From the NCBI RefSeq assembly GCF_030817415.1, contig NZ_JAUSZI010000002.1, forward strand, positions 1,736,001 through 1,800,000: a stretch of DNA of 64,000 bases. Direction: 5' to 3'. Both the position numbers and the translations under genes were made by a program. Positions 1 through 64,000 of the stretch are shown here, piece by piece. Below the pieces are notes generated by a model. The model made no database searches, was not told the origin of the DNA, and saw only the letters and a program-made list of their open reading frames with translations. This DNA is from Streptomyces umbrinus. Lineage in GTDB: Bacteria > Actinomycetota > Actinomycetes > Streptomycetales > Streptomycetaceae. Each line of letters opens with the position of its first letter. Within the stretch, counting starts at the first letter, position 1.

Positions 1-235
1 CTTCGAGGGCGGCGGCGATGGCGAGGTCCACGGAGAAGGTGCGCAGCGCGTCGTTCGCGCCGTCGAGCGTGGGCCAGGGCCGGTGGCGTACGACTCCGCC
101 CGCGGCGCCCTCGCCCCAGCAGTGCACGTCCAGGTCGGTGAGGGGCCTCAACTCCCGGGCGAGGAACTCGACGTGAACCCCCGCACCGCCGTACACATCC
201 GGCGGGTACTCCCGGGAAAGCAGTCCCACACGCAC
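1..235 (-). CDS. glgA: Glycogen synthase, actinobacterial GlgA type (N-terminal 78 residues; runs off the left edge)
   Basis: Only the first 78 codons are inside the window. They begin VRVGLLSREYPPDVYGGAG and continue VHVEFLARELRPLTDL, the nucleotide-sugar-binding start of the actinobacterial GT4 glycogen synthase (TIGR02149 type), including the glycine-rich DVYGGAGVHVE motif. In actinomycetes this cytoplasmic enzyme uses ADP-glucose, and in mycobacteria the homologue (GlgM) makes maltose 1-phosphate. The GTG at 233-235 is chosen because the family starts M/V-RVGLL; a GGGGG stretch lies a few bases upstream. The FhuF-like gene upstream is on the same strand with a gap of about 125 bases. Function beyond the family cannot be resolved from this fragment. 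Confidence 0.85.
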   Translation of the reverse strand, partial: MRVGLLSREYPPDVYGGAGVHVEFLARELRPLTDLDVHCWGEGAAGGVVRHRPWPTLDGANDALRTFSVDLAIAAALE

Positions 236-360
236 CCGGAACCCCCTGTCTCAGCGGCTGGTTCCCACATGGTCACCCAGAAGTGGCCCTTGGGGAAGAC
301 CGCGAGGCAAGGCACGCCTCAGGGCTCGGCACCACCGTGCTCGGAGCGACCCCTCCGTGC

Positions 361-1089
361 TCAGAGTCTGCGAGGCGGGCGCACGAAGCAGCAGTCGCCG
401 CATACGCCCCCGCCGGGCACCCGGTAGTAGAGGCAGCAGCTGCGCCGCCGGAACGCCGTGCCGTTCAGGGTGCCGGTGTCCCGCAGGTCGGGGTGATCGA
501 GGAGTTCGGCGGCGAGTGAGCGGCCTCTGTCGCCCACCTCCGGGTGGCCGTTGGCGCGGGCCCAGCGGTCGAGTTCGCGTGCGGCGCCCGCGAGAGCGGA
601 GGCCGCGTTGCCCCACAGCAGCCCCGCGGAGACGGGCTGCCGGGCCCGCAGCGCCGCCGCGAGGGGTTCGAGATGGCCGTCCTGTACGACCTGCCGGACG
701 GTGGCCGCGTCGCCGGGCAGGGCGCGTGTCTCGGCCAGCCACAGGTCGTCGGGCGCGCTGCCGTCCGCGTCCCAGCGCAGCAGCCGGGCGTCGAGGTCGG
801 GAATCTGTCCGTAGAGGGCGGCCGCGCCCAGGGCCACCGACCAGAGCCGGGCGGCGAGTCCCTGCTGCATCACCGAGACCCCGATACGCGTCTCGGGCGC
901 GTCCAGCAGCCGTACGACCTTACGGACACGGAAAGTGAGCGGATCCGACCCTTCGGTGACACTCCGTATCCCATACGCCTCCGCGAGGGTCGGCAGCGAC
1001 GGCCGTCCCGTGCGCAGGGCGAAGAAACCTTCGAGAGAGGCGAGTCGATTGAGATCCGGATCGAGGTTCACGGAGACCAAGTACACCAA
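361..1089 (-). CDS. FhuF-like (2Fe-2S)-binding protein
   Basis: About 242 residues. The C-terminus carries CCLYYRVPGGGVCGDC, exactly the C-C-x10-C-x2-C pattern that binds the [2Fe-2S] cluster in the ferric-siderophore reductase FhuF. The rest matches the loose, Leu/Ala/Arg-rich fold of that family (FhuF / IucA-IucC-like). The likely role is cytoplasmic reduction of ferric siderophores, but many actinobacterial members are uncharacterised and substrate cannot be inferred. The start is uncertain: the longest frame begins at a TTG at 1087-1089 without a clear ribosome site, and in-frame GTG codons at 1086 and 1071 are alternatives. No siderophore genes are visible beside it. Confidence 0.75.
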   Translation of the reverse strand: MVYLVSVNLDPDLNRLASLEGFFALRTGRPSLPTLAEAYGIRSVTEGSDPLTFRVRKVVRLLDAPETRIGVSVMQQGLAARLWSVALGAAALYGQIPDLDARLLRWDADGSAPDDLWLAETRALPGDAATVRQVVQDGHLEPLAAALRARQPVSAGLLWGNAASALAGAARELDRWARANGHPEVGDRGRSLAAELLDHPDLRDTGTLNGTAFRRRSCCLYYRVPGGGVCGDCCFVRPPRRL

Positions 1090-1314
1090 GGGGGCATAAC
1101 GGAGCCACTAGGGGGGTTGTACCCGGTGTCACCCGACCTGGGGAGGACTAGGCCCAAGACGTACTCCATCGGCAGTAGGACCCAATGACTGCTCAGGTAC
1201 GACGACACGGGCGCTTTCAAAAGGGATCGTATTAACCATGGAAGCCGACCGATCGCCGCACCGGACTCCCCGCCTTCGGGAGAACGTCCGTCACATGCAG
1301 AGGAGGAGCGACAC

Positions 1315-3826
<2,512 letters not shown>

Positions 3827-4061
3827 CTATCCCGCCAAGTGACCAGGAATCGACCTTCGTTGGCGGCTGCCGACGCGTATGCCCGGGGCAGATGTGACGG
3901 CGAAGTTCGGCGGGGCACTGAGGCGGGGGCGGCTCCGCTGCGTACACACCGTCGGAAAGTCAGGATGTGCGGTCGGCGAACCTGCAAGTCAGGATGGTCG
4001 GTGGGGCAAACTGGCAGGCATGACCGGCACTACCGATTCAGCACCTCTAGGAGCCAACCGT

Positions 4062-5501
4062 ATGAGCACTTCAGCCCAGATCGGCGTCACGGGACTCGCG
4101 GTCATGGGGCGCAATCTCGCCCGTAACTTCGCGCGCAACGGATACGCGGTCGCCCTGCACAACCGGACGGCGGCGCGTACGCACGCGTTGGTGGAGGAGT
4201 TCGGCAGCGAGGGCACCTTTGTCGCGACGGAGACCGCCAAGGAGTTCGTGGCCGCGCTGGAGCGCCCGCGCCGCCTTGTGATCATGGTGAAGGCGGGCGA
4301 GCCGACCGACGCGGTGATCCAGGAGTTCGCCCCGCTCCTGGAGCCCGGCGACATGATCATCGACGGTGGCAATGCCCACTTCGCGGACACCCGGCGCCGG
4401 GAGCGCGAACTGCGCGAGCAGGGCATCCACTTCGTCGGCGCGGGCATCTCCGGCGGCGAGGAGGGCGCGCTGCACGGGCCGAGCATCATGCCCGGTGGTC
4501 CGGTCGAGTCGTACGAGTCGCTCGGCCCGATGCTGGAGAAGATCTCCGCGAAGGCCGCCGACGGCGCGCCGTGTGTCACGCACGTCGGTCCCGATGGCGC
4601 CGGACACTTCGTGAAGATGGTGCACAACGGCATCGAGTACGCCGACATGCAGCTGATCGGCGAGGCGTACCAGCTGCTGCGTGACGTGGCGGGCTACTCC
4701 CCCGCGCAGATCGCGGACATCTTCCGCACCTGGAACACCGGGCGGCTCGACTCCTACCTGATCGAGATCACCGCCGAGGTCCTGTCGCACGTGGACGCGG
4801 CGACGGGCAAGGCCTTCGTGGACGTGGTGCAGGACCAGGCGGAGCAGAAGGGCACGGGGCGGTGGACCGTGCAGATCGCCCTCGACCTGGGCGTTCCCGT
4901 GTCGGGCATCGCCGAGGCCGTCTTCGCGCGGTCCCTGTCGGGCCACACCGAGCTGCGTGAGGCCTCGCGGGGGCTGGCCGGGCCCAAGGCCACGGCGCTG
5001 AGCGAGACCGAGGCCGCGGCCTTCGCCGACCAGGTGGAGCAGGCGCTGTACGCGTCGAAGATCGTGTCCTACACACAGGGCTTCCACGAGATCGCGGCCG
5101 GCAGCGCCGAGTACGACTGGAACGTCGACCTGGGTGCGGTCTCGTCGATCTGGCGCGGCGGCTGCATCATCCGGGCGGCCTTCCTCGACCGGATCCGCGC
5201 CGCGTACGACACACGCGCCGATCTGCCGAGCCTGCTGGCCGACGAGACGTTCGCGCAGGAGATCGCGGCCGCGCAGGACGACTGGCGGGCCGTGCTCGTC
5301 TCCGCCGTGCAGCAGGGGGTGCCCACGCCCGGGTTCGCGGCGGCGCTGGCGTACTACGACGCGTTGCGTGCGGAGCGGTTGCCTGCGGCGCTCACTCAGG
5401 GGCAGCGGGACTTCTTTGGTGCGCACACTTACCGGCGGACCGACCGGGAAGGGTCGTTCCACACGCTGTGGGGCGGGGACCGGTCCGAGGTTGCCGGCTG
5501 A
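4062..5501 (+). CDS. gnd: 6-phosphogluconate dehydrogenase, decarboxylating (NADP-type)
   Basis: A 479-residue enzyme of the oxidative pentose phosphate pathway that converts 6-phosphogluconate to ribulose 5-phosphate with release of CO2. Visible motifs are the Rossmann start GVTGLAVMGRNLARNFARNG, the substrate loop GAGISGGEEGALHGPSIMPGG, HVGPDGAGHFVKMVHNGIEY with the catalytic Lys, and the family signature region DQAEQKGTGRWT. The ATG at 4062 has an AGGAG site 8 bases upstream; the in-frame ATG at 4020 lacks one. Length and the GGEEGA motif fit the homodimeric long form. It is followed by a strong palindromic terminator. Confidence 0.95.
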   Translation: MSTSAQIGVTGLAVMGRNLARNFARNGYAVALHNRTAARTHALVEEFGSEGTFVATETAKEFVAALERPRRLVIMVKAGEPTDAVIQEFAPLLEPGDMIIDGGNAHFADTRRRERELREQGIHFVGAGISGGEEGALHGPSIMPGGPVESYESLGPMLEKISAKAADGAPCVTHVGPDGAGHFVKMVHNGIEYADMQLIGEAYQLLRDVAGYSPAQIADIFRTWNTGRLDSYLIEITAEVLSHVDAATGKAFVDVVQDQAEQKGTGRWTVQIALDLGVPVSGIAEAVFARSLSGHTELREASRGLAGPKATALSETEAAAFADQVEQALYASKIVSYTQGFHEIAAGSAEYDWNVDLGAVSSIWRGGCIIRAAFLDRIRAAYDTRADLPSLLADETFAQEIAAAQDDWRAVLVSAVQQGVPTPGFAAALAYYDALRAERLPAALTQGQRDFFGAHTYRRTDREGSFHTLWGGDRSEVAG

Positions 5502-5528
5502 GGTTCGGTTTCGGGCTGCGGGTGTGGG

Positions 5529-5558
5529 GGCTGGTCGCGCAGTTCCCCGCGCCCCTGA
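5529..5558 (-). repeat. Dispersed intergenic repeat, copy 1
   Basis: This 30-base element is identical, in reverse orientation, to 22179-22208. Its core on the minus strand reads GGGGCGCGGGGAACTGCG followed by CGACCAGCC. A variant lies at 36273-36336. All copies sit just after gene ends. Confidence 0.85.
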
Positions 5559-5608
5559 AATGCCGGCGGGCCGGCGTGGACATGGTCCACGCCGGCCCGC
5601 CGGCATTT
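5558..5608. terminator. Bidirectional hairpin terminator, 24-bp perfect stem
   Basis: Perfect inverted repeat: arm 5558-5581, 3-base loop ATG, arm 5585-5608. The stem is GC-rich and flanked by AAA on one side and TTT on the other. It lies 56 bases after the gnd stop and just beyond the stop of the convergent proline-rich ORF, so it can terminate both. Confidence 0.85.
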
Positions 5609-5616
5609 GTGCGCCC

Positions 5617-5820
5617 TCAGCCCAAGGGGCCCGGCTGGGGCTCCGGGGGTGGGGCCGGGGACGGATCGGGGGGCTGAGGGAGGGGGGACGGGGACGGTTC
5701 TGGGACCGGGTGGGGTTTGGGGGACGGGACCGGGTCCGGTTCCGGGAAGGGTTGGGGGTGGTCGGGGCCCGGGCCCGGGGTGGGGCCCGGCTTCACGGGG
5801 TCGGGGTACGGGTGCGTCAT
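5617..5820 (-). CDS. Small proline-rich protein
   Basis: A 67-residue ORF starting MTHPYPDPVKPGPTP and consisting almost entirely of P-D/E/S/K-P dipeptide repeats. A textbook GGAGGA ribosome site sits 4 bases before the ATG, which supports translation although the composition is extreme. There is no signal peptide, cysteine or membrane segment. Function is unknown; such low-complexity Pro-rich peptides are recurrent in Streptomyces as hypothetical proteins. An in-frame upstream start at 5865 lacks a ribosome site. Confidence 0.5.
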   Translation of the reverse strand: MTHPYPDPVKPGPTPGPGPDHPQPFPEPDPVPSPKPHPVPEPSPSPLPQPPDPSPAPPPEPQPGPLG

Positions 5821-5927
5821 GGCGTCCTCCAGCCAGTCGGTACGTCGGCCCTGGACTTCTCCCACGCGTACCCGTGCCCCGCGCGCCCACTCACCCCGTC
5901 GCGGGACGAACGGGGGACCAGATGGGC

Positions 5928-6584
5928 CTACGCCCCGCCCGCCGCGCCGACCATGCCCACCGCGGCCGCTCCCGCAGCGAGGCCGGGGCGCGGGCTGGAA
6001 AGCACCGGCACGGCGGTCGTGGTGAGGTGCTGGGCCGGGGTCATCGAGGCCTGGGCGAGGACGATCGCGTCGGCGTCCGTGACGCTGTCGGCGGCGGACG
6101 CGACCGCGTGGGCGTACGCGTCCATGTCTCCCGCCTCGAAGTGGTCCCAGGCGTCGGCGGCCAGCAGGGTGCGTACGGCCGTCGGGGATCCCGCGCGGGC
6201 GGCCTCCTCCTCGACGAGGGCCACCGTCGGGCCGAGGGTGCTCTCCACCGTGGCGAGCACGACGACACGCGGGCCGGCCGCCACCGCGGCGGCCGCCATC
6301 GGACGGTCCACCCGGAGCACGGGCACACCGGGACGGGCGGCCTCGGCGACCGCGCCGATGGTGGAGCAGGTGCAGAGGACCGCCGCCGCTCCGTCGGCGA
6401 CGGCCCGGTCCAGCATCGCGCGCACCCCGTCGGCCACCGCCTCCGGTCCTTCCGCCCGGGCCCGCTCCAGGAGCTCCTCGGACACGAAGTGCCGCAGTTC
6501 CAGGGCCGGGTGGTCCTCGTCGCGGAGCGCGTCGAAGACGGGGATGTGGACGGGCGAGGTGTGCAGCAGGGCGAGCCGGCCCAT
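5928..6584 (-). CDS. Aspartate/glutamate-racemase-like protein
   Basis: The protein has 218 residues. It begins MGRLALLHTSPVHIPVFDALRD and contains AAVLCTCSTIGAVAEAA, with the first catalytic-type cysteine in a CTCST context, and a later VLAQASMTPA where the second cysteine of two-Cys racemases would be expected but Ala/Ser is found. It therefore belongs to the Asp/Glu/hydantoin racemase superfamily, but racemisation is doubtful and it may be a lyase- or isomerase-like relative. The ATG at 6582-6584 shares one base with the stop of the GNAT gene (TGATG), so translation is probably coupled. The frame could extend upstream to 6680, but that would only overlap the GNAT gene. Confidence 0.7.
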   Translation of the reverse strand: MGRLALLHTSPVHIPVFDALRDEDHPALELRHFVSEELLERARAEGPEAVADGVRAMLDRAVADGAAAVLCTCSTIGAVAEAARPGVPVLRVDRPMAAAAVAAGPRVVVLATVESTLGPTVALVEEEAARAGSPTAVRTLLAADAWDHFEAGDMDAYAHAVASAADSVTDADAIVLAQASMTPAQHLTTTAVPVLSSPRPGLAAGAAAVGMVGAAGGA

Positions 6585-6928
6585 CAGAACCGGCCCGGGT
6601 GGGCGGCCAGCCATGACTTCGCCGCGATCAGCAGCTCGGGGTCGGCCACCGGAGCCTCGTCGGGGTGGCGTGCGGCCCACTTGACGACGTACGGGCAGAG
6701 CGGGGCGACCGGGACTCCCTCGCGGGCCGACATGACGTACAGCTCGCGGGCGAGGGAGCCCGCGATGCCCTTGCCCTCATGGGCGGGCTCCACGATCGTG
6801 TGGACCGGGACGAGCGCGCGACCCGGGCTTTCGAGGACGAAGTACTCGATGTGGCCGACGACTTCGTCACCGGCGTACGCCTCCAGGCGGCCGGCCTCCC
6901 GGTCGTCGCGGATCGCGATCTCGCTCAT
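6584..6928 (-). CDS. Small GNAT-family N-acetyltransferase
   Basis: A 114-residue protein with the pattern GHIEYFVLESPGRALVPVHTIVEP, then the acetyl-CoA pyrophosphate loop HEGKGIAGSLARELY, typical of the short YjdJ/NATD1-like acetyltransferases. A GGAGAG site precedes the ATG. It lies 46 bases after panD, the gap being partly filled by tandem GGATGC hexamers, and is coupled to the racemase-like gene. In some bacteria GNAT proteins (PanZ/PanM) promote PanD self-cleavage; this one is not clearly that family, so a maturation role is speculation from neighbourhood only. Confidence 0.75.
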   Translation of the reverse strand: MSEIAIRDDREAGRLEAYAGDEVVGHIEYFVLESPGRALVPVHTIVEPAHEGKGIAGSLARELYVMSAREGVPVAPLCPYVVKWAARHPDEAPVADPELLIAAKSWLAAHPGRF

Positions 6929-6940
6929 GGTCTCTCCTCG

Positions 6941-6970
6941 CGGATGCGGATGCGGATGCGGATGTGGATG
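6941..6970. repeat. Tandem hexamer run between panD and the GNAT gene
   Basis: There are four perfect CGGATG units followed by one TGGATG, directly upstream of the GNAT ribosome-binding site. Confidence 0.8.
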
Positions 6971-6974
6971 GCGG

Positions 6975-7394
6975 TCAGGCCGGGACGGCCTGGGGACTGC
7001 GCTCCTGGTCCGAGCCCGGTACCGGCTCGGACGGATCCGCGCCGAGCGCCACGATCCGGTTCCCCGCGTCCACGTGCACGACCCGCGGCCTCAGCGACCG
7101 GGCCTCGGCGTCGGAGACCTGAGCGTAACTGATGATGATCACCAGGTCTCCGGGGTGCACGAGATGCGCCGCCGCACCGTTGATACCGATGACACCGGAC
7201 CCGCGCTCCCCCTCGATGACGTACGTCTCCAGGCGTGCGCCGTTGTCGATGTCGACGATGTGCACCAGCTCTCCCGGCAGCAGATCGGCGGCGTCGAGGA
7301 GATCGGCGTCGATGGTCACGGATCCGACGTAGTGCAGATCAGCCTGGGTGACCGTGGCACGGTGGATCTTGGACTTGAACATGGTGCGCAGCAT
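6975..7394 (-). CDS. panD: Aspartate 1-decarboxylase proenzyme
   Basis: A 139-residue proenzyme that makes beta-alanine from L-aspartate for pantothenate and CoA. It starts [20 protein letters not shown], and Gly24-Ser25 in HYVGSVTID is the self-cleavage site that yields the pyruvoyl cofactor. The numbering is canonical only if the ATG at 7392-7394 is used, and that ATG has a GGGAG site 7 bases upstream. The conserved [23 protein letters not shown] and [14 protein letters not shown] segments are present. Likely the first gene of a short minus-strand operon with the GNAT and racemase-like genes. Confidence 0.95.
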
Positions 7395-7841
7395 GGACAG
7401 ACTCCCGGACCTAGGCTCCCTGCCTGCGTTCTTGCAGGTCAAGGGCTGTTTCCTTACCTTACGAAGAGTCGCGCGCACGGGCAGCATTGGACGGGTTCTC
7501 AGGACTTGCGCTGACCGATTGCCGACTTTCCCGACACGTCATCGGCTCAGTCGACCAGCCTACGCATCGGGCTTGACGGGCAGTCGTGACCTTCGCCACT
7601 GCGAGCCCTCACGTACATGCGCACCTGCCGGAAGCGAGCTCTTCGTGTCCACCAGTTCTTCGCACGGCTCGAAAGGGGCCCAGGCTGGGAGAAATCCCGC
7701 CGGGCCCCCTTCCGTGATCACTGTTCCGGTGGTCCGGGCCGCCTGGCGAGGTGTTACCGCCCCATCGCGGCGTCAGGCCGTTGATGCGCCACAAACCGTC
7801 GCCGCCACCGGTGGTGTACGCGTCTTCGGACGCCGCCGTCT
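7395..7841. other. Gene-poor stretch between panD and the ABC-transporter remnant
   Basis: No frame with coding character or a convincing ribosome site is seen. It holds the panD 5' region, in which a TTGACC hexamer on the minus strand is a possible -35 without a clear -10, and somewhat lower-GC sequence that may be decayed DNA next to the truncated transporter gene. Confidence 0.5.
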
Positions 7842-7990
7842 TCGTCACCCAGGGACTGGAGAACGCCCGGATCGCGGACCGCATCGTCGTCCTCGACCGG
7901 GGTCGTGTCCGTGAAGAGGGCGACTTCCAGGCGCTGATGGAACGCGACGGACTCTTCGCCGAGCTCTACCGCCTCGCCCAGGACCGGTGA
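7842..7990 (+). pseudogene. C-terminal remnant of an ABC transporter ATPase
   Basis: The plus-strand frame reads TQGLENARIADRIVVLDRGR, then VREEGDFQALMERDG and LFAELYRLAQDR followed by TGA. This is the D-loop to C-terminus of an ABC exporter nucleotide-binding domain (equivalent to the H-loop/RADRIVVL-GRIVEEGTHEEL region). Walker A, signature and Walker B are absent, and the sequence upstream has no coding continuity. It is therefore a truncated relic. It borders the lasso-peptide cluster on its downstream side, where an exporter (D) gene is often found, but it is on the opposite strand. Confidence 0.75.
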
Positions 7991-8022
7991 CCGCCGGCCT
8001 CATTGCTACCGAGGCCTCCCTC

Positions 8023-8514
8023 CTACCGACGCTCCTCTGCTACCGGGACGTCTCTGCGGCCGGGGGCCTCAGGGCTGTCCTCCGGCGGCCGCTTCTCCGG
8101 CCGGACGGCCGGCACCACGATCATGCGCCGGTACTCCTCCGGCCGGTGCGGTTCGCCCACCGGGAGGCCGTCGGCCTCCACCCAGGCGTGCGCGCGGAAC
8201 GGTGCCGTCCGCACCCCTGTGCACCAGTCCGGCCAGACTCCGCGCATCCGGCACAGCAATGCGGTGGCCACCGAACGCTGGAGACAGCCCTCGCCGGCGC
8301 AACGCGCGCTGACCGCGACCACTGCCTCGCGGGCAGCGAGCGCCTGCCGGGTGGTGGCGGGGGCGGCCCCGCGCCGGACCACGCACAGGACGCGGCGGAT
8401 GCGGTGCGGCTTGAACGCGACGATCAGCCGGGCGGCGGCCGTGGCGAGAAGGACGGCGGGACGGCGGCGCAGGGGCAGGCAGCTGCGGGTGGCGGGCACC
8501 ATCGGCTGGCTCAT
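8023..8514 (-). CDS. Lasso peptide leader peptidase (B2, transglutaminase-like)
   Basis: A 163-residue protein of the lasso peptide biosynthesis B2 family. The catalytic Cys lies in AGEGCLQRSVATA and the His in FRAHAWVEADGLPV, matching the GxCLxRS ... AHAWVE signature of the transglutaminase-like Cys-His-Asp protease that removes the precursor leader. The N-terminal RRE that single-chain B proteins carry is absent and is supplied by the preceding B1 gene. The ATG overlaps the B1 stop as ATGA (8511-8514), so translation is coupled. Last gene of the cluster. Confidence 0.9.
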   Translation of the reverse strand: MSQPMVPATRSCLPLRRRPAVLLATAAARLIVAFKPHRIRRVLCVVRRGAAPATTRQALAAREAVVAVSARCAGEGCLQRSVATALLCRMRGVWPDWCTGVRTAPFRAHAWVEADGLPVGEPHRPEEYRRMIVVPAVRPEKRPPEDSPEAPGRRDVPVAEERR

Positions 8515-8774
8515 GCGGGCACCACCAGCCGGGACGCCATCAGCGCGCGCGTGATCGAGGCCGTGTCGGCGTCGGCGCGCTCGGCGGTGAGCCGGGGGTA
8601 GGCCTCACACAGTGCGCGGGCCATGTCCGATGGTTCGGCGCCGTCGATGAGCCCGCGCAGGACGAGCGCCGCGGTGCGGTTGAGCTGCCAGTACCGGCCG
8701 GTGACCTCGTCGAGCAGCACCATGCCGTCCGCTGTGTCCGTCGCGCAGACGTCGGATCGCAGGCTCAGGCTCAC
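8511..8774 (-). CDS. Lasso peptide RRE/PqqD-like precursor-binding protein (B1)
   Basis: An 87-residue PqqD-family protein with the motif MVLLDEVTGRYWQLNRTAALVLRG, the winged-helix RiPP recognition element that grips the leader peptide and presents it to the B2 protease. It starts with GTG at 8774, overlapping the cyclase stop as GTGA, and ends overlapping B2 as ATGA. The tight packing indicates equimolar production with the cyclase and protease. Split B1/B2 proteins are the rule in actinobacterial lasso clusters. Confidence 0.9.
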   Translation of the reverse strand: MSLSLRSDVCATDTADGMVLLDEVTGRYWQLNRTAALVLRGLIDGAEPSDMARALCEAYPRLTAERADADTASITRALMASRLVVPA

Positions 8775-10654
8775 GGCGCTCCTTCAGTGATCGCGGTGCT
8801 CGGCGGGCGGATGTGCGCGGGACGGGCACGGAGCCAGATCTCGCTGCCCAGGCTGGAGCTGAGGGAGCGCAGCCCCTCCGGGGTGGGATGCACCCCGAGC
8901 AGGGACGCACGGACGGCGGCGTCGTCGATCAGTCCGGCTCGGCCGAGCCGCGAGCCGTCGAAGAGCTCGACCAGGTCGGCGCGGTTGTGGCGCAGACTGA
9001 CGTGGAAGTCCGTGCTGTACTCGCCCTTGGTGTGCCGGCGCAGGACGTCGTCGGGCACGATGCCGCGCATCGCCTCGGCGAGCACCGGCTTGTACCGGCC
9101 GGGCGTGCTGCGCTCGGCCACGCGGATGGCCAGGGCCGCCTCGATCACTTGGTCGTCGAGGTAGGGCGCGGCCTGACCCAGGCCTCTGCGGGAGGTCACC
9201 TGATCCAGTTGCCGCAGGCCACGCCCACCGGTCCGTACGCACGCCAGTGCCGTGTGCTGTCCGCGCTGGGGCGCGAGCGGCTCGGCGCTCTCGGCGGCTT
9301 CCCGGAGCAAGCTCCGCACGGCCGCGGCCGCGTCGCGGGTCGCCCACGGCGGCATGCGCGACTCCACGCCCCATGCCGTCGAGGGCGCTCCGCGGACCAG
9401 GGCCGACGAGGACGGCCCGGCGGCGGTGAGGCCCTGTGCCCATGCGGCCAGCCACTGGCCGAACGTCCTGCGGTCGGCGAGCTGCCGCAGCAGTTGTCCG
9501 AGCGGCCAGTGCTGGGAGGCGCGTTGCGTACGGATACGGGCATACGCCGCCAGCGGATGGCGTCGGACGTGGTCGTGCAGGTGTGAGGGGAACGTGCTGA
9601 ACAACTCGTCTCCGCCGCCGCCCATCAGGTGCAGGCGTGACCCCCGGCCGGTCATCAGGCGGCAGAGCGCTGCCATCCTGGCGCCGTCGCGGACCCATGG
9701 CCCTGGCTCGTCGGTGGGGACGGCGTCGCCGGTGAGAGCCGGCAAGTCGCTGTACCACAGGGGCCATTGGTCGGGGGCGGGCGTGACGTGCTCGCTGCCG
9801 GGAAGCCGGGCGGCGGCGCGGGCAGCCCATGCCGCGTCGTCGTTCTCCGGGTCGAGGCTTCGCCAGCCCAGCGTCACCAGTTTGGCTCCGGCCGGGCGGG
9901 TCCGCTCCTGCTCGTGTGCGGTCAGGAAGCACAGGCTGGTGGAGTCCAGGCCGCCCGACAGTTCCGCGCTCACCGTGCCCCCGTCGGCCGTGCACGCTCC
10001 CACCGCGGCGGTCAGCGCCGCACGCACCGCGGGCACTCCCTCCCGCCAGGGACGCTGCGGCTCCGGCGGAGTCCACCACCGCTGGGTCCGGACCCGCCCG
10101 TCCGCGTCGATCAGCAGACTGTCGAAGGACGGAAGTGCTTCCACGCCCTGCCACACACAGCGGTCGTCCAGCGGATAGGGAAGCGGCGAGGCGAGCAGGT
10201 GAGCGGCGAGGAGCCGTTCGTCGGGAGCCGCACCGGTCACGGCCGCGAGCCGGTCCGACCGGTCGGCGGCCACGGTCACTCCGCCCACCCGCGCGTGAAA
10301 GAGCCGTCGCACCCCGGACGCGGTCCCCCGGGCCCGCACCGAACCGTCGACGGAGGCGATGAGGTGGAAGCTTCCAGGCAGCCCGTGGGCGACCGCCTCC
10401 ACGTCCGCGATGTCCCGCAGCCGTCGCGCTCGCGCGGACAGCGCCTCGACGGTGACCGGGCAGCGCCCGATCACCGCGACTCGCCGCGCCCCTGCCGCGC
10501 CCACCGTCACCAGTCCGTCCGGCCAACTGCCCAGCAGCCACGGCCGACCGGAGTGGTGAGCGATGGTCTCGGTGGCCCAGGGGCGCAGGAGCCGCGCCGC
10601 GGCCACGCCGGATTCACCGTCCGGAAGGATCGTGAACCACACGTCACCGCTCAT
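8771..10654 (-). CDS. Lasso peptide isopeptide-forming cyclase (C, asparagine-synthetase-like)
   Basis: A 627-residue class B asparagine-synthetase homologue. The N-terminal glutamine-amidotransferase-like half lacks the Cys2 nucleophile (it starts MSGDVWFTILPDGE), as in lasso cyclases. The C-terminal ATP pyrophosphatase half has the PP-loop SGGLDSTSLCFL at roughly residues 235-246 and LMGGGGDELFSTF. It adenylates the ring Glu/Asp side chain of the core peptide and closes the macrolactam with the free Gly1 amine. The ATG at 10654 follows the precursor stop by 53 bases containing a small hairpin. Start chosen as the first ATG giving the usual N-terminus. Confidence 0.92.
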   Translation of the reverse strand: MSGDVWFTILPDGESGVAAARLLRPWATETIAHHSGRPWLLGSWPDGLVTVGAAGARRVAVIGRCPVTVEALSARARRLRDIADVEAVAHGLPGSFHLIASVDGSVRARGTASGVRRLFHARVGGVTVAADRSDRLAAVTGAAPDERLLAAHLLASPLPYPLDDRCVWQGVEALPSFDSLLIDADGRVRTQRWWTPPEPQRPWREGVPAVRAALTAAVGACTADGGTVSAELSGGLDSTSLCFLTAHEQERTRPAGAKLVTLGWRSLDPENDDAAWAARAAARLPGSEHVTPAPDQWPLWYSDLPALTGDAVPTDEPGPWVRDGARMAALCRLMTGRGSRLHLMGGGGDELFSTFPSHLHDHVRRHPLAAYARIRTQRASQHWPLGQLLRQLADRRTFGQWLAAWAQGLTAAGPSSSALVRGAPSTAWGVESRMPPWATRDAAAAVRSLLREAAESAEPLAPQRGQHTALACVRTGGRGLRQLDQVTSRRGLGQAAPYLDDQVIEAALAIRVAERSTPGRYKPVLAEAMRGIVPDDVLRRHTKGEYSTDFHVSLRHNRADLVELFDGSRLGRAGLIDDAAVRASLLGVHPTPEGLRSLSSSLGSEIWLRARPAHIRPPSTAITEGAP

Positions 10655-10681
10655 GGCACGTTACCCATCATGTCCTGTCGG

Positions 10682-10705
10682 TCTCGGTCTCAGTTGGGGC
10701 CGAGA
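10682..10705 (-). terminator. Small hairpin between lasso precursor and cyclase genes
   Basis: TCTCGG at 10682-10687 pairs with CCGAGA at 10700-10705 across a 12-base loop, starting three bases after the precursor stop. A weak stem here could act as an attenuator or mRNA 3'-end stabiliser that gives more precursor than enzyme; this role is inferred. Confidence 0.4.
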
Positions 10706-10707
10706 TA

Positions 10708-10827
10708 TCACTCGTAGGGCGGGAATCCGCCCTCGTAGTGCGCGCCCAGGGCCTCACCGCGGGTCAGCTCGGCGAAGTCACCGACTTCCACCATGGCCGG
10801 CGGTTCGTACACTTCGTCCTGCTGCAT
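10708..10827 (-). CDS. Lasso peptide precursor (A)
   Basis: A 39-residue peptide. The leader starts MQQDEVYEPPAMVEVGDF and contains the YxxP motif (YEPPAMVEVG) recognised by B1. It ends AELTR, placing Thr at position -2 of the core as in almost all lasso precursors. The predicted core is GEALGAHYEGGFPPYE: Gly1, Glu9 as ring acceptor (nine-residue macrolactam) and a seven-residue tail with Phe12 and Tyr15 as possible plugs. GGGAGGA lies 5 bases before the ATG. It is the first gene of the A-C-B1-B2 order. The core does not match any lasso peptide I recall. Confidence 0.9.
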   Translation of the reverse strand: MQQDEVYEPPAMVEVGDFAELTRGEALGAHYEGGFPPYE

Positions 10828-11060
10828 GCAAGTCCTCCCTTACATCCGCTGATGGCGTGGAACCCACACCGCTGCGAAAATTGCCCATGGCATTTCGGCA
10901 CTACGCCGACCTGCGGTATCTCCCACCCGATGGAGTGAATCCCTCCCCGCCACGGCATGGCGCAGGAGCTCCCGTGGTGCGGGCGCGAGGTGCTGGAGCT
11001 CGTCGAGGGCGGCGGCTGCCAGTTGGACCTTCGAGAAGAGCGCGGTGCGGTGAGAGGGTC
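10828..11060. promoter_or_regulatory. Upstream region of the lasso operon
   Basis: This 233-base gap holds the 5' region of the precursor gene on the minus strand. Apart from the GGGAGGA ribosome site at the left end I see no clear -35/-10 pair or operator. A short minus-strand frame enters from the ABC-transporter end but shows no conserved features. Confidence 0.4.
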
Positions 11061-11109
11061 GCGTCCCGGGAAGCAGGGACGCGCCGACGCCGTCAGGTAC
11101 GGCGGCGTC
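11061..11109 (-). terminator. Double hairpin after the ABC exporter gene
   Basis: GCGTCCC (11061-11067) pairs with GGGACGC (11076-11082), and GACGCCG (11086-11092) pairs with CGGCGTC (11103-11109). The second stem ends 12 bases before the stop codon side of the exporter gene. Confidence 0.6.
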
Positions 11110-11120
11110 GTGCGCGGCGC

Positions 11121-13076
11121 CTATGCCACTGCCTCCTCCGCCACAGCGATCTCCGTCACGCCGTCCTCGGTCACGCCGTTGTCGGTGGCGTCCGCCTCGG
11201 TCCCGTCGGCCCGTGCCGGTTTCTCGAACTGGGTCCGGTACAGCTCCGCGTACCGCCCGTTCGCCGTGAGGAGTTCCTCGTGGGTGCCGCGTTCCGCGAT
11301 GCGGCCGGCCTCGACGACGAGGATCTGGTCGGCGGCCCGTACCGTCGAGAGGCGGTGGGCGATGACGAGTGCGGTGCGGCCCTGGAGTGCCTCGGCGAGT
11401 GCCTCCTGTACGGCGGCCTCGGAGGTGTTGTCCAGGTGGGCCGTCGCCTCGTCGAGGACGACCACCCGCTGGCGGGCCAGGAGCAGCCGGGCGATGGTCA
11501 TGCGCTGGCGTTCGCCGCCGGAGAGGCGGTAGCCGCGTTCGCCGACGACCGTGTCGAGGCCGTCGGGCAGGGAGTTCACGAGGTCGTCGAGGCGGGCCCG
11601 GCGCAGGACGTCCCACAGTTCCTCCTCGTCGGCGTCGGGCCTGGCGAGGAGCAGGTTGGCGCGGACCGAGTCGTGGAAGAGGTGGCCGTCCTGGGTGACC
11701 ATTCCGAGTGTGGCCCGCATCGACTCGGCGCTCAGGTCACGGACGTCGACGCCGCCGATGCGTACGGAGCCCTCGTCGGTGTCGTACAGCCGTGGCAGCA
11801 GCGAGGCGACCGTGGACTTGCCGGCGCCGGACGAGCCGACGAGGGCGACGGTCTGGCCGGGTTCGGCGCGGAAGGAGATGCCGTGCAGGACCTCGGCGCC
11901 GCCGCGGGTGTCGAGTGCGGCGACCTCCTCCAGGGAGGCGAGGGAGACCTTGTCGGCGGACGGGTAGGCGAATCGGACGTCGGTGAACTCGACGGAGGCC
12001 GGGCCGTCGGGGACCGCGCGGGCGTCCGGCTTCTCGTCGATCAGCGGCTTCAGGTCGAGGACCTCGAAGACCCGCTCGAAGCTGACCAGGGCACTCATGA
12101 CCTCCACGCGGGCACCGGCGAGCGAGGTCAGTGGCGCGTACAGACGGGTCAGGAGCAGGGCCAGCGAGACGACCGCGCCCGGTTCCAGGCTGCCGCGCAG
12201 GGCATACCAGCCGCCGAGTCCGTAGACGAGGGCGAGTGCGAGGGCGGAGACGAGGGTCAGGGCCGTGATGAACGCGGTCTGAGCCATCGCCGTGCGCACC
12301 CCGATGTCCCGCACCCGCCGGGCACGCACCGCGAACTCCGCGGACTCCTGGCCCGGCCTGCCGAAGAGCTTGATCAGGGTGGCGCCCGGTGCGGAGAAGC
12401 GCTCGGTCATCCGGGTGCCCATGGACGCGTTGAGGTCGGCCGCCTCGCGCTGGAGCTTCGCCATCCGGCTGCCCATCCGGCGGGCGGGCACCACGAACAC
12501 CGGGAGGAGTACGAGGGCGAGCAGGGTGATCTGCCAGGACAGGGTGAGCATCACGGCGAGGGTGAGCAGCAGGGTCACGAGATTGCTCACCACTCCGGAG
12601 AGGGTGTTGCTGAACGCCCGCTGGGCGCCGATCACGTCGTTGTTGAGTCGACTGACGAGCGCGCCCGTACGAGTGCGTGTGAAGAACGCGACCGGCATGC
12701 GCTGTACATGATCGAAGACCGCTGTCCGCAGATCCAGGATGAGTCCTTCGCCGAGGTTCGCCGAGAGCCAGCGGCCCACCAGTCCGATCGCCGCCTCCGC
12801 GAACGCGATCAGGGCGATGAGCAGGGCGAGTCGTACGACAGTGCTCTCGTCGCCGCCGGACACGATCGCGTCCACGACGCGTCCGGCGAGGACCGGGGTG
12901 GCCACGGCGAGCAGCGCCGTCACCACACTGAGCACCACGAACTGCGCGATTCGGCGGCGGTGCGGGCGGGCAAATCCGGCAATGCGACGCAGGGTCGCTC
13001 GGGCGAAGGGGCGGCGTTCCTGCTCGGCGTTCATGACGCTGTGGAGCTGCGTCCAGGCTGTGGTCTCCATACTCAT
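11121..13076 (-). CDS. ABC exporter, fused permease-ATPase, predicted SoxR-regulated
   Basis: A 651-residue half-transporter. Six membrane helices between about residues 40 and 330 are followed by a nucleotide-binding domain with Walker A GSSGAGKST, Q-loop MVTQDGHLF, signature LSGGERQRM, Walker B RVVVLDEAT and H-loop IAHRLS. The C-terminal tail is Asp/Glu/Ala-rich. It is a type IV (MsbA-like) exporter that would work as a dimer. The ATG at 13076 (or 13070) is chosen; the open frame extends far upstream across its own promoter. Its promoter has a SoxR-type operator, fitting export of redox-active compounds. It could also serve the adjacent lasso peptide, which has no other intact exporter. Confidence 0.85.
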   Translation of the reverse strand: MSMETTAWTQLHSVMNAEQERRPFARATLRRIAGFARPHRRRIAQFVVLSVVTALLAVATPVLAGRVVDAIVSGGDESTVVRLALLIALIAFAEAAIGLVGRWLSANLGEGLILDLRTAVFDHVQRMPVAFFTRTRTGALVSRLNNDVIGAQRAFSNTLSGVVSNLVTLLLTLAVMLTLSWQITLLALVLLPVFVVPARRMGSRMAKLQREAADLNASMGTRMTERFSAPGATLIKLFGRPGQESAEFAVRARRVRDIGVRTAMAQTAFITALTLVSALALALVYGLGGWYALRGSLEPGAVVSLALLLTRLYAPLTSLAGARVEVMSALVSFERVFEVLDLKPLIDEKPDARAVPDGPASVEFTDVRFAYPSADKVSLASLEEVAALDTRGGAEVLHGISFRAEPGQTVALVGSSGAGKSTVASLLPRLYDTDEGSVRIGGVDVRDLSAESMRATLGMVTQDGHLFHDSVRANLLLARPDADEEELWDVLRRARLDDLVNSLPDGLDTVVGERGYRLSGGERQRMTIARLLLARQRVVVLDEATAHLDNTSEAAVQEALAEALQGRTALVIAHRLSTVRAADQILVVEAGRIAERGTHEELLTANGRYAELYRTQFEKPARADGTEADATDNGVTEDGVTEIAVAEEAVA

Positions 13077-13083
13077 GGGACAG

Positions 13084-13114
13084 ACCGTAGAACCTAAAGC
13101 AATCTTGAGGTCAA
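13084..13114 (-). promoter_or_regulatory. Candidate SoxR-controlled promoter of the ABC exporter
   Basis: On the minus strand, -35 TTGACC (13109-13114) and -10 TACGGT (13084-13089) are separated by 19 bases, the over-long spacing typical of MerR-family promoters. Within the spacer lies CCTCAAG-ATTG-CTTTAGG (13093-13110), which matches the SoxR box CCTCAAGTTAACTTGAGG at both seven-base arms with one mismatch. No soxR gene is in the window. Confidence 0.75.
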
Positions 13115-13124
13115 GGGGTGATCG

Positions 13125-14264
13125 ATGACACTGACTGAACCCACTCCCCTCGCAGGGCCGACGGATCCCACCGGGACAGCGGTTCTCACCGGGACGAAGG
13201 CCCTCGCCGGGCCCGGCGACCCGATGCCGTGCCCGGCGTGTCAGCCGCTGTCCCCGTGCCCGCAACCCCACGTTGGTGCGGTGTGGAAACCCTCTCCCGA
13301 TGTGACGGTCGAACGCTTTCCCCAGGGCTTCGCCAGACGCCTTCCGGTCCGGCAAATCCTGTGCCTCGTCCCGCTGGCCCTCGTGGCCGTGGTCGCGGTG
13401 CAGCACCGGTCCGTGCTCGCGGAGGGCTTCGGGCATCTGGCGTCTGCGAAGTGGCCGTGGCTGCTGGCCGCGGTCGCCGCGACCTGTCTGACCTGGGTGG
13501 CGGCCGCCGTCACCCGGCAGGGCGCGCTCGTCGAACGGCTGCCCAAACGGCGGTTGCTGGCCACGCAGTTCGCGGCGGGCGCGGCCAACCATCTGCTGCC
13601 GACAGGTCTTGGCGCGAGTGCCGTCAATCTGCGGTTCATGACGGTGTGCGGGGTGCCGCTGGCCCGTTCGTCGGCCGCGCTCGCGCTCTACCTGCTGGCG
13701 GAGTCCGTCGCCCGGGTCGGGCTGCTGCTTGCCCTGTTGATCGCCTTCCCCGACGCACTGCGGGTCGGCGAGCTCCTGCCGGACGGCGCGGTCGGCCCGC
13801 TGCTGCTCGCCGTCGGGGCGGTGGTGTGCGTCGCGGTGACGGTGCTTCTGCTCGCACGACGGGTGCGTACGGTCGTGTTCACGTTCCTGCGGACCGCGCT
13901 GGGTGAGGCCCGGTCCGTGCACTTGCGGCCGGCCCGCGCGCTCGCACTGTGGGGCGGCTCGCTCTCCTTCCCGATGTTCCAGGCGGCCGGACTGGCCGCG
14001 GTGGGGCAGGCGCTCGGGTTGCCGGTGCCGCCGCTGCACATGGCGCTCGCGTATCTGGCGGCGACGGTGGCGGTCGCCCTGGTGCCGACGCCGGGCGGGA
14101 TCGGCTCGGTGGAGGCCGCGCTGATCCTGGCGCTGGTGGCGGCGGGCGGTCCGGTGGCGGTGGCGACGGCGGTGGTGCTCGCCTACCGCATCATCACGGT
14201 GTGGCTGCCGCTGCTGCCGGGGGCGCTGACGCTCGGCGCGCTCGTGCGGCTGAAGATGATCTGA
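13125..14264 (+). CDS. Flippase-like (YbhN/LPG-synthase transmembrane family) protein
   Basis: A 379-residue membrane protein. A Pro/Thr/Cys-containing N-terminal segment of about 75 residues precedes eight or so helices of the lysylphosphatidylglycerol synthase TM region (UPF0104). Typical motifs are QFAAGAANHLLPTGLGASAVNL and VALVPTPGGIGSVEAALILAL. These proteins are thought to move or modify lipid-linked intermediates; the substrate here is unknown. The ATG at 13125 has GGGGTG just upstream. Transcription diverges from the SoxR-box promoter with only about 10 bases between the exporter -35 and this start codon, so SoxR binding could affect both. Confidence 0.8.
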   Translation: MTLTEPTPLAGPTDPTGTAVLTGTKALAGPGDPMPCPACQPLSPCPQPHVGAVWKPSPDVTVERFPQGFARRLPVRQILCLVPLALVAVVAVQHRSVLAEGFGHLASAKWPWLLAAVAATCLTWVAAAVTRQGALVERLPKRRLLATQFAAGAANHLLPTGLGASAVNLRFMTVCGVPLARSSAALALYLLAESVARVGLLLALLIAFPDALRVGELLPDGAVGPLLLAVGAVVCVAVTVLLLARRVRTVVFTFLRTALGEARSVHLRPARALALWGGSLSFPMFQAAGLAAVGQALGLPVPPLHMALAYLAATVAVALVPTPGGIGSVEAALILALVAAGGPVAVATAVVLAYRIITVWLPLLPGALTLGALVRLKMI

Positions 14265-14390
14265 GCGTGTCGGCGTCCGGGCCGGAAAGCACTCTTCTCA
14301 TTCCGCCCGGAAGTTGACGTGGACGGCCTGAACTCGCCGGTGTGACTCGGGAGTAACCTGCTGGCGTCGTCACACGAAGGGGTCCGCGAT

Positions 14391-15155
14391 ATGCCGGTCC
14401 GGATCGAGCGCCAGGAACACGTCACCACCGTCGTCCTCTCCCGCCCCGAGGTCCGCAACGCGGTGGACGGCCCCACGGCGGCCGACCTCGCCGACGCGTT
14501 CCGTGCGTTCGAGAGCGACGAGACGGCCCGGGTGGCGGTGCTGTGGGGTGAGGGCGGCACCTTCTGCGCGGGCGCGGACCTCAAGGCGCTCGGCACGGAA
14601 CGCGGCAATCATGTGACGGAGGACGGCGACGGACCGATGGGCCCCACGCGGATGCGGCTGTCGAAGCCGGTGATCGCCGCGGTCGCGGGCCACGCCGTGG
14701 CGGGTGGTCTGGAACTGGCCCTCTGGTGCGATCTGCGGGTCGCCGAGGAGGACGCGGTCTTCGGAGTCTTCTGCCGCCGCTGGGGCGTGCCGCTCATCGA
14801 CGGCGGCACGGTTCGGCTCCCCCGCCTCATCGGCACCAGCCGTGCGATGGACATGATCCTGACCGGCCGCCCGGTGGCGGCTCCCGAGGCGTACGAGATG
14901 GGCCTCGCGAACCGGGTCGTCCCGCCGGGCCGGGCCCGTGCGGAGGCGGAGGCGCTGGCCACGTCGATCGCCCGCTTCCCGCAGGCCTGTCTCCGCGGCG
15001 ACCGCGCTTCCGTCCTCGACCAGGAGGGGCTGAACGAGCGCGCCGCGATGCGGGGTGAATTCCGTCACGGGACAGGTGTACTGGAGGAGAGCCTTGAGGG
15101 GGCGGCGCGGTTCTCGGCGGGTGCGGGGCGGCACGGTTCGTTCGGCGAGATCTGA
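14391..15155 (+). CDS. Enoyl-CoA hydratase/isomerase family (crotonase) protein
   Basis: A 254-residue crotonase-fold enzyme. Oxyanion-hole segments are GEGGTFCAGADLKALG and AGHAVAGGLELALWCDLRVAEE. In the active-site loop WGVPLIDGGTVRLPRLIG, the two glutamates of true enoyl-CoA hydratases are not evident (VPL and DGG are found), so hydratase activity is uncertain and an isomerase, dehalogenase-like or hydrolase role is possible. The substrate is presumably an acyl-CoA. No operon partners are visible; the flanking genes are unrelated membrane proteins. Confidence 0.8.
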   Translation: MPVRIERQEHVTTVVLSRPEVRNAVDGPTAADLADAFRAFESDETARVAVLWGEGGTFCAGADLKALGTERGNHVTEDGDGPMGPTRMRLSKPVIAAVAGHAVAGGLELALWCDLRVAEEDAVFGVFCRRWGVPLIDGGTVRLPRLIGTSRAMDMILTGRPVAAPEAYEMGLANRVVPPGRARAEAEALATSIARFPQACLRGDRASVLDQEGLNERAAMRGEFRHGTGVLEESLEGAARFSAGAGRHGSFGEI

Positions 15156-15288
15156 GCGTTCCCGACGGCGTATCCAGGCCAAGTTGGGGTGGGATCCACC
15201 AAGGGGGCTGGGGACGTCCGCCGGGCCGGACGATGAGGGGGGCCTCGGCACTCGTCCGAGGAGGGGAAGAGGCGAGGAAGACGCCAAC

Positions 15289-15339
15289 ATGCCTACGGGC
15301 ATGACGAGTTGGCGGCGATGCTGGTGGGAGATGGCCTGA
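15289..15339 (+). CDS. Possible 16-residue leader peptide
   Basis: The short frame MPTGMTSWRRCWWEMA-stop has a GAGGA site 9 bases before its ATG. It holds three Trp, one Cys and two Arg in 16 residues, a composition like amino-acid-sensing attenuation peptides. However, the gene downstream is an MscS channel 183 bases away, not a biosynthetic gene. It may be chance. Confidence 0.3.
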   Translation: MPTGMTSWRRCWWEMA

Positions 15340-15521
15340 CCCGAGCGGTCCTGGCACGGAACACCTGTGCGCATGTAGCAAGATGAGCGAACCCGCCGGT
15401 CAACGACTTGTCGTTCCCGGCGCGGTCGTACATCCAGGAATCGAGCAGCAGGTGGCAACAAGGTGACGACACATCACATACCGGGCGCGAGCGCCCTTCG
15501 CGGCACGACGGGAGGCAGTTG

Positions 15522-16595
15522 GTGAACCGGGACCTCACTGTGCACGACTGGATCGTCGCGGGTGTCTGGCTGGCCGTCGGACTCGCGGCGGGCGTCCTGC
15601 TGCGCCTCCTCCTGCGCTGGCTGGGCAAGCACGCGACCCGCACGAGCTGGAGCGGCGACGACGTCCTGGTCGACGCGCTGCGCGCGCTGATACCGGTCGC
15701 GGCCCTCACGGGCGGCATCGCGGCCGCCGCGGCGGCGCTGCCGCTGACCGGCAAGGTCAACCACACCGTCAACCAGATCCTGACGGTCCTGCTCATCCTC
15801 GCCGCCACCATCACCGCGGCACGCGTGGTCGCCGGCCTGGTGCGGGCCGTCACCCAGTCCCGCTCCGGGGTCGCGGGATCGGCCTCGATCTTCGTCAACA
15901 TCACCCGGGTCGTCGTGCTGGCCATGGGCTGCCTGGTCGTCCTGCAGACCCTGGGCATCTCCATCGCCCCGCTGCTCACGGCCCTCGGCGTCGGCGGTCT
16001 CGCGGTCGCCCTGGCCCTCCAGGACACCCTCGCCAACCTCTTCGCGGGCATCCACATCCTCGCCTCGAAGACGATCCAGCCCGGCGACTACATCCGTCTC
16101 ACCAGCGGGGAGGAGGGGTACGTCGTCGACATCAACTGGCGCAACACCGTCGTACGCAACCTCTCCAACAACCTCGTCATCATCCCGAACGCCCAGCTCT
16201 CCAGCACCAACATGACCAACTTCAGCCGTCCGGAACAGGAGATGACGCTCACCGTGCAGGTCGGCGTCGGCTACGACAGCGACCTCGACCATGTCGAGCG
16301 CGTCACCTCCGAGGTCGTCACCGAGGTCATGACGGAGATCGAGGGCGCGGTTCCGGAGCACGAACCCGCCATCCGCTTCCACACGTTCGGGGACTCGCGG
16401 ATCAGCTTCACCGTCATCCTGGGTGTCGGGGAGTTCAGCGACCAGTACCGGATCAAGCACGAGTTCGTGAAGCGGCTGCACAAGCGGTACCACGTGGAGG
16501 GCATCCGCATCCCCTCTCCCGCGCGCACCGTCGCCCTCCAGCAGAACGGCGTGGCGATTCCGCCTCAGCGCGACGGATCCCTGTCGATCCCGTAG
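15522..16595 (+). CDS. Small-conductance mechanosensitive channel (MscS family)
   Basis: A 357-residue MscS-type channel that releases solutes on hypo-osmotic shock. Three to four N-terminal helices lead to the pore-lining TM3 and beta-domain (LLTALGVGGLAVALALQDTLANLFAGIHILASKTIQPGDYI), then the cytoplasmic beta and alpha/beta cage (NNLVIIPNAQLSSTNMTNFS). The GTG at 15522 is chosen because GGGAGG lies 6 bases upstream; the open frame extends to 15408 without a ribosome site. The C-terminal tail is short and polar. Confidence 0.88.
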   Translation: MNRDLTVHDWIVAGVWLAVGLAAGVLLRLLLRWLGKHATRTSWSGDDVLVDALRALIPVAALTGGIAAAAAALPLTGKVNHTVNQILTVLLILAATITAARVVAGLVRAVTQSRSGVAGSASIFVNITRVVVLAMGCLVVLQTLGISIAPLLTALGVGGLAVALALQDTLANLFAGIHILASKTIQPGDYIRLTSGEEGYVVDINWRNTVVRNLSNNLVIIPNAQLSSTNMTNFSRPEQEMTLTVQVGVGYDSDLDHVERVTSEVVTEVMTEIEGAVPEHEPAIRFHTFGDSRISFTVILGVGEFSDQYRIKHEFVKRLHKRYHVEGIRIPSPARTVALQQNGVAIPPQRDGSLSIP

Positions 16596-16669
16596 AACAT
16601 CGGGGTGGGGCGGTCCGCGAAGGCCGCCCCCCATCGGGCCGGTGCGGGTGAGCGGGGAGATGTGAGCGT

Positions 16670-18139
16670 ATGACGGTGATCGGGGTCGACATCGGTACGT
16701 CCAGCAGCAAGGGCGTGCTGGTGGACGGGGACGGAACCGTCCTCGCGACGGCTGTCCGCCCGCACACGGTCGGCCGTCCGCACCCCGGGCACGTCGAGAT
16801 GGACGCACAGGTGTGGTGGGACGAATTCGCCTCCATCACCCGGGAGTTGCTCACGTCCGCACCGGACGGCACCTCCGTCACCGCGGTCGGAGTCAGCGGC
16901 ATGGGCCCGTGCGTAGCCCTCGCCGACGAGACGGACACGCCGCTGCGCCCGGCGATCCTGTACGGCGTCGACACCCGGGCCACCGAGCAGATCGCCCGCC
17001 TGGACGACGAGTTGGGCCGCGACGCCGTACTCCGACGCTGCGGGTCGCTGCTCTCCACCCAGGCAGTCGGCCCCAAGATCGCCTGGCTGGCGGAGCACGA
17101 GCCCGACGTGGTCGCCCGGGCCCGGCGGCTCTACATGCCCAGCTCGTACCTGGTGGTCCGGCTCACCGGGACCTATGTGCTCGACCACCACTCGGCGAGC
17201 CAGGCCGTTCCGCTGTACGACTCCGTGGCCCGGGAGTGGTTCGAGCCGTGGACCCGGCACATCGCACCCTGGCTCGAACTCCCCCGCCTGCTCTGGCCTG
17301 GCGACATCGCCGGGCAGGTCACGGCCGAGGCCGCCGACGCCACCGGTCTGCCCGCCGGGATCCCGGTGATCGCCGGCGACGCCTGGTCCGAGGCGCTGAG
17401 CGTGGGCGCGCAGCGCACGGGTGACCTCATGCTCATGTACGGCAGCACGATGTTCCTGATCAACACCCTGTCCGAGCGTCTGCTGGTGCCCCAACTGTGG
17501 AGCACCGTCGGGGCGTTGCCCGGAACGCGCAGTCTCGCGGGTGGCATGGCCACCTCCGGCACGATCACCGACTGGCTGCGGGAGCTGTTCGGCACGACCG
17601 AGCACACCGACCTGCTCACCGGGGCGGAGGCGTCCGGTCCCGGTGCGCGCGGGCTGCTGATGCTGCCGTATTTCGCGGGCGAGCGGACGCCGGTGGCCGA
17701 TCCGCACGCCCGCGGGGTGATCGCCGGGCTGACGGTGGAGCATACCCGCGGCGACCTCTACCGTGCCGCCCTGGAGGCGACGGCCTTCGGGGTACGGCAC
17801 AACGTCGACGCGATGCGCGCCGCCGGCGCGGACATCCGCCGTGTCGTCGCCGTGGGCGGCGGCACCCGGGGCGGCCTGTGGACCCGGATCGTCTCGGCCG
17901 TGACGGGCCTGGAGCAGGAGATCAGGACCGTCACCCTCGGGGCGAGCTACGGCGCGGCGTTCCTCGCGGCGAGCGCGGTCGGCGACCCGCTCATCGACGA
18001 GTGGAACCCGGTACGCGAACGCGTCGCCCCGGACCCTCAACTGCGCTACGGCTACGACGAGTTGTACGCGCTGTACCTTCGCCTCTACCCGGCGACACGG
18101 GACATCGCCCATGAACTGGCCGCGCGGCAACGGGGCTAG
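16670..18139 (+). CDS. FGGY-family carbohydrate kinase (xylulokinase-like)
   Basis: A 489-residue sugar kinase. The phosphate-1 motif VIGVDIGTSSSKGVLVDGDG is at the N-terminus, the FGGY signature region is around MPSSYLVVRLTGTYVLDHHSAS, and the adenosine-motif VVAVGGGTRGGLWTRIVSAVTG is in the C-terminal lobe. It phosphorylates an unidentified pentose or polyol. GGGGAG precedes the ATG by 9 bases. It is convergent with the GH42/ABC sugar operon, which hints at a related substrate but proves nothing. Confidence 0.82.
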   Translation: MTVIGVDIGTSSSKGVLVDGDGTVLATAVRPHTVGRPHPGHVEMDAQVWWDEFASITRELLTSAPDGTSVTAVGVSGMGPCVALADETDTPLRPAILYGVDTRATEQIARLDDELGRDAVLRRCGSLLSTQAVGPKIAWLAEHEPDVVARARRLYMPSSYLVVRLTGTYVLDHHSASQAVPLYDSVAREWFEPWTRHIAPWLELPRLLWPGDIAGQVTAEAADATGLPAGIPVIAGDAWSEALSVGAQRTGDLMLMYGSTMFLINTLSERLLVPQLWSTVGALPGTRSLAGGMATSGTITDWLRELFGTTEHTDLLTGAEASGPGARGLLMLPYFAGERTPVADPHARGVIAGLTVEHTRGDLYRAALEATAFGVRHNVDAMRAAGADIRRVVAVGGGTRGGLWTRIVSAVTGLEQEIRTVTLGASYGAAFLAASAVGDPLIDEWNPVRERVAPDPQLRYGYDELYALYLRLYPATRDIAHELAARQRG

Positions 18140-18182
18140 ACCGAGGCGACCTGCCCCGGCCCCGCCCACAAAACCGTCGGCC

Positions 18183-18206
18183 GCTCAGTTGCTCAGTTGC
18201 TCAGTT
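18183..18206. repeat. Three perfect GCTCAGTT tandem units
   Basis: Three copies of the 8-mer lie immediately before the stop codon side of the beta-galactosidase gene, in the short gap to the convergent kinase gene. Confidence 0.8.
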
Positions 18207-18208
18207 GC

Positions 18209-20272
18209 TCATGATTCCTCCTGGAACACCTTCACGTCCCACGCCCCGAGCGGGACCGCCTCGCCCGGCGCGTACGACGTCCCCGTGAGCGCGTCGCGTA
18301 CCGGCGTCGACAGCGTGACCTCCACCGGCTCCCACGACCAGTTGTGAAGGAACCGGACCCGGCGGCCGTCACGCGCGGTCGCCCTGGTCGACGTGACGCT
18401 CGGGTGGGCCGGACTCACGAGGTCCGCCGGGGCAGCCCAGCGGAGGAGGGCCCTGGCGAACTCCGGGTCGGGCACCGTGCCGACGTAGGTGACACGTCCC
18501 GCGCCATGTGCGTGGGTCGTGGCCGCGGGCCAGCGGCCGAAGTGCGGATGGTCGTACGTGGCCAGGGTGTCCGCTCCCCTGGGTCGCAGGCCGTCCACCC
18601 AGTGGAGGGCACGCGCCTCCCCGGACAGCTGAAGGGAATCCGTGCCGTGGACGGCGAGTCCGGTACTCAGATTGCTGAACTCGTCGTACGTGACTCCGGC
18701 GGCCTCGGCCAGCCGGGCGGGCTGTTCCTCCGTACGGGCCCGCGCCTCGTGGTCCGCGTACGCCGTGCGCGGGCCCAGGACCAGGTGGCCACCGGTCTCG
18801 GCGTAGGCGAGGAGGAGGTCGAGGGTGGCGTCGTCGGCCGCGTAGAAGGCGGGGACGACGAGTACCGGCGGCAGGTCGGTGTCGTCCAACTGGCCCGGGT
18901 GTACGAGCCTGCTCTGCAGCCCCGCGTCGAAGGCGCCGCGGTAGAAGGCGTCGAAGACGGTCTGGTACGAGCGCCGGTCGGGCCCTCCGTCGGGCGTGGC
19001 GAGTGAGGGCTGCGCCTGGAGTGCCCACTTGCTCGGGTTCGAGTAGAGGAACGCCACCTCGGCGTCCGGGGTGAGGGAGGACACGAGGTCACCCGCGGTC
19101 TCCAACTCGGCTCCCAGCGCGGCCAGTTCGCGGTACACACGGCCGGGTCGCCCGTTGTGCGGCAGCACTCCGCCCCAGTAGGTCTCGGTGCCGAAGTGCA
19201 GGGTGTGCCAGTGCCAGTACTCGATCATCGAGGCGCCCCTCGATATCAGCGCCCAGGCGGCCTGGCGCCACTGCCCGTCGTACGCGGGGCGGTTGTTCCA
19301 GGGGAAGCCGATGGCCTGCGCGTCGGTCTCGGTCACCAGGAAGGGTTCCTGGCGGGAGGCGTACATGCGGTCGGCGCTCTGGTACAGCGCCCAAGTGCCG
19401 TTGGTGGTCCAGCCCTGGTCCTGGCGGTTCCGGTCCGGCAGCGCAAGGGCGTCCTGCATCGTGTAGTAGGGGTTGCCCGCCGTGACGTCGAGCTTCCTGG
19501 TCAGCTCGTCGTCCTCGACCGTGGGCCGGTCGTAGGAGATGCAGGTCGTGACGAACTGGTCCGGCCGGGCGTACTCGCGCACGATGTCCGCCTGCCAGGC
19601 GATGAACTCGGTGGTGAGCCTCGCCTGGAAGCGCCGCCACGCGAGGTCGTACTGCGGCTGGGCGTTGCCGTCGGGGGTCCACAGGTCGGCCCAGGTGGAC
19701 AGCCGGTGCGACCAATAGACCAGTCCCCACTCGCGGTTGAGGGTCTCCACGTCGCCGTAGGTCTCGCGCAGATGGTCGGTGAAGCGCTGGAACACACCGT
19801 GGTTGTGGAAGAGTTCGAGGCCGGGTTCGTTGTCGACCTGGAAGCCGATCACCGCAGGGTGCGCAACATACCGGCCGACGACCTTGCGGATGATCCGCTC
19901 GGCGTGGAAGCGGAACGCCGGGTGTGTGTAGTCGACTTCCTGGCGGGCGCCCCAGGGAACGCGCTCGCCGGTGCGCCGCTCCGCCGCGATCTCCGGGTAC
20001 TGCCGGGCCAGCCACGGCGGCACGGCATAGGTGGGCGTCCCCAGAATGACGCCGATTCCCCGCTCCTCCGCCCCGTCCAGGACGGGCTGGAGCCAGTCAA
20101 GGTCGAAGCGGCCGTTCTCCGGCTCCCACGTCGACCAGACGGACTCGCCGACCCGGATCACTGTGAAGCGGGCCTCCGCCATCAGGTCGAGGTCGTCCTT
20201 GAGCCGCTCGTTCGGCTGGTACTCGTGATAGTAGGCGGCACCGAACAGAACCCGGCCGGGCAGCTCGAACAT
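18209..20272 (-). CDS. Beta-galactosidase, GH42 family
   Basis: A 687-residue cytoplasmic enzyme with the GH42 layout: TIM barrel (GRVLFGAAYYHEYQPNERLKDDLDLMAEARFTVIRVGESVW), trimerisation domain and C-terminal beta-sandwich. The acid/base Glu lies in FQVDNEPGLELFHNHG and the probable nucleophile Glu in FLVTETDAQAIGFPW. There is no signal peptide, so it should hydrolyse imported oligosaccharides. It is the last gene of the LacI-SBP-permease-permease operon and starts only 29 bases after the second permease. The substrate could be galacto-oligosaccharides or an alpha-L-arabinopyranoside, since GH42 includes both. Confidence 0.9.
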   Translation of the reverse strand: MFELPGRVLFGAAYYHEYQPNERLKDDLDLMAEARFTVIRVGESVWSTWEPENGRFDLDWLQPVLDGAEERGIGVILGTPTYAVPPWLARQYPEIAAERRTGERVPWGARQEVDYTHPAFRFHAERIIRKVVGRYVAHPAVIGFQVDNEPGLELFHNHGVFQRFTDHLRETYGDVETLNREWGLVYWSHRLSTWADLWTPDGNAQPQYDLAWRRFQARLTTEFIAWQADIVREYARPDQFVTTCISYDRPTVEDDELTRKLDVTAGNPYYTMQDALALPDRNRQDQGWTTNGTWALYQSADRMYASRQEPFLVTETDAQAIGFPWNNRPAYDGQWRQAAWALISRGASMIEYWHWHTLHFGTETYWGGVLPHNGRPGRVYRELAALGAELETAGDLVSSLTPDAEVAFLYSNPSKWALQAQPSLATPDGGPDRRSYQTVFDAFYRGAFDAGLQSRLVHPGQLDDTDLPPVLVVPAFYAADDATLDLLLAYAETGGHLVLGPRTAYADHEARARTEEQPARLAEAAGVTYDEFSNLSTGLAVHGTDSLQLSGEARALHWVDGLRPRGADTLATYDHPHFGRWPAATTHAHGAGRVTYVGTVPDPEFARALLRWAAPADLVSPAHPSVTSTRATARDGRRVRFLHNWSWEPVEVTLSTPVRDALTGTSYAPGEAVPLGAWDVKVFQEES

Positions 20273-20301
20273 GCTTCTCCTTTACGGGATGTGAGGGTGC
20301 A

Positions 20302-21183
20302 TCAGCCTTTGACGGCACCCGTGGAAAGGCCTTCGAGGAGCTGTTTGCGCAGCAGCACGAAGAGGGCGACGGCGGGCAGGACGGCCAGCACGGCACCGGC
20401 CATCACCAGGTCGTACTGCCGTTGCTCCGAGACGAAGAGCGTCTGCAGGCCCAGCGGCAGCGTGTACTGCGAGCTGTCGGAGACCAGGACCAGCGGCCAC
20501 AGGAAGCTGTTGTAGCTCTGCAGGAAGGTCCACACGGCGAGGGCGCCGAGCGAGGGCCGCAGGAGGGGCAGCACGATCCGCCGGAAGATGCCGAACTCGC
20601 TCGCGCCGTCGATACGGGCGGCCTCCAGGACCGAGTCGGGGACGGACTGCACGATGTACTGCTGCATCATGAAGATCCCGAACGCGGGCGCCACCCACGG
20701 CACGATCAGCGCGAACCACGGGCTGCCGAGCCCGGTCTTGACCAGGATCACGAACAGCGGCACGAGGATCACGGCGAACGGGATGGACAGCGAGCTGAAC
20801 ATCACGCCGAACAGCAGCCTCTTGCCCGCGAACCGGAACTTGGCGAAGCCGTAGCCGGCCAGGGCGCAGACGAAGACCGACACGACGGTGGCGACGACGG
20901 CGACCACCGTGCTCATCACGAACCATTGCGCGAAGGGCTGATCCTCGATGAGCGCCCGGTAGTTGTGCAGGGTGAAGGGATCAGGAAGCAGCTTCGGCGG
21001 GTACGCGAAGATGTCGCCGCGCGGCTTGAACGACCCGCTCAGTGCCCACACCAGCGGCGCCAGGAAGGCGAGCAGCAGCAGGACCAGCGTCAGGTAGAGC
21101 AGGCCGCGCCGGCTCCTCGCGCCCGCGGAGGAACGTACGGATGCATGTGTCGAGGTGCGTATGGGGGAAGTGGTCGCGCTCAT
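20302..21183 (-). CDS. Sugar ABC transporter permease (MalG type)
   Basis: A 293-residue inner-membrane permease of the carbohydrate uptake transporter-1 family. Six helices and the EAA loop EAARIDGASEFGIFRRIVLPLLRPS, which docks the ATPase, are visible. The ATG at 21181-21183 overlaps the stop of the partner permease as ATGA. No ATPase gene is in the operon; as usual in Streptomyces, a shared MsiK-type ATPase would energise it. Specificity is set by the binding protein at 22252-23592. Confidence 0.9.
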   Translation of the reverse strand: MSATTSPIRTSTHASVRSSAGARSRRGLLYLTLVLLLLAFLAPLVWALSGSFKPRGDIFAYPPKLLPDPFTLHNYRALIEDQPFAQWFVMSTVVAVVATVVSVFVCALAGYGFAKFRFAGKRLLFGVMFSSLSIPFAVILVPLFVILVKTGLGSPWFALIVPWVAPAFGIFMMQQYIVQSVPDSVLEAARIDGASEFGIFRRIVLPLLRPSLGALAVWTFLQSYNSFLWPLVLVSDSSQYTLPLGLQTLFVSEQRQYDLVMAGAVLAVLPAVALFVLLRKQLLEGLSTGAVKG

Positions 21184-22121
21184 GAGGTTGCCCTCCCGAT
21201 GCCGAACAGACGGTTGAAGAGCTGGCTGAGCCCGAAGACGAGGACGAACAGCACGACGGCCGCGGCGGCCGCGTACCCGAACTGCTGGCGCTGGAAGGCC
21301 GCCCGGTAGATGAACATCGTCACCGACAGGGTGCTTTCGGCCGGTCCGCCGCCGGTCAGCAGATACGGCTCCTCGAAGATCTGCGCGGCGCCGATGAAGG
21401 AGGTGACGACCACGAAGGCGGTCACCGGTTTCAGCGCCGGGAGCGTGACGGTGGTGAAGGTGCGGATGCGTCCGGCGCCGTCGAGGGCGGCCGCCTCGTA
21501 CAACTCCTTCGGTACGGCCTGGAGTCCGGCGAGGAAGAACACGGTGAGGTAGCCGGTCCAGCGCCACAGCATCACGAGCCCGATGCTCACCTTGGCCAGG
21601 TCCGGATCGCCGAGCCAGTCGACGCCTCCGGTGCCGAACAGGGCCCGCAGGACGGAGTTCAGCAGCCCGAACTGCCGGTCGAAGATCAGCCCGAAGATGA
21701 GCGCCACGATGATCGGCGAGACGACGATCGGCACGAAGTAGGCGGTGCGCCACAGGTCGCGAACCCGCAGGCCACGGGTGTTGAGTGCCTGCGCGATCAG
21801 CAGCGCGAGCGGCACGACGACGAAGACCGCGATCATCACGAAGACGCCCGTGTTGCCCAGGGCCCGGTGAAAGCTGACGTCGGTGGCGAGGAGACGGTAG
21901 TTGCGCAGCCCCACCCAGTGCGGAGTACCGAGACCCACCCACTCGGTGAGACTCAGCCAGAGCGACACCAGGACGGGCACCAGCATGAAGAGCACGTAGA
22001 GGACGTAGAAGGGGGCGATGAAGAGATAGGGGGCGCGGGACTGCTTGAGACGGGGAGCGGTCCGGTTGGCGTGCGCGCGTTCGCGGGTACTGCCGGCGGG
22101 GCCGGCGATGGCAGTGGTCAT
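21180..22121 (-). CDS. Sugar ABC transporter permease (MalF type)
   Basis: A 313-residue permease with an N-terminal cytoplasmic stretch, six helices and the EAA motif ELYEAAALDGAGRIRTFTTVTLPALKP. The ATG at 22121 (MTTAIAGPAG) has AGGAGAG upstream and is preferred to the ATG-less extension to 22148. It pairs with the MalG-type gene that follows it with a 4-base overlap. The gap to the binding-protein gene holds a dispersed repeat. Confidence 0.9.
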   Translation of the reverse strand: MTTAIAGPAGSTRERAHANRTAPRLKQSRAPYLFIAPFYVLYVLFMLVPVLVSLWLSLTEWVGLGTPHWVGLRNYRLLATDVSFHRALGNTGVFVMIAVFVVVPLALLIAQALNTRGLRVRDLWRTAYFVPIVVSPIIVALIFGLIFDRQFGLLNSVLRALFGTGGVDWLGDPDLAKVSIGLVMLWRWTGYLTVFFLAGLQAVPKELYEAAALDGAGRIRTFTTVTLPALKPVTAFVVVTSFIGAAQIFEEPYLLTGGGPAESTLSVTMFIYRAAFQRQQFGYAAAAAVVLFVLVFGLSQLFNRLFGIGRATS

Positions 22122-22178
22122 GGGCGGCTCTCCTGGCGTACGTGCCACACATCGGATGCGGTCCTGGGGCGCGCCCCG

Positions 22179-22208
22179 TCAGGGGCGCGGGGAACTGCGC
22201 GACCAGCC
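22179..22208 (+). repeat. Dispersed intergenic repeat, copy 2
   Basis: Identical over 30 bases to the minus strand of 5529-5558. It lies inside the sugar operon between the binding-protein stop and the first permease, and GGGGCGCGCCCC just upstream lets it fold into a hairpin. Confidence 0.85.
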
Positions 22209-22251
22209 ACGGAAGGCCCGCAGTCTTCCAACGGCGCCTGACCAAGCGGCG

Positions 22252-23592
22252 CTAGCGCCCGGCCTGGTCTCGGAACTCCTCCGCGGTCCGCCGCAACGCC
22301 TGCCGGGGACTGACGTCCCCGCGATAGGCCCGCAACAGATTCCCGGCGAGCACGTCGAAGAGAATCGACTGGTCGGGACTCGTGTGCTGCGGAGGCACAT
22401 CAGGAAGCAGGTCGCGGTAGAGACCGAACAACCGCTGACCACCACAGAAGTCGTCCTTGAGACCTCTGAGTTGCGGGTCCTCGAACACGGAACGCCGCGT
22501 GGGCAGATAGCCCGTCTCGATGAACCGCCGGACCTGACCCTCGTGCGTGAGCCAGGTGTTGAGGAGGAAGTCCGTGGCGGCCCGCGTGTTGGCCTTGTCC
22601 TTGATGACACCGAAGCCGGTGCCGCCGAGGGCCGCCGTCGTCCCGCCGCCCTCCGCGAACCGCGGCATCGCGCGGACCCGCCATTTCCCCTTCTGCTCGG
22701 GCACGTTGGGCACGAGACCGTAGCTCTTGTACCAGATGGCCATGGGCAGGCCGATGACCCTGCCCTGTTTCAGGGCGGTCTGCATCGCGGCGCCGTAGTA
22801 GTCGGAGATGTCGATGACGAAGCCGCTGCGCAGCCCCTTGCAGAGGAAGCCCAGTACCTCCTCGGCCTCGGCCGAGTCGAGCACCAGTTGCTGGTCGGCG
22901 TCGAAGAAGGCGCCGCCGCGCTGGTAGAGCAGCATCTGGAAGGACTGCACGATCTGTGCCGTGTCGCTGCCGTTGGTACTGACGACGCAGAGCGAGGCGT
23001 TGTGGTCCTTGTGCACGCGGGCGCCGAGTTCGGCGAACTCCTCCCAGGTCGGGGTGTCCTTGGCCAGCCCGTACTTCGTGAACAGGTCGTCGCGGTAGTA
23101 GTAGACGACCATGGGGGTGTCCGAGTCGAGGGCGTAGACCCGGCCGTCCTTGCTGTAGGGGGCGGTTCGGGCCGGCAGGAGGTCGTTCTTCAGGCCTGGC
23201 ACGGCCGCGATGTCGGGGGTGAAGTCGTGCAGCAGCCGCTCGGAGATGTCGCCGCGCAGCATGCGCGGGAAGCTGCCGATCTCGAAGCCGGCCATGTCCG
23301 GTGTGCCGCGTCCGGCGACGGCCTGGGCGAGCAGCTTGGTGACGATGTCGGCGGGTCCGGCGCGGGTGACGGTCAGGTGGTAGCGGAAGTCGGCGAGCCG
23401 GTCTGCTTCCGGGATGCCCTTGCGGAAGAAGGCCTCGTATCCCGGGTCGTGGGTCCACAGGGCGAGGTCCACGTCTCCCGAGGTGCGGGCGGTGGTGCTG
23501 TCACGGCCGCAGGCGGCGAGCGCGGTGGCCGTGCCCAGGCCTAGGGCACCACGCAGCAGGGTGCGGCGCGGCAGGGGCGGTGGGGTGTACAC
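22252..23592 (-). CDS. Extracellular sugar-binding lipoprotein of an ABC importer
   Basis: A 446-residue solute-binding protein. The signal PRRTLLRGALGLGTATALAACG has twin arginines and the lipobox LAAC, so it is probably Tat-exported and lipid-anchored. The body is family 1 extracellular binding protein (for example KDGRVYALDSDTPMVVYYYRDDLF and GLPMAIWYKSYGLVPNV). GTG at 23590-23592 has GAGGAG 6 bases upstream. It feeds the two permeases; the GH42 enzyme downstream indicates a beta-galactoside-type or similar oligosaccharide, which is inference. Confidence 0.88.
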   Translation of the reverse strand: MYTPPPLPRRTLLRGALGLGTATALAACGRDSTTARTSGDVDLALWTHDPGYEAFFRKGIPEADRLADFRYHLTVTRAGPADIVTKLLAQAVAGRGTPDMAGFEIGSFPRMLRGDISERLLHDFTPDIAAVPGLKNDLLPARTAPYSKDGRVYALDSDTPMVVYYYRDDLFTKYGLAKDTPTWEEFAELGARVHKDHNASLCVVSTNGSDTAQIVQSFQMLLYQRGGAFFDADQQLVLDSAEAEEVLGFLCKGLRSGFVIDISDYYGAAMQTALKQGRVIGLPMAIWYKSYGLVPNVPEQKGKWRVRAMPRFAEGGGTTAALGGTGFGVIKDKANTRAATDFLLNTWLTHEGQVRRFIETGYLPTRRSVFEDPQLRGLKDDFCGGQRLFGLYRDLLPDVPPQHTSPDQSILFDVLAGNLLRAYRGDVSPRQALRRTAEEFRDQAGR

Positions 23593-23758
23593 ACGTGACT
23601 CCTCACGTGGCGGCTACGGGGTGTGCGTGCGACGGACGTCCCGGTCCGGGCGCGCGCGGGCAGGGCGGATCCGGCCGACGGCGAGGTCGGCCGTCCCGCC
23701 GACGGTTCAGCGATTCGGCGGTTCAGGGGTTCGGGGGTTCAGGGGGGGTGGGGGTCGA

Positions 23759-24820
23759 TCAGAAGGCAGGCGGTGCGGTGGAGGAACGTACGGTCAACTC
23801 GACCGCGAGATCGACGGGTTCGGCCGGGTGGGAGTGGCCCTCGATCATGGCGACCAGGACGTCGACGGCGCGGGACGCGACGGCGGCGAAGTCCTGACGG
23901 ACGGTGGTCAGCGGCGGGGAGAGATAGGGCGCGGCGGGGATGTCGTCGAAGCCGACCACGCTCACGGCGGCGGGTACGGCACGTCCGGCCTCGGCGAAGG
24001 CACGAAGCGCGCCGAGGGCCATGTCGTCGTTGGCGGCGAACACCGCGGTCAGGTCGGGGAGTTGGGCCAGCGACCGCCCGGCCGCGTAGCCCGAGGCCGG
24101 GGTCCAGTCGCCGTCCGCGGGCAGCGGTGGTTCGGGGGCTCCGGCGTCGGCCAGCGCCTCGCGCCAGCCGCGGAGCCGGTCGCGGGCGGTCCACCAGTCC
24201 TGCGGGCCGGGGATGTGCCAGACCGTGCGGTGTCCGAGCCCGAGCAGGTGCTGTGTGGCGATCCGTGCGGCGGCGACTCCGTCGGCACGGACCACGGTGC
24301 TGGGCGCGTCGGCCAGGTGCACGCCCTCGCCCAGACTCACCACCGGTACGTCCGCGCTCAGTCGCAGGGGCGTGCCGTCGTCGATGGGCTCCGACAGGAC
24401 GATCCCGTCGACGCCCTGTTCCAGCAGGGATTCCACGGCTGCCGCGATTCCGGCGCCGCCCTGACCTTCCAGGGTGCTGGCCACGGCGAACGAGTAGCCC
24501 ACCCGGTGCATGGCCCGCTCCAGGTCGATGAGCTGGGTCGACGGACCGTAGAGCGCGCTGCCGAGCGAGACCACGCCGATCCGCCGGTACCTGCCCATCA
24601 GCAGGGCGCGGGCCGCGTTGTTCGGACGGTAGTCCAGTTCGCGGATGACGCCGAGCACGCGGTCGCGGACGTCGGCGCTGACGTGGGGTTCGCCGTTGAC
24701 GACGCGGGACACGGTCTTCTGGGAGACACCCGCGGCACGGGCGACCTCCATCATCCCGGGGCCGCGCCGGCGGCGTCCGGGACCACGGGGGGACGACGGC
24801 TCGGTGCCGGTGGTGGCCAT
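23759..24820 (-). CDS. LacI-family transcriptional repressor of the GH42/ABC operon
   Basis: A 353-residue regulator. The helix-turn-helix MMEVARAAGVSQKTVSRVVNGEPHVSADVRDRVLGVI is followed by the hinge LDYRPNNAARAL and a periplasmic-binding-protein-like effector domain ending VVGFDDIPAAPYLSPPLTTVRQDF. A GAGGAG site precedes the ATG. It is the first gene of its operon, 166 bases ahead of the binding-protein gene, and the palindromes at 24855-24913 in its own promoter are the likely operators. The inducer is probably the transported sugar. Confidence 0.9.
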   Translation of the reverse strand: MATTGTEPSSPRGPGRRRRGPGMMEVARAAGVSQKTVSRVVNGEPHVSADVRDRVLGVIRELDYRPNNAARALLMGRYRRIGVVSLGSALYGPSTQLIDLERAMHRVGYSFAVASTLEGQGGAGIAAAVESLLEQGVDGIVLSEPIDDGTPLRLSADVPVVSLGEGVHLADAPSTVVRADGVAAARIATQHLLGLGHRTVWHIPGPQDWWTARDRLRGWREALADAGAPEPPLPADGDWTPASGYAAGRSLAQLPDLTAVFAANDDMALGALRAFAEAGRAVPAAVSVVGFDDIPAAPYLSPPLTTVRQDFAAVASRAVDVLVAMIEGHSHPAEPVDLAVELTVRSSTAPPAF

Positions 24821-24854
24821 GGCCCTCCTCGTGCTCGTCCGGTGTTCATCGGCG

Positions 24855-24913
24855 TTGACTACGTAGTCAATCTCGCGCGTGATGATGCGAGGTTCGGGAT
24901 GACTGCGTAGTCA
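24855..24913. promoter_or_regulatory. Paired LacI operators upstream of the regulator
   Basis: TTGACTACGTAGTCAA at 24855-24870 is a perfect 16-base palindrome. A second copy, TGACTGCGTAGTCA at 24900-24913, differs by one base per half. The centres are 44 bases apart, about four helical turns, which suits cooperative binding. Both lie 35-95 bases before the LacI ATG. Confidence 0.75.
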
Positions 24914-24990
24914 GGCCAGTGTTCACAGCGCGGCCGCACGAGTCAATACTCCGTGCGGAACCAGTGCGGAGGGGGCCGGATTGACCGAGG

Positions 24991-25041
24991 CGGTGGAGCA
25001 ACTGGGGCGGTCGAGGAGCCGGGGCGGTGGAGGAGCCGGGG
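24991..25041. repeat. Three 17-bp tandem units
   Basis: Three consecutive copies with consensus CGGTGGAGGAGCCGGGG (the first copy is divergent) lie between the LacI promoter and the end of the MFS gene. No gene or other signal is seen there. Confidence 0.7.
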
Positions 25042-25084
25042 CGGGGCGCTCATGAACATGGCGTCCGGGCCCGGCCCTTCGTGG

Positions 25085-26410
25085 TCAGTGGATGGTGAGC
25101 AGTGTCTGCGGGGTGCCGCTGCGCGGCGCCTGCCTGGAGCCGCGCAGCGCGGCGATGCCGATGAAGACCATCGACGACAGGCCCGCGATCGCGAAGGCCG
25201 TGAAGCCCCAGTCGCCATTGCCCGCGGCGAGCAGCTGGCCGCCGAGCCACGGGCCGAACACGGCTCCGAAGCGGCCCATGCCGGAGGTCCAGCCGACGGC
25301 GGTGGCGCGGTTGTCGGGGGTCGAGCGGATCGAGACCGTCGCGTAGATCATGGTCTGGGCGCTGTTGAGGAACACGCCGGTGAGGAAGACCACCGTGAAG
25401 GTCACCGCGAGCGGCATGTGGACGCTGAGCAGGAAGACTCCGACGGCGGTCAGCGCGAACCAGATCGACGAGATGCGCGGCGCCCCGAACCGGTCGGCGG
25501 CCCGGCCCGCGACCAGCATGCCCACGATGCCGCCGAGGTTGAAGAGGACGACGAAGGTGAGCGCGGAGCCCAACTCGTAGCCCTCGCTGCGCATCAGGGT
25601 GGGCAGCCAGGTGGCGACGCCGTAGACGAGCAGGAGCCCGCCGAAGGAGGCCGGCCAGTACAGCAGGGTCTGGGTCCACTCGCCGCCGCGGAACAGGTTG
25701 ACGAGGGCGTTCCAGCGGTCGGCGGGGGCCTTCTTCCCTGCCGCGGCGGGCAGTTCGACCTCGAAGCGGCCGGCCAGCTCGCGGGCCTCCTCGGTACGGC
25801 CCTTGGCGACCAGGAAGCTCAGCGACTCAGGCATGAACCTGGCGAGCACCGGGACGAAGAGCAGCGGGACCACGCAGACCCAGAAGGCGGCACGCCAGCC
25901 GAAGGGCTCCACGATCCACAGGGCCACATAGGCGGAGAGGATGCCGCCGGCGTGGTGGGCGGTCATCAGCATGCCGATGGTGAGGGCGGTGCGGCCGCGC
26001 GGGGCGTAGTCGGAGACCATGCTGATCGCGGTGGGCAGCAGTCCGCCGAGACCGACTCCGGCGAGGGTGCGGCCGAGGCCGAAGACCGCGACGCTGCCCG
26101 ACATCGCGCACAGCCCGGAGGCGAGCGAGAAGAGCGTGACGCAGGCGACCATCAGCTTCTTGCGGCCGATGCGGTCGGCGACCGTCCCCGCGGTCAGTGC
26201 GCCGACCAGCATGCCGAAGGTCGCGTAGCTGCCCAGGTCACCGGCCTGGTCCGGAGTGATGCCGAGGGACTTCTCCGCCAGCATGTGCGGCAGCACCGAG
26301 CCGTAGATGAACATGTCGAGGCCGTCGAAGAGCACGGCCATCCAGCACAGACCGACGACCAGTGCCGCCAGTTTGCCGCCGCGGGCGGACAGGGCGAAGG
26401 AGGAGGACAT
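25085..26410 (-). CDS. MFS transporter, aromatic acid:H+ symporter-like
   Basis: A 441-residue, 12-helix major facilitator. MAVLFDGLDMFIYGSVLPHM has the helix-1 acidic residue and GLD motif of the AAHS family (PcaK/BenK), GTVADRIGRKKLMV is the loop 2-3 signature, and GLGLGGLLPTAISMVSDYAPRGRT-like sequence marks helix 5. The ATG at 26408-26410 follows GAGAGGAAA. It lies downstream of the gallate-type catabolic genes on the same strand but 222 bases from them, with its own promoter region that shares a motif with the GntR operator. Probable substrate: gallate, protocatechuate or a relative. Confidence 0.85.
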   Translation of the reverse strand: MSSSFALSARGGKLAALVVGLCWMAVLFDGLDMFIYGSVLPHMLAEKSLGITPDQAGDLGSYATFGMLVGALTAGTVADRIGRKKLMVACVTLFSLASGLCAMSGSVAVFGLGRTLAGVGLGGLLPTAISMVSDYAPRGRTALTIGMLMTAHHAGGILSAYVALWIVEPFGWRAAFWVCVVPLLFVPVLARFMPESLSFLVAKGRTEEARELAGRFEVELPAAAGKKAPADRWNALVNLFRGGEWTQTLLYWPASFGGLLLVYGVATWLPTLMRSEGYELGSALTFVVLFNLGGIVGMLVAGRAADRFGAPRISSIWFALTAVGVFLLSVHMPLAVTFTVVFLTGVFLNSAQTMIYATVSIRSTPDNRATAVGWTSGMGRFGAVFGPWLGGQLLAAGNGDWGFTAFAIAGLSSMVFIGIAALRGSRQAPRSGTPQTLLTIH

Positions 26411-26530
26411 CGTTGTTTCCTCTCGTCCAGGAGTCGTGTCCCTGGAGGGGATCGGGGAGGCGGGGAGCGTGCGGCGCGAGCGGTTCGTGCGGCTGACCCC
26501 GTGATGCGCATGACGCTGGAAATCCCCTTC

Positions 26531-26560
26531 GAAATTGTCAACCTTTTCGTAAACAATCAC
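26531..26560 (-). promoter_or_regulatory. MFS promoter region with GntR-operator-like motif
   Basis: The plus strand reads ATTGTCAAC within an AT-rich stretch ending AACAAT. The same ATTGTCAAC occurs inside the palindrome at 31033-31058. On the minus strand it contains TTGACA, a good -35 hexamer for the MFS gene. Confidence 0.5.
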
Positions 26561-26632
26561 AGAGGCAAGGCGGTCGCCGGGGCGGCACACGGCAGGGGTG
26601 TGCCGCCTCGGAAGCGAACGGGGACGCCGGTG

Positions 26633-27583
26633 TCAGCCGACCGGCGGCGTGCCGTGGGTGTGGAAGGACTCGATGGTCTTCAGACCCCAGGCCTGACCCT
26701 TCTTCCGCTCCTCCTCGGTCCACGTGATCAGCGGCCAGTCGGGCGCCAGGACGAGGCGGGTGAGCGGGTTGCACAGCTCGACGCGGTTGCCGCCGGGCTC
26801 GTAGACGTACAGGAAGAACGTCTGCTGGATGGCGTGCTTGTGCGGGCCCGTCTCGATGAACACACCGGTGTCCAGGGCGAGATCGGCCGCCCGCAGGATG
26901 TCCTCACGGGTGTCCGTGGCGAACGCGATGTGGTGCAGGCGTCCGTTGGAGCCGGTCCAGTCCTCGGTGTAGACGATGTCGTACGACTTGCTGCTGAAGG
27001 TCAGCCACTGGGCGGCGATCCTCCCGCTGTCGAGCCGGATCTGCTCGGTGGGCCGGGCGCCGAGCACCTCGTGGACGAAGCCTCCGTTGGGCTCGACATC
27101 GGCGGCGAGGAAGTTGACGTGGTCCAGGCGGCGTACGCCCACGCCGTGACCGGGCTTGGCCTGCGGCTGGTTCTTCAAGCCTGGCTTCAGCTCGTCCGGC
27201 GCCCGGTACCACTCGCTCTCCCAGTAGAGGGCGAGTTCATGGCCGTCCGGGTCCGTGGTGACGTACAGCGGGCCGATGCCCGGCTCGTCCTCGACCCAGC
27301 GGCCGGGGCGGCCGGCGTTCTCGGTCTCCTTGACCCGGCGCTGGAGGGCTTCCTCGCTGGAGGCGCGCAGGGCGGTGCGGCGGATCCCGGACGTGGCGTG
27401 GGCGGTCAGGGTCACGCTGTGGTGCTCGTAGTCGTCCCAGGTCCGCAGGTATACGGAGTCCCCGGAGCGGCCGTTCTCGGTCAGGCCGAGGTAGTCGGTG
27501 AAGAACCGGACGCTGGCGTCCAGGTCGGGGGTGAGCAGTTCGACGTGCCCGAGGTGGGCGATGTCGCCTAGCGGCGGGGCCAT
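26633..27583 (-). CDS. Type I (vicinal oxygen chelate) extradiol ring-cleavage dioxygenase
   Basis: A 316-residue protein of the catechol 2,3-dioxygenase superfamily with two betaalphabetabetabeta repeats (residues about 7-125 and 150-280). The Fe(II) triad is in place: His155 (RRLDHVNF), His218 (RLHHIAF) and Glu269 (NRVEL), at almost the same spacing as His153/His214/Glu265 of XylE. It follows the tautomerase gene with a 9-base gap, so it is part of the operon. With OMA-processing enzymes as neighbours its substrate is likely gallate or a related carboxylated catechol rather than catechol; that is inference. No clear alternative function. Confidence 0.85.
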   Translation of the reverse strand: MAPPLGDIAHLGHVELLTPDLDASVRFFTDYLGLTENGRSGDSVYLRTWDDYEHHSVTLTAHATSGIRRTALRASSEEALQRRVKETENAGRPGRWVEDEPGIGPLYVTTDPDGHELALYWESEWYRAPDELKPGLKNQPQAKPGHGVGVRRLDHVNFLAADVEPNGGFVHEVLGARPTEQIRLDSGRIAAQWLTFSSKSYDIVYTEDWTGSNGRLHHIAFATDTREDILRAADLALDTGVFIETGPHKHAIQQTFFLYVYEPGGNRVELCNPLTRLVLAPDWPLITWTEEERKKGQAWGLKTIESFHTHGTPPVG

Positions 27584-27592
27584 GAGGCCTCC

Positions 27593-28747
27593 TCAGGGGT
27601 GTTGTACGGCTCCGGCCGGCCGGGGGAAGACCGTGCCGTCGAAGATCTTGCGTGCGGTACGGACGACGGCGGTGCGCCGGGCCACCGGGACGGGGCTGGG
27701 GGCAGCGCCTGAAGCGACACTCGATGCGGCGCCCGGTTCAGCTCCAGGTTCAGCGTCCGGGGTGTCGTACGCGAGGGTCGTTTCTATGTCGAGGAATCCG
27801 GTGGGGTGCTCGATACGCACCCGGTCCCCGCCGGCCGGCAGACGTGCGACCGCCCGGCCGACGCCGCCCTCGATCCGCAGCCCGGCGGCGACGCTCGCGG
27901 CGCCCAGGACCCCGATCGAGGTGTGGCAGCGCACCGGGATGAAAGTGCGGGTCATGACCGCACCACCGTCCAACGGCGGTGCCAGCAGGCTGAGTTTGGG
28001 CACGGTGGTGCCTTCGACATCGCCGAGCCCCATCAGTTTTCCCGCCTCCAGCCGGATCTCCCGGAGCCGTTCCGCGAGGGCCTGGTCCGCCTCCAGGTCG
28101 GTGGGCGTCTCATAGCCGGTGACACCGAGCGAGGACGCGGCGATCAGCACGGTCGGCATGCCGTTGTCCACGCAGGTGACCGGTACGTCGGCGACGAGGT
28201 CACGTGCCCGGCCGGTCGGCAGCAACGGGCTGCCGCCCTGCGGGAACTCGATGACCACCGGCGCCGCGGCCCCCGGCACCCCGGAGATCTCGGCGGAACC
28301 GGTGTAGTCGACGCGCCCCTCCGGGGTGGGGAAGGACGCGACGGCGAGGTCCCCGGTGTTGAGCATGCGGATCCGCACCGACGTACGGCCGTCTCCGGCG
28401 GCGACCAGTCCGCGTTCGACGGCGAACGGGCCGACCGCGGCGAGGAGGTTCCCGCAGTTCTGACGGTCACTCACTTCCGGCGTGTCGACGCCGACTTGGA
28501 GGAACAGGTAGTCGACGTCCGCCTCGGGGTCGGCCGACGCGGAGACCACGGCCACCTTGCTGGTCAGGGGGTGCGCGCCACCCAGGCCGTCGATCTGGCG
28601 CGGGTCGGGGCTGCCCATGACGCGCAGCAACAGGTCGTCGCGCGGGGCGGGTTCGGCGGGCAGGTCCCCGGCCAGGAAGTAGGCGCCCTTGGAGGTGCCG
28701 CCGCGCATGAGCATGCAGCGCACCTCCTCGGCCCCGGCCCCGGTCAC
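27593..28747 (-). CDS. galD: 4-oxalomesaconate tautomerase-like (PrpF family)
   Basis: The PrpF-family isomerase has 384 residues. Characteristic segments are CMLMRGGTSKGAYFLAGDLP near the N-terminus and VSDRQNCGNLLAAVGPFAVE with the conserved Cys in NCGN, plus a C-terminal Ala/Pro-rich insertion. In Pseudomonas GalD converts the keto and enol forms of 4-oxalomesaconate; other PrpF members act on methylaconitate, but the neighbours favour GalD. The GTG at 28745-28747 is chosen over the longer frame because GGAG lies 8 bases upstream and it starts 25 bases after the aldolase stop. Confidence 0.8.
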   Translation of the reverse strand: MTGAGAEEVRCMLMRGGTSKGAYFLAGDLPAEPAPRDDLLLRVMGSPDPRQIDGLGGAHPLTSKVAVVSASADPEADVDYLFLQVGVDTPEVSDRQNCGNLLAAVGPFAVERGLVAAGDGRTSVRIRMLNTGDLAVASFPTPEGRVDYTGSAEISGVPGAAAPVVIEFPQGGSPLLPTGRARDLVADVPVTCVDNGMPTVLIAASSLGVTGYETPTDLEADQALAERLREIRLEAGKLMGLGDVEGTTVPKLSLLAPPLDGGAVMTRTFIPVRCHTSIGVLGAASVAAGLRIEGGVGRAVARLPAGGDRVRIEHPTGFLDIETTLAYDTPDAEPGAEPGAASSVASGAAPSPVPVARRTAVVRTARKIFDGTVFPRPAGAVQHP

Positions 28748-28772
28748 GGACCCACTCCGACCCTGTGCCCGG

Positions 28773-29519
28773 TCACGACCCGGCCCCGTCCCACGGCTCC
28801 CGACGCTCCGGCCGTTCCTGCCGCTCCCGCCGGTACTCCTCGTACGACTGGTAGCGCACGCCGAGTCGTACGAGCGTCTCGCGCAACCCATAGCGGTCCA
28901 GGCCGAGTTGGCCCTCGGCGAAGGCGGCGCGTGTCGCCTCCTCCTTCGCGGTGCGCGCGGCGGACGCGTCGACGGCCTCGGCGGACCGCTCGCGCGGGAC
29001 GACCATCACGCCGTCGTCGTCGGCGAGGATCACATCGCCCGGCCGGACGCTCTGGCCGCCGAGCACCACGGGTACGTTGACGGATCCGCCGGTGGCCTTC
29101 ACGGTGCCCTGCGCGGACACGGCCGACGCCCAGACGGGGAAACCCATCGCGCGCAGTTCCTCGGTGTCGCGCACTCCGGCGCCGGTCACCAGGCCGCGTA
29201 CGCCCCTGCGTTGCAGGGCGGTGGCGAAGAGTTCGCCGAACATGCCGTCCGTGGAGGGCGAGGTGGTGGTGACGACGAGGATGTCGCCCTCGCCGCACTG
29301 CTCGACCGCCGCGTGGATCATGAGGTTGTCGCCGGGCCAGCTCAACACGGTGACGGCGGTGCCCGCGACCCGTACGCCCTGCTGGATCGGGCGCAGGTCG
29401 CTGCCGAGGAGGCCGGTGCGGCCGAGGGCCTCGTGGACGGTCGCCACGCCGTACGCGGAGAGCGCCTCGACGTCCTTCTCGGCGGCCTTCGGGGGGTTGG
29501 TGACGATCAGGCCGCTCAT
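28773..29519 (-). CDS. galC: 4-carboxy-4-hydroxy-2-oxoadipate aldolase (RraA-like)
   Basis: A 248-residue class II pyruvate aldolase of the RraA-like family (LigK/GalC/ProA). It splits 4-carboxy-4-hydroxy-2-oxoadipate into pyruvate and oxaloacetate and usually also decarboxylates oxaloacetate. Diagnostic segments are AYGVATVHEALGRTGLL, PGDNLMIHAAVEQCGEGDILVV and GLVTGAGVRDTEELRAMGFPVWA, which carry the Arg/Asp metal- and substrate-binding residues. GGGGAG precedes the ATG at 29517-29519, which overlaps the stop of the hydratase gene as ATGA. Confidence 0.88.
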   Translation of the reverse strand: MSGLIVTNPPKAAEKDVEALSAYGVATVHEALGRTGLLGSDLRPIQQGVRVAGTAVTVLSWPGDNLMIHAAVEQCGEGDILVVTTTSPSTDGMFGELFATALQRRGVRGLVTGAGVRDTEELRAMGFPVWASAVSAQGTVKATGGSVNVPVVLGGQSVRPGDVILADDDGVMVVPRERSAEAVDASAARTAKEEATRAAFAEGQLGLDRYGLRETLVRLGVRYQSYEEYRRERQERPERREPWDGAGS

Positions 29520-30289
29520 GCCAGCTCCCCCGTGACCTGCGGGTAGGGGCGCATGTACGCCTCGGCGTAAGTGGTGTGCGGCAGGCCGAGGTTGGGGCCC
29601 GCGTTGCGCTTGAGCTGCACACCGCGGCGGACGGCGAGGTCGGTGTAGTAGTCCCACAGATGCCGCTGCGCGGCCAGGCATTCCATGGCCTTGCGCTTGG
29701 TCTCCCACACCTCGGAGATGTCGAGGAGGACCTCCGGCTTGAAGCCGCACATCTCGGGCTGGTGCGGCTCGAAGAAGAACACCGGCGGGGCGCCGATGAT
29801 CTCCCCCTCGGCCGGGTAGCCGATGGCCTGGGCGAGCACCCGCGCGTCCAACGCCATCCGGGCGGCCGCCGGGTGGTCGCCGTTGTACGGGTCGTCGAGC
29901 GGGTGGGTCAGGACGACGTCCGGCTGCGCCTCGCGGTAGACGGCCACCAGCCGGTCCGTCAGCTCGGGCGTGATGGTCAGGGGGTAGTCGCCGGCGTCGA
30001 AGAAGACGACCTCGGCGCCGAGGGTGGCGGCGGCCGCCTCGGCCTCCGCGCGACGCATCCCCTTGATCTCCTCCAGCGACCTGCCCTCGCGCCATGCCTT
30101 CGCGGACTCACCGCGCTCGCCGTAGGTCAGGCACGCGATGGTGACCTTCTCGCCGCGCGAGGCGGCGAGGGCGATGGCTCCGCCCGCGCGCCACACGAAG
30201 TCCCCGGCATGCGCGGTGATGACGAGCGTGGATCGTGGGGTGGCGGGCGTCGACGGTGTTGAGGTACCGGCCGCATTGCCATGCGTCAT
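29516..30289 (-). CDS. galB: 4-oxalomesaconate hydratase (PIG-L/LmbE family)
   Basis: A 257-residue PIG-L-fold zinc enzyme. The first metal motif reads ITAHAGDFVWRAGGAIAL where deacetylases have AHPDDE, the GalB-type variant, and THPLDDPYNGDHPAAARMA supplies the later histidines. In Pseudomonas putida GalB hydrates 4-oxalomesaconate to 4-carboxy-4-hydroxy-2-oxoadipate, the substrate of the next gene product. The ATG at 30287-30289 has GGAGA 8 bases upstream; an in-frame TTG at 30313 is less likely. It follows the GntR gene by 48 bases. Confidence 0.85.
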   Translation of the reverse strand: MTHGNAAGTSTPSTPATPRSTLVITAHAGDFVWRAGGAIALAASRGEKVTIACLTYGERGESAKAWREGRSLEEIKGMRRAEAEAAAATLGAEVVFFDAGDYPLTITPELTDRLVAVYREAQPDVVLTHPLDDPYNGDHPAAARMALDARVLAQAIGYPAEGEIIGAPPVFFFEPHQPEMCGFKPEVLLDISEVWETKRKAMECLAAQRHLWDYYTDLAVRRGVQLKRNAGPNLGLPHTTYAEAYMRPYPQVTGELA

Positions 30290-30337
30290 TGTTGCAATCT
30301 CCTTGGTGGACAAGCCGGTTGGCCCACCCCCGAGGTG

Positions 30338-30988
30338 TCACTCGCGCAACGCGTCGATCACACCCGAAAGGTGGGCGCGGACGGCCGCTTCGGCCGCCTG
30401 CGGGTCCCGGGCCCTGATCGCCTCGATCATGGCCAGATGCTCACCCAGGGACTTCTGGGGCCGCCCCGGTCGCAGCGCGAGCTGGAAACGGTGGCGCACC
30501 AGTTGCCCGTTGAGCCGCTCCAGCAGTTCCACGGCCGTCTGCTGGCCGGAGAACTGTCTGATGAGGGCGTGCAGTTCGTGGTTGAGGTCGGAGTAGGTCA
30601 CCGGCTCGCCGTCGGCGACGGCCTTGGACATCGCCTCGCCCACGTCGACCAGCCGGGTCAGCTGCTCGTCCGTGACCGCGACGGCCGCCTTGGCCGCGCA
30701 CAGCCCTTCGAGGACCATGCGGCACTCGGTGATGGCGACCGCTTCCTCCACGGTCACCACCCGCACCCGCGAACCGCGGTTGCGGATCCGCTCGACCAGA
30801 CCCTCCGACTCCAGCTCGATCAGTGCCGCCCGCACACTGGCCCGTGTCACACCGAACTGCTCGGCGAGTTCGTTCTCCACCAGCCGTTGGGCCGGTGCCA
30901 TGTCGCCACGCAGGATCGCCTGCCGCAGCTGCGCGAGCGCGTGCTGCCTGGCCTGCTCCCCAGTGCTCGGACGGGCTTGTTTCGGCAT
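30338..30988 (-). CDS. GntR-family regulator (FadR/FCD type) of the aromatic operon
   Basis: A 216-residue regulator. The winged helix QLRQAILRGDMAPAQRLVENELAEQFGVTRASVRAALIELESEGLVE is followed by an all-helical FCD domain with the metal-binding His pattern (SDLNHELHALI, VRHRFQLAL, HLAMIEAI, VRAHLSGV). GGGAGAG precedes the ATG at 30988. It heads the operon hydratase-aldolase-tautomerase-dioxygenase and has a strong palindrome 45-70 bases upstream, so autorepression released by a pathway intermediate is likely. Confidence 0.9.
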   Translation of the reverse strand: MPKQARPSTGEQARQHALAQLRQAILRGDMAPAQRLVENELAEQFGVTRASVRAALIELESEGLVERIRNRGSRVRVVTVEEAVAITECRMVLEGLCAAKAAVAVTDEQLTRLVDVGEAMSKAVADGEPVTYSDLNHELHALIRQFSGQQTAVELLERLNGQLVRHRFQLALRPGRPQKSLGEHLAMIEAIRARDPQAAEAAVRAHLSGVIDALRE

Positions 30989-31032
30989 GTGTGCTCTCCC
31001 TGAGTGAGTGCCTGTCGAACCTAAATCTAGAC

Positions 31033-31058
31033 GAACAAGATTGTCAACAATTTTGTTC
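31033..31058. promoter_or_regulatory. GntR operator, near-perfect 26-bp palindrome
   Basis: The outer arms GAACAA and TTGTTC and inner arms ATTGT and ACAAT are symmetric about 31045/31046; only the pairs next to the inner arms and at the centre mismatch. AT-rich in an otherwise GC-rich region, it lies just upstream of the GntR start. Confidence 0.8.
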
Positions 31059-31086
31059 TCCATGTGGTGCGACCACATACCAACAA

Positions 31087-31122
31087 GGGCCCTGGTATCC
31101 GCAGTTGCGGATACCAGGGCCC
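31087..31122 (-). terminator. Hairpin terminator after the ApbE gene
   Basis: A perfect 17-bp stem (31087-31103 with 31106-31122) closes on a two-base GT loop. It lies 30 bases beyond the apbE stop and separates it from the GntR operator region. Confidence 0.85.
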
Positions 31123-31152
31123 TCAGGAGTTCGTACGAGGGGTCTCCCGCGC

Positions 31153-31917
31153 TCAGGCAGCGACAGGGAACCCCGACGTGCGGAGGACGCGGCGCTCGGC
31201 GTCCACGGCGAACACCTCGCAGCCTTCGCGCGCGGCGGCCCAGTCGATCCCGTCCGCGCCCATCGCGAACGCCGCGGTCGCCGTCGCGTCCGCCTCGGTC
31301 AGGGACGGGGCCACGACGGTCAGGCTGAGCAGTCCGGTCGCCGGACGGCCGGTGCGGCCGTCGAGGATGTGGTCACCGCGCTCGTAGCGCCCGGAGGTCG
31401 CCACCGCGCCGTCGGTGATCTCCAGGACCGTGCACAGCCGGTCGGCCTGTTCCGGGTGACGCACGCCCACCCGCCACGGACGGCCGGCGGAGACCACATC
31501 GCCGCCGGCGTTCAGGCAGAACGTCGTCACGCCCTCGGCGAGCAGCAGCTCGGCCGCCCGCTGCACCGCCCAGCCCTTGACCATCGCGCAGGGGTCGAGT
31601 CCGCGGCCGGGCAGCCGCACCTGGAACGCGCCCCCGCTCGCGACCCGGTACTCCTCGCACAGGTCGAGCACCTCGACGAGGTCCGGGCTCAGCTCGTGGG
31701 ACTCGAGCTCTCCCCGGCCCAGCCGGGACACCTCGCTGTCGGCGATGAACGGGCTGAACCGCGCGTCGACCTCGCGCAGCCACGCGAACACCCGGTCCGC
31801 GGCCACGGACGCGCTCCCTGCGGGGTCACCCCCGTCAGCGTCACCGTCGTCGATCCGCAGGGAGATCGGCAGCCCCATGATGTGCTCGACCCGGCGCACT
31901 TCCTCGGCCGTCGACAT
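31153..31917 (-). CDS. apbE: FAD:protein FMN transferase
   Basis: A 254-residue ApbE-family flavin transferase that links FMN covalently to Thr/Ser in the (D/S)GA(T/S)T motif of FMN-binding domains. Motifs include DARFSPFIADSEVSRL, the Mg/FAD region LDPCAMVKGWAVQRAAELL, LNAGGDVVSAG and the ATSGRYERGDHILDGRTGRPA loop. No signal peptide is obvious, so the site of action (inside or after export) is uncertain. It follows the FMN-binding protein by 5 bases, which names its substrate. Confidence 0.9.
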   Translation of the reverse strand: MSTAEEVRRVEHIMGLPISLRIDDGDADGGDPAGSASVAADRVFAWLREVDARFSPFIADSEVSRLGRGELESHELSPDLVEVLDLCEEYRVASGGAFQVRLPGRGLDPCAMVKGWAVQRAAELLLAEGVTTFCLNAGGDVVSAGRPWRVGVRHPEQADRLCTVLEITDGAVATSGRYERGDHILDGRTGRPATGLLSLTVVAPSLTEADATATAAFAMGADGIDWAAAREGCEVFAVDAERRVLRTSGFPVAA

Positions 31918-31922
31918 CGCGA

Positions 31923-32639
31923 TCAGCCCTTCGCGTCGATGGCGGCCTGGAGGGACTCGACGTACCCCTCGCTCGTGATCGTGGCGCCCGAGACGGCGTC
32001 GATGTCGGAACTCTGCGCCTCCAGCGTCTCCGCGATCAGCTTCGGCACGGCGGCCTTCGTCTGCGGGTGGTTCGGCTGCTGCAGCATCCGTACCGCGTCG
32101 ATCTTGTCGCCCTCGAAGGTCACCTCCACCTGCACGGTGCCCTTCTCGGTGCCGACAGCCGAACCCGCGACGACCTGGGAGGCGGCCGAGGCGGACGGCG
32201 AGGACGAGGAGGAGGACGAAGAGGACGAGGAAGATGCCGGCTTCGCGTCGATGGCCGCCTGGAGGGACTCGACGTACCCCTCACTGGTGATCGTGGCGCC
32301 GGACACCGCGTCGATGTCGGCGCTCTGCGCGGTGAGCGTCTCCGCGATCAGCTTCGGGACCGCGGCCTTCGTCTGCGGGTGGTTCGGCTGCTGCAGCATC
32401 CGTACGGAGCTGATCTTGTCGCCGTCGAAGGTCACCTCGACCTGGACGGGACCCTTCTCGGTCTTGATGGTCGAACCGGCGACGACCTGGTTCGAGGTAC
32501 CCCCCGAGGAGGACGTGGAAGGTGTCGAGGCGGGTTCGGCGACCTCCGTGGTGGACGACGTGTCGGTCGAGGGCGCGTAGCGCCAGACCGGGATCAGACC
32601 CGCGACGGTCAGGACCAGGACAGGAATGGCTCGTTTCAC
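31923..32639 (-). CDS. Secreted protein with two tandem FMN-binding domains
   Basis: A 238-residue protein. An N-terminal signal or anchor helix (MKRAIPVLVLTVAGLIPVW) and a Ser/Thr/Pro linker precede two FMN_bind repeats (about residues 51-133 and 154-237) joined by a poly-Ser run. Each repeat ends DIDAVSGATITSEGYVESLQ, where the Thr of SGATI-T is the expected ApbE flavinylation site. The repeats are nearly identical, differing at about ten positions, showing recent internal duplication. It should shuttle electrons outside the membrane from the reductase encoded upstream. Confidence 0.88.
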   Translation of the reverse strand: MKRAIPVLVLTVAGLIPVWRYAPSTDTSSTTEVAEPASTPSTSSSGGTSNQVVAGSTIKTEKGPVQVEVTFDGDKISSVRMLQQPNHPQTKAAVPKLIAETLTAQSADIDAVSGATITSEGYVESLQAAIDAKPASSSSSSSSSSSSPSASAASQVVAGSAVGTEKGTVQVEVTFEGDKIDAVRMLQQPNHPQTKAAVPKLIAETLEAQSSDIDAVSGATITSEGYVESLQAAIDAKG

Positions 32640-32649
32640 GGTGTCTCTC

Positions 32650-33990
32650 TCATCCCGCCAGGCTGAAGCGCTCGAAGTGGATCTGCTGCTTGGGCACGTT
32701 CAGCTCGCGCAGGCTGCCCAGCACCGCGTTCATCATCGGAGGCGGTCCGCACAGGAAGACGTCCCGGTCACCGATGTCCGGCACGAGCCGTACGAGCTCG
32801 TGCGGCGCCAGCTTGTCGGGGCTGACCGGCCCGGACACGAGGTGCAGCTCGGCGCCCTTGGCCTGGGCGAGCTCCCGCAGCTCGTCGTAGAGGACCGCTT
32901 CCCGGTCCGTGGACACCCGGTAGATGACCACCGCGTGCCCTTGCACCTCCTCCAGCAGGGCCCGGATGGGGGTGACGCCCACACCGCCGGCGATGAGCAC
33001 GGACTCCGGCCGGGTGCGGTGCATCGCGGTGAAGGCGCCGTACGGGCCCTCGGCGAAGACCCGCGTACCGACCTTCAGGTGCCGCAGGCCCGCGGTGCCG
33101 TCACCCGCCGTCTTGGCGGTGAGCCGCAGCGTCCGGCCGTCCGGCGCCGCCGACAGCGAGAACGGGTTGGCCTGCCACCACCGGTCCTTGGTCAGGAACC
33201 GCCACAGGAAGAACTGGCCCGCGCGCGCCGGCAGCCGGTCCAGGTCGCGCCCCGTCATGTAGATCGACACGACACTGTCGGACTCGGGGACCACGGCCGA
33301 GACCCGCAGCTGGTGGCGCATGTTCCGCCACAGCGGCAGCACCAGCCGGCCCAAGACGACCGCGCCGAGCGCCACGCCCCACACGCCGTACCAGTACGCC
33401 GTGGCGAAGGACGACGCGGTGAAGGTCGTACCCACCGCGACCTGGTGCGTGAAGGCCAGCACGACCGCGACATACGTGTAGAGGTGGATGAAGTGCCACG
33501 TCTCGTAGGCCAGCCTTCGGCGGGCGTAGCGGGCCGAGACGCCGCCGATCACGAGGATCAGCACCAGCGCGACGACGGCGCGCAGCACGCCCTCGACGGT
33601 CTCGGCGAGGTCCACGAGCTGGCTCACCGGGTCCATGCCGGAGGAGTCGGCGTAGCCGAAGGTGATGAACACGGCGTGGCCCAGCAGCGTCCAGAGCAGG
33701 CCGAAGCCGACCCAGCGGTGCCAGGAGGTCAGCCGGTCCATGCCGATGCGGCGGTCGAGCCACGGCAGCCGGGCGACCAGCAGCAGTTGGAAGGCCATCA
33801 GGAGCGCGCCGTACAGGCCGAGGAGCCGGCCCATGACGATGAGGGCGTTCGAGGCGAACCCGGCCTGGACGAAGAACACGGTCACCACGGCTACGTTCAC
33901 GGCCAGCACGCCGTACAGGCCGGCGCGGGCCACCACCTTGGGGCGTACAGCCGCGGAAGGTGGCGGAACGGTCGTCTGGACAGTAGTCAC
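32650..33990 (-). CDS. Ferric-reductase-like transmembrane flavocytochrome
   Basis: A 446-residue NOX/FRE-type protein. Six helices carry haem-ligand histidines (LTSWHRWVGFGLLWTLLGHAVF and ETWHFIHLYTYVAVVLAFTHQ). A C-terminal cytoplasmic ferredoxin-reductase module binds FAD (AGQFFLWRFL...ANPFSLSAAP) and NAD(P)H (VLIAGGVGVTPIRALL, FLCGPPPMMNAV). It moves electrons from NAD(P)H across the membrane, here presumably to the flavinylated protein encoded 10 bases downstream. First gene of the three-gene operon, divergent from the two-component system. Confidence 0.88.
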   Translation of the reverse strand: MTTVQTTVPPPSAAVRPKVVARAGLYGVLAVNVAVVTVFFVQAGFASNALIVMGRLLGLYGALLMAFQLLLVARLPWLDRRIGMDRLTSWHRWVGFGLLWTLLGHAVFITFGYADSSGMDPVSQLVDLAETVEGVLRAVVALVLILVIGGVSARYARRRLAYETWHFIHLYTYVAVVLAFTHQVAVGTTFTASSFATAYWYGVWGVALGAVVLGRLVLPLWRNMRHQLRVSAVVPESDSVVSIYMTGRDLDRLPARAGQFFLWRFLTKDRWWQANPFSLSAAPDGRTLRLTAKTAGDGTAGLRHLKVGTRVFAEGPYGAFTAMHRTRPESVLIAGGVGVTPIRALLEEVQGHAVVIYRVSTDREAVLYDELRELAQAKGAELHLVSGPVSPDKLAPHELVRLVPDIGDRDVFLCGPPPMMNAVLGSLRELNVPKQQIHFERFSLAG

Positions 33991-34125
33991 GGGGTCGGCA
34001 ACTCCTTGATCGGGTCCTGGGACTCCGAGCCTGCCTGCCGAGTGCTGTCGTTTTCCTGTCGGTCAACTTTCAAGTGTTTATCGATATGAAGTAGACAGGC
34101 CCGTGGCTATGGCGTCGGGAGGCGC

Positions 34126-34842
34126 GTGAAGCACTATGGGCACGTGGAAAAAGTACGACTTCTCGTTGTGGACGACGACCCGCCCATCGCCGACCTGGTC
34201 GCGACGGTCGCCCGCTACGAGGGCTGGGAGGCGGTGACCGCGAACTCCGGCGAGGAGGCGCTGCACCGGGCCGCGGACTTCCATCCGGACATCGTGGTGC
34301 TCGACCTGATGCTGCCCGGGCTCGACGGCTTCGCCGTGCTCGACCGGCTGCGGCTGTCCGGAACGATGGTGCCCGTGGTGTTCCTGACCGCCCGGGACGG
34401 CGTGGCGGACCGGGTCGCGGGCCTGACCAGGGGCGGTGACGACTACCTGGTGAAGCCGTTCGCGGTGGAGGAGCTCATGGCCCGGCTGCGGACCGTGCTG
34501 CGCCGCAGCGCGGGACCGGCCTTCCAGCGGTCGGTGCTCAGTGTCGCGGACCTGACCATGGACGAGGACACCCGCGAGGTGCGCCGCGGTGACCGGCTGC
34601 TGACGCTCACCCCGACCGAGTACGAGGTGCTCCGCTATCTGATGCGGAAGTCGCCGACCGTGCTCACCAAGGCGCAGATCCTCGACCATGTCTGGGAGTA
34701 CGGCTTCGGCGGCCGGTCGAACGTGGTGGAGCTGGTCATCAGCAGGCTGCGCCGCAAGCTCGACGGCAGCGACGAGGACGAGGCGCCGCTCATCCACACC
34801 GTTCGGGGCGTCGGATACGTGGTGCGGCAGGTCGCCGAGTGA
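34126..34842 (+). CDS. OmpR-family response regulator
   Basis: A 238-residue regulator. The receiver domain has the acidic pocket VVDDD (residues 15-18), phospho-acceptor Asp60 in VVLDLMLPG, Thr in FLTARD and Lys in YLVKPF. The C-terminal winged helix is of OmpR/PhoB type (LTPTEYEVLRYLMRKSPTVLTKAQIL ... RGVGYVV). The GTG at 34126 lies only 3 bases after GGGAGG, so GTG at 34144 is an alternative start. It overlaps the kinase gene by 4 bases and is divergent from the electron-transfer operon, its probable target. Confidence 0.9.
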   Translation: MKHYGHVEKVRLLVVDDDPPIADLVATVARYEGWEAVTANSGEEALHRAADFHPDIVVLDLMLPGLDGFAVLDRLRLSGTMVPVVFLTARDGVADRVAGLTRGGDDYLVKPFAVEELMARLRTVLRRSAGPAFQRSVLSVADLTMDEDTREVRRGDRLLTLTPTEYEVLRYLMRKSPTVLTKAQILDHVWEYGFGGRSNVVELVISRLRRKLDGSDEDEAPLIHTVRGVGYVVRQVAE

Positions 34843-36269
34843 TCCGTCGCTTCAGGGAGACCTACCGCAGGCTGCGGCTGGGCACCCGGCTGGCCCTCGG
34901 CATGGGCGTGCTCTCGCTGGTCGTGTTCGCCGTCGTCGGGGCGTCGCTGTCGATGTACATGCGGGGCTATCTGGAACGCCAGCTCAACGACCAGATGAAG
35001 CTCGTCCAGATCACCCAGTCCAAGGACGTCACGGCGTACGGCACCGTGCAGGGCAAGCCGTACTACGGCTGGTACACCGCCTCCTACGAGGTCTCGGCCG
35101 ACTCTGCCGTCCTCCGCAAGCCCGCGGACGTACCGGCGGACGCCGACGAGCTCGCCACCGTCGCCGAGGCGCTCCAGGCCTCGGGCCACGACCCGCTCTT
35201 CCGCACCGCGCACATCAAGGGGAAGGGAACGTACCGGCTGCGTGCCTGCGAGGCCGAACCCGGGGTGGTCCTGGTCACCGCGGCGCCCATGGACGACATC
35301 GAGGACACCATGGACCAGCTGGCCACGGTCCAGGTCGTCGCGTTCGCCCTCGCGCTGGTCGGGCTCGTGGTGTTCGGCCGTGCGGTGCTGCGGCGGGGCC
35401 TGAAGCCGCTCAGCGACATGGCGCACACGGCGCGGGGCATCACCTCGCACGACTTCACCGACTCGGCGCGGCTTCCCGTGCGCGCCGACCGCGGGAACGG
35501 CGGCCCGGAGGTCGAGGAACTGCGCACCGCCTTCAACACCATGCTGGAGCACATCGACGACTCACTGGCCGTCCGCACGGAGGCCGAGCAGCGGCTGCGC
35601 CGGTTCGTCGCGGACGCCTCGCACGAGCTGCGCACGCCCCTGATGTCGGTACGCGGCTACGCGGACCTCTTCCAGTACGCGGCGGCCAACGAGCCCGAGG
35701 AACGGGAGAAGCACCTGGCCCGGCTGCGTGCCGAGGCGGCCAGGATGGGCATCCTCCTGGACGACCTGCTGCTGCTCGCCCGGCTGGACGCCGCCGAGGT
35801 GGAGGCGCCGGTTCGGCTGGAGGACGCGGATCTCGCGGAGCTGGTGCGCCAGGCCGCGGAAGCCTTCCGCGCGGCCCGCCCGGACCATCCGCTGGCCGTG
35901 ACGGCCGGTCCCGGTCCGGTGCGGCTGCGCCTCGACGCCCTGCGCATCCGGCAGGTCCTGGACAACCTCCTCACGAACGCCGCCGTCCACACCCCCGCCG
36001 GTACGGAGGTGTCCGTGGAGGTGTCCGTCGAGTCCGGCGCGGCGATCGTCCGGGTCACCGACTCCGGTCCCGGCATCCCGGCCGCCGACCAGGAGCGCGT
36101 CTTCGACCGCTTCTTCCGCATCGACAAGGCCCGCAGCCGAGACCGCGGAGGCAGCGGCCTCGGCCTGGCGGTCGCCCGCTCCCTGGTCCAGGCCCACGGC
36201 GGCACCATCACCCTGACAAGCGGCCCGGGCGCGACAACGTTCACGATGAGGCTTCCCTTCGCCCCCTAG
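34839..36269 (+). CDS. Sensor histidine kinase
   Basis: A 476-residue membrane kinase. TM1 is at about residues 17-40 and an extracytoplasmic sensor of roughly 125 residues follows. TM2 is at about 163-185, then a HAMP domain, a HisKA domain with His262 in ADASHELRTPLMS, and an HATPase domain with N box DNLLTNAAVHT, G1 DSGPGIP and G2 GGSGLGLAVA. It starts with GTG overlapping the regulator stop (GTGA). The signal is unknown; position suggests redox or cell-envelope sensing linked to the divergent flavin operon. Confidence 0.9.
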   Translation: MIRRFRETYRRLRLGTRLALGMGVLSLVVFAVVGASLSMYMRGYLERQLNDQMKLVQITQSKDVTAYGTVQGKPYYGWYTASYEVSADSAVLRKPADVPADADELATVAEALQASGHDPLFRTAHIKGKGTYRLRACEAEPGVVLVTAAPMDDIEDTMDQLATVQVVAFALALVGLVVFGRAVLRRGLKPLSDMAHTARGITSHDFTDSARLPVRADRGNGGPEVEELRTAFNTMLEHIDDSLAVRTEAEQRLRRFVADASHELRTPLMSVRGYADLFQYAAANEPEEREKHLARLRAEAARMGILLDDLLLLARLDAAEVEAPVRLEDADLAELVRQAAEAFRAARPDHPLAVTAGPGPVRLRLDALRIRQVLDNLLTNAAVHTPAGTEVSVEVSVESGAAIVRVTDSGPGIPAADQERVFDRFFRIDKARSRDRGGSGLGLAVARSLVQAHGGTITLTSGPGATTFTMRLPFAP

Positions 36270-36272
36270 CTC

Positions 36273-36336
36273 GGGCGCCCCGAAGGGGCGCGGGGCTGTG
36301 ACATTGAGCGGCTCCGCCGCGTGGGCGCGACCAGCC
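36273..36336 (+). repeat. Dispersed intergenic repeat, long variant
   Basis: It begins 4 bases after the kinase stop. It shares GGGGCGCGGGG and the terminal GCGCGACCAGCC with the copies at 5529 and 22179 but has a GCGGCTCCGCCGCGTGG insert. The leading GGGCGCCCC / GGGGCGC can form a hairpin and may serve as terminator for this gene and the convergent GH43 gene. Confidence 0.75.
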
Positions 36337-36379
36337 ACAGCCGACCCGCACCCGGCGCCCCACGGGGCGAGCCCTCCGC

Positions 36380-37825
36380 CTACTCGGCGTAAAACGTGGC
36401 GTCAGCCTTCGCCGTCGTCGTATCGGCCGGCTGCGTCACCAGCAGATAGTTGTAGTGCCGGACATAGCTGCCCGCCACGTTGTACGACTCGAACGAAACC
36501 CCCGCCGACGCATCGGCCAGCCCCGCCCGCCGATAGAAGCTCGCATCGCCCTTGAAGGCCGTACTCCCGTCACTCTTGTCCACCCACACCTCACCGTTGC
36601 TCCGGTGGCGGAGGTAGTACCCCGGGAAGTTCGCCGACTCCAGGGAGACGGTCCCGGTACCGGCCAGGCCGGTCACGACACGGAACTGGGAGTCCGCGAG
36701 GTTGGTGACGTTCGGCTCGATCTTCGCCCGGTACTCCCAGTGCCGGATGAACCGGTCGGGGAAGTTGTACGAGGAGAAGCGGACCGGGGTGACGCCGTCG
36801 GCCACCGGGATGCCGAGGTTGGGCGTGCCGTCGGCGTTCCAGTACAGCTTCTGGTAGCGCGTACGGCGGTTGGGGTCGTTGAGCGGATCGCCGCTGATGT
36901 CCTTGTAGTTGCGGTCGTGGTAGACGAGGACGTCGGACTTTCCGTCCTCGGACGTGGTGAAGGTGTTGTGGCCCGGGCCGTACTGGCCGGTCGCGTCGTT
37001 GCTCTTGAAGACCGGAGTCTGGGTCTTCGTCCAGGAGGCCGGGTTCATCAGGTCGGCGGTGGCATTGGCGGTCAGCAGGCCGAGGCAGTAGTTGGCGTCG
37101 GTGGCACTGGCCGAGAAGGTCATGAAGACCTTGCCGTTCCGCTGGATGACGGCCGGTCCTTCGTTGACGCGGTGACCGACGGTCTCCCAGGACAGCGTGG
37201 GGGTGGAGATGCGCGCCGGAGTGCCGCTGATGGTCCATGGGTTGGACATCGGGGCGAGGTAGATGCTGGTTCCGGTGCCGACCGCCGGGTCGTTCTGCGC
37301 CCAGCTCAGATAGCGGGTGCCGCCGACGGTGAAGGTCGTCGCGTCGAGCGAGAAGGTGTCCAGCGGCAGGGCGATACGGCCCTTCTCGGTCCAGGTCCCG
37401 GTCAGCGGGTTGGCGGCGCTGGTCTCCAGGACGTACGGCCGGATCTTCCAGATGTCGTTGGTGGCACCGGCGGCGAAGTAGACGTACCACTTGCCGTCGA
37501 TGAAGTGGATCTCCGGCGCCCAGATGTGCGCGCCCATGTCACCGCTGGCGTGCTTCGTCCAGATCGTCGTCTCGGCGGCGGTGGACAGCCCCTGGAGGGT
37601 GGTGGCCCGCCGCATGACGATCCTGTCGTACGCGGGCACGGTGGCGGTGAAGTAGTAGTAGCCGTCGGTGTGTTTGAAGATGTGCGGGTCGGCGCGCTGT
37701 TCGGCGATCGGGTTGGTGAAGGTGACGGCCGGCGAGGCGGGGGCGGCGGCCTCGGCGATGCCGGAGGTCAGGGCGGCCAGGGTGACGAGCAGCGCCGTGA
37801 CCACCCTTGCGATCGTGCGTCTCAC
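36380..37825 (-). CDS. Secreted GH43 arabinofuranosidase with C-terminal CBM42 (AbfB)
   Basis: A 481-residue secreted enzyme. The signal peptide (VRRTIARVVTALLVTLAALTS) is followed by a five-bladed GH43 propeller with catalytic base Asp in RADPHIFKHTDG, pKa-modulating Asp in FSLDATTFTV and acid Glu in RVNEGPAVI. The last 145 residues are an AbfB/CBM42 arabinofuranose-binding trefoil (SFESYNVAGSYVRHYNY). The layout equals that of Streptomyces exo-1,5-alpha-L-arabinofuranosidases. GTG at 37825 is chosen because AGAGGAA lies 6-7 bases upstream. Same strand as the next GH43 gene, 51 bases downstream of it. Confidence 0.88.
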   Translation of the reverse strand: MRRTIARVVTALLVTLAALTSGIAEAAAPASPAVTFTNPIAEQRADPHIFKHTDGYYYFTATVPAYDRIVMRRATTLQGLSTAAETTIWTKHASGDMGAHIWAPEIHFIDGKWYVYFAAGATNDIWKIRPYVLETSAANPLTGTWTEKGRIALPLDTFSLDATTFTVGGTRYLSWAQNDPAVGTGTSIYLAPMSNPWTISGTPARISTPTLSWETVGHRVNEGPAVIQRNGKVFMTFSASATDANYCLGLLTANATADLMNPASWTKTQTPVFKSNDATGQYGPGHNTFTTSEDGKSDVLVYHDRNYKDISGDPLNDPNRRTRYQKLYWNADGTPNLGIPVADGVTPVRFSSYNFPDRFIRHWEYRAKIEPNVTNLADSQFRVVTGLAGTGTVSLESANFPGYYLRHRSNGEVWVDKSDGSTAFKGDASFYRRAGLADASAGVSFESYNVAGSYVRHYNYLLVTQPADTTTAKADATFYAE

Positions 37826-37876
37826 TGAGTTCCTCTCGATCACGTCGAATGCGTCAAATCACGTCGAACGCGCCGG

Positions 37877-39361
37877 TCACGTCGTGGGCTTGAACTGCCA
37901 CTGCTGGCAGGTGTTGTTGAGCCAGGTCCACTGGCGTACGTCGACGCCGTCGCCAGTACCGCAGTTGGCGACGTCGGCGACCTTGCCGGTGCTCTCGTTG
38001 ACGATCCGCACGTAGTCGCCGGTGGCCGTGTACACGAGGCGGTACTTCTGGCAGTTGTTGTTCAGCCAGGACCACTGGGCGATGTCGGTTCCGTCGGCGG
38101 CGGCGCAGCCTGCGGTGTCCATGACCTTGCCGGTGGCCACGTTGACCAGTCGGCTGGTGTCGTTGCCCTGGTCCTCGATCCGCCACTTCTGGTTGGCGCC
38201 GCCGGTGCAGGTCCACTGGAAGATGTTGGCGCCGTCCGCGGTACTGCCGCCGGCCACGTCCAGGCACTTGCCGCTGTTGCGGTTCACCAGCGTGTACGCC
38301 GTCGGGGTCGCCGCGGTCTCGCCGGACGGGCCGGGAAGGGTGGTTCCGAGGGCGACCGGGGTGCCGAAGTTGGGCGTGCCGTCCGCGTTCCAGGTGAACT
38401 TCTGGGCGCGGGTCGTCCGGCCGTTGCCGCAGCCGCCGTTCGCGGTGTTGTTGCCGTGGTAGACGATCCAGTTCTCGGTGCCGTCGGGCGAGGTGAAGAA
38501 GCCGTTGTGGCCGGGGCCGTAGACACCCGCCGCGTCATTGCGCTGGAAGACCGGGGTCTGCTTCTTCGTCCAGGAGGACGCCAACAGCGGGTTGGTGCCG
38601 GTCAGTTCGAGCTGGCCGAGCTTGTAGTCCGCGGTCTGGCAGTGGCTGGCGGAGAAGGTGAGGAAGGTGCGGCCGTCGTGGTACAGCGGCTCGGGCCCCT
38701 CGTTGACGGCGCCGCCGGAGGTCTCCCAGCTCAGCGTGGGGCTGGAGATGACGCTGAAGGTGGAACTGCTCAGCGTGTACGGGTTGCTCATCGGCGCGAT
38801 GACCAGGCTCTGCGTACTGCCGTTGATGAAGCCGCTGCCGACCAGGTACAGGTTGTTGCCCTGCTTCAGGACGCTGGCGTCGATGAGCCAGCCGCCGGGG
38901 GTGAGGTTGGAGCCCGTGAGCTGGTTCTTGAAGCTGTACGGGCCCATCGGATCGGTGCCCGCGCTCTCCAGGACGTACGTGCGCTGGGAGTCGCAGCAGG
39001 CGACTCCGCCCTGCCCGGCGGAGTAGTACAGGTACCAGTGCCCGTCGAAGAAGTGCAGTTCGGGGGCCCAGAAGTTGGTGTTGCGGGTCGAGGTGGTGTC
39101 ACTCCACACCTGGACACTGGGGGCCACCGACAGACCGGCCAGGGTCGGCGACTTCCGCATGGTCAGCACACCGGTGAACGACGTGGTGACCAGGTAGTAG
39201 TTGCCGTTGTAGTACTCCAGCCAGGGGTCGGCGCCCTTCTGCGCCTTGACGGGGTTCGTGTACGGCCGCCCCTCCGCGGCCGTGGCGGGCTGCGTGGCGA
39301 CGGAGGCGAGCATCACGAGCAGCGCTGCCACGAGGGTGCACCAGTGACGGGCACGGAACAC
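37877..39361 (-). CDS. Secreted GH43 enzyme with C-terminal ricin-type CBM13
   Basis: A 494-residue secreted enzyme. The signal sequence VFRARHWCTLVAALLVMLAS precedes a GH43 propeller with Asp in GADPWLEYYNG, Asp in LIDASVLKQG and Glu in AVNEGPEPLY. The C-terminal 130 residues are a ricin-B-like CBM13 with three QxW repeats (FQWTCTGGANQKW, AQWSWLNNNCQKY, RQWTWLNNTCQQW). Activity on arabinan or arabinoxylan is expected. The GTG at 39361 follows AAGGGG; the open frame runs to 39544 without a ribosome site. Probably co-transcribed with the CBM42 enzyme. Confidence 0.85.
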   Translation of the reverse strand: MFRARHWCTLVAALLVMLASVATQPATAAEGRPYTNPVKAQKGADPWLEYYNGNYYLVTTSFTGVLTMRKSPTLAGLSVAPSVQVWSDTTSTRNTNFWAPELHFFDGHWYLYYSAGQGGVACCDSQRTYVLESAGTDPMGPYSFKNQLTGSNLTPGGWLIDASVLKQGNNLYLVGSGFINGSTQSLVIAPMSNPYTLSSSTFSVISSPTLSWETSGGAVNEGPEPLYHDGRTFLTFSASHCQTADYKLGQLELTGTNPLLASSWTKKQTPVFQRNDAAGVYGPGHNGFFTSPDGTENWIVYHGNNTANGGCGNGRTTRAQKFTWNADGTPNFGTPVALGTTLPGPSGETAATPTAYTLVNRNSGKCLDVAGGSTADGANIFQWTCTGGANQKWRIEDQGNDTSRLVNVATGKVMDTAGCAAADGTDIAQWSWLNNNCQKYRLVYTATGDYVRIVNESTGKVADVANCGTGDGVDVRQWTWLNNTCQQWQFKPTT

Positions 39362-39715
39362 GGCGGATCCCCTTCCGATGAGCACGACATGCGCGATGTT
39401 CGAAATCCCGTACAGCGTGCGTAACTTCGACCAGAAGATAAGTACGCACGAGGTAGGCGTCAACGTTTCTGACGCGTTTGGTTCCGGTCGGCTTTCCGTG
39501 ACGTAAAACCACGAACGCCACACGGACTTACGGGTGTTGCACAAAGCTCCTCATCGTTCGACCTGTCGGACATTGTTCGGAACCTCTTGACGCCCCCGTT
39601 CACACCGCTTCACACTCTCGCAACGCGACGTCACACACGCGAAACGGCACGAGCCCGCTGCTGAGACCTCGCGGTCCTTTCCTTCCGGCATGTCTCAGCA
39701 GAGGAAGTTGAAACG
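39362..39715. promoter_or_regulatory. Divergent promoter region of the GH43 genes with shared sugar-operon motif
   Basis: This 354-base gap separates the GH43-CBM13 gene (minus) from the giant GH43 gene (plus). At 39562-39579 the plus strand reads CCTGTCGGACATTGTTCG, matching 16 of 18 positions with 51822-51839 upstream of the ABC importer. A related CATCGTTCGAC lies 19 bases before. TTGACG at 39587-39592 is a candidate -35 for the plus-strand gene, directly downstream of the motif. Confidence 0.65.
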
Positions 39716-42700
39716 ATGCAACCCGCGAGACCCCGTAGCCGTACGAGACGTTGGGCAGGAGGGCTCGCGGGACTGACCGCGGCCTCACTGCTCCTCGGAC
39801 TCGCCGGGCCCGTCGCCCCCGCCAGCGCGGCCGAGAGCGCGGACATCACCGACGGCCTGGCCCTCTGGTACAAGCTCGACGCCGCCTCCGGCACCACGGT
39901 GGCCGACGCCTCCGGCAACGGCCGGACCGGCACGGTGAACGGCGCCGCCACCTGGTCCGACACCGGCGAGGGGCTCTCGTTCAACGGCTCCGACACCTAC
40001 GTCAAGGTGCCGGACAACGTCATGAGCGGCATGAACTCGATCTCCGTCTCGATGGACGTGAAGGTCGACTCCGCGCAGAACACCCCATACTTCATCTACG
40101 GGTTCGGCAACACGAGCGGCTCCGCGGGCAACGGCTACCTCTTCACCACCGGCAGCACCTTCCGGACCTCCATCGCCTCCGGCAACTGGTCGACGGAACA
40201 GACCACCCAGCCCTCCCCCGCCCGCGCCATGACCCGTGCCGTGTGGAAGCAGGTCACGTACACCCAGACCGGCAACACCGGTGTCCTGTACGAGGACGGC
40301 ATCGAGGTGGCCCGCAACACCGCGGTCACCATCACTCCCGGCTCCATCGGCTCCGGCACCACGACCGCCAACTACATCGGCAAATCGGTGTACCCGGGCG
40401 ACAAGCTCTTCAAGGGCAGCATCCGCGACTTCCGGGTCTACGACCGGGCGTTGGCCGGCTCGGAGGTCGAGCAGCTCTCCCTCCCCGTCGCCACTCAGGG
40501 TGTCGCCGACGACAAGGCCGCCCTCACCCTCGGCGACACGAGCGCCGTCGTCGCGGACGTGACCCTGCCGACCACGGGCACCGCGGGCGGCTCCGCCATC
40601 AGCTGGAAGTCCGACACCCCCTCGGTGGTGTCGGACTCCGGTGCCGTCACCCGCCCCGCCGCCGGCGAACCGGACGGCCACGCCACGCTCACCGCGACCC
40701 TGAAGAAGGGCTCGGTGACCGGCACCAAGACCTTCGACATCACGGTCCCGCCCGCGTTCGACGACGACACGGCCACCGAACAGGCCGCCGAGGCGCTGAA
40801 GGTGGACAGCCTCGACGACGTGCGCGGCAACATCACTCTGCCGTCGACCGGTTCGTACGGCACGAAGGTCGGCTGGACCTCCGCGAAGCCGGACGTCGTC
40901 TCCGCCGACGGCATCGTCCACCGCCCGGCGCACGGCGACGGCGGCACCACCGTCGAGCTGACCGCGACCGTCACCAAGGGCGACGCGGAGGCGACCCGTG
41001 TCCTGACCGCGAAGGTGCCCGAACTCCCCGCCGAGGCGCCCCTCAAGGGCTACATGTTCAGCTACTTCACCGGCGAGGGCACCTCGGACGGCGAGCAGCT
41101 CTACGCGGCCCTCAGCAAGGGCGACGACCCGTTGAAATGGCGGGAGTTGAACGACGGCAAGCCCGTCCTGACCTCCACGCTCGGCGAGAAGGGCCTGCGC
41201 GACCCGTTCATCATCCGCTCCCCCGAGGGCGACAAGTTCTACCAGATAGCCACCGACCTGCGGATCTACGGCAACGGCAACTGGGACGCGTCCCAGCGCA
41301 CCGGCAGCAAGTCCATCATGGTCTGGGAGTCCACCGACCTGGTCCACTGGACCGACCAGCGCCTGGTCAAGGTCTCGCCCGACTCGGCCGGCAACACCTG
41401 GGCGCCCGAGGCGTTCTACGACGAGAAGCTCGGCTCGTACGTCGTCTTCTGGGCGTCGAAGCTGTACGACAACGCCGAGCACTCGGGCGACACGTACAAC
41501 CGCATGATGTACGCGACGACCCGCGACTTCCGTACCTTCAGCGAGCCCAAGGTGTGGATCGACCGGGGCTACTCGGTCATCGACTCCACGATGATCAAGC
41601 AGGGTGACACCTACTACCGGCTGTCGAAGGACGAGCGGAACAACTCCTCGTCGACTCCCAACAGCAAGTTCATCTTCCAGGAGAAGAGCGACTCGATCCT
41701 CGACGAGTCCTGGGACTTCGTAGCCGAGGGCATCGGCAAGGGCGCGATGAGCGCCGCCGAGGGACCGCTGGTGTTCAAGTCCAACACCGAGGAGAAGTGG
41801 TACGCGTTCCTCGACGAGTTCGGCGGCCGCGGCTACATCCCCTTCGAGACGACGAACCTCGCCTCCGGCAACTGGACGCCGTCCACCGGATATGACCTTC
41901 CGTCAAAACCGCGCCACGGCACGGTACTTCCGGTCACGCAGGCCGAGTACGACCGGCTGCTGAAGGCGTACCAGCCGGACCAGATCGTCGAGTCGGTCGA
42001 GGACGTCAAAGTAACGACGCGCATCGGTGACGCCCCGGTCCTGCCGGGGACGGTCATCGCCGACTACGCCGACGGCGTCAAGCGGCCCGTCTCCGTCACC
42101 TGGGAAGACGTCCCCGCCTCGGAGTACGCGCAGGCCGGCACCTTCACCGTGAAGGGCAGCCTGCCCGACGGTGCCGCGCTCAGGGTCGAGGCCGAGGTCA
42201 CGGTCTCGGCTCAGGGCCCCGACGTGCCCGCAGACCTGGTCCTGCACTACGGCTTCGACGAGACGGGCGGCAGCATCGCCCGTGACTCCAGCGGCCACGG
42301 CTACCACGGCACCTACGTCCGTACGCCCGACTTCGGGACCGGCGTGGACGGCGGCTCGTTCAAGATGTCCGGCGGTTCGAGCAGTTCGACCTCCTCCCCG
42401 TACGTCAGGATCCCCAACGGCGTGCTGAAGGGTGCCGACAGCGTCACCGTCTCCACGTACGCCAAGTGGAAGGGCGGGGACAACTTCCAGTGGCTCTTCG
42501 GTCTTGGCCCGGACAGCGACAAGTACCTCTTCGCCACTCCGTCCAACGGCGGCGGCAAGCTGTTCTCGGCGATCACCAAGGCCACTTGGTCGGGCGAGAA
42601 GCAGATGACCGGCGGCTCGCAGCTCACACCCGGTAAGTGGCAGCACGTCACCGTGACCGTGAACGGCGCGACCGAGACCGCGGTCCTCTACGTGGACGGC

Positions 42701-44914
42701 GTCGAAGCGGCCCGGGCGACCGGCGTCACCATCAAGCCGTCCGAGCTGTACGACGCGTCGAAGGGCTACTCCGGTTACATCGGCCGGTCCATGTACTCCC
42801 CCGACCCGTACTTCGGCGGCGAGGTCGACGACTTCCGGATCTACAACCGGGCCCTGTCGCCCACCGAGGTCCTGGAGCTGAGCGGGAACACCACGGGCAT
42901 CGCCACGGCGACCCACCCCGCGCTCAAGGTCGACGCGATCATCGACGACGCGGACAGCAAGGTCACTCTCCCGCTGGCCGAGGGCAGTGATCTCACCGCG
43001 CTGGCACCGGAGTTCGGGCTCGCCCACGGGGCGTCGATCAGCCCCGCGTCCGGCTCGCTCCACGACTTCACCGAGCCCGTGACGTACGAGGTCACCGGCT
43101 CGGACGGCAAGAAGCGCACCTGGACGGTCCGGGCCCTGGAGATGAAGAGCCCTGTACTGCCGGGGCTCAACGCCGACCCGAACATCACGAGGTTCGGCGA
43201 CACCTTCTACATCTACCCGACCACCGACGGCTTCCCGGGCTGGAGCGGCACGCAGTTCAAGGCGTACTCGTCGAAGGACCTGGTCCACTGGACGGACCAC
43301 GGCGTCATCCTCGACCTCGGTCCGGACGTCGGCTGGGCCGACAGCAGGGCCTGGGCGCCGGCGATCGAGGAACGGAACGGCAAGTACTACTTCTACTTCT
43401 GCGCCGACGCGAACATCGGTGTCGCGGTGTCCGACTCGCCCACCGGCCCGTTCAAGGACGCGCTGGGCAAGCCGTTGCTGAAGGCGGGCCAGTATCCGGG
43501 CCAGATGATCGACCCGGCGGTGTTCACGGACGACGACGGCACGCCGTACCTCTACTGGGGCAACGGCAGGGCGTACGCCGTCCCGCTGAACGACGACATG
43601 GTCTCCTTCGACACGTCGAAGGTCACCGACATGACTCCCAGCGGCTACAACGAGGGCACCTTCGTCATCAAGCGCAAGGGCACCTACTACTTCATGTGGT
43701 CGGAGAACGACACCCGGGACGAGAACTACCGCGTCGCCTACGCGACCGGCTCCTCGCCCACGGGCCCCTGGACCAAGCGGGGCGTGATCCTGGAGAAGGA
43801 CCTGTCCCTGGGCATCAAGGGCCCCGGCCACCACTCGGTGGTCAAGGTGCCGAACACCGACGACTGGTACATCGCCTACCACCGTTTCGCCATCCCGGGC
43901 GGTGACGGCACGAACCGCGAAACCACCATCGACAAGCTGGAGTTCGACGCCGACGGGCTGATCAAGAAGGTCGTCCCGACGCTGTCGAGCATCGACCCGG
44001 TCACCATCGTCCGGGCGGGTCCGGACGCGATGGGCACCGAGGGGAGCGCGATCCCGGTCACCGGCACGATCTCCGGGGCGGGCAAGCCCCGGTGGACGGT
44101 CGAGAGCGGAGCTCCCTGCACCTTCGCCGACCCCGACGCCGTCCTCACCTCGGTCACCTGCGCCGACGACGGTACGTACGAGGTGACGCTGGCCGGGGGC
44201 CGCAGCAGTGACACGCTCACCGTGACTGTGGACAACGCGGCGCCGGTGATCACGTCGTCGACGGGTCCCGCCTCGGCGGTGTCCGTCGGCAAGAGCGCGG
44301 CCGTCAAGGCCCTGTTCACCGACCTGGGGTCCGACGACACCCAGACGTGCAAGGTCGACTGGAAGGACGGCACCGAGCCGACCACGGGCACGGTCACCTC
44401 CACCGGCTGCGAGGCCACACACACGTACAAGAAGGCGGGCATCCACCGTCCGGTGCTCACCGTCACCGACGACGACGGCGGCAAGGACAGCATCCAGCTG
44501 CCCGAACTGGTCGTCTACGACCGTGCGGCCGGTCCGATCGCCGGCGTCGGAGTCATCTCCTCCCCGGCGGGCGCCTACCCGGCGAAGCCCTCGCTGACCG
44601 GTCTTGCGGGCTTCTCCTTCGGCGCCGCGTACAAGAAGGCGAAGGACACCGTGCCCAGCGGCAACGCGACCTTCGACTTCGCGGCCGGCAAGGTGAAGTT
44701 CCGCTCCACCGACTCGGACTGGCTGGTCGTCACCCGCTCCGAAGCCCAGTACCAGGGCTCGGGCACGGTCAACGGCACCAGCGGATACGCCTTCCGCATC
44801 ACCATCACCGACTCCCCCGACACCTACCGCATCAGGATCTGGAAGAAGTCCACGGGCGACGTGATCTACGACAACCGCACCGGTTCGAAGGCTTACGGCA
44901 TCGTGCTCGGCTGA
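39716..44914 (+). CDS. Giant secreted protein with two GH43 modules and two LamG domains
   Basis: A 1732-residue exported protein. Order: signal peptide (cleavage after PASA, about residue 39); LamG about 45-255; Ig-like repeats about 265-430; GH43 module 1 about 440-740 (RDPFIIRSPEG, NTWAPEAFYD); Ig-like about 765-835; LamG about 840-1060; cadherin-like beta domain about 1065-1140; GH43 module 2 about 1145-1425 (LNADPNITRFGDTFYIYPTTDG, RAWAPAIEE, GYNEGTFVIKRKG); Ig/PKD-like about 1430-1600; C-terminal beta-sandwich about 1605-1732. AGAGGAAG precedes the ATG. Two catalytic modules of different subfamilies suggest stepwise attack on branched arabinan. A 17-bp-stem terminator follows. Confidence 0.88.
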   Translation: MQPARPRSRTRRWAGGLAGLTAASLLLGLAGPVAPASAAESADITDGLALWYKLDAASGTTVADASGNGRTGTVNGAATWSDTGEGLSFNGSDTYVKVPDNVMSGMNSISVSMDVKVDSAQNTPYFIYGFGNTSGSAGNGYLFTTGSTFRTSIASGNWSTEQTTQPSPARAMTRAVWKQVTYTQTGNTGVLYEDGIEVARNTAVTITPGSIGSGTTTANYIGKSVYPGDKLFKGSIRDFRVYDRALAGSEVEQLSLPVATQGVADDKAALTLGDTSAVVADVTLPTTGTAGGSAISWKSDTPSVVSDSGAVTRPAAGEPDGHATLTATLKKGSVTGTKTFDITVPPAFDDDTATEQAAEALKVDSLDDVRGNITLPSTGSYGTKVGWTSAKPDVVSADGIVHRPAHGDGGTTVELTATVTKGDAEATRVLTAKVPELPAEAPLKGYMFSYFTGEGTSDGEQLYAALSKGDDPLKWRELNDGKPVLTSTLGEKGLRDPFIIRSPEGDKFYQIATDLRIYGNGNWDASQRTGSKSIMVWESTDLVHWTDQRLVKVSPDSAGNTWAPEAFYDEKLGSYVVFWASKLYDNAEHSGDTYNRMMYATTRDFRTFSEPKVWIDRGYSVIDSTMIKQGDTYYRLSKDERNNSSSTPNSKFIFQEKSDSILDESWDFVAEGIGKGAMSAAEGPLVFKSNTEEKWYAFLDEFGGRGYIPFETTNLASGNWTPSTGYDLPSKPRHGTVLPVTQAEYDRLLKAYQPDQIVESVEDVKVTTRIGDAPVLPGTVIADYADGVKRPVSVTWEDVPASEYAQAGTFTVKGSLPDGAALRVEAEVTVSAQGPDVPADLVLHYGFDETGGSIARDSSGHGYHGTYVRTPDFGTGVDGGSFKMSGGSSSSTSSPYVRIPNGVLKGADSVTVSTYAKWKGGDNFQWLFGLGPDSDKYLFATPSNGGGKLFSAITKATWSGEKQMTGGSQLTPGKWQHVTVTVNGATETAVLYVDGVEAARATGVTIKPSELYDASKGYSGYIGRSMYSPDPYFGGEVDDFRIYNRALSPTEVLELSGNTTGIATATHPALKVDAIIDDADSKVTLPLAEGSDLTALAPEFGLAHGASISPASGSLHDFTEPVTYEVTGSDGKKRTWTVRALEMKSPVLPGLNADPNITRFGDTFYIYPTTDGFPGWSGTQFKAYSSKDLVHWTDHGVILDLGPDVGWADSRAWAPAIEERNGKYYFYFCADANIGVAVSDSPTGPFKDALGKPLLKAGQYPGQMIDPAVFTDDDGTPYLYWGNGRAYAVPLNDDMVSFDTSKVTDMTPSGYNEGTFVIKRKGTYYFMWSENDTRDENYRVAYATGSSPTGPWTKRGVILEKDLSLGIKGPGHHSVVKVPNTDDWYIAYHRFAIPGGDGTNRETTIDKLEFDADGLIKKVVPTLSSIDPVTIVRAGPDAMGTEGSAIPVTGTISGAGKPRWTVESGAPCTFADPDAVLTSVTCADDGTYEVTLAGGRSSDTLTVTVDNAAPVITSSTGPASAVSVGKSAAVKALFTDLGSDDTQTCKVDWKDGTEPTTGTVTSTGCEATHTYKKAGIHRPVLTVTDDDGGKDSIQLPELVVYDRAAGPIAGVGVISSPAGAYPAKPSLTGLAGFSFGAAYKKAKDTVPSGNATFDFAAGKVKFRSTDSDWLVVTRSEAQYQGSGTVNGTSGYAFRITITDSPDTYRIRIWKKSTGDVIYDNRTGSKAYGIVLG

Positions 44915-44934
44915 GGTCTGGCGGCTGACATACC

Positions 44935-44984
44935 ACCGAGGGAGCGGCGCCCTGGCTCGTGAGCCCGGGCGCCGCTCCCTCGGT
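44935..44984 (+). terminator. Hairpin terminator after the giant GH43 gene
   Basis: A perfect 17-bp GC-rich stem (44935-44951 with 44968-44984) has a 16-base loop that itself contains GGCT/AGCC. It lies 20 bases after the stop codon. Confidence 0.9.
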
Positions 44985-45050
44985 AGGGTGCGTCCACGTT
45001 GTCGACGATCACATGTGTGCGGTCCCCGGACCGCTGGGGGAAGGACTGCT

Positions 45051-46793
45051 GTGGCCAAGTTGCCGGGCGTGCTGGCGCTGCCTCGGATGCTCCGTCATTT
45101 CGCGACCACCGGCGAAGGGCTCCCCGAGGACGGCGCGGTGGAGGTGGATGCCCCGGACGACGCGCTCCGTGCCGTGCTCTCCGCCGCGAGGTCCGGGACC
45201 TGGGAGCCTGCCGCGACTCTGCTGGCGGAGACTCGCTCCGCCGGGGGCTGGTACCGGCGCGGCCTGTTCAGCGCCGGTCTCGCCGAACTCGCGTTGCACC
45301 ACCACGGGTGGCTGGACGACTGGAACCGCGCACGGCCCGGCGACCCCGATCTGGCCCTGGTACTCGCCGAATTGGAGATCGACCGCGCCTGGGAGATCCG
45401 TACGGCGGCACGCGCCCGCCATGTGTCACAGGAGCAGTTCCACGCGTTCCGCACCCTCCTGAACGACGCCACGCCGGTACTGCGGACGGCCGCCGATCTG
45501 AACCCGGGCGACCCCGTTCCCTGGCGGATCCTCATCGGCCATGCCATGGGACTGGGCGGGCCCCGCGACGTCTTCGACGAGTACCTGGCACGGGGCAGGG
45601 ACTGCGACCCGCACGACCTCGGCCTGCACACCCGTGCGGTGCAGTACCTGGCACAGAAGTGGTACGGCTCGCATGCCGAGATGTTCGACTTCGCGGAGTC
45701 GGCCGCCGCCGCTGCGCCCGAGGGCTCGTTGCTGCGCGGTCTGCCCCTGCAGGCGGTCACCGAGTACGCGCTGGACCACGACGCGGGGATGGGCCAGGGG
45801 CCGGTGGCCTGGTCCCGTATCGAGGCCCTCGTCGAGGCGGGTCTCGAACTCTCCGCCGCGTACGGGCCGGGCGACCGGCAGGCCGCGAAGTTCCGCAACC
45901 ATCTCGCCCTCGCGCTGATCCGCTGCGAGCGCCACCACGAGGCCCTGGAGACCTTCCGGCTCATCGGCACCGACGCGCGCACCTTCCCCTGGGCGTACCT
46001 CGGCGACGCCCGGGAGATCTTCCTCCTCCTGCGCAAGGGGGTCCGCGTCCAAGTCTCCACATCCACCCCGTACTTCGGCGGTTCCATCCCCTCCCCGGTG
46101 GCCGAGGCCCCGTCAGAAACCCTGGCGCCGGGCACGACCGCGACCGTACCCGCGGCCACGGCCATGGCCCTGGCAGTCGTCGGTGCCCGGATGAGCGAGG
46201 TCCGCGAGGCGGTCCTGATCACCGGTACGACCATGCGCCTTGCCCCGGCACCCCGGGGCAGCACCCTGGTGGAGACCGCACCCTCGGCCGATCCGCCGGC
46301 CCGCCGCAAGGGCATGCGCAGGACGCTGCTGGGCGAGGGCGAACTGCCCCGGCTCGCCCGCGCGTTCAGCAGGGGTGAGACATGGCCGGTCCTCGTGGTG
46401 GCGAAGGAGGGAGCCGACTACACGCTCCGCCTGTACCGCGACGGCCGGGAGCTGACCGCCCATGTCTGGTGGACCGACCCGGCCGAGATGCCGACGCAGG
46501 AGGAGGCGGCCAAGCGGGCGACAGCACTGGCGGCTTGCTACGGCTTGGCTGACCACCGGCCGCTCACCGCCGCCCTCCGCGGCACCGGGGCACCACTGCA
46601 GCACATCGGGGAGACGTTCACGTTGCTCGGGCTGCCCCCGCTGCCCGCCGGTTTCGGCGATCGCCCCGAGCCGCTCGCGGACATGCGGGGCGCTCAGGTC
46701 GTGGCGCGGCGGTCACTCTTCGGCGCCATCAAGGAGACGCTGGCCTCGGACGACTCGGGCCACCGTGGCGGGGAGCTGCCGCCGTTGTCCTGA
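45051..46793 (+). CDS. TPR-like protein of unknown function
   Basis: A 580-residue soluble protein. Residues 1 to about 330 are helix-rich with TPR/HAT-like periodicity (for example ALVLAELEIDRAWEIRTAARAR and HLALALIRCERHHEALETFRLIG). A Thr/Pro/Ala-rich linker follows and a C-terminal mixed domain includes WPVLVVAKEGADYTLRLYRDGREL. I do not recognise a catalytic motif. The GTG at 45051 has GGAAGGA 5 bases upstream and is preferred to the longer frame from 44988, which begins in the terminator region. It is convergent with the ABC importer operon and separated from it by a hairpin. Confidence 0.7.
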   Translation: MAKLPGVLALPRMLRHFATTGEGLPEDGAVEVDAPDDALRAVLSAARSGTWEPAATLLAETRSAGGWYRRGLFSAGLAELALHHHGWLDDWNRARPGDPDLALVLAELEIDRAWEIRTAARARHVSQEQFHAFRTLLNDATPVLRTAADLNPGDPVPWRILIGHAMGLGGPRDVFDEYLARGRDCDPHDLGLHTRAVQYLAQKWYGSHAEMFDFAESAAAAAPEGSLLRGLPLQAVTEYALDHDAGMGQGPVAWSRIEALVEAGLELSAAYGPGDRQAAKFRNHLALALIRCERHHEALETFRLIGTDARTFPWAYLGDAREIFLLLRKGVRVQVSTSTPYFGGSIPSPVAEAPSETLAPGTTATVPAATAMALAVVGARMSEVREAVLITGTTMRLAPAPRGSTLVETAPSADPPARRKGMRRTLLGEGELPRLARAFSRGETWPVLVVAKEGADYTLRLYRDGRELTAHVWWTDPAEMPTQEEAAKRATALAACYGLADHRPLTAALRGTGAPLQHIGETFTLLGLPPLPAGFGDRPEPLADMRGAQVVARRSLFGAIKETLASDDSGHRGGELPPLS

Positions 46794-46815
46794 CTCGGCC
46801 CGCCACGCACGCCAA

Positions 46816-46846
46816 GGGCCCGCCCCGAGTGTTTCCGGGCGGGCCC
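46816..46846. terminator. Bidirectional hairpin between convergent genes
   Basis: GGGCCCGCCC (46816-46825) pairs with GGGCGGGCCC (46837-46846) across an 11-base loop. It can serve the TPR-like gene and the ABC operon that converge here. Confidence 0.85.
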
Positions 46847-46869
46847 GAAGGCGAGGAGTGAACGGTGGG

Positions 46870-47892
46870 TCAGGTCTTGCGGCGGGACGTCATCGCCCGC
46901 TGGATCAGGATGAACGCGCACAGCAGCACACCCGTCGCGATCTTCGTCCACCACGAGCTCAGTGTGCCCTCGAACTGGATGAGGCTCTTGATGAGGCCGA
47001 GGACGAGGACGCCGAAGAGGGTGCCGATCACATAGCCGGAGCCGCCCGTGAGGAGCGTGCCCCCGATGACGACCGCGGCGATCGCGTCGAGCTCCATGCC
47101 GGTGGCGTGCAGGGGGTCGCCGGACTGGATGTAGAGGGTGAAGAGGAGTCCGGCGAGCGCCGAGCAGAAACCGCTCATCGTGTACACGGCGATCTTGGTG
47201 CCGCCCTGCGGAAGGCCCATCAGCAGGGCCGACTGCTCGTTGCCGCCGATGGCGTACACCCGACGTCCGAAGCGCGTGTAGTGCAGGACGTAGAACGCCG
47301 CGGCCAGCACCACCAGCGCCACGATGGCCCCGATGGAGAGGAAGGCGCCTCCCAGTGACACCTGTGTCTGGGCCATGCTGCTCACGGAGGAGTCGCCGAT
47401 GGAGATGGACTCCTTGCTGATGACCAGGCACAGGCCCCGGAAGAGGAAGAGGCCGGCGAGGGTCACGATGAAGGGCTGGATCTCGAAGTTCTGGATCACA
47501 TAGCCCATCAGGAAGCCGCCGAAGGCTCCCACGGCGAGCGCCATGGGGATGACGACCACGATCGGCAGGCCCTGACGTTCCACCAGCCATGCCGTGAACA
47601 TGGTGGTGAAGCCGATGACGGAGCCGACCGACAGGTCGATGCCGCCGGACAGGATGACGAAGGTGGCGCCGACGGCTGCGACCAGCAGATAGCTGTTGTC
47701 GATGAACAGGTTGAGGAAGACCTGCGCTTCGGCGAACCCGTAGTTCTGGTACCGGCTCAGGCCGACGGCGTACATCACGAGGAAGAGACCGGCCGTCACC
47801 AGGACGGGCAGCCGCCGGTCGCCGAGTACGCGCGCGGCCTTGCTGGTCGTACGGCTGTCCGCCGCCGTCGGCCGCTGGGTGGTCGTGCTCAT
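46870..47892 (-). CDS. Sugar ABC transporter permease (YjfF type)
   Basis: A 340-residue permease of the CUT2/RbsC family with the signature LSGGIDLSVGSVIGFTTMFTAW and AIGGNEQSALLMGLPQGGTKIAVYTMSG, which also appear in the partner permease. The ATG at 47890-47892 overlaps the partner stop by one base (TGATG) and has GGAGGT 5 bases upstream. Having two different permeases with one double ATPase is the YtfQRT-YjfF arrangement, whose E. coli version takes up furanose sugars. Confidence 0.88.
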   Translation of the reverse strand: MSTTTQRPTAADSRTTSKAARVLGDRRLPVLVTAGLFLVMYAVGLSRYQNYGFAEAQVFLNLFIDNSYLLVAAVGATFVILSGGIDLSVGSVIGFTTMFTAWLVERQGLPIVVVIPMALAVGAFGGFLMGYVIQNFEIQPFIVTLAGLFLFRGLCLVISKESISIGDSSVSSMAQTQVSLGGAFLSIGAIVALVVLAAAFYVLHYTRFGRRVYAIGGNEQSALLMGLPQGGTKIAVYTMSGFCSALAGLLFTLYIQSGDPLHATGMELDAIAAVVIGGTLLTGGSGYVIGTLFGVLVLGLIKSLIQFEGTLSSWWTKIATGVLLCAFILIQRAMTSRRKT

Positions 47893-48983
47893 CACGACAC
47901 CTCCATCTTGGGGGAGGCCTCGGCCGCCGGGGCGGTCTCCGCCGGTGCCGGTGCCGCGGCCTGCTTGCCGCCGAGCTTCGCGCCGAACACCTTGGCGCGG
48001 AACTTCGGCGACTGCATCAGGCAGACGATGATGACGACGGCGGCCTTGAAGACCAGGTTGGTCTGGGTCGGCACACCGATGGTGTAGATCGTGGTGGTCA
48101 GGGTCTGGATGACGAGGGCGCCGACGACCGTGCCGCCGATGGAGAACCGGCCGCCGAGCAGCGACGTACCGCCGATGACCACGGCGAGGATCGCGTCGAG
48201 CTCGATCCACAGACCGGCGTTGTTGCCGTCCGCGGCCGAGGTGTTGGAGCTGATCATCAGGCCCGCGATACCGGCGCACAGCGCGCAGAACACGTACACC
48301 ATGATCTTGATCCGCATGGACCTGATGCCGACCAGGCGGCTGGCCTCGGCGTTGCCGCCGACGGACTCGACGAGCAGGCCGAGGGCCGTGCGGCGGGTGA
48401 TCACCACGGTGACGGCCACGACGGCGGCCACGATGAAGATGGAGAAGGGCAGCGTCAGCCAGTAGCCGCCGCCGATCAGCTTGTACGGCTCGCTGTTGAC
48501 GGTGATGATCTGCCCGTCGGTGATCAGCTGGGCGACACCGCGGCCGGCGACCATGATGATCAGCGTGGCGATGATCGGCTGGATGCCCATCCTGGCGACC
48601 AGGAAGCCGTTCCAGAGGCCGCAGACGATCGCGGCCACCAGTCCGATGCCCAGGGCCAGGAACACCCCGGACAGGGCGCTCTGGTCGGCCTGGTCGCTGA
48701 TGTACGAACAGGTCAGGGCGCCGGTGATGGCGACCACGGCGCCGACGGAGAGGTCGATGCCGCCGGTGGCGATGACCAGGGTCATGCCGACCGCGACCAG
48801 GATGAGGGGCGAGCCGAACAGGACGATCGAGACGAGGCTGCCGTAGAGGTGGCCGTCCGTCATCTTGATCGCGAAGAAGTCGGGTGTGAAGGGAACGTTG
48901 ACGAGCAGCAGGATGACCAGCACGGCGACCGGCCAGAACAGGTGATGGTGTGTCAGCGCTCGCCATCGGGGAGTGGTGGTCAC
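47892..48983 (-). CDS. Sugar ABC transporter permease (YtfT type)
   Basis: A 363-residue CUT2-family permease. Ten helices carry ATGGIDLSVGAVVAITGALTC and SVGGNAEASRLVGIRSMRIKIMVYVF; the C-terminal 30 residues are an Ala/Pro/Glu tail. The GTG at 48983 overlaps the ATPase stop as GTGA, and its own stop overlaps the YjfF-type start. It forms a heterodimeric channel with that protein. Confidence 0.88.
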   Translation of the reverse strand: MTTTPRWRALTHHHLFWPVAVLVILLLVNVPFTPDFFAIKMTDGHLYGSLVSIVLFGSPLILVAVGMTLVIATGGIDLSVGAVVAITGALTCSYISDQADQSALSGVFLALGIGLVAAIVCGLWNGFLVARMGIQPIIATLIIMVAGRGVAQLITDGQIITVNSEPYKLIGGGYWLTLPFSIFIVAAVVAVTVVITRRTALGLLVESVGGNAEASRLVGIRSMRIKIMVYVFCALCAGIAGLMISSNTSAADGNNAGLWIELDAILAVVIGGTSLLGGRFSIGGTVVGALVIQTLTTTIYTIGVPTQTNLVFKAAVVIIVCLMQSPKFRAKVFGAKLGGKQAAAPAPAETAPAAEASPKMEVS

Positions 48984-50518
48984 TGGTGCTCTCCGCTCGC
49001 GATGGTCTCCAGGATCCGGGTGGTGGTGATCTCGGGCCCGTTGGCGAGCTGCGCCACCAGCTTGCGGTCGCGCAGCACTCCGATGGTGTGGCTGAGCCGC
49101 AGGACCTCCTCCAGCTCGGCCGCGATGTACAGCACGGCCATGCCCTCCTCGGAGAGCGAGACCACGAGTTTCTGGATCTCGGCCTTCGCGCCGATGTCGA
49201 TGCCGCGCGTCGGCTCGTCCAGGATCAGCAGTTTGGGCTGGGTGATCAGCCAGCGGGCGAGCAGCACCTTCTGCTGGTTGCCGCCGCTGAGCTGGCCGAC
49301 CCTGGCCTCGGGGTTGGCGGGCCTGATGTCCAGGGCCTTGATGTACTTGGCGACGAGTTCGTCGCGCTGGGCGATGGGGATGGGCCGGGTCCAGCCGCGG
49401 GAGGCCTGCAGGGCGAGGATGATGTTCTCCCGCACCGTCAGGTCCGGTACGAGGCCCTCGGTCTTGCGGTTCTCCGAGCAGAACGCGACGCCCGCGGCGA
49501 TCGCGTCGTTCGGGGCGCTCATCGAGACCTGCTTGCCGCCGATGGTCAGCTTGCCGCTGTCGGGGTGGTCGGCGCCGAAGAGCAGCCGGGCGAGTTCGGT
49601 GCGGCCCGATCCGAGGAGACCGGCGAGTCCGATGACCTCGCCCTTCTTGATCTCCAGGTCGAAGGGGGCGATGCCGCCGACGCGGCCGAGGCCGTCCGCC
49701 TGGAGCAGCGGTTCGCCCACGTCGGAGTGGAGTTGCTGGTCGTGCAGTTCCTCAAGCTGGTCCAGGGCCTTGCCGATCATCAGCTGGACGAGGCCGACCT
49801 GGTCGAGGTCGCGGACCATGTGCTCGCCGACCAGGGTGCCGTTGCGCAGGACGGTCATCCGGTCGCAGACCTCGTAGATCTGGTCGAGGAAGTGCGACAC
49901 GAAGAGGATCGCGACGCCTTCGTCCTTCAACCGCCGCATCAGGGCGAAGAGTTCGAGGACCTCGTCGCGGTCGAGGCTGGAGGTCGGCTCGTCGAGAATG
50001 AGCACCTTGGTGCCCGCCCCCTGACCGTCGGCGTCTCCGGTGCCCACCGACCGTACGATCGCGACCAGTTGCTGCACGGCCAGCGGGTACGAGGACAGGG
50101 GCGCGGTGACGTCGATGTCGAGGCCGAGCCGGTCGACCAGCTCGGCGGCCTCACGGCGCAGCCGCTTCCACTGGATGCGGCCGAAGCGGGTGGGCTCGCG
50201 CCCGATGAAGATGTTCTCCGCCACCGACAGGTTGGGGCAGAGGTTGACCTCCTGGTAGACCGTGCTGACGCCGGCCTGCTGCGCCTGCGACGGGCTGGCG
50301 AACCGTACGTTCGTGCCGTTGAGGGTGATGGTGCCGCCGTCCAGGGAGTGGACCCCGGTCAGCACCTTGATGAGGGTGGACTTGCCGGCGCCGTTCTCGC
50401 CGAGCAGTGCGTGGATCTCGCCGGGGAAGAGCCGGAAGTCGACACCCGACAGAGCCCGTACCCCCGGAAACTCTTTGACTATGCCCGTCATCTCCAGGAC
50501 GGGCAGCGGCTCTGCCAT
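48980..50518 (-). CDS. Sugar ABC transporter ATPase with two nucleotide-binding domains (YtfR type)
   Basis: A 512-residue duplicated ATPase of the CUT2 (RbsA/YtfR) family. The N-terminal domain has Walker A GENGAGKST and Walker B VLILDEPTSSLD. The C-terminal domain has a degenerate Walker A (GLLGSGRTEL), signature LSGGNQQKV and LLILDEPTRGIDIG. The ATG at 50516-50518 follows AGGAG. The gap of 209 bases to the binding-protein gene is largely filled by a 28-bp tandem repeat. Confidence 0.9.
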   Translation of the reverse strand: MAEPLPVLEMTGIVKEFPGVRALSGVDFRLFPGEIHALLGENGAGKSTLIKVLTGVHSLDGGTITLNGTNVRFASPSQAQQAGVSTVYQEVNLCPNLSVAENIFIGREPTRFGRIQWKRLRREAAELVDRLGLDIDVTAPLSSYPLAVQQLVAIVRSVGTGDADGQGAGTKVLILDEPTSSLDRDEVLELFALMRRLKDEGVAILFVSHFLDQIYEVCDRMTVLRNGTLVGEHMVRDLDQVGLVQLMIGKALDQLEELHDQQLHSDVGEPLLQADGLGRVGGIAPFDLEIKKGEVIGLAGLLGSGRTELARLLFGADHPDSGKLTIGGKQVSMSAPNDAIAAGVAFCSENRKTEGLVPDLTVRENIILALQASRGWTRPIPIAQRDELVAKYIKALDIRPANPEARVGQLSGGNQQKVLLARWLITQPKLLILDEPTRGIDIGAKAEIQKLVVSLSEEGMAVLYIAAELEEVLRLSHTIGVLRDRKLVAQLANGPEITTTRILETIASGEHQ

Positions 50519-50613
50519 GGCAGCGCTCCTCATGGATTTCGTTCAGTCCCGCAGGGAGCCCCCTGGGCCGAGGTCTTCGGCCGGAGGGAGGCTCCCTGGC
50601 GGTGGGTGCGGTC

Positions 50614-50747
50614 GGTCAGTACGTGCGGGCCGACGCCCGCGGATCCGTACGTGCGGATCGGCACCCGCGGATCAGTGACTGCGGATCGGCACCCGAAGGT
50701 CAGTACCTGCGGGTCGGCACCCGTGGGTCAGTACTTGCGGGTCGGGA
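50614..50747. repeat. 28-bp tandem repeat, nearly five units, overlapping the end of the binding-protein gene
   Basis: Units start at 50614, 50642, 50670, 50698 and 50726 (the last partial), each with the pattern GGTCAGTAC-TGCGGGTCGG-CACCCG. The unit at 50726 includes the stop codon of the binding-protein gene, so the array looks like repeated copies of that gene's last codons. Confidence 0.85.
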
Positions 50748-51738
50748 GCGCGTCCTTGGCCTGCTCCTGCAGGAAGTCGCCCTCCTTGGTCTTGATACGG
50801 CGCTCGACCGTCTCGCCGTCGTTGACCTTCTTCACGAGCTCCATCAGCTGGGGGCCGAGCAGCGGGTTGCACTCGACGATGCCGTTGATCTTGCCCTCGG
50901 ACATCGCGACGAAGCCGTCCTTCACACCGTCGACCGAGATGATCAGGATGTCCTTGCCGGGCTTCTTGCCGGCCGCCTCGATGGACTGGATGGCGCCGAG
51001 AGCCATGTCGTCGTTGTGCGCGTAGAGCACGTTGATGTCCGGGTTGGACTGCAGGAAGGCCGCCATGACCTGCTTGCCGCCTGCCCTGGTGAAGTCGCCG
51101 GTCTGGCTGACGACGATCTTCCAGTCGTCCTTGTGGTCGGCCTCCATGATTTCCTTGAAGCCCTTGGCGCGTTCGAGCGCGGGGGCGGCGCCGGTGGTGC
51201 CCTCCAGCTGGGCGATCTTCACCGCACCCTTGTGGCCGGCCTTCTCGAGAACCGTCTCCAGCATCTTGCCCGCGCGTCGGCCCTCGTCGGTGAAGTCGGA
51301 GCCTATGAAGGAGACGTACAGGGAGTCGTCGGACGTCTCGATCGAGCGGTCGGTGAGGATGACCGGGATCTTCGCGGTCTTGGCCTCCTTGAGCACCGCG
51401 TCCCAGCCGGTGACGACCACCGGCGAGAAGGCGATGACGTTCACCTTCTGCGCGATGTAGCTGCGGATCGCCGAGATCTGGTTCTCCTGCTTCTGCTGCG
51501 CGTCGGAGAACTTGAGGGTGTAACCGGCGTCCTTGGCCGCCGCCTTGACCGACTTGGTGTTGGCGGTGCGCCAGCCGCTCTCCGAGCCGACCTGTGCGAA
51601 GCCGAGGGTGATCTTCTTGCCACCGCTGCCGCCGGCGGAGGAACTCGAGCTGCCCTCGTCCTCCTTGGCACAGGCCGCCAGGCCGCCCGCCGCCGCCACG
51701 CCGACCGCCGCGGTGAGGAAGTTCCTTCTGTTGAGCAT
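50728..51738 (-). CDS. Sugar-binding lipoprotein of the ABC importer (YtfQ type)
   Basis: A 336-residue periplasmic-binding-protein-fold lipoprotein. The signal MLNRRNFLTAAVGVAAAGG ends in the lipobox LAAC with twin Arg/Asn-Arg typical of Tat lipoproteins, followed by a Ser/Gly linker. The body has the ribose/galactofuranose pattern (SAIRSYIAQKVNVIAFSPVVVTGWDAVL and VLYAHNDDMALGAIQSIEAAGK). GGAGAAGA precedes the ATG at 51738; the frame runs upstream to 51852 without a ribosome site. Its promoter carries the motif shared with the GH43 locus, pointing to arabinose or arabino-oligosaccharides. Confidence 0.9.
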   Translation of the reverse strand: MLNRRNFLTAAVGVAAAGGLAACAKEDEGSSSSSAGGSGGKKITLGFAQVGSESGWRTANTKSVKAAAKDAGYTLKFSDAQQKQENQISAIRSYIAQKVNVIAFSPVVVTGWDAVLKEAKTAKIPVILTDRSIETSDDSLYVSFIGSDFTDEGRRAGKMLETVLEKAGHKGAVKIAQLEGTTGAAPALERAKGFKEIMEADHKDDWKIVVSQTGDFTRAGGKQVMAAFLQSNPDINVLYAHNDDMALGAIQSIEAAGKKPGKDILIISVDGVKDGFVAMSEGKINGIVECNPLLGPQLMELVKKVNDGETVERRIKTKEGDFLQEQAKDALPTRKY

Positions 51739-51821
51739 GTGTCTTCTCCTTTGAAGAGCCGGTCCCTGGGGGACCTGCTGGTACGCCTTGCTACTCGCCG
51801 GGACAGGCTGCCCTCGTCCAG

Positions 51822-51842
51822 CCTGTCGATCATTGTTCGACA
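51822..51842. promoter_or_regulatory. Inverted-repeat operator upstream of the ABC importer, shared with the GH43 locus
   Basis: TGTCGATCATTGTTCGACA (51824-51842) contains TGTCGA/TCGACA arms read on the minus strand as TGTCGA-ACAATGA-TCGACA. Its first 18 bases from 51822 match 39562-39579 at 16 positions. It lies 84-104 bases before the binding-protein ATG. Confidence 0.7.
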
Positions 51843-51894
51843 TATCGGCCATACAGATGCGGTGAAAATCGGCCGGGGGGTGCTGTGCGCGGTG

Positions 51895-52941
51895 TCAGGT
51901 GGGTGCTGCGCCCGGGTCCGCGGTGTACGGGAAAGTGCTTGCGCGGACCACGAGTTGGGGCTCGATGGCGAACCGGGGTGTCCCGGCCGGGTCACGGCCC
52001 TCGATCAGGTCCAGGAGCAGGGCGATGCTCCGTTTGCCCACCGCCGAGAAGTCCTGCCGGACGGTGGTGAGCGGTGGGGCGAAGAACTCCGACTCCGGTA
52101 TGTCGTCGAAGCCGACCACCGCGACGTCCTGGGGAGTTCGCACGCCCGCTTCCCGAAGGGCCCGCAACACCCCCAGTGCCATCTGGTCGTTGGCGACGAA
52201 GACCGCGGTCAGCCCCCGGCCCACCCAGCCGGCCAGTTCCTGGCCCGCCCGGTAGCCCGACAGCGGACTCCAGTCCCCGCGCAGGGACATCGGCGGTTCG
52301 ACACCGGCCTCTTCGAGGGTCGCCCGCCAGCCGGCGGCCCGGTCGGCCGCCTCCTGCCAGTCCTCGGGTCCGGCGAGGTGCCAGACCGTACGGTGGCCGG
52401 CGGCCAGCAGATGACCGGTGGCCAGCCGTGCGCCCATGTGCTGGTCCACGTTGACGCAGGGGATCCCCACGCCCGGTCCACTGCCCACGGTCACCACCGG
52501 GAACGGATGGCGGAGTTCGGCGAGGGCCTCGACCGCCGACCGCTGCGGGGCGATGGCGACGACTCCCTCCACCCCGCCCTCACTGAGGTGGTCCAGGGCT
52601 TCGGACAGCGTCCCGACGGTCAGCTTGCGCAGGCTGACAGTGGAGACGAGGTAGCCCTCGGCGCGCGCGGCCTCTTCGAGTGCGAAGAGGGTGCTGGCCG
52701 GACCGTAGAGCGTCGTGTCGGAGGCGACGACTCCCAGGGTCCGAGTGCGTCGTGTGACCAGGGCTCGTGCGGAGGAGTTGCGGCGGTAGCCCATTTCCTC
52801 GATCGCGTGCAGCACCCTGGCCCGTGTCTCGTCCCGCACGTTGGGGTGATCCCCCAGCACACGGGAAACAGTCTGGTGGGACACGCCCGCCAGTCGCGCG
52901 ACATCGGCCATGGTGGGCGGCCGAAGCTGCGATTGTGCCAT
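51895..52941 (-). CDS. LacI-family transcriptional regulator of the ABC importer
   Basis: A 348-residue regulator. The helix-turn-helix TMADVARLAGVSHQTVSRVLGDHPNVRDETRARVLHAI is followed by the hinge MGYRRNSSARAL and an effector domain ending VVGFDDIPESEFFAPPLTTVRQDFSAVG. The ATG at 52939-52941 has a perfect GGAGGT 6 bases upstream; the frame extends to 53184 but crosses the operator. It sits 157 bases upstream of the binding-protein gene on the same strand. A lacO-like palindrome at 53168-53185 should be its own operator. Confidence 0.9.
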   Translation of the reverse strand: MAQSQLRPPTMADVARLAGVSHQTVSRVLGDHPNVRDETRARVLHAIEEMGYRRNSSARALVTRRTRTLGVVASDTTLYGPASTLFALEEAARAEGYLVSTVSLRKLTVGTLSEALDHLSEGGVEGVVAIAPQRSAVEALAELRHPFPVVTVGSGPGVGIPCVNVDQHMGARLATGHLLAAGHRTVWHLAGPEDWQEAADRAAGWRATLEEAGVEPPMSLRGDWSPLSGYRAGQELAGWVGRGLTAVFVANDQMALGVLRALREAGVRTPQDVAVVGFDDIPESEFFAPPLTTVRQDFSAVGKRSIALLLDLIEGRDPAGTPRFAIEPQLVVRASTFPYTADPGAAPT

Positions 52942-53167
52942 GGCCGCACCTCCTTGGCGGTCGTATACCGGAAGATTTCTGTGGCACCCGTGGACGTCTC
53001 CGGGCGCTGGGGCCCGGCCCGCGACAACGGCAACCGGTCCGCCGGACAGCCGGGTAACTCTCCGGGCGGGAGCTCCACGACCACGGCAGTTGCCACGGAG
53101 GCGAGCTGGGGCGTCGCGAACGCCATGGTCGTACCTCCCTGGAAGTCGGCCGGTGATTGCGGAGGTC

Positions 53168-53185
53168 ATTGTGAGCGCTAACAAT
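53168..53185. promoter_or_regulatory. lacO-like operator upstream of the LacI gene
   Basis: ATTGTGAGCGCTAACAAT is palindromic apart from one base pair and has the central AGCGCT typical of LacI-family sites. TTGACC at 53193-53198 on the minus strand is a plausible -35, putting the operator over the -10 region. Confidence 0.75.
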
Positions 53186-53437
53186 TCATGCCGGTCAAGG
53201 GTTCGAACAGCAGGAGGACGTCACGTTTGAGTAACGCGGCGGAAGCACGCGGTGTCGGGCCGGCGGCCCACAACACGGGTTCATGGCAAGGGTCTTGACG
53301 CGCTTCCGGCACGGCTCTATTTTCAGCACCGAAACTTCGAACCACGAACGAAATATCGGACGTTGATGATGACCGGTTCCAGCCAGAGGTACGCGCCTCT
53401 CCCCCGCCGATGCTGAGCATCGGCACAACACCCGCAC
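53186..53437. other. Non-coding flank between the LacI promoter and the tRNA-Pro scar
   Basis: No gene is supported. It holds the 19-base palindrome GCCGATGCTGAGCATCGGC (53406-53424) and AT-richer sequence around 53315-53370. Confidence 0.5.
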
Positions 53438-53481
53438 GCGAAAAGGGCCCTCACAGGCTCTCGCCTGCGAAGACCCTTCGC
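53438..53481 (-). terminator. Terminator of the former tRNA-Pro transcript
   Basis: Long imperfect stem: GCGAAAAGGG (53438-53447) with CCCTTCGC (53474-53481), and an inner CAGGC-TCTC-GCCTG hairpin (53454-53467). It directly follows the tRNA 3' end on the minus strand. Confidence 0.65.
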
Positions 53482-53485
53482 TCTG

Positions 53486-53527
53486 TCGGGACGACAGGAT
53501 TTGAACCTGCGACCCCTTGACCCCCAG
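53486..53527 (-). other. Orphan 3' half of tRNA-Pro(GGG): candidate att site scar
   Basis: On the minus strand 42 bases run from the anticodon loop (CTGGGGG) through TCAAG, the T-arm (GGTTCAAATCC) to the acceptor strand CGTCCCG and discriminator A. The bases upstream do not complete the anticodon stem (CACTC instead of CTTGA), and no D-arm or 5' acceptor strand follows. This is the anticodon-loop-to-3'-end segment that integrative elements use as att core. Confidence 0.8.
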
Positions 53528-53700
53528 GAGTGAGGGCCATAGGAATTACCTGCACATATCAAGCAGAACCAGGGTGCAGGACGTGCATCCCCGAGCGTGC
53601 TGTTCAGGGTCGCGAGCACCGTGTGGTCCCCGAATGGTCCCCAGGGCAGTGGTGACAGCGTGGGTATCTGCCTGCCGTAGACCAGCAGGTGCCGGACGGA

Positions 53701-54391
53701 TCACCGCCGGATCTGGTCGGCCGGCTCGGGGATCGTGCACCTGATTCCGCGTCGGCGCAGGCAGGCGCGGTTGGCTCGCGAGGAATACGCCTTGTCGCCC
53801 CGTACCCGCAAAGGACGCACCCGGGGGCGTCCGCCGGCGGTGCGGGGCACCCGGATCGCTTTGAGGACCGGTTCGAACTGCGGGCTGTCGCCCCGCTGGC
53901 CCGCTGTGACCAGCAGCGACAGTGGCTTCTGTCCCTGCTCGCAGGTCAGATGGATCTTCGTGGAGAATCCGCCGCGCGAGCGGCCCAGCCCGTGATCGTC
54001 CGGCTCGGTCCGCGTCCCGCCCGGCGGTTCCTTCTGCCCGGCCGGGTCCCGGCGGGGCACCGGCGGCATGCTGATGGGCCCGGCAGACCGTGGAGTCGAC
54101 GTTCACCTCCCACGTGATCAGGCCCGCAGCATCGGCCCGGGCCTGCAGTGCAGTCAGGATCCCGGCTCACACGCCCTCACGCTGCCAGCGCCTGAACAGT
54201 CCGTAGACCGTCTGCCAGTGCCCATGCTCCACCGGCAGGTCCCGCCACGGCACACCGGTCCGCACACGCCACCGCACCCCGTCGATCAACTGCCGCCGGT
54301 TGCGAGCCGGACGCCCCAGCCCCACGACCGGCAACAACGGCTCCAGCACCGACCACTGCTCATCCGAATTGGCTTCGGCTGAGGAGCGGGT
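53701..54391 (-). pseudogene. Decayed IS5-family transposase
   Basis: The N-terminal part reads SDEQWSVLEPLLPV and RRQLIDGVRWRVRTGVPWRDLP ... YGLFRRWQREGV, then an in-frame TGA at 54167-54169 stands where Trp is expected. The frame resumes ILTALQARADAAGLITWEVN and VDSTVCRAHQHAAGA. A frameshift near 54050 moves to the frame carrying GLGRSRGGFSTKIHLTCEQG and VRGDKAYSSRANRACLRRRG. The C-terminus stops at CTIPEPADQIRR, short of the family end. It is therefore inactive by nonsense, frameshift and truncation. It abuts the tRNA-Pro scar side and marks an insertion hot spot. Confidence 0.85.
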
Positions 54392-54501
54392 GGCGGCTTG
54401 ATGATCCGGGAACGGCCCGGATCTTGGCCCGAGGCCCGACCTGGCGCACTCAGCTCTACCTGGGGAGGTGGAGCCCCGTGGCTGTCCTGTGGCCGGCTGG
54501 G

Positions 54502-55743
54502 TCACCCGACAAGCCGGTTCAGAATGCGGCATGCACGCCCGACCCCGTCCTCGGCCGTCAGCGCACGGCCCAGTCGGCGGGCCTCCTCAGCATGGCCGCT
54601 GTCCCTCGTGACGGCTCGCAGGCGGCCGGCGAGAGCGGGGACGGTGAGCTGCCGGGAAGGCAAGGGCTTCGGCCCCACTCCGAGGCTGTGGACCCGGTCG
54701 GCCCAGTAGGGCTGGTCGCCGAAGAACGGGCAGACCAGGGACGGCACTCCAGAACTCAGAGCCGAGGCGGTGGTGCCCGCACCGCCGTGATGGACCACCG
54801 CAGCCATACGGGGGAACAGCCAGCTGTGGGGCGTGTCCCCGACCACGAGCATGTCGTCGTCACTCGTGGCGGGATCTCCGGCCAGGACACCACGCAGTCC
54901 CGCGCGCCGCAGTGCGGCGCGTACGACGCGGTCGGTGGCCTCGGGGTCGCAGGTTCTCATGCTGCCGAAGCCCACGTACACGGGCGGGGGTCCGTCGTCC
55001 AGGAAGTCGAGCAGGCGCCGTGGCGGTTTCCACAGTGGCTGTTCGTGGTGCCAGAAGCCGGTCATGTGGACGTTGGGTCCCCAGTCGGTCGGCCGGGGTA
55101 CGACGGTGGGGCTGAAGGCACACAGCACGGGGGCATGGCGGACTCGGTGTAAAGGGCCGAGCGGGGAGAGGGCGGGAAGACCGAGGCTCTCCATGCGCCA
55201 GGCGTTGATGAACGGGCGGGAGACCAGCCACGATCCCAGGTTGACCGCCTCGAAACTGAGACGGTTCCCGAGCGATCCGAGGAAGCGTGCGGTAGGCGTG
55301 AACGGGTGGGGGAACACGCCCGTGGGCTGGCTGGGCTGGAAATGGATGATCGCGTGCGGGACGCGCAGATACTGGCTGAGGTGGATGCCCAGAAAGCCGA
55401 ATGTGGGCGCAAGGACGAGATCGGCTCCCTGCGCACCGGCCTGGGTCTCGGCGAGCAAGCGGGAGAACAGGGGACGTACGATCCGGTTGATGCCGCGGAT
55501 GAAGGCCGCCGGATTGCGTCTGCCGGCCAGCAGTTCCTGGCCTTCGGGCGACTCGATGATCTCGGTGGGGTCCGCCGGGAGCGAGTGGAACTGCAGTCCC
55601 GCCGCGGTGATCAGTTGCTGGTAACGGGCGCTGGCGAGCAGGCGGACGGCATCGCCCTGACGGCTCAGTGCCCTGCCCAGCGCCAGGCACGGCTGGACGT
55701 CGCCACGCGACCCCGCAGCGAAGATCACTACTGTGCGGGCCAT
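54502..55743 (-). CDS. Glycosyltransferase (GT1, sterol/macrolide glucosyltransferase-like)
   Basis: A 413-residue GT-B enzyme. The N-terminal acceptor domain begins VVIFAAGSRGDVQPCLALGRALSRQG, the pattern of GT1 transferases of the UGT80 / antibiotic-glycosylating type. The C-terminal donor domain has VYVGFGSM and the nucleotide-sugar signature HHGGAGTTASALSSGVPSLVCPFFGDQPYWADRV. It probably glycosylates a secondary metabolite. The ATG lies inside the end of the esterase gene (16-base overlap), so the two are translationally linked. The acceptor could be the product of the adjacent PKS, or it could be a self-resistance enzyme. Confidence 0.88.
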   Translation of the reverse strand: MARTVVIFAAGSRGDVQPCLALGRALSRQGDAVRLLASARYQQLITAAGLQFHSLPADPTEIIESPEGQELLAGRRNPAAFIRGINRIVRPLFSRLLAETQAGAQGADLVLAPTFGFLGIHLSQYLRVPHAIIHFQPSQPTGVFPHPFTPTARFLGSLGNRLSFEAVNLGSWLVSRPFINAWRMESLGLPALSPLGPLHRVRHAPVLCAFSPTVVPRPTDWGPNVHMTGFWHHEQPLWKPPRRLLDFLDDGPPPVYVGFGSMRTCDPEATDRVVRAALRRAGLRGVLAGDPATSDDDMLVVGDTPHSWLFPRMAAVVHHGGAGTTASALSSGVPSLVCPFFGDQPYWADRVHSLGVGPKPLPSRQLTVPALAGRLRAVTRDSGHAEEARRLGRALTAEDGVGRACRILNRLVG

Positions 55744-56771
55744 GCCCCCCTCGATCCATCCAGTTCCTTCATCACCGTGGGCCAGATGCGGTGCAGTTCC
55801 CGCTCCCAGTACGGCCAGGAATGCGTCCCGGGTTCGTAGAGGTTCGTCGTGACGTCGACGCCCACCGAGCGGAGCGATTCGGCGAATTTGCTCACCGATG
55901 CCGGGAGTGCGGCTTCGGCGAGCGCGCCCACAAGGGTCACACCGGACGGATTGCCGTCGTCCAGGGGGCCGGGTGTTCCGTTTCCCGTGGACAGGTGGAC
56001 CTTCGTTCCCCGGAAAGCGCGTGGCATGGCGGACGGGTTGTGGGTCTGCCAGATGTCGTCGTGTTCCTTCGGGTCGCCCCAGATGTCATGAAGATCGGTT
56101 CCGTCCCCGCGGGAGCCGAGGTCGAGGAGGAAACGCACCAAGGGGTCGTTGAGGTCGACGTACGAGCTCATGGAGGCCGCGTACCGGAACATTCCCCGGT
56201 GACGCGCCGCATAGTTGAGCGCGCCGAACCCCCCCATGGACAGGCCGATGACGGCCCGGGAGGAGTTGGCCCGGAATCTGCTCTCCATGAGCCGGACCAG
56301 TTCGCTGGTGTGGAACGTCTCCCAGCGAGGTCTGCCGGCGTACCAGTCGGAGTAGTACCCGTATCTCCCGCCGTCGGGCATCACGACGAGTGCGCCGGAG
56401 TTCTCGGCCAGTACCTCGACGTCCGTCTCGCGCGTCCAGGAGGTGTAGTCGTCCTCCCCACCGTGCAGCATGTACACCACGGGGAACGTGCGTCTCCTCT
56501 CGCTGTACCAGCCTTTGGGGAGGATGACACGGACCGGCACGGTGCTTCGCATGGCCCGTGACAGGACGGTCAGATCGAGCGTGCGCTCGTCGATGGTCTT
56601 GACGCCTGTGATCCAGGCGCCGGTGTCGGACGACCACGATCGATGGTCCGGGCCACTGGTGGCCGCGGCTGTCGCGGTGCCGCCCAGCGGTGTGAGGAGC
56701 GAAAGACAGGCAAGGAGTGACAGGCCGGTGAGTCGTGCCCGGCCGGTGAACAGTGTGGGGGCGGATGGCAT
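55728..56771 (-). CDS. Secreted antigen-85-like esterase / acyltransferase
   Basis: A 347-residue exported alpha/beta hydrolase of the esterase D / antigen 85 family. The signal peptide ends near GTATAAATSG. The nucleophile elbow is VIGLSMGGFGALNYAARH, with VVYMLHGGEDDYTSW as the oxyanion region, GTDLHDIWGDP before the acid, and the catalytic His in EPGTHSWPYWERELH. It hydrolyses or transfers an acyl group outside the cell. It is followed with overlap by the glycosyltransferase gene. Role in the polyketide region is unknown. Confidence 0.85.
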   Translation of the reverse strand: MPSAPTLFTGRARLTGLSLLACLSLLTPLGGTATAAATSGPDHRSWSSDTGAWITGVKTIDERTLDLTVLSRAMRSTVPVRVILPKGWYSERRRTFPVVYMLHGGEDDYTSWTRETDVEVLAENSGALVVMPDGGRYGYYSDWYAGRPRWETFHTSELVRLMESRFRANSSRAVIGLSMGGFGALNYAARHRGMFRYAASMSSYVDLNDPLVRFLLDLGSRGDGTDLHDIWGDPKEHDDIWQTHNPSAMPRAFRGTKVHLSTGNGTPGPLDDGNPSGVTLVGALAEAALPASVSKFAESLRSVGVDVTTNLYEPGTHSWPYWERELHRIWPTVMKELDGSRGAWPAQ

Positions 56772-57662
56772 GGGCTGCGGAACTCCTTGGGGCGGGTGAA
56801 GCCCGGACGACGGGACACAGGCGGAAGCGGAGAGGAGCCCCGGGGCCGACCGCTGACACGATGCACGGCCCAGCCCGTGCTGAGCGGCTCACGGCTCCCG
56901 GGGGCTTGGCCACGGGGGCGACGGTCGTCACGAGACGGCGAGCGGCGTGCGCGACAAGCCGGGGCCGCGGGTCGCGATACCTCCTCAGGTGCTCGACACT
57001 CCTGTACTGCCGCCGACGCCGGTAACCAGCCGTCAGCGTCGGCTCGACGCTGGGGTGCTTCGCTCCGTGCTGCGGACATGGCAGGAGTGGCCGTCCCGGG
57101 TGCCAACGGATCGCCAGAACCGAAGTGGACATATACGTGCAGACCATGTCGAAATAGGTGATCAAAGACCAGCCGACACACCGATTTGATGTGAATATGA
57201 TCAACCGATCGCACGTCACCTGGGGGAGGGGCATCTGCCGCGTCGGCGGCGACCGCGACCATGGCGATGAGGTGTCCCACCGCGGTCAGATCAGGCAACC
57301 GGACCACCGCTCCGTGGTCGGCCGTCCATGTCGTCGCCGGATCCCGTCCGTTGGAGGGGATGAATCGGGCCGGAGCCCGAAGGCCGACGGCACCGCCTGA
57401 AAGATCAGCCGGACAGCTGATCGCGCGTCCGGCCCCGTCCGCGTCGGCCACCGGGCGGCCATGCCGTTACACCCTTCGAGCAACGGCACGCATACCGCTC
57501 CACCTCAACTGACCTGCGTCTTCCCTCCAAGGAAACACCAGGCGGGGGCTGTGCGGTTGCGACGCGACGAGGCAGGCAGCTTGCTAGGTACAAGTTGGCA
57601 GGTCAGATCAGCCGGTGAACTGAAGGGCAGGGCTCCACGCGGCCCGGAGTGAGGGAGAGTCG
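56772..57662. other. Long gap without a supported gene
   Basis: About 890 bases separate the divergent esterase and crotonyl-CoA reductase genes. Several overlapping frames exist on both strands, but none has a ribosome site with coding-type composition. A minus-strand frame near 57.15-57.45 kb has a somewhat protein-like composition (for example DHGAVVRLPDLTAVGHLIAM) and may be a decayed gene. An AT-rich patch near 57130-57210 is the likeliest promoter area. Confidence 0.45.
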
Positions 57663-59051
57663 ATGAGCACGACCATGTCCGAAGCCGTCATCGCGGGTGC
57701 CGGCGGGGATGCGCTGGAGAAACTGCCTTTGCCCGAGCGGTTCGCCGCGGCGACGGTGCGTCTGGCTGACATCAAAATGTTCCAGGACGTCGACGACAAG
57801 GATGTGCAGAAGTCCCTCATCGTCGATGAGGTCCCGATGCCCGAACTGGCTCCGGACGAGGCACTGGTCGCTGTGATGGCGAGCTCCATCAACTACAACA
57901 CCGTGTGGACCGCGATGTTCGAGCCGCTGCCGACGTTCCAGTTCCTGAAACAGATGGCAAAGGCCGGGGGATGGGAGCGGCGCCATGACCTGCCTTACCA
58001 CGTCGTGGGGTCGGACGCCGCAGGCGTCATCGTGCGGACAGGGTCGTCCGTGCGCAAGTGGAAGGCCGGAGACCACGTCGTGGTGGCCACCGCGTACGTC
58101 GACGACCAGGACCATGACACACATCGGGACGGCATGCTCGGCGAGGGACAGAAAGCGTGGGGCTTCGAAACGAACTTCGGCGGACTGGCGCACTACGCGA
58201 TCGTGCGGGCAAGCCAGTTGATGCCCAAACCAGGGCTGCTCACCTGGGAGGAGGCGGCCGTCAATCCCCTGTGTGCCGGCACCGCGTACCGCATGCTGGT
58301 CAGCGATCGCGGAGCGCACATGAAGCAGGGCGATGTGGTGCTGATCTGGGGTGCGACCGGGGGGCTCGGTTCCTACGCAGTGCAACTCGTCCGTAACGGT
58401 GGCGGTATTCCGGTGGGCGTGGTGAACTCCCGCCGGAAGGCTGACCTGCTGCGGTCCCTCGGATGCGAGATCGTCATCAACCGCTCGGAAATCGACGGGG
58501 GAGACGCCACCCTGCTGCAGCGGCCGGAAGGCTGGAGGAAGATCGGCGCCGCGGTGCGCGACGCGGTAGGAGAAGACCCGCACATCGTCTTCGAGCACGT
58601 CGGCGAGAAGACGTTCGGTGCCTCGGTCTTCCTCGCCAGACGCGGAGGGACAGTGGTCACGTGCGGTTCCAGTACCGGATACCAGCACACCTACGACAAC
58701 CGCTACTTGTGGATGCGGCTCAAGCGGATCATCGGAAGCCACGGGGCCAACCTGCATGAGCAGTGGGAGGCCAACCGGCTGCTCAGCATGGGCCGTCTGC
58801 TGCCGGCCCTGTCGACGACATACCCATTGGACGAGGTCGCAACGGCTGCCCGGAGCGTCCAGACCAACCAGCACATCGGCAAGGTGGGCGTTCTGTGTCT
58901 GGCCCCACGCCCTGGGCTGGGGGTGACGGACCCGCAGGCCAGGGCACGAGTGGGCGAGGACCGTCTGCGCACCTTCCAGGGCTGGACGAGTGAGTCCGAT
59001 GCTTCTTCCGGCCGTGACCATGACGAAGGGCGCCGGTTGGCTCGTGTGTGA
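57663..59051 (+). CDS. ccr: Crotonyl-CoA carboxylase/reductase
   Basis: A 462-residue MDR-family enzyme that reduces and carboxylates crotonyl-CoA to (2S)-ethylmalonyl-CoA with NADPH. Signatures include ASSINYNTVWTAMFEPLPTF, PYHVVGSDAAGVIVRTG, the NADPH loop IWGATGGLGSYAVQLVRNGG, HVGEKTFGASVFLARRGGTVVTCGSSTGY and RLKRIIGSHGANLHEQWEANRL. GGGAGA precedes the ATG. Lying next to a PKS, it would supply ethylmalonyl extender units. It converges with the PKS gene. The C-terminus has an extra charged tail of about 40 residues. Confidence 0.93.
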   Translation: MSTTMSEAVIAGAGGDALEKLPLPERFAAATVRLADIKMFQDVDDKDVQKSLIVDEVPMPELAPDEALVAVMASSINYNTVWTAMFEPLPTFQFLKQMAKAGGWERRHDLPYHVVGSDAAGVIVRTGSSVRKWKAGDHVVVATAYVDDQDHDTHRDGMLGEGQKAWGFETNFGGLAHYAIVRASQLMPKPGLLTWEEAAVNPLCAGTAYRMLVSDRGAHMKQGDVVLIWGATGGLGSYAVQLVRNGGGIPVGVVNSRRKADLLRSLGCEIVINRSEIDGGDATLLQRPEGWRKIGAAVRDAVGEDPHIVFEHVGEKTFGASVFLARRGGTVVTCGSSTGYQHTYDNRYLWMRLKRIIGSHGANLHEQWEANRLLSMGRLLPALSTTYPLDEVATAARSVQTNQHIGKVGVLCLAPRPGLGVTDPQARARVGEDRLRTFQGWTSESDASSGRDHDEGRRLARV

Positions 59052-59209
59052 AGACCGGCCTTGGCGTTCATCGGGTCCGGCCGGTCCGGCACGGGCGAGC
59101 CGGTCCGGCACGGCCGGCTCGCCGGTGTGATCGCTCGGTTCGGGCTGGATGGGCGTGAACTCCCGTTTTCGGCCCGGTCCCGCACGTTCGACGGCGTCGC
59201 AACCGCCGG

Positions 59210-62200
59210 CTACTCGTCCCCCTGCCCCTGAAGGGCTTTGGTCAGGTGCTGTGCGATGACCTCGACATGAGGCGGGTCGATGAGCGACAAGTGGTCGCCT
59301 TGGACGGGTACGACCTCGAGCGACGGGCACAACGATGCCCACCCGAGGTCTGGCTCGCTGCGCAGGTAACGAGGGTCGAGCGACGTGGTCAGCCGCTGTG
59401 CCTCCTGGGCCCGGTAGAGCACGACGGGGTCCGGACAGGGCTGAGGCCGGTACCGCTCTCCGACGCGCGCGTCGATGTAGGACGTCCGCTGGTGCTCCAT
59501 GATGCCGGGGCTCATGTCGAGGCCGGCTTCGGCGACGAGTCGCATGACCACGTCGATCTGCTGCTCGTCAGGCGTGGCAGCCAGTTCCTCGTAGGGCAGG
59601 TCAAGACGGCGGCCGTATGTTTTCTCGATGTATTCGGCGAACCGGCCGAACCGTTCGAGGAGCAGTTCCTTGGAGTCCAGCCCGGGGAGTGCTGCCGGCA
59701 GGATGGTGTCGAGGAGTCCGAGGAAGCCCACGGCCTGGTCCGTCTCGCGGAGCTGGCGGGCGACCTCGTAGGCGAGACAGCCGCCGAAGGACCAGCCCAG
59801 CAGGTGGTACGGCCCCTGTGGCTGGAGCTCCCGGATGAGACCCAGGTAGTGGGCGGCCTTCTCCTCCATCGTGTGGAGGCGGTCCACGCGCTCGAATCCG
59901 TACACGGGCTGTTCCGCCGGAAGTAGCTGGGCGAGGGGTCGGTAGACCGATGTCGGGCCGCCGGCGGGGTGAAAGGTGAACAGGGCGGGGCGGTGGGTCC
60001 CGGGCCGGATGACGCGTAGGACGGACCCGCCCGTTTCGTTCACCGCGGGCCGGATCAGCTCGGCGAGGGTGGCGACGGTGGAGTGGTCGAGCACCTGCTC
60101 CTCGGTAAGGGCCGGGGCGGTGTCGCCCAGGCGCCGGCGGATGCCCTCCACCAGGTCATGAGCGGTGTGCTGGTCACCACCTGCGGCAAGGAGGTCCTGG
60201 TTGACGCCTTTTGGCCGCCGTCCGAGGACCTCGTGCCAGACGCCGGCCACCAGGCGTTCGGCGGCGTCTCGAGGATCCAGCGTGGTCGGCAGCGCCGGGA
60301 TCGCCTCGCTGCCGACGCGCTCCTGCTCGACGCCCCTCGGCTGAGCGGCTGCTGCCGTGTCACGGGTGTCAGCCCCTGCCAGACCCAGCTCTCGCAGTAC
60401 CGCGTCACCGACGGCACGAAGACTGGCACCCCGCAGAAGGAGAGGCCCGGGCAATGCCACGGCGAAGTCCTGTTTGACGGCGTTCTGGATCCGCACGGCC
60501 ATGAGGGAGTCGAGGCCGAGGTCGGTCAGCGGAACGTTCTCGTCCAGGTCCTGGCTGGCACGTCCCATGACAGCGGCCGTACGCCTGCCGAGACGTTCGT
60601 AAATTCTGGCGGGGGCCGCTCCGCCGAGCGTCGAGATGCTTCCCGGGCCGTCCCAGTCGTCGTCGGGGAGACCACTGCCGCGCAGAACCCCCGCGAAGAA
60701 CGCGACCGCGTCCAGTCCCGGGAAGGCTTCCAAAGCCCGACGGGCGTCCAGATGTACCACGCCGGTGTACGTCCTGCCCCGGGTGACAAGCGCCTGGAGG
60801 GCGTCCAACCCTTCGGCCGAGGTGATGGGCTCAAGAGCCACGGCGGGGTTCTGGGGTGCCGCACCCACGTCGGCCCAGGGGCCCCATGCGATGGCGGTTG
60901 CCGGCAGGCCGCCGACCCGGCGGCGGTGGGCGTGCGCGTCCAGCCAGGCGTTGGCAGCGGCATAGGCCGCCTGCCCGGGAGAGCCGAAGAGGGCGGCGGC
61001 GGAGCTGTACGCCAGCCACCAGTCGAGATCGTGCCCCGCGGTGGCCGCCTCCAACTGGAGGGCGCCAGTGACCTTCGGCCGGAAGACAGCCTCGATGTCG
61101 GACGATTGCAGGTCGGTGATGACGCGGTCGTGGAGCACAGCCGCGGCGTGTGCGACTCCGCACAGGGAATGGCCTTTGGACAGGGCCGCCTCGACCAGAC
61201 GCGTAGCCACACCTGGATGAGCCACGTCCCCCTGCACCACGACGAGGGAGGTGCCGAGCTCGCCGAGTTCGGTCAGGACGGCCTGCGTCGCGCGGCCCGG
61301 GGCGCTGCGGCCGTTCAGGACGATGCGGCCGGCGCCCTGCTGGGCCAGCCGTCGCGCCGTCGCCAGGCCGAGGCCGGTCAGTCCGCCCGTCACGATGTAG
61401 GCGCCGTCGGAACGCGCGAAGGGCACCCTGGCGCATGCGTCGTCAGGGTCCACGGCAGCCAGCCGGGCAATGAAGCGGGTACCTCCGCGCCAGGCGACCT
61501 CGTCGGCCTCGCCGTCGGCGAGCAGTTCCTGGGCCAGGTCGTCGACGAGACCGGGCTGCGGGTCGATGTCCACGAGGGTCGTACGCAGAGTGGGACGCTC
61601 CAGGGCCAGTACGCGTACGAGACCGCGAAGAGCGGCCAAATCGGGGTTCCCTGTTTCCCCCGGCACCACCGTCTGGGCCCGTTCGGTCACCAGCCACAGC
61701 CGGGGAAGCGACAGTTGCCGCTCGTCCGAGGCCAGACGGCGGGCGACGTCCGCGGCGGCGTGAAGTCCTCGGCACGCTCCGGTCGGCTCGGGACCGGCCG
61801 CCAGGAGCATGACCACGGCAGCCCGCCCGTCGCGGGTCTCCTCCCGCCAGGTGTCCAACAGGCTGCCGAGGGAATCGGCCTGGTGATCCGCGAGCGCTAC
61901 CTCGAAGCCTTGTTCCCGCAGTGCCGACGCGAGGGAAGCGGCCCAGGGGTGGACGCCGCCGCCGGACTGATCCGTCAGCAGCAGGACGTGGGCCGGTGGG
62001 GAGGGGAGGGAGACAGGTGCTTTCTCCCACGTGATCTCATACGTGGTTTCGTCGAGCGGCCGCGGAATCTCCCCCGGTTCGACGGTCCGGAGCCGCGTGT
62101 CATTAGCGACGACCAGCTCCCGTCCCCCGGGGCCCTCCGCGTGGATGTCCCACCTGCCGCGGTGGGGTGATCGCCCCCGGGCGTCGCCGGTAGTCGATTC

Positions 62201-64000
62201 ATCGATACACGGCAGGCACCGGACCCGGCACTCGTTCCGGGCAGGAGCCTGCAGCCGTACCTGCAGAGACCGTACGAAGACCGGAACGTCTTCCGTTGCG
62301 GACGGTGCCTGATCTGCCCCGGGCACCTCCCCGTCCGGGCGGTCGCGACCGGCAGGTGCGTGCAGGACGGCATGGAGGAGCTCTCCGTGTGGCCGTTGGT
62401 TCGGTGCGTGCTCCTCAGTGCCGGGCACGGGGAAGCCGGCCTCGAAGGGCGCGGCCCCTCCTGGTTCACGGCGGGCCAGCGGTTCGGGTCTGGTGAGAAC
62501 ACGGGCAGAGGCATGGCACAGCCAGGCGCCGGAGGACGACCGTGAGTGGATGCCGACGGTTGCCTGATCGCGCCCCTCCGGCTCCCAGACGGTGGTGACA
62601 GGCGTCCTCGCGGAGACCGGCAGCCAATGGTGCACTGCCAGGTTCTCGATGCGTACCGTCTCGATGGCCCTGGCGCTCGCGGCAGTCGCGGCGGTGATCA
62701 TGAGTTCCGCGCAGACGGGCAGCGAAAGAACGGCCCTGCCGTGCAGCTTGGCCGGCTGCTGGTTCCAGCCGTCGGTGCCGATGTCCCCGTGCCACAGGAC
62801 ACGGTCCGTGCCAGGATCCTCCACGCGCGTACCCAGCAGCCCGTGGCCGCCTGCGGGGACCGGCCGACTCGACAGGCTGCCCCTGCGGAACCAGTGGGGG
62901 ACATGACGCCAGGGAGGGCTCGGCAAGGCCACCCGCTTGCCGTCCGGCCACAGTTGTCCGGCCAGACCTCGCACTCCGGCCAGGTGGAGTTCCGCAAGCG
63001 CGGTGCGCAGGCGCACGCACTCATCGCTGTCCCGGTGAATCGTCGACAGCACGCGGCCGCGCCCCGGGGCCACCGCGTCAAGCGTCTCGGTGACGGGAAC
63101 GACGGCAATCGGGTGGGGTGAGACCTCCAGGAAGATGTCGTGGCCGTCGGCCGCCGCGGCGGCCACCGCCTGCTGGAAGCGAACGGGGCGGCGGGCGTTG
63201 GCGCACCAGTACTGCGCGTCCGCATGGATGTCGGCGCGCGCGTCGTCGAGGACCGTTCCGTACCAGGGGATGGTCGCGGTACGTGGGCTGACGCTGTCGA
63301 GGGCGTCGCGCAGTGCCGGAAGGACGGGATCGACTGCCGGTGAATGTCCGGCGGCGCCGACAGCGAGGAGCCGGGCGAGTCGCCCCTGCGCCTCGACTTC
63401 CTCGACCATGCGCGCGATCGGTTCGCTGGGGCCCGTGACGGTACAACGCCGCGGCGAGGCGTACACCGCGATGCCGACATCCGGATAGCGGTCGAGGACG
63501 TCCGCGCGGGTTTCCTCCGGCAGTTCCACGGCCGCCATCGCGCCGGCCTGCTCCTGGTCGATGGCCGCGAGCCGGGTGGACCGGTTGAGGATCACTCGTA
63601 GGCCGTCACGGGTGTCAAGGGCGCCGGCGACCACGGCCGCACTCACTTCTCCCATCGAGTGTCCGATGACAGCGCCGGGTTCGACGCCGTAGGCACGCAA
63701 CGTGCCCGCCAGGGCGAGCTGGAGACCGAAGAGCAGAGGCTGCGTGCGGTCGACGCCCGTGCCCTGGTCCGCGCGGGAGATGAGATCCGTCAGGGAACTG
63801 CCCGTCTCCGCCTCGAAGACCGGGTCCTGTTCGCGTACGGCAGCGGCGAAGACGGGATCGTCGCGCAGCAGCCCGCGGCCCATTCCGTTCCACTGGGAGC
63901 CGTAACCGGAGAAGACGAGGACCGGTCTTCTCGGCGTCTTCCGGTCCGCTTCCGAGTCCTGTGCTGTCCGTGGTGGTACGACGCACGTCGGAGTCTCGCC
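59210..64000 (-). CDS. Type I polyketide synthase, terminal module AT-DH*-KR-ACP-carrier*-TE (KS beyond the right edge)
   Basis: 1596 residues are visible; numbers count from the Met at 63883. The acyltransferase starts PVLVFSGYGSQWNGM, has GHSMGE (Ser76) and AAGH (177-180) at the specificity motif. A dehydratase-like double hot-dog (about 345-615) lacks the catalytic His (WNQQPAKLHGRAVL) and the Asp (LLHAVLHA). The ketoreductase has VTGGLTGLGLA, YSSAAALFGSPGQAAY with Tyr974. The ACP has DLGLDSLMAV (Ser1126). A second carrier-like domain reads LLAAGGDQHTAHDL, without the phosphopantetheine Ser. The thioesterase has GWSFGG (Ser1365) and terminal His in GDHLSLI. This is the chain-releasing protein of a polyketide pathway. 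Confidence 0.92.
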   Translation of the reverse strand, partial: GETPTCVVPPRTAQDSEADRKTPRRPVLVFSGYGSQWNGMGRGLLRDDPVFAAAVREQDPVFEAETGSSLTDLISRADQGTGVDRTQPLLFGLQLALAGTLRAYGVEPGAVIGHSMGEVSAAVVAGALDTRDGLRVILNRSTRLAAIDQEQAGAMAAVELPEETRADVLDRYPDVGIAVYASPRRCTVTGPSEPIARMVEEVEAQGRLARLLAVGAAGHSPAVDPVLPALRDALDSVSPRTATIPWYGTVLDDARADIHADAQYWCANARRPVRFQQAVAAAAADGHDIFLEVSPHPIAVVPVTETLDAVAPGRGRVLSTIHRDSDECVRLRTALAELHLAGVRGLAGQLWPDGKRVALPSPPWRHVPHWFRRGSLSSRPVPAGGHGLLGTRVEDPGTDRVLWHGDIGTDGWNQQPAKLHGRAVLSLPVCAELMITAATAASARAIETVRIENLAVHHWLPVSARTPVTTVWEPEGRDQATVGIHSRSSSGAWLCHASARVLTRPEPLARREPGGAAPFEAGFPVPGTEEHAPNQRPHGELLHAVLHAPAGRDRPDGEVPGADQAPSATEDVPVFVRSLQVRLQAPARNECRVRCLPCIDESTTGDARGRSPHRGRWDIHAEGPGGRELVVANDTRLRTVEPGEIPRPLDETTYEITWEKAPVSLPSPPAHVLLLTDQSGGGVHPWAASLASALREQGFEVALADHQADSLGSLLDTWREETRDGRAAVVMLLAAGPEPTGACRGLHAAADVARRLASDERQLSLPRLWLVTERAQTVVPGETGNPDLAALRGLVRVLALERPTLRTTLVDIDPQPGLVDDLAQELLADGEADEVAWRGGTRFIARLAAVDPDDACARVPFARSDGAYIVTGGLTGLGLATARRLAQQGAGRIVLNGRSAPGRATQAVLTELGELGTSLVVVQGDVAHPGVATRLVEAALSKGHSLCGVAHAAAVLHDRVITDLQSSDIEAVFRPKVTGALQLEAATAGHDLDWWLAYSSAAALFGSPGQAAYAAANAWLDAHAHRRRVGGLPATAIAWGPWADVGAAPQNPAVALEPITSAEGLDALQALVTRGRTYTGVVHLDARRALEAFPGLDAVAFFAGVLRGSGLPDDDWDGPGSISTLGGAAPARIYERLGRRTAAVMGRASQDLDENVPLTDLGLDSLMAVRIQNAVKQDFAVALPGPLLLRGASLRAVGDAVLRELGLAGADTRDTAAAAQPRGVEQERVGSEAIPALPTTLDPRDAAERLVAGVWHEVLGRRPKGVNQDLLAAGGDQHTAHDLVEGIRRRLGDTAPALTEEQVLDHSTVATLAELIRPAVNETGGSVLRVIRPGTHRPALFTFHPAGGPTSVYRPLAQLLPAEQPVYGFERVDRLHTMEEKAAHYLGLIRELQPQGPYHLLGWSFGGCLAYEVARQLRETDQAVGFLGLLDTILPAALPGLDSKELLLERFGRFAEYIEKTYGRRLDLPYEELAATPDEQQIDVVMRLVAEAGLDMSPGIMEHQRTSYIDARVGERYRPQPCPDPVVLYRAQEAQRLTTSLDPRYLRSEPDLGWASLCPSLEVVPVQGDHLSLIDPPHVEVIAQHLTKALQGQGDE

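Follow-up and report, generated by a model that had tools for sequence, protein, structure and literature searches.

A Streptomyces umbrinus lasso-peptide operon with a precursor that ends before core residue 17

Does a lasso-peptide precursor with a short, acidic and unfamiliar core announce a new peptide, or can such a core arise in another way? The question is raised by a locus of Streptomyces umbrinus that lies in the window, that is, the whole 64,000-nucleotide stretch of DNA that was analysed (G000:C2:1736001-1800000, from a 12.4-Mb genome in 3 contigs). The original prediction had described positions 8023 to 10827 as a complete lasso-peptide cluster, with a 39-residue precursor and a 16-residue core unlike any familiar one.

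The operon and its precursor

The features of the locus, with profile scores where available, are the following.

10834-10839, minus strand: GGGAGG, likely ribosome-binding site of A, by inspection of the sequence upstream of A
10708-10827, minus strand: precursor gene A, 39 codons plus TGA; leader NF033521, 37.6 bits (cut-off 19)
10708-10710, minus strand: TGA stop at the site of the core Trp17 codon, from codon-level comparison with 11 close relatives
10690-10707, minus strand: untranslated core remnant, codons for Y-L-G-P-N and then the old stop, from codon-level comparison
8771-10654, minus strand: cyclase C (asparagine-synthase-like), 627 aa, open, no stop
8511-8774, minus strand: B1, precursor-recognition (PqqD-like) protein, 87 aa; NF033530, 87.0 bits (cut-off 70)
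8023-8514, minus strand: B2, leader peptidase (transglutaminase-like), 163 aa; NF033537, 114.5 bits (cut-off 33); PF13471, 94.3 bits
7833-7990, plus strand: D remnant, 3′ end of a convergent ABC transporter, last 52-56 codons, the remainder missing
7833-10987: block homologous to the lasso loci of relatives, by blastn

The gene order A-C-B1-B2, on the minus strand, is as had been proposed. The genes were also said to be joined by ATGA/GTGA overlaps, which holds for C and B1 (GTGA) and for B1 and B2 (ATGA) but not for A and C, as these are separated by 53 nt. The scores of the leader, B1 and B2 against their NCBIfam models and that of C against Pfam PF00733 (Asn_synthase; 140.3 bits, cut-off 21) are all over the cut-offs and thus place the operon beyond chance. 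Judged by this gene content, with a precursor that carries the leader motif, an open C and both B1 and B2, the stretch from 8023 to 10827 is a genuine Streptomyces lasso-peptide operon, ordinary in kind.

Translation of A gives MQQDEVYEPPAMVEVGDFAELTRGEALGAHYEGGFPPYE, a peptide of 39 residues with the YxxP motif and Thr at -2, just as it had been read. It divides into the leader MQQDEVYEPPAMVEVGDFAELTR and a predicted core, GEALGAHYEGGFPPYE, of 16 residues. The leader, the cleavage site and the ring between Gly1 and Glu9, all of them predictions, fit both the window and its relatives. For the cyclised 16-mer, a mass of 1674.731 Da was computed, with [M+H]+ at 1675.739 and [M+2H]2+ at 838.373, and the earlier values of 1674.73 Da and 1675.74 are right for the peptide as read. 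The predicted m/z of 1675.74 would apply, however, only if this truncated peptide were still matured.

The core in related loci

A search with C covered 61 genomes, including its own, and found a match in 35 of them at E ≤ 0.001; across the genus, 392 genomes were drawn, again including its own, and 117 had a match at E ≤ 1e-100. A single scan of the named genome collection for loci returned 11 loci. The close set used here consists of 11 distinct loci (L026, L049-L057 and L059), whose cyclases are about 72-93% identical to that of the window. In every one of them, the precursor has 45 residues and the core 22. All 11 cores follow the consensus GEA(L/T)GAxYEGGFPPYEWYLGP(N/S), starting with GEALGA in ten cases and GEATGA in one and ending in EWYLGP(N/S), and five are exactly GEALGAHYEGGFPPYEWYLGPN. 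The 16 core letters of the window are found unchanged in six of the close loci, while variants of them occur in the other five and in eight further protein clusters.

What sets the window apart is the codon for core position 17, which is TGG in all 11 close loci and TGA in the window. Around the TGA, the frame of the window (row L005) reads E*YLGPN*, so that both the lost YLGPN codons and the original stop can still be recognised. When the 45-residue precursor of a relative was compared with the genome of the window, it gave one match, the window locus, which is 93% identical over residues 1-45 and has one internal TGA. No second lasso cluster or precursor copy that could act as a rescue was found in this genome, where PF13471, the family of B2, is matched only once and the precursor also once at E ≤ 0.1. 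The protein database yielded 12 precursor clusters. One is a 29-residue fragment from the end of a contig; the other 11 have 45 residues and Trp17, and of these, three duplicate sequences of the loci and eight are further variants. No 39-residue form was seen as a row of its own among these clusters, although it could hide within one.

Against the 22-residue family core with Glu9 and Trp17, the window has the Glu9 and fails at Trp17, as its core ends at residue 16. By alignment, the core that had been taken as new is the truncated front part of the family core, equal to residues 1-16 of a 22-residue core known from the loci of relatives, and its C-terminal Glu is there because of the stop codon at Trp17. 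The description of the cluster as complete does not stand either, given that the precursor lacks the last six core residues of the family through the stop codon and that D is reduced to 52-56 codons.

The conservation of position 17 was examined in 26 precursors: those of the 11 close loci, eight from protein clusters (P0005-P0012, found by precursor only) and seven from five loci with cyclases 52-62% identical. Dropped before the count were L031 (its cyclase is 49% identical, and its core, predicted at about 14 residues, has no position 17), every other locus with a cyclase below 52%, the duplicates by contig or sequence (L006, L025, L028, L058, L060, L062, L063 and P0002-P0004) and the contig-end fragment (P0013). 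All 26 aligned cores have an aromatic residue at position 17 (Trp in 23) and Glu or Asp at position 9; the 16-mer of the window stops one residue short of position 17. An aromatic residue placed eight positions past the ring-closing one suggests itself as the lower steric lock. As position 17 is aromatic throughout, the stop probably takes away the residue that locks the tail in the ring.

The reading that we favour, and that we hold to be fairly probable, is that the window carries a recently truncated and probably non-productive allele of an annotated lasso family. The family product would be a 22-residue lasso with a ring from Gly1 to Glu9, and a tail of 13 residues in which Trp17-Tyr18 would be likely to form the lower steric lock. 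In the window, the TGA at the Trp17 codon shortens the precursor to 39 residues. Leader binding and cleavage by B1 and B2 would be expected to go on as before, and the freed 16-mer would be devoid of the predicted lock residue. With this residue gone, no stable threaded product is expected, or else a ring that is poorly formed or unthreads, so that the normal product would be lost. The role of Trp17 as the lock is suggested by its conservation, and Tyr15 or Phe12 could lock the short form.

Such a substitute lock is part of another reading, in which the shortened precursor is functional and yields a 16-residue lasso with a 9-residue ring, a 7-residue tail and Tyr15 (or Phe12) as the lock. Lasso peptides of 15-16 residues exist, the four genes A, C, B1 and B2 are open, and the leader motif, the cleavage site and the predicted Gly1-Glu9 ring are intact. 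Nevertheless, none of the 26 precursors ends at residue 16 or has a non-aromatic position 17, and the old tail codons behind the stop are unchanged in protein sequence. Moreover, PMC13352647 reports that the tail can be deleted no further than to a point below the lower lock. A functional 16-mer is, on balance, unlikely. It is quite unlikely that the window holds a natural tail-truncation allele in which one stop reduced the lasso from 22 to 16 residues, with the shorter form still threaded by unchanged enzymes and Tyr15 as its new lock. Finally, the TGA might be partly read through, with some 45-residue precursor still being made, as the codons past the stop stay in frame to the old stop; but a recent nonsense change explains this remnant without readthrough, which we consider very improbable.

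The stop codon and the condition of the operon

The change that creates the stop lies at 10704-10709, where the window has GATATC and L050, together with several other close relatives, has GGTACC. With respect to L050, the two differences are transitions placed symmetrically in a palindrome, and because of this symmetry a systematic base-calling artefact was tested for. If the stop were an assembly or base-calling error, the living strain would make a 22-residue lasso as in its relatives. Such a symmetric pattern could result from a modified base that is misread on both strands; in the genome, GGTACC has about half the count of the same pattern read backwards, used as a control (2155 against 4164), and the TGA rests on one assembly, without reads, in which a single local error at the stop is possible. 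By contrast, the sequence is still read those 2155 times, and it is only slightly under the Markov expectation both in 464 kb of this genome (81 found, 93.5 expected) and in 199 kb from relatives (40 found, 45.1 expected). Neither GATATC (11 against 10.8 in the genome sample; 6 against 6.0 in the relatives) nor the half-changed forms in the same 464 kb (41 against 40.6, and 42 against 44.0) are in excess. In addition, Tyr18 is encoded by TAT in L026, L028, L055 and L057 as well, and one of the two changes may thus be no more than synonymous drift. With counts near expectation and no excess of GATATC, a genome-wide miscall of GGTACC is unsupported as the cause of the stop, and an error of whatever kind seems improbable to us.

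For the favoured reading, that of a recent truncation, the state of the enzymes is relevant. C, B1 and B2 are open, and for this reason the truncation looks recent. In a codon tree of the cyclases, the window is sister to L051 of S. phaeochromogenes NRRL B-1248 (support 0.993). The dN/dS of the cyclase is 0.25 between these two and 0.20-0.33 against ten relatives, in a table from which L059 was excluded for its frameshifted cyclase. Synonymous and non-synonymous changes amount to 35.5 and 17.5 on the window branch, 27 and 18 on that of L051, and 28.5 and 16.5 on that of L050. On these counts, the window branch shows no sign of relaxed selection, in a test that is weak because the L050 branch looks like that of the window although the cyclase of L050 carries a stop. 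The lack of relaxation fits a recent truncation, but also a shortened peptide that still works, and it counts in favour of a functional 16-mer. Under a recent truncation, the operon, with its enzymes open, would be at an early stage of decay.

Broken cyclases are also seen elsewhere in the family. In L050 (Streptomyces sp. ISL-98; 10001-11881), there is a stop at codon 472 of the cyclase, and in L059 (S. griseocarneus; 10001-11902) the cyclase is frameshifted; the 45-residue precursor is intact in both. P0056, a cyclase of 402 aa from S. diastatochromogenes, may add a third example. In general, C is open over the examined stretch in nine of the 11 relatives, and draft quality may be the source of some of these breaks.

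The DNA homology of the operon block spans 7833-10987 by blastn, and the flanks of the relatives are unmatched on both sides. At its lower end, window positions 7820-7987 match residues 587-642 of the L052 transporter at 84%. D, which is convergent and lies beyond B2, runs in a single frame over nearly its full length in three of the 11 close loci (L052, L054 and L057), is split over frames in L049 and L055, and is reduced to its 3′ part, with differing end points, in L050, L051 and L053; it was not found at the locus in L026 (short flank), L056 and L059. Elsewhere in the genome of the window, among the matches listed (150 of 284 candidates scored), nothing above 45% identity was found besides the 3′ scrap of D. 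As D is missing or broken in eight of 11 relatives that have an intact precursor, its loss says little about activity. The truncation of D can be read as a sign of erosion, and is no proof of a dead operon. The homology breakpoints of the sisters, the window and L051, are 20 bp apart. Taken over the set, four lineages (L050, L051, L053 and the window) each have D cut at a different point, as if it had been repeatedly lost from the same end.

A neighbouring ABC transporter that ends at 11121 on the minus strand was considered as the lasso exporter and rejected: it is 28-30% identical to the D of relatives, and it has copies, 85% and 80% identical, in G009 and G012, where the best cyclase match is 1.1e-8 and none, respectively. 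In G011, homologues of this gene and of the flanking GNAT gene (window 6584-6928) are separated by about 1 kb that contains no lasso match (L091), against about 4.2 kb in the window. From this short spacing, the lasso block looks inserted in the window.

Place among known lasso peptides

Proteins of 45 residues from S. lasiicapitis, S. spectabilis, S. phaeochromogenes and others are annotated by NCBI as "lasso RiPP family leader peptide-containing proteins". They share the leader type of the window, the first 16 residues of their core are the same or similar, and the close loci share the A-C-B1-B2 order. In contrast to the window, which ends before Trp17, their core is six residues longer (mostly WYLGPN/S).

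Other known systems are more distant. The B1 of the window matches the solved TfuB1 (PDB 6jx3, E 1.8e-13), which we take to belong to the fusilassin/fuscanodin system; it is the sole part with a solved sequence relative, and the cyclase and B2 had no PDB match at the thresholds used. For fusilassin, PMC13352647 gives a native 9-residue ring. The best NCBIfam model for the window cyclase is NF033561 (albusnodin/ikarugamycin cyclase), and NF033525, also of the albusnodin family, is second for the precursor. Membership of that family was rejected, as the scores of cyclase (249.8 bits) and precursor (20.6 bits) are below the cut-offs of 300 and 30; the window core also lacks a Lys to acetylate. 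Loci with cyclases 46-48% identical to that of the window encode precursors that end in GNDRL(M/I)(L/F)SKN, presumably citrulassins, which differ from the window in core, ring and tail.

Two further loci present unusual precursor arrangements. In G035 (L007, about 4045-4530; L062, about 11265-11750), three different tandem precursors follow B2, with the cores GLSSGNVMENGVFPYVWYILAAG, GCTYGYNLEDAGAGPWYCYAAG and GYPPGAWMDGSAPYPYYSPFAG, and hence one enzyme set may mature three cores. In L049, an inverted 116-bp copy of the precursor start lies at the contig end (1-116) and faces the real precursor near 987; this copy is either a second precursor or an assembly artefact.

Core fragments and variants had no match in the open-licence PMC full texts, a scope that does not extend to supplements such as RODEO lists. 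In the excerpts of open-licence literature retrieved for lasso peptides together with five Streptomyces species, no paper naming the GEALG...WYLGP family was found, and among the matches listed for nonsense or pseudogene lasso precursors there was no text with "lasso peptide". Thus, the 22-residue family, with its predicted Gly1-Glu9 ring and aromatic position 17, is without a match in the open-licence papers searched, and NCBI already annotates several members as lasso precursors.

If the tail-truncation allele were real, it would be a natural experiment on the minimum length of a lasso tail. Under the reading favoured here, mass-guided searches that start from the open reading frame of the window would target the wrong molecule, and the product to seek, in relatives with the core GEALGAHYEGGFPPYEWYLGPN, has [M+H]+ 2406.08. 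The lesson is that the core of a RiPP precursor should be called new only after comparison with close relatives.
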